Assembly (NCBI GenBank): GCA_021802595.1
Contig: JAJZRT010000071.1
Span: 1 to 10,804 of the forward strand
DNA: 10,804 nucleotides
Direction of reading: 5' to 3'
Origin: Pseudomonadota bacterium
GTDB taxonomy: Bacteria > Pseudomonadota > Gammaproteobacteria > Burkholderiales > Thiobacillaceae
The position numbers were made by a program, and so were the translations under genes. Positions 1 to 10,804 of this stretch are shown one piece after another. Each line of letters starts with the position of its first letter. Within the stretch, counting starts at the first letter, position 1. The notes below the pieces were generated by a model, which was not told the origin of the DNA, did not search any database, and saw only the letters and a list, made by a program, of their open reading frames with translations.

Positions 1-635
1 TCGCGCCGCTTGCGGATGAGTTCGAGGCTGTCCGTGCGCGTCTTCAGCGTGTCGTCGGCGAGCTGCGACTGCCCGGTGAGCGCGGTGAGCTGGTACCAGC
101 TGCTGGCGACGTCGCCGATGAGGCCGACGCGGAAGCTGCGGGCGGCCTCGTCGCTCGCCAGGTACTGTGCCCGGGCGGCCTCGCTCAGCGCGGCCACGCG
201 GCCCCAGAAGTCGAGCTCGAAGGCGGTGACGCCGAGGTTCACGTCGTTGCGGTGGGTCGTGCGCGCCACGCCGAAGCCGGTAAGATCGGCCGGTGTGTGG
301 GTACGGATGGTGTCCGCCTGCGCGGCCACCGTCGGGAAGCGGTCTGCGCGGGCGACGCCTGCCAGGGCACGTGCCTCCTCGACCCGTGCCAGCGCGATCC
401 GCATGTCGCGGTTGTTGGCGAGCGCCGCCTCGATCAGCGCATGCAGCGCCGGATCGGAAAAGTAGGCCGGCCAGTCGGGCACGGCGGAGGCGGTCGCCGG
501 CAGGTCCGCGGCAAAGGTCTGTGGAACGGGCGCGGCGGGCCGCTCATACGCGGGGATCAGTGAGCAGCCGCCCAGCAGGATGGCGGCAATCGCAGTGGCG
601 ACGACGGCGCCGGATGGGGGTTTGCGTTCAGTCAT
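1..635 (-). CDS. RND efflux outer-membrane factor, OprM/NodT-type lipoprotein (partial, C-terminus beyond window)
   Basis: This is the N-terminal 211 codons of an outer-membrane channel that docks onto the RND pump encoded upstream. Reading from ATG at 635 gives MTERKPPSGAVVATAIAAIL followed by LGGC-S, a lipoprotein signal with the acylated Cys at residue 24. Next comes S-L-I-P-A-Y-E-R-P-A-A-P-V-P, the hallmark start of mature NodT/OprM-family lipoproteins. Further in, the segments DPALHALIEAALANNRDMRI, ARVEEARALAGVARADRFPT and FELDFWGRVAALSEAARAQY match the TolC-like coiled-coil repeat of the family. The start is supported by GGGAGGAA about 6 nt upstream and by an 8-nt overlap (ATGACTGA) with the permease stop codon, implying translational coupling. 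Family members are about 460-490 residues, so slightly less than half is present. The substrate cannot be deduced. Confidence 0.93.
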   Translation of the reverse strand, partial: MTERKPPSGAVVATAIAAILLGGCSLIPAYERPAAPVPQTFAADLPATASAVPDWPAYFSDPALHALIEAALANNRDMRIALARVEEARALAGVARADRFPTVAAQADTIRTHTPADLTGFGVARTTHRNDVNLGVTAFELDFWGRVAALSEAARAQYLASDEAARSFRVGLIGDVASSWYQLTALTGQSQLADDTLKTRTDSLELIRKRR

Positions 636-3600
636 GTTTCGGTTCCTCCCGATGCCGGGTGGGAAAGAGCTTGCGGATCACCACGAAAAACACCGGCACG
701 AAGAAAACGGCGAGCACGGTCGCGGCGATCATCCCGCCGACCACGCCGGTGCCGACCGCGTGGCGGCTGGCTGCGCCGGCGCCGGTGGAGATGGCAAGCG
801 GCAGCACGCCGAGGATGAAGGCGAAGCTCGTCATCAGGATCGGCCGCAATCGCAGTCGGCATGCCTCCAGCGTGGCGGCCATCAGGTCCATGCCTTCCTC
901 GTGCAGCTGGCGGGCGAACTCGATGATGAGGATCGCGTTCTTGGCCGACAGGCCGATGATCGCGATCAGGCCGACCTTGAAGAACACGTCGTTCGGCAAA
1001 CCGCGCAGATAGACCGCGAGCACCGCGCCCAGGATGCCGAGCGGCACGATCAGGATCACCGAGAACGGGATCGCCCAGCTCTCGTACAGCGCCGCGAGCG
1101 CGAGGAACACCACCAGCAGCGACAGCGCGAACAGGACGGGCGCCTGCGAACCGGCGAGCCGTTCCTCGTACGAGGTGCCCGACCATTCGAAGCCGTAGCC
1201 CGGTGGCAGCTTTGCCGCGATCTCTTCCATCGCCTGCATCGCTTCGCCCGTGGAATGGCCGGGAGCAGGGGTGCCGGCGATCTTCATCGACGGGTTGCCG
1301 TTGTAGCGGTCGAGCTTGGGCAGGCCGACGATCCATTTCGGCCTCGCGATCTCGCCCAGCAGCACGATGCCGCCCGCGCGGTTGCGGATCGGCAGCTTCA
1401 GCAGATCCTCGGGCGTCTTGCGCAGGTCGGCGTCGGCCTGCATCTGCACCTTGAGGATGCGGCCGCTGCGCACGAAGTCGTTGACGTAGGATACGCCGAT
1501 GGCCGAGCTCAGGGTGTCGTTGAGATCGGCCATGTCGATCCCCAGCGCCTGCGCCTTGTCGCGGTCGATGTCGAGGAAGACCTGCGGGCCGGGCTCCTGG
1601 CCTTCCGGCCGCACGCCGGCCAGCCGCTTGTCCTGGCTCGCCACGCCGAGCACCATGTTGCGCACGTCCATCAGCGCGTTGCGGCCCTGGTCGCCGCGAT
1701 CGAGCAGACGGAAGTCGAAGCCACCGACCGCGCCGAGCTCGGGAATCGACGGCGGATTCACCGCGAACACCATCGCGTCCTTGATGCGCATGAAGGTGCC
1801 CATGGCGCGGCCGATCACGCCCTGCGCCGAGTGCTCGGGGCCGATGCGCTCGTCCCAGTCCTTGAGACGGGTGAACACGAGCGCGGCATTCTGCCCGCGG
1901 CCGAAGAAGGAGAAGCCGACCACCCCAATGACCCGCTCGACTTCGGGCTGCTTCAGGTAGAACTGCTCCACCTGCGACAGCACCTTGACCGTGCGTTCCT
2001 GCGTGGCGCCGCCGGGCAGTTGCACCATGGTGATGAAGTAGCCCTGGTCCTCGTCCGGCAGGAAACTGCCGGGGAGCTTGGTGAACAGCCAGCCGGCGGC
2101 AACGACGATGGCGAGATAGATCACCATCCAGCGGCCGCTGCGCGTGAGGATGCGTGCCGTAAGGCCGCGGTAGCGTGTGGTCACGCGGCCGAAGAAGCGG
2201 TTGAACCAGCGCTTCTCGTCCGCTTCGGCCTCGCCCGGCTTGAGCAGCGTGGCGCACATGGCGGGGGTGAGCGACAGCGCCATCAGCACCGAGAAGGCCA
2301 TGGTGAGGATCAGCGTGGCGGCAAACTGGCGGTAGATCGCGCCCACCGAGCCGCCGAAGAACAGCATCGGCATGAACACCGCCGACAGCACCACCGAAAT
2401 GCCGAGGATCGCCCCGATGATCTGGTCCATGGCCTTGAGCGTGGCCTGCAGCGGCGGCAGGTGCTCCTCGCGCATGATGCGTTCGACGTTCTCCACCACC
2501 ACGATGGCGTCGTCGACCAGCACGCCGATCGCCAGCACCATGGCAAACAGCGTCAGCACGTTGATCGAGAAGCCGAAGGCATAGAGCCCGGCGGTCGCGC
2601 CCGCCAGCGCGACCGGCACCACCACCGCGGGGATCAGCGTGGTGCGCCAGTGCCCGAGGAACACGTACATCACGATGAACACCAGGATCATCGCTTCGCC
2701 GAGGGTCTTCACCACTTCGAAGATCGAGATCTCGACGAAGCGCGAGGTGTCGTACGGCACGGCCCAGTCGACGCCCTGGGGGAAGAAACGGGCGAGCTCG
2801 CCCATGCGTGCCTTGACCGCCTTCGCCACGTCGAGGGCGTTGGCGCCGGGCGCGACGCGGATTGCGATCGCCGCGATCGGCTGCCCGTTCATGCGCGCGT
2901 AGCGCTCGTAGGTGTCGCCGCCCAGTTCGACGCGGGCGACGTCCTTGACCTTGACCGTCGCGCCGTTCGGCAGCGCACGCACGACGACGTTGCCGAACTC
3001 CTCCGGCGTGTTGAGGCGGCCGCGCGTGACGATCACCGCGTTCACCTGGGCGCCCGGTGCCGCCGGCGCCTGGTTCAGTTCGCCGGTGGCGAGTTGCACG
3101 TTCTGTGCCTGCAGGGCGCGCTTGACGTCGGCTGGTGTCAGGCCGTAGGCGGTGAGCTGCTCCGGCTTCAGCCAGATGCGCATGGAATACTCGCTGCCGA
3201 ACAGGATGGCCTCGCCGACGCCGGGTACCCGCAGCAGGGGATCGAGCACGTTGGCGGCCGCGTAGCTGCCGAGGTCGATGGCGTTGCGCTTGCCGTCCTT
3301 GGAATAGATGGCGACGAACATCAGGTAGTTGCGCTGCGGCTTCGTCACCGGCACGCCAAGCCGCCGCACGTCCTCGGGCAGTCGCGCCTCGACCCGCTTG
3401 TAGCGGTTCTGCGCTTCCACCGAGGAAATATCGACGTCGGTGCCGGGCTCGAAGGTGAGCGTCAGCGTGCCTGCGCCCAGCTCGGACGAGGCCTCCATGT
3501 AGAGGAGATGTTCGATGCCGTTCATCTCCTGCTCGATCAGCTTGATGACCGTGTCCTCGACCACCTGCGCGGAGGCACCGGGGTAGGTGACGTTGAACGC

Positions 3601-3729
3601 GATCTGCGGTGCGGCCACCGGCGGATACTGGGCGACCGGCAGGTTCTTCAGCGCGATGACGCCGCCGAGCAGGATGAGGATGGCGATGACCCACGCGAAG
3701 ATGGGCCGGTGGATGAAGAAACGTGCCAT
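628..3729 (-). CDS. RND multidrug efflux permease, HAE1 family (AcrB/MexB-like)
   Basis: This is the inner-membrane proton-driven pump subunit, 1033 residues, full length for the AcrB/MexB family. It opens with MARFFIHRPIFAWVIAILIL, the family's first transmembrane helix, and continues with LKNLPVAQYPPVAAPQI. The TM4 motif GVLVDDAIVVVENVERI places the proton-relay aspartates at D406 and D407, and TM10 has GLSAKNAILIIEFARQ with the partner lysine at K930. Drug-pocket-like aromatics are visible: F177 in LFGSEYSMRIW, and F606/F608/F609 in GFSFFGRGQN at the switch loop. All of this argues for a hydrophobic/amphiphilic drug exporter rather than a metal (HME) pump. It starts 1 nt after the adaptor stop and overlaps the outer-membrane factor by 8 nt. 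No inactivating change is seen. The exact substrates are unknown. Confidence 0.97.
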   Translation of the reverse strand: MARFFIHRPIFAWVIAILILLGGVIALKNLPVAQYPPVAAPQIAFNVTYPGASAQVVEDTVIKLIEQEMNGIEHLLYMEASSELGAGTLTLTFEPGTDVDISSVEAQNRYKRVEARLPEDVRRLGVPVTKPQRNYLMFVAIYSKDGKRNAIDLGSYAAANVLDPLLRVPGVGEAILFGSEYSMRIWLKPEQLTAYGLTPADVKRALQAQNVQLATGELNQAPAAPGAQVNAVIVTRGRLNTPEEFGNVVVRALPNGATVKVKDVARVELGGDTYERYARMNGQPIAAIAIRVAPGANALDVAKAVKARMGELARFFPQGVDWAVPYDTSRFVEISIFEVVKTLGEAMILVFIVMYVFLGHWRTTLIPAVVVPVALAGATAGLYAFGFSINVLTLFAMVLAIGVLVDDAIVVVENVERIMREEHLPPLQATLKAMDQIIGAILGISVVLSAVFMPMLFFGGSVGAIYRQFAATLILTMAFSVLMALSLTPAMCATLLKPGEAEADEKRWFNRFFGRVTTRYRGLTARILTRSGRWMVIYLAIVVAAGWLFTKLPGSFLPDEDQGYFITMVQLPGGATQERTVKVLSQVEQFYLKQPEVERVIGVVGFSFFGRGQNAALVFTRLKDWDERIGPEHSAQGVIGRAMGTFMRIKDAMVFAVNPPSIPELGAVGGFDFRLLDRGDQGRNALMDVRNMVLGVASQDKRLAGVRPEGQEPGPQVFLDIDRDKAQALGIDMADLNDTLSSAIGVSYVNDFVRSGRILKVQMQADADLRKTPEDLLKLPIRNRAGGIVLLGEIARPKWIVGLPKLDRYNGNPSMKIAGTPAPGHSTGEAMQAMEEIAAKLPPGYGFEWSGTSYEERLAGSQAPVLFALSLLVVFLALAALYESWAIPFSVILIVPLGILGAVLAVYLRGLPNDVFFKVGLIAIIGLSAKNAILIIEFARQLHEEGMDLMAATLEACRLRLRPILMTSFAFILGVLPLAISTGAGAASRHAVGTGVVGGMIAATVLAVFFVPVFFVVIRKLFPTRHREEPKHD

Positions 3730-3730
3730 G

Positions 3731-4828
3731 TCAGGCCCCCTGCTTCTGCAGAACCGGCTTCACCACCGAGCCCGGCTTGGCTTTCTGCACGCCGTCCACG
3801 ATGACGTTCTCGCCGTTCTTGAGGCCGTCCTCGATGACGAAGTCCGTGCCAGCCATCGCGCCGACCTTGACCGGGCGCTGCATCACCTTGTTGTCCGGAC
3901 CCACCAGCAGGACGAACTGGCCCTGCGGGCCGGACTGCACGGCGCGCTGCGGCACGGTGATCGCGTTGTCCTCGACGGCCTGCGGCAGCCGCACGCGGAC
4001 GAAGGTGCCGGGAAGCAGCAGGCGCTGCGGGTTGGGGAACTCCGCCTTCAGCGTGATCGCGCCGGTGCCGGGGTCGACGCTGAGGTCGCTGAAGAAGAGC
4101 TTGCCCTTGTGGGAATAGGTCTGGCCATTATCCAGAATGAGCTCCACGACGCGGCTATCGGTCGCCTTCAGCCGGCCGGCGGCCAGCGCGCTCCTCAGCC
4201 GCAGCACATCGGCGTTGGGCTGGGTGAACAGCACGTTGACCGGGTCGAGCTGGTCGATGGTCGCGAGCAGCGTGGCGTCGCCGTGGCCGACCAGGGCGCC
4301 CTCGGTCACCAGCGTGCGGCCGATGTGGCCGGAGATGGGCGCGGGCACCGTGGCGTTCTCCAGATCGAGGCGGGCGCGGGCGAGCTGCGCCTGCGACTGC
4401 TTCAGCGCGGCGCGGGCGAGATCGACTTCCTGCTGGCTGACCGCCTTGATCGGCAGCAACGATTCGACGCGTGCGAGATTGAGCTTCTTCACCTCGACGT
4501 CGGCTTCGGCGGCCTGGGCCGCGGTGCGGTAGGTGCGGTCATCCAGATGGAACAGCGGCTGACCGGCCTTCACGTCGCTGCCTTCCGTGAACAGGCGTTT
4601 CTCGACGATGCCCTCGACACGGGCCCGCACCTGCGCGGTACGCACCGCTTCCACCCGGCCGGGGAGTTCGCGCGTCAGCGTGGCGGCGGCGCTGCCCACC
4701 TGTACCACCGTGACCTCTGCCGGAGGCATGCCCCCGGGGGGACCGCCGGCGCCGCCAGGACCATTCTTGTCGCCGGGACCGCAGGCGGTGAGCAAGGGCA
4801 GAACGAGCAGCAGGGTCATGCGTTTCAT
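3731..4828 (-). CDS. RND efflux periplasmic adaptor lipoprotein (MFP, AcrA/MexA-like)
   Basis: This is the membrane-fusion protein bridging the RND permease and the outer-membrane channel, 365 residues. MKRMTLLLVLPLLTAC is a lipoprotein signal with the lipidated Cys at residue 16, followed by a Gly/Pro-rich linker to about residue 35. The first lipoyl half includes ARVEGIVEKRLFTEGSDVKA. An Ala/Gln-rich alpha-helical hairpin (about residues 95-155) is followed by the second lipoyl half, ATVPAPISGHIGRTLVTEGA. The beta-barrel and membrane-proximal segments include PNPQRLLLPGTFVRVRLP and a C-terminal VIVDGVQKAKPGS. I chose ATG at 4828 rather than an in-frame ATG 39 nt further upstream because AAGGA lies about 7 nt before it and the lipoprotein signal begins there. 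The start also overlaps the tetR stop as ATGA, giving coupling to the repressor. Confidence 0.96.
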   Translation of the reverse strand: MKRMTLLLVLPLLTACGPGDKNGPGGAGGPPGGMPPAEVTVVQVGSAAATLTRELPGRVEAVRTAQVRARVEGIVEKRLFTEGSDVKAGQPLFHLDDRTYRTAAQAAEADVEVKKLNLARVESLLPIKAVSQQEVDLARAALKQSQAQLARARLDLENATVPAPISGHIGRTLVTEGALVGHGDATLLATIDQLDPVNVLFTQPNADVLRLRSALAAGRLKATDSRVVELILDNGQTYSHKGKLFFSDLSVDPGTGAITLKAEFPNPQRLLLPGTFVRVRLPQAVEDNAITVPQRAVQSGPQGQFVLLVGPDNKVMQRPVKVGAMAGTDFVIEDGLKNGENVIVDGVQKAKPGSVVKPVLQKQGA

Positions 4829-5427
4829 GGTGTGTCCTTTTCGGGGGCAAAGGCGCGCAGGAAGCAATCCACCGCCCGCGCGGTTTTGGTGGAATCGAGC
4901 AATTCGGTCTGCAGATTGATGAGGCCGCGCAGTCGGTCGAGGTCCATCAGCATGGCGGTCAGCATCTCCGCCGCAAAATCGGGATCATCGTGCCGCAGCC
5001 GGCCCGCCTCCATGGCCTGCGCCAGATAATCGGCCAGACGCTTGCGGGTGGCCTGCGGTCCCTGGAGGAAAAACTGCCTGGCGAGATCGGGGAAGCGCGG
5101 GGCTTCGGCGACCATGGTGCGGAAGATCGCAATGCCGGTCGGGCTCAGCAGGCGCGTGCGGTAGGCGTCGCCAAAGGCCAGCAATGTGGTCCGCAGTTCG
5201 CCGTTGCCCTCGAGCGTGACCAGCACCGACTGGACGGAATGGCGCACCACTTCTCCGAACAGTTCGTCCTTGCTGTGGAAATGGTTGTACAGCGTCTGCC
5301 GTGCGACCTGCGCACGGGCGGCGATGCGGTCGATGCTGACCTGATAGCCTTCTTCGCGAAAGGCCTCGCAAGCCGCCTCGAGCAGGCGCTGGCGGGTGCA
5401 GGGGGACGTTTCGACGGCAGGGGTCAT
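4825..5427 (-). CDS. TetR-family transcriptional repressor of the efflux operon
   Basis: This is a 200-residue TetR/AcrR-type regulator. The helix-turn-helix lies at about residues 29-58 (VSIDRIAARAQVARQTLYNH, then FHSKDELF), a typical TetR recognition-helix signature. The ligand-binding half contains RTMVAEAPRFPDLARQFFLQ and resembles the AefR-like C-terminal domain found in many efflux-pump repressors. I chose ATG at 5427. A longer in-frame start at 5484 would add 19 hydrophobic residues unlike the family and would lie on top of the predicted promoter and operator. The Shine-Dalgarno before 5427 is weak. The 3' end overlaps the adaptor gene by 4 nt (ATGA), so repressor and pump probably share one mRNA. 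A negatively autoregulated, drug-inducible circuit is inferred from the architecture. The ligand is unknown. Confidence 0.93.
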   Translation of the reverse strand: MTPAVETSPCTRQRLLEAACEAFREEGYQVSIDRIAARAQVARQTLYNHFHSKDELFGEVVRHSVQSVLVTLEGNGELRTTLLAFGDAYRTRLLSPTGIAIFRTMVAEAPRFPDLARQFFLQGPQATRKRLADYLAQAMEAGRLRHDDPDFAAEMLTAMLMDLDRLRGLINLQTELLDSTKTARAVDCFLRAFAPEKDTP

Positions 5428-5445
5428 GTCAGCCCAGGCGAGAAG

Positions 5446-5461
5446 TAGACTGGACAGTCTA
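5446..5461. promoter_or_regulatory. Candidate TetR operator (16-bp inverted repeat)
   Basis: TAGACTG-GA-CAGTCTA is a perfect inverted repeat with 7-bp arms and a 2-nt centre. It sits 19 bp upstream of the tetR start codon. Its right end coincides with the predicted -10 hexamer on the minus strand, so a bound dimer would block RNA polymerase. Size and symmetry fit TetR-family operators. Binding is inferred from position only. Confidence 0.7.
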
Positions 5462-5484
5462 GTCGTGTGCCAAAATATGCGCAA
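5456..5484 (-). promoter_or_regulatory. Predicted sigma-70 promoter of the tetR-efflux operon
   Basis: On the minus strand TTGCGC (-35, 5479-5484) is followed by a 17-nt spacer and TAGACT (-10, 5456-5461). The hexamers match consensus at 3/6 and 4/6 positions, so the promoter is moderate to weak, but the spacing is ideal. The -10 lies inside the candidate TetR operator. The predicted start near 5449 gives a leader of about 20 nt. Confidence 0.5.
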
Positions 5485-5585
5485 GGCCCGAATCCGTCAC
5501 GCTGCGGAACCGTGCCGGCGCAGGGATGCGGGTCGCGGCAGCCCTTCAATTCGGCCGCCTGTTCGGGAAGCACGCTGGCCTGACA

Positions 5586-5624
5586 CCGTGCCCACGGATC
5601 ATGTCCAGCACGGACATGCCGTGC
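5586..5624. repeat. Cluster of overlapping small inverted repeats in the divergent intergenic region
   Basis: Three perfect short inverted repeats are packed together: CCGTG-CC-CACGG (5586-5597), CATGTCC-AGCAC-GGACATG (5600-5618) and GCACGG-ACATG-CCGTGC (5608-5624). The last two share bases, so they would be mutually exclusive hairpins if transcribed, or overlapping protein sites in DNA. They lie between the tetR promoter and the PepSY gene. The function is unknown. Confidence 0.45.
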
Positions 5625-5635
5625 CATTTCACCGG

Positions 5636-5667
5636 CTAACTGTCCCCTAATTCTCGATCGCTATCTT
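5636..5667 (+). promoter_or_regulatory. Weak candidate promoter / response-regulator box upstream of the PepSY gene
   Basis: CTAAC and CTAAT occur as direct repeats at 5636 and 5647, 11 bp apart, which is roughly the spacing of OmpR-type half-sites. They are followed by a possible -10, TATCTT (5662-5667), with no convincing -35. That arrangement would suit an activator-dependent promoter for the PepSY gene, driven perhaps by the response regulator encoded downstream. This is speculative. Confidence 0.2.
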
Positions 5668-5673
5668 GACCCT

Positions 5674-5691
5674 CACGCGAATGTTCGCGTG
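5674..5691. promoter_or_regulatory. Perfect inverted repeat immediately before the PepSY Shine-Dalgarno
   Basis: CACGCGAA-TG-TTCGCGTG has 8-bp perfect arms and a 2-nt centre. It ends 4 nt before the AAGGAG ribosome binding site (5696-5701) of the PepSY gene. As DNA it could be a dimeric operator. As RNA it would place a stable hairpin next to the ribosome binding site and could modulate translation or protect the 5' end. Confidence 0.5.
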
Positions 5692-5709
5692 TTCCAAGGA
5701 GCGATCATC

Positions 5710-6045
5710 ATGAAACGCAAAGCCTATCTGGCGGCGCTTGCCGCCTTCTCCGCAGCAGCCGTGGTCGGCACCGCCGTCGCGGCCCAATCCTCGGGAAACG
5801 ACGCCCTGACGATTTCGAACGCGGGAATCAGCCTTATCCAGGCGGTCGGCGCCGCCGAACAGCATGTCGGTGGCAAGGCCATGCGCGCCGAGTACGAACG
5901 CCACAAGGGACAGGGCGTGTTCGACGTCGAAGTCGTCAAAGGGGCCACGGTGACGGACGTGAAGGTGGACGCCGGAAATGGCAAGGTCATTGAGGCGACC
6001 GCCGATGCGGCCGACCATGACGACGGCGGCGACCACGAAGACTGA
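5710..6045 (+). CDS. Secreted PepSY-domain protein
   Basis: This is a small periplasmic protein of 111 residues. Residues 1 to about 25 (MKRKAYLAALAAFSAAAVVG, then TAVA before the AQ site) form a Sec signal peptide with a likely AVA-AQ cleavage. The mature part contains ISLIQAVGAAEQHVGGKAMR, followed by a beta-rich segment FDVEVVKGATVTDVKVDAGN and GKVIEA, a single PepSY domain (PF03413-like). The C-terminus, ADAADHDDGGDHED, is strongly acidic with two His and could bind cations, although this is inference. I chose ATG at 5710 because AAGGAG lies 8 nt upstream and the signal peptide begins there; a longer in-frame start at 5689 lacks such support. The gene is followed by a terminator-like hairpin and then two membrane-protein genes and a two-component system on the same strand. 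Its precise role is unknown. Confidence 0.92.
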   Translation: MKRKAYLAALAAFSAAAVVGTAVAAQSSGNDALTISNAGISLIQAVGAAEQHVGGKAMRAEYERHKGQGVFDVEVVKGATVTDVKVDAGNGKVIEATADAADHDDGGDHED

Positions 6046-6050
6046 ACCTG

Positions 6051-6075
6051 GCCGGAGCCTGGCTCCGGCTTTTTT
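6051..6075 (+). terminator. Intrinsic terminator (or attenuator) after the PepSY gene
   Basis: GCCGGAGC (6051-6058), loop CTG, GCTCCGGC (6062-6069) and T6 (6070-6075) form a classic rho-independent terminator 5 nt past the PepSY stop codon. The next gene starts only 21 nt later, leaving no room for a separate promoter. It therefore probably acts as a partial terminator that sets a higher PepSY dose than downstream expression. Confidence 0.85.
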
Positions 6076-6096
6076 GCATTTCCGGGGAGCGCACAC

Positions 6097-6882
6097 ATGA
6101 ACGACATGCCGGCGGCCACACGGCGGGACCTGCTCAACAAGGTGCCCGAGGCCATCCTGTTTTTCTGGATCATCAAGATCCTGGCCACGACGGTGGGCGA
6201 GACCGCCGCCGATTTCCTGAATTTCAATCTCAATTTCGGCCTGACCGGAACCTCCATCGTGATGGCCATCCTCCTGGCGGTTTCGTTGGCCGCCCAGTTG
6301 CGCGCCCGACGTTACGTGCCGTGGCTGTATTGGCTGACGGTCGTCCTGATCAGCGTCGTCGGCACCCTGATCACGGACAACCTGACCGATCACTTCGGCG
6401 TGCCGCTGGGCGTGACGACGGCCGCCTTCAGCCTGGCCCTGCTCGCAACGTTCGCGGTCTGGTACGCGAAGGAGCGGACGCTGTCGATCCACAGCATCCG
6501 TACGCGCAGCCGGGAACTTTACTACTGGGCTGCCATACTGTTCACCTTTGCACTGGGCACGGCAGCGGGGGACCTGTTCGCGGAGCGCCTGAATCTCGGG
6601 TACGCCCATTCGGCGCTGCTGTTCGGGGGGCTGATCGCGGCGGTGACCTTCGGCTACTACGTGCTCAGGGCCAACGCGGTGCTGGCGTTCTGGCTTGCCT
6701 ACATCCTGACCCGGCCGCTCGGTGCCTCATGCGGCGATTACCTGTCGCAGCCGGTGATGAATGGAGGACTGGGCCTGGGCACGGTGCAGACCAGCCTGCT
6801 GTTCCTGGCTGCCATTTCCGGCCTGGTGTTCTACCTTACCCTGACCCGCAGGGATTCGACCGAACAAAGGAGTGCGCAATGA
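6097..6882 (+). CDS. COG4705-like multi-span inner-membrane protein, copy 1 (four W-x9-G-x4-D repeats)
   Basis: This 261-residue, very hydrophobic protein resembles the uncharacterised COG4705 group of conserved membrane-anchored proteins. I see four internal repeats. They begin at W24, W79, W144 and W199, and each carries Gly 10 residues and Asp 15 residues after the Trp (G34/D39, G89/D94, G154/D159, G209/D214). Examples are FWIIKILATTVGETAADFL and FWLAYILTRPLGASCGDYL. Each repeat appears to be a pair of helices, so about eight membrane spans. Basic segments (RARRY, AKERT..RTRSRE, LTRR at the end) fall between repeats, suggesting N- and C-termini inside and the Asp near the outer face. The start has GGGGAG about 8 nt upstream. 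The stop overlaps the start of the paralogue (ATGA). Transport or channel function is plausible but unproven. Confidence 0.85.
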   Translation: MNDMPAATRRDLLNKVPEAILFFWIIKILATTVGETAADFLNFNLNFGLTGTSIVMAILLAVSLAAQLRARRYVPWLYWLTVVLISVVGTLITDNLTDHFGVPLGVTTAAFSLALLATFAVWYAKERTLSIHSIRTRSRELYYWAAILFTFALGTAAGDLFAERLNLGYAHSALLFGGLIAAVTFGYYVLRANAVLAFWLAYILTRPLGASCGDYLSQPVMNGGLGLGTVQTSLLFLAAISGLVFYLTLTRRDSTEQRSAQ

Positions 6883-7637
6883 ACCTCAAAACCGAAGAAG
6901 CCCTGAGCAAGGTTCCGCAGGTCACGCTCGTCTTCTGGATCATCAAGATCCTTGCGACCACGCTCGGGGAGACGGGCGGCGATGCACTGTCCATGTCGAT
7001 GAACCTCGGCTATCTGCTGAGCACCGGGATTTTCGCGGCCGTCTTCCTCGCCGCGGTGGTCGTCCAGATTCGTGCCAGGCGGTTCCACCCCGTGATCTAC
7101 TGGACCACGATCATCGCAACCACCACGGTCGGCACGACACTCGCCGACTTCGCCGACCGCTCGCTCGGCATCGGCTACGCCGGCGGCGCGATGCTGCTGT
7201 TCGGCCTGCTGATGGCGTCGCTGGCCATCTGGTACCGTACTCTGGGCTCCGTTTCGATCGACACCGTCGGATCGCCCAAATCCGAACTGTTCTACTGGAT
7301 GACAATCATGTTCTCGCAGACGCTCGGGACGGCTCTCGGCGACTGGACGGCCGACAGCGCCGGGCTCGGCTACGAAGGCGGGGCGCTCGTGTTTGGCGTG
7401 CTGCTGGCGCTGATCGCTGCGGCATACTACAGGGCGAAGATCTCGCATACCGTGCTGTTCTGGGCGGCGTTCATCCTGACCCGCCCGCTGGGCGCCGTGG
7501 TGGGCGATCTGCTGGACAAGCCCGTCCACGCCGGCGGGCTGGACCTGAGCCGGTTCGGCGCCTCGGCCGTGTTGCTGTCGGCGATCGTGCTGTTCGTCGC
7601 GGTCTTCCGGCAACGCCCGGCCCGGCTGAGCCACTGA
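6879..7637 (+). CDS. COG4705-like multi-span inner-membrane protein, copy 2 (paralogue of the preceding gene)
   Basis: This 252-residue membrane protein is clearly homologous to the gene before it: KVPxxxxxFWIIKILATTxG at the N-terminus and FWxxxILTRPLGAxxGDxL in the last repeat are shared. The same four-fold signature occurs at W20/G30/D35, W75/G85/D90, W140/G150/D155 and W195/G205/D210. The inter-repeat spacing of 55, 65 and 55 residues is identical to that of copy 1. About eight membrane helices are expected. I chose ATG at 6879 because AAAGGAG (6866-6872) precedes it, it overlaps the upstream stop as ATGA, and homology with copy 1 begins there. Coupled translation and shared fold suggest that the two proteins form a hetero-complex, although this is inference. 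The next gene, a response regulator, begins 28 nt downstream. Confidence 0.85.
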   Translation: MNLKTEEALSKVPQVTLVFWIIKILATTLGETGGDALSMSMNLGYLLSTGIFAAVFLAAVVVQIRARRFHPVIYWTTIIATTTVGTTLADFADRSLGIGYAGGAMLLFGLLMASLAIWYRTLGSVSIDTVGSPKSELFYWMTIMFSQTLGTALGDWTADSAGLGYEGGALVFGVLLALIAAAYYRAKISHTVLFWAAFILTRPLGAVVGDLLDKPVHAGGLDLSRFGASAVLLSAIVLFVAVFRQRPARLSH

Positions 7638-7665
7638 GCGATGCGGACAGACACGAAAGGGGAGC

Positions 7666-8280
7666 ATGCGCATCTTGCTGGTTGAAGACGACCCCATGAT
7701 CGGCGAGGCGGTTGCCACGGCCTTGAAGGATGCCGCCTACGCCGTCGACTGGGTGCGCGACGGCAGGACGGCGTCGCATGCCCTCGATGCGGCCGAGCAT
7801 CAGGCCGTCCTGCTCGATCTCGGTCTGCCGGGGCGTGATGGCCTGGAGGTGCTGCGCCGCCTGCGCGAGGCGGACCGCATCCAGGGGCTCGATCTGGGCG
7901 CCGACGATTATCTGGTCAAGCCGTTCGACGTCAACGAGCTGCTTGCACGCATGCGCGCCGTGATCCGCCGCCAGGGCGGCCAGGCGGCGCCGATCCTCGG
8001 CAATGGTCGCGTCAGCCTCGATCCGGCCACCCGCGAGGCGGCCTGCGGCGACCGCATGGCGACCCTCAGCGCGCGTGAGTTTGCGCTTCTGCAGGCCCTG
8101 TTGCTGCGGCCTGGCGCGATTCTGACGCGGGCCGAACTGGAAGAACGGATCTACGGCTGGAACGAGGAGGTCGAGAGCAACGCCGTGGATTTCCTGATCC
8201 ACGGCGTGCGCCGCAAGCTCGGCCAGGACGTGATCAAGAACGTGCGCGGCGCCGCCTGGCGGGTGGACAAGGCATCGTGA
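7666..8280 (+). CDS. OmpR/QseB-type response regulator with an internally shortened receiver domain
   Basis: This is a 204-residue DNA-binding response regulator. The receiver domain starts MRILLVEDDPMIGEAV (acidic pocket D8/D9), has the phospho-acceptor D51 in AVLLDLGLPGRDG, and has K85 in GLDLGADDYLVKPF. A winged-helix domain follows (about residues 112-204), with ATLSAREFALLQALLLRPGA and NAVDFLIHGVRRKLG. The family normally has about 219-225 residues with roughly 50 residues between the Asp and Lys. Here there are 34. The missing stretch lies between LRRLREA and DRIQGLDLGADDY, where relatives have a P-V-L-x-L-T-A-R-D-A segment: strand beta-4 with the conserved Thr/Ser switch residue. The reading frame is intact. 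Signalling by phosphorylation may be altered or lost. GAAAGGGGAGC supports the start. The kinase gene overlaps it by 4 nt. Confidence 0.93.
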   Translation: MRILLVEDDPMIGEAVATALKDAAYAVDWVRDGRTASHALDAAEHQAVLLDLGLPGRDGLEVLRRLREADRIQGLDLGADDYLVKPFDVNELLARMRAVIRRQGGQAAPILGNGRVSLDPATREAACGDRMATLSAREFALLQALLLRPGAILTRAELEERIYGWNEEVESNAVDFLIHGVRRKLGQDVIKNVRGAAWRVDKAS

Positions 8281-9569
8281 GCCGTTCGCTGCAGCGCCAC
8301 CTGTCGAAGATGCTGGCCGGGGCCGTGCTGGCCAGCGGCGTGATCGCGACCGCGGTCGCGTTCTACTTCGCCTACGCCGAGGCGCAGGAATTCCAGGACG
8401 ACGCCCTGCGGCAGATCGCCGCGCTGAGCGCGGGCGGCGCATCGGAAATCCGGCAGCTCGATGCAGCCAGCAAGGCCGTCGAAGACCCCGAATCGAGAAT
8501 CCGCGTGGTCCGTCTTCCCACAGGGCCGCGCCCGGCGTGGCTGCCGCCGGACATCGCGCCGGGTTTCCACACGCTCGCCGGAAGAGAGGGGCAGGAGGCC
8601 ATGCGGGCGTTCGTCCGCGACACGAGAGAGGGGGGGCGCCTCGTCGTTGCGCAGTCGACCGACAACCGCAACGAGATCGCGCTCAACAGCGCGCTGCGCA
8701 CGCTGATTCCGCTGTTGCTGCTGCTGCCGCTGCTGATCGGGCTGATCGCGTTCATCGTGCGCGGCGAATTCGCGCCCATCCGGCGGCTTGCAGAGGCGCT
8801 TGACCGGCAGGCGGCCGAACGCCCGACGTTGCTGCCCCGGCATGATCTACCGGACGAAATCGCGCCTTTCGTCGACGCCATCAACCGGCTCCTTGTGCGC
8901 GTCGACGCGATGATCGCCGAGCAGCGCCGGTTCGTCGCCGATGCCGCGCATGAGCTGCGCACGCCGCTCACGGCGCTCTCGCTCCAGGCGCAGAACCTCG
9001 CTCAGGCCGCGTCGCCGGCCGACATGCGCGAGCGCCTGGTTCCTCTCCAGGCGGGAATCGAGCGCGCCCGCAGGCTGACGGTGCAGCTGCTCGACCTGGC
9101 GCGGCTCCAGGCCAGCGAAGCGGCATGGACCGACGTTGACGTGCAGGCATTCGCACGCGAACTGATCGCCGAATTCCATCCCGTGGCGGAGGCCCGGGGA
9201 ATCGATCTGGGCATGGAGGACGCCGGCCTGAAGCCGATGCGGTCCGACCCCAAGGCGCTCGGCCTGATCGTCCGCAATGCGCTGGAAAACGCCCTCAAGT
9301 ACACGCCGCGTGGCGGCGAGGTGACGCTCAGCCTGCGGCGCGACGGCAACCAGGCCTTGATCGAGGTGGCCGACACCGGCCCGGGCATCCCGGAGGCGGA
9401 GCTGCGGCACGCCTTCGATGCATTCCATCGTTTATCGAACGAGGGGGAAGGCAGCGGTCTGGGCCTGGCGATTGCGCGGGAGGCCGCGATCGGGCTGGGG
9501 GGGGCGGTGATATTGAGGAACCGCAAGGACCGGACGGGGCTCGTGTTTCGCTATGCGCAACCTTTGTAA
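8277..9569 (+). CDS. Sensor histidine kinase (QseC/PmrB-like), partner of the preceding regulator
   Basis: This is a 430-residue membrane kinase. One transmembrane helix at about residues 12-34 and a second at about 142-162 (LIPLLLLLPLLIGLIAFIV) flank a periplasmic sensor region of roughly 105 residues with no motif I recognise. A HAMP-like linker leads to the dimerisation/phospho-acceptor helix RRFVADAAHELRTPLTALSL with H225. The ATPase domain has the N-box LIVRNALENALKYTP (N334/N338), the G1 box VADTGPGIP (D366), the F-box AFDAFHRL and the G2 box GSGLGLAIA. All catalytic motifs look intact. It starts with GTG at 8277, overlapping the regulator stop (GTGA), which is typical of coupled two-component genes. 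The signal it senses is unknown; the flanking PepSY and membrane proteins are candidate partners or targets. Confidence 0.95.
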   Translation: MSRSLQRHLSKMLAGAVLASGVIATAVAFYFAYAEAQEFQDDALRQIAALSAGGASEIRQLDAASKAVEDPESRIRVVRLPTGPRPAWLPPDIAPGFHTLAGREGQEAMRAFVRDTREGGRLVVAQSTDNRNEIALNSALRTLIPLLLLLPLLIGLIAFIVRGEFAPIRRLAEALDRQAAERPTLLPRHDLPDEIAPFVDAINRLLVRVDAMIAEQRRFVADAAHELRTPLTALSLQAQNLAQAASPADMRERLVPLQAGIERARRLTVQLLDLARLQASEAAWTDVDVQAFARELIAEFHPVAEARGIDLGMEDAGLKPMRSDPKALGLIVRNALENALKYTPRGGEVTLSLRRDGNQALIEVADTGPGIPEAELRHAFDAFHRLSNEGEGSGLGLAIAREAAIGLGGAVILRNRKDRTGLVFRYAQPL

Positions 9570-9575
9570 CCCAAT

Positions 9576-9706
9576 GGGCAGGCGACTTGCGCGTCACGCG
9601 ATGGCTGGTGTGACCGAAGTTTCTAGGGGGATTGGGATTTGCCTGGCCGCGGGGCATGGCGTAAGCAAGGGGGTACGGCGGGAAGCCGTGCGTGACGCGC
9701 CTGTCC
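9576..9706. repeat. Long-range inverted repeat after the kinase gene
   Basis: The right arm (9690-9706), read in reverse complement, is GGACAGGCGCGTCACGC. The left arm (9576-9599) is GGGCAGGCG + acttgcg + CGTCACGC, the same sequence with one mismatch and a 7-nt insertion. The arms enclose about 90 nt containing an additional hairpin (9673-9691). It begins 6 nt after the kinase stop codon. It has no T-run, so it is not a canonical terminator; it could be a remnant element or a structured 3' UTR. Confidence 0.4.
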
Positions 9707-9826
9707 ACTCGGGCCATCGAAATGACCGAACGCTGTGCGCATCTGGCACTGGATAGCCATGTAGAGAACCATGTAAGAGCCGTCAGCGTGCCTGATCGGT
9801 TGTCACGATCCAGTCACGCAGATGGA

Positions 9827-9944
9827 CTAGGGAAACGCTGAACAAGTTGGTTTGCTGTGTGGTTCGACAAGCTCACCACGAACGAAATCAATTACTTGCC
9901 GTTCGTCCTGAGCTTGTCGAAGGACTTGTTCAGCGTCTCCCTAG
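9827..9944. repeat. 118-bp nested palindrome, REP/MITE-like intergenic repeat
   Basis: The outer arms, 9827-9847 (CTAGGGAAACGCTGAACAAG+T) and 9924-9944, are inverted copies matching at 20 of 21 positions. The inner arms, 9863-9884 (core TTCGACAAGCTCA) and 9900-9921, match at 20 of 22, with the only mismatch a central CC/CC pair. The apical loop is 15 nt (9885-9899). The spacers between inner and outer arms are unequal, 15 nt on the left and 2 nt on the right. I recall the inner core as a frequent dispersed intergenic repeat in GC-rich proteobacteria. Strong cruciform or RNA hairpin formation is expected, and it may act as a bidirectional transcription barrier between the kinase operon and the tRNA. 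Confidence 0.8.
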
Positions 9945-9948
9945 GGGA

Positions 9949-9976
9949 TTTCAACAAGTCAGCTGACCCGTTGAAA
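9949..9976. repeat. 28-bp imperfect palindrome next to the tRNA 3' end
   Basis: TTTCAAC-aa-GTCAGCTGAC-cc-GTTGAAA is symmetric apart from one AA/CC internal mismatch. It lies 4 nt beyond the encoded CCA of tRNA-Pro (minus strand). It could serve as a processing or termination hairpin for the tRNA transcript, but no T-tract follows on the minus strand. It could also be an extension of the neighbouring palindromic repeat. Confidence 0.45.
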
Positions 9977-9980
9977 GAAT

Positions 9981-10057
<77 letters not shown>

Positions 10058-10114
10058 AGGCAGATGGCGGGCCCAGTCTGGGCTGAACCCTTGCTTGAAA
10101 AACTACCGGGAAAC

Positions 10115-10144
10115 GTTATAAGGAAACGTCTTCAACGCGGTCAA
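10115..10144 (-). promoter_or_regulatory. Predicted sigma-70 promoter of tRNA-Pro
   Basis: On the minus strand TTGACC (-35, 10139-10144) and TATAAC (-10, 10115-10120) are separated by 18 nt, and each matches consensus at 5 of 6 positions. The -35 overlaps the ispB TGA stop (10141-10143). Transcription would start near 10108, about 50 nt before the mature tRNA 5' end, so RNase P would remove a short leader. Confidence 0.65.
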
Positions 10145-10804
10145 AAACTGCGGTCAACCGCGAAAGCCGCTAATTGTAGCAAAGCTGATTTGGATTTTGA
10201 ATCCGGTAATGCAGAAATTGCATCATTTGCTGTCTGGATTTCCCGTTGCGCGACTTCGCGCGTGTAGTGCAGGGCGCGCGTATCCTTGATGGCGGCGAGC
10301 ACGCTCTGGAATTCCGTCAGGCCACCGTGCTCGATCGCCTGGCGGATGCTGGCCGCCTGCTCGGCGCTGCCGTGCTTCATCGCGTAGAGCAGCGGCAGCG
10401 TGGGCTTGCCTTCGGCGAGGTCGTCGCCGATGTTCTTGCCGGTCTTGAGGAAGTCGCCGGAATAATCGAGAACGTCGTCGATCAGCTGGAATGCGGTGCC
10501 CAGATGCATGCCGTAGCGCGCCAGCGCGTCTTTCTCTGCTTCGTTGCCGCCGCCGATGACGGCGCCGAGCCGGCCCGCAGCCTCGAACAGCTTGGCGGTC
10601 TTGTAGCGGATCACGCGCAGGTAGTTGTCCTCGTCGATGTCCGGGTCGTGGCAGTTCAGCAACTGCAACACCTCGCCTTCGGCGATGGTGTTGGTGGCGT
10701 CCGACAGGATGCGCATGACTTCCATGTTGTCGACCGCCACCATCATCTGGAACGCCCGCGAATACAGGAAGTCGCCGACCAGCACGCTGGCGGCGTTGCC
10801 GAAC
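10141..10804 (-). CDS. ispB: Octaprenyl (polyprenyl) diphosphate synthase, IspB-type (partial, N-terminus beyond window)
   Basis: This is the C-terminal 220 residues of a trans-isoprenyl diphosphate synthase that elongates farnesyl-PP with isopentenyl-PP to make the ubiquinone side chain. Reading from the window edge gives FGNAASVLVGDFLYSRAFQM, then AEGEVLQLLNCHDPDIDEDN and YLRVIRYKTAKLFEAAGRLG. The second Asp-rich motif is QLIDDVLDYSGD, followed by GKNIGDDLAEGKPTLPLLYA. All of these are characteristic of IspB. The first DDxxD motif lies outside the window. An apparent GTG start at 10785 is only an internal Val codon of the conserved SVLVGDF motif, so the frame is kept open to the edge. The full protein should be about 320 residues. 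The stop codon overlaps the tRNA-Pro promoter. Octaprenyl chain length is inferred from family and likely lineage. Confidence 0.93.
   Translation of the reverse strand, partial: FGNAASVLVGDFLYSRAFQMMVAVDNMEVMRILSDATNTIAEGEVLQLLNCHDPDIDEDNYLRVIRYKTAKLFEAAGRLGAVIGGGNEAEKDALARYGMHLGTAFQLIDDVLDYSGDFLKTGKNIGDDLAEGKPTLPLLYAMKHGSAEQAASIRQAIEHGGLTEFQSVLAAIKDTRALHYTREVAQREIQTANDAISALPDSKSKSALLQLAAFAVDRSF

Follow-up and report, generated by a model that had tools for sequence, protein, structure and literature searches.

Four-fold tryptophan-glycine-aspartate repeats in two adjacent DUF347 membrane proteins of an mmf-like cassette

Introduction

The Pfam family PF03988 (DUF347, "Repeat of Unknown Function") comprises proteins in which a helix pair with a conserved tryptophan is repeated four times. 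The available excerpt of one study calls DUF347 a 'new potential metal transporter', proposes it as a lead exporter and mentions three operons induced by lead that contain UppP and DUF347 genes, the organism not being plain from the excerpt (PMC4531530).

Among the closest described systems is the mmf cassette of Tn6048 (mmfA-B-C1-D-C2-R-S), which we read from plasmid pHB44. According to the accessible part of a 2025 paper, mmf of Cupriavidus metallidurans, a model for metal resistance whose laboratory strain CH34 has three mmf copies, is up-regulated by Pb and Zn and its function is 'still unknown', and C. gilardii NOV2-1, which carries mmf, grew the same with Cd, Co or Zn as the type strain, which does not (PMC12029693). 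In the portions available of another paper, mmfC1 and mmfC2 are labelled putative MFS permeases, and pHB44 gave cells a growth advantage over cured cells when no Fe or V was added and a disadvantage at 5 and 50 uM, a comparison of the whole plasmid from which the authors infer import; with pHB44 the MIC of bacitracin also rose from 40 to 300 ug/ml, and plasmid pMBUI8, described with mmfA and mmfB only, likewise raised bacitracin resistance (PMC4914505). Among the literature matches listed, which were available in part, none was a direct test, a transport assay or a structure of a DUF347 protein.

Results

An mmf-like cassette with two DUF347 genes

The window, by which we mean the whole stretch of DNA analysed (10,804 nucleotides of contig JAJZRT010000071.1), contains five genes on the forward strand with best matches to mmfA, mmfC1, mmfC2, mmfR and mmfS of pHB44, in the same order:

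5710..6045, + strand: PepSY protein, MmfA-like (PF03413, E 7.4e-9; 63% identity to MmfA over 67 aa)
6097..6882, + strand: P1, MmfC1-like DUF347 protein of 261 aa with 8 predicted transmembrane helices (PF03988, MmfC1 match at 58% identity, AF2 model)
6879..7637, + strand: P2, MmfC2-like DUF347 protein of 252 aa with 8 predicted transmembrane helices (PF03988, MmfC2 match at 74% identity, AF2 model)
7666..8280, + strand: OmpR-type response regulator, MmfR-like, 204 aa (profile match; 62% identity to MmfR)
8277..9569, + strand: sensor histidine kinase, MmfS-like (profile match; 41% identity to MmfS)

Translation of P2 begins with the ATG at position 6879, so that its gene shares 4 bases with the end of the P1 gene. 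Homologues of mmfB, which encodes a PAP2 protein, and of mmfD, which encodes a protein without Pfam match (L081:7813-8262), were not found within 4.5 kb of P1 and P2 in the window (phmmer, E 1e-5), and the cassette is therefore referred to as mmf-like only. No transposase was found among the nine window proteins scanned, as compared with the mmf cassette of Tn6048. The best matches of the regulator were to QseB/PmrA models and those of the kinase to the NCBIfam models QseC and cztS/silS/copS, all below cut-off. The regulator lacks 48 bases in frame, corresponding to 16 receiver residues including the VTAR stretch, that are present in loci L001-L003, with a junction near 7872/7873; this gap reflects a genuine deletion or else an error of assembly, and complete copies occur in relatives.

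Genes for an RND pump, a membrane fusion protein and a TetR-type regulator (628-5484, - strand) are divergent from the cassette. The other side of the window holds a tRNA-Pro (cgg) gene (9981-10057, - strand) and a polyprenyl synthetase reading frame (10141-10785, - strand).

The repeat and its conservation

The original prediction had noted eight copies of a W-x9-G-x4-D repeat, with tryptophans at 24, 79, 144 and 199 in P1 and at 20, 75, 140 and 195 in P2, both with 55/65/55 spacing. A pattern scan of the whole proteins recovered the same eight copies and none beyond four in each protein:

6166..6213, + strand: P1 repeat 1, W24-G34-D39 (also K27, E35)
6331..6378, + strand: P1 repeat 2, W79-G89-D94
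6526..6573, + strand: P1 repeat 3, W144-G154-D159
6691..6738, + strand: P1 repeat 4, W199-G209-D214 (also T205-R206-P207)
6936..6983, + strand: P2 repeat 1, W20-G30-D35 (also K23, E31)
7101..7148, + strand: P2 repeat 2, W75-G85-D90
7296..7343, + strand: P2 repeat 3, W140-G150-D155
7461..7508, + strand: P2 repeat 4, W195-G205-D210 (also T201-R202-P203)

A chance origin of the motif was rejected, 20,000 residue shuffles per protein having yielded mean counts of 0.013 and 0.020 for P1 and P2 and a maximum of 2. PF03988 matched four stretches in P1 (E 1.9e-65) and four in P2 (E 3.4e-66), with whole-protein scores of 217.4 and 219.7 bits against a curated cut-off of 28.2 bits. Together with the helix pairs in the models and the tryptophans in the alignment, these stretches correspond to the Pfam description, and we found no difference between P1 or P2 and ordinary members of the family. 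The repeat is thus already catalogued, as DUF347, with its function unexplained. No NCBIfam model matched P1 or P2 to E 0.01, and the database names of their relatives include 'uncharacterized membrane-anchored protein' and 'COG4705 family protein'.

To describe conservation, we used an alignment (A1) of 140 rows, P1 and P2 included, chosen below 83% identity from a pool of 458 sequences and with all rows other than P2 being 30-83% identical to P2; a second alignment (A2) contained 86 rows. All 140 rows of A1 match PF03988. The four glycines, the four aspartates and three of the tryptophans were invariant, and the first tryptophan was present in 139 rows with one gap, as expected if the W, G and D positions are conserved among homologues in the way the original prediction supposed. 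In the pool, which protein hits entered only through 5-residue words in common with the query, 457 sequences had four motifs and 1 had three. Four surveys with PF03988, each including a centre genome that carries DUF347 by construction, placed 19/150, 11/198, 8/117 and 4/101 over the cut-off. They yielded 48 distinct full-length genes (partial genes left out), 45 with four motifs, 2 with five and 1 with three, the last with serine in place of glycine in repeat 2; 47 of the 48 thus keep at least four motifs, as do 41 of the 42 that remain after setting aside 6 duplicates of pool sequences. Recruitment may have favoured the tryptophans, since three of the six peptide patterns used to gather the genome loci include one from the motif; no pattern includes a motif glycine or aspartate. 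Exactly four repeats were found in 14 of the 19 over-cut-off genomes in the survey of 150, so that one DUF347 protein suffices in many genomes. DUF347 genes are present in several bacterial phyla, as seen in the genome surveys and the tree, and P1 matched 256 of 72,556 plasmid records.

The DUF347 proteins of five loci (L041, L047, L059, L061 and L072) have about 150-165 extra C-terminal residues, with no Pfam domain to E 0.01, and L049:6870-7663 holds a DUF347 gene broken into two overlapping reading frames, with a longer one next to it.

Beyond the shared motif, each repeat has a signature of its own in the 140 rows: F-W-x2-K and T-x2-G-E-x3-D in repeat 1, Y-W and G-T in repeats 2 and 3, and F-W-x5-T-R-P-x-G-A in repeat 4. 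E31, K23 and T201-R202-P203 of P2 are kept throughout, and because of these separate signatures K23, E31 and R202 break the four-fold pattern. At a threshold of 80% of the rows, no cysteine or histidine position is conserved.

Topology and predicted structure

AlphaFold predicted 8 confident membrane helices for both P1 (AF2 pLDDT 91.3, pTM 0.88) and P2 (AF2 pLDDT 92.5, pTM 0.89). The first helices of the four pairs start at residues 21, 75, 137 and 194 in P1 and at 17, 71, 133 and 190 in P2, and the motif had rightly been placed at the start of each helix pair, its tryptophan following the start of the first helix by 3-8 residues in all four predicted pairs. Over the 140 rows, the mean number of lysines and arginines was 2.37 for the N-terminus, 2.39, 2.15 and 1.13 for loops 2-3, 4-5 and 6-7, and 2.25 for the C-terminus, whereas loops 1-2, 3-4, 5-6 and 7-8 had means of 0.16, 0.38, 0.28 and 0.79. 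Since the charges of alternate loops are this uneven, the statement that all four repeats have the same orientation holds, and the loop charges also put the motif aspartates near the outer helix end, in line with the predicted location of acidic residues near the outer face. In the first helix of each repeat, sequence and model would thus place the tryptophan near the cytoplasmic end, the glycine in the middle and the aspartate near the periplasmic end. The probable packing is an inner ring formed by the four conserved helices and surrounded by the four variable ones. This ring geometry of the repeats receives weak indirect support from residue coupling, computed from an effective 104 sequences and not ring-like throughout, and from the shift evidence.

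Structure and fold searches identified no solved structural relative of P1 or P2. Four parallel two-helix units with a possible four-fold arrangement recall the tetrameric 2-TM channels of the KcsA type and the single-chain TrkH and KtrB. In P-loop channels of the KcsA/TrkH type, a pore helix and a selectivity filter separate the two helices of every unit. The within-pair linkers of P2 (41-44, 96-98, 161-163 and 214-224 in the AlphaFold model) are 4, 3, 3 and 11 residues long, which in the model is too short for these elements, and membership in this class was rejected; nor was a fold of this type among the fold-search matches, none of which was significant. Proteins of the major facilitator superfamily have 12 helices in 3-helix units, whereas the AlphaFold helices and loop charges give P1 and P2 8 helices in parallel 2-helix repeats, and the fold comparison with this superfamily yielded a Z in the range that the tool calls common.

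History of the repeats and of the gene pair

To compare the repeats with each other, we used profile-profile alignments, which yielded E values of 4e-8 to 2e-5 for five of the six pairs; the sixth, repeats 2 and 4, reached 7.5e-3, and the best E value in 20 column-shuffled controls was 0.036. The comparison supports homology of the four repeats. Two rounds of internal duplication, as originally proposed, are not the favoured order: the least alike pairs were 1/3 and 2/4, which speaks against a half-protein having simply been doubled; such a doubling stays conceivable given the 55/65/55 spacing and the match of the two halves to each other (E 1.9e-7).

P1 and P2 are 42% identical to each other, and each is closer to its counterpart on pHB44, P1 to MmfC1 (58%) and P2 to MmfC2 (74%). 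In a tree of 109 rows, for which the program warned of long branches meeting at the P1/P2 split, P2 and MmfC2 fell in a clade of 24 rows with support of 100/100, with P1 and MmfC1 outside. The tree and the identities indicate that the split predates the lineage of the window, and a recent duplication was rejected on these grounds.

Gene neighbourhoods

We compared 81 loci, consisting of the window and 80 kept of 92 confirmed relatives, many of them short. Homologues within 4.5 kb of the DUF347 gene were found for mmfA in 23 loci, mmfD in 15 and mmfB in 9, and for mmfR in 49 and mmfS in 48, the last two counts being given without a background rate for what are large families of regulators and kinases. 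The order A-C1-C2-R-S was observed in 8 of the 81 loci, the window among these, and in 20 a C1-type gene had no other mmf homologue within 4.5 kb, some of these being contig ends.

The PAP2 protein encoded by mmfB raises the alternative that DUF347 proteins handle a lipid carrier or envelope component, for example in undecaprenyl phosphate recycling under envelope stress, with the buried charges binding the phosphate head or coupling protons. The UppP genes in the three lead-induced operons (PMC4531530, excerpt) and the increased bacitracin MIC with pHB44 (PMC4914505, in part) agree with this, as do the best scores of the regulator and kinase to QseB/PmrA and QseC models, albeit below cut-offs. 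Yet 72 of the 81 loci, the window included and many on short contigs, have no mmfB homologue within 4.5 kb; pMBUI8, with mmfA and mmfB only, raises bacitracin resistance too, by the same partly available source; and five buried acids with two bases would make a poor phosphate site. We consider a role in lipid-carrier handling unlikely.

A direct repeat upstream of the cassette

The region around the PepSY gene contains four candidate control elements:

5636..5652, + strand: operator-like direct repeat CTAAC-N6-CTAATT with an 11-base period, before the PepSY gene
5662..5667, + strand: -10-like TATCTT with constant spacing to the direct repeat (alignment of 23 leaders)
5674..5691, + strand: leader hairpin or DNA dyad CACGCG-N6-CGCGTG, between the -10 and the ribosome-binding site
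6050..6070, + strand: terminator-like stem-loop with T run, between the PepSY gene and P1 (terminator scan)

The TATCTT hexamer is absent from the listing of a sigma-70 consensus scan. In the 23 leaders, two-sided changes were observed in five of the six pairs of the dyad and 87.7% of cells were paired; no Rfam family matched 5674-5691 at gathering score. The terminator scan of the region yielded four sites, three of them overlapping at 6050-6070, with 2.5 expected by chance, and the stem-loop might favour expression of PepSY over the DUF347 genes.

Our search for the direct repeat began with the copy in the window, after which strict patterns matched 18 of 24 PepSY promoters. The pattern was widened to CT[AC]A-N7-CTAA[GT]T after inspection of the six misses and before the following count, by which each of the 23 loci that have a PepSY gene carries the repeat no more than 600 bases upstream. 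There were 45 occurrences in 905,444 bases from 82 loci, and 37 of these, across 34 loci, precede a PepSY or DUF347 gene on the same strand by at most 600 bases. Outside this count, pHB44 has one repeat before mmfA (L081, 5870), which reads CTCA/CTAAGT as compared with CTAA/CTAATT in the window. In all nine of nine genomes the direct repeat occurred once, with the cassette promoter sequence, against 3 in total in a reversed control; as the genomes had been picked for having the strict repeat, what the count tells us is only that they lack further sites. The repeat combined with the -10 (TAT) yielded one site per genome at zero mismatches, and with up to 2 mismatches there were 9 weaker sites versus 28 in the reversed control. 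The adjacent two-component system would accordingly in the main serve the cassette operon. The half-site and 11-base period resemble the boxes of PmrA/QseB-type regulators; the link between repeat and regulator rests on proximity and shape, and the regulator of the window is missing part of its receiver domain.

Such a restriction to the cassette is also a feature of autoregulated sensing modules, and with a kinase homologue nearby in 48 of the 81 loci it could mean that P1 and P2 serve the histidine kinase, as a sensor in the membrane or as an accessory, and are not a transporter. This is very improbable: the 20 loci with a solitary C1-type gene, some of them at contig ends, count against it, and the invariant buried charge suggests a substrate path.

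Discussion

Our preferred reading, to which we give slightly less than an even chance, is that P1 and P2 are a parallel-repeat cation transporter or channel of the MmfC1/MmfC2 type, active in metal or envelope stress and under the control of an MmfR/MmfS-like switch at 5636-5652. Besides the DUF347 scores, the conserved residues and the mmf matches, it draws on the loop topology and on sequence entropy. The two would be inner-membrane proteins of four parallel two-helix repeats, in which the buried aspartates and the symmetry-breaking E31, K23 and R202 of P2 most likely form a cation path. They may act as a transporter or channel under such stress, and the two-component system most likely switches expression by binding at the direct repeat observed at 5636-5652. 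The lack of conserved cysteine or histidine argues for a hard cation or protons, and is odd for a Pb- or Zn-selective site.

The direction of transport is suggested differently by the two lines of published data, since the induction of mmf points to relief and the growth of pHB44 cells to uptake. Import of Fe, V or another essential metal by P1 and P2, as argued for pHB44, would account for cells that outgrow cured ones without added Fe or V and fall behind at 5 or 50 uM, and the poorer growth does not fit relief of Fe or V (PMC4914505, in the parts available). The comparison was of the whole plasmid, without an mmfC mutant in those parts, and the induction by zinc and lead is easier to reconcile with relief than with uptake (PMC12029693, in part), so that we regard import as improbable. 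For the cation transporter or channel that we prefer, relief would be the favoured direction given this induction, although metal induction of mmf is not the same as transport of that metal, and the equal growth of C. gilardii NOV2-1 and the type strain with Cd, Co or Zn also counts against the preferred reading (PMC12029693).

A more specific possibility is an undescribed transporter or channel fold, namely a single-chain parallel pseudo-tetramer of two-helix repeats with its four invariant aspartates in a ring close to the outer face, in which the lysine and glutamate of repeat 1 and the arginine of repeat 4 break the symmetry and thereby select and couple the cation, under a private two-component switch of one operon. 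We think this doubtful, though less so than any of the alternatives above. If the four aspartates truly form a ring, it would be another route to a four-fold membrane path from one chain. What gives the finding its value is the promoter, together with an anatomy so clear-cut that it lends itself to mutagenesis: the conserved residues, the topology and the promoter enable specific tests, aimed at four aspartates, one glutamate, one lysine, one arginine and one promoter.
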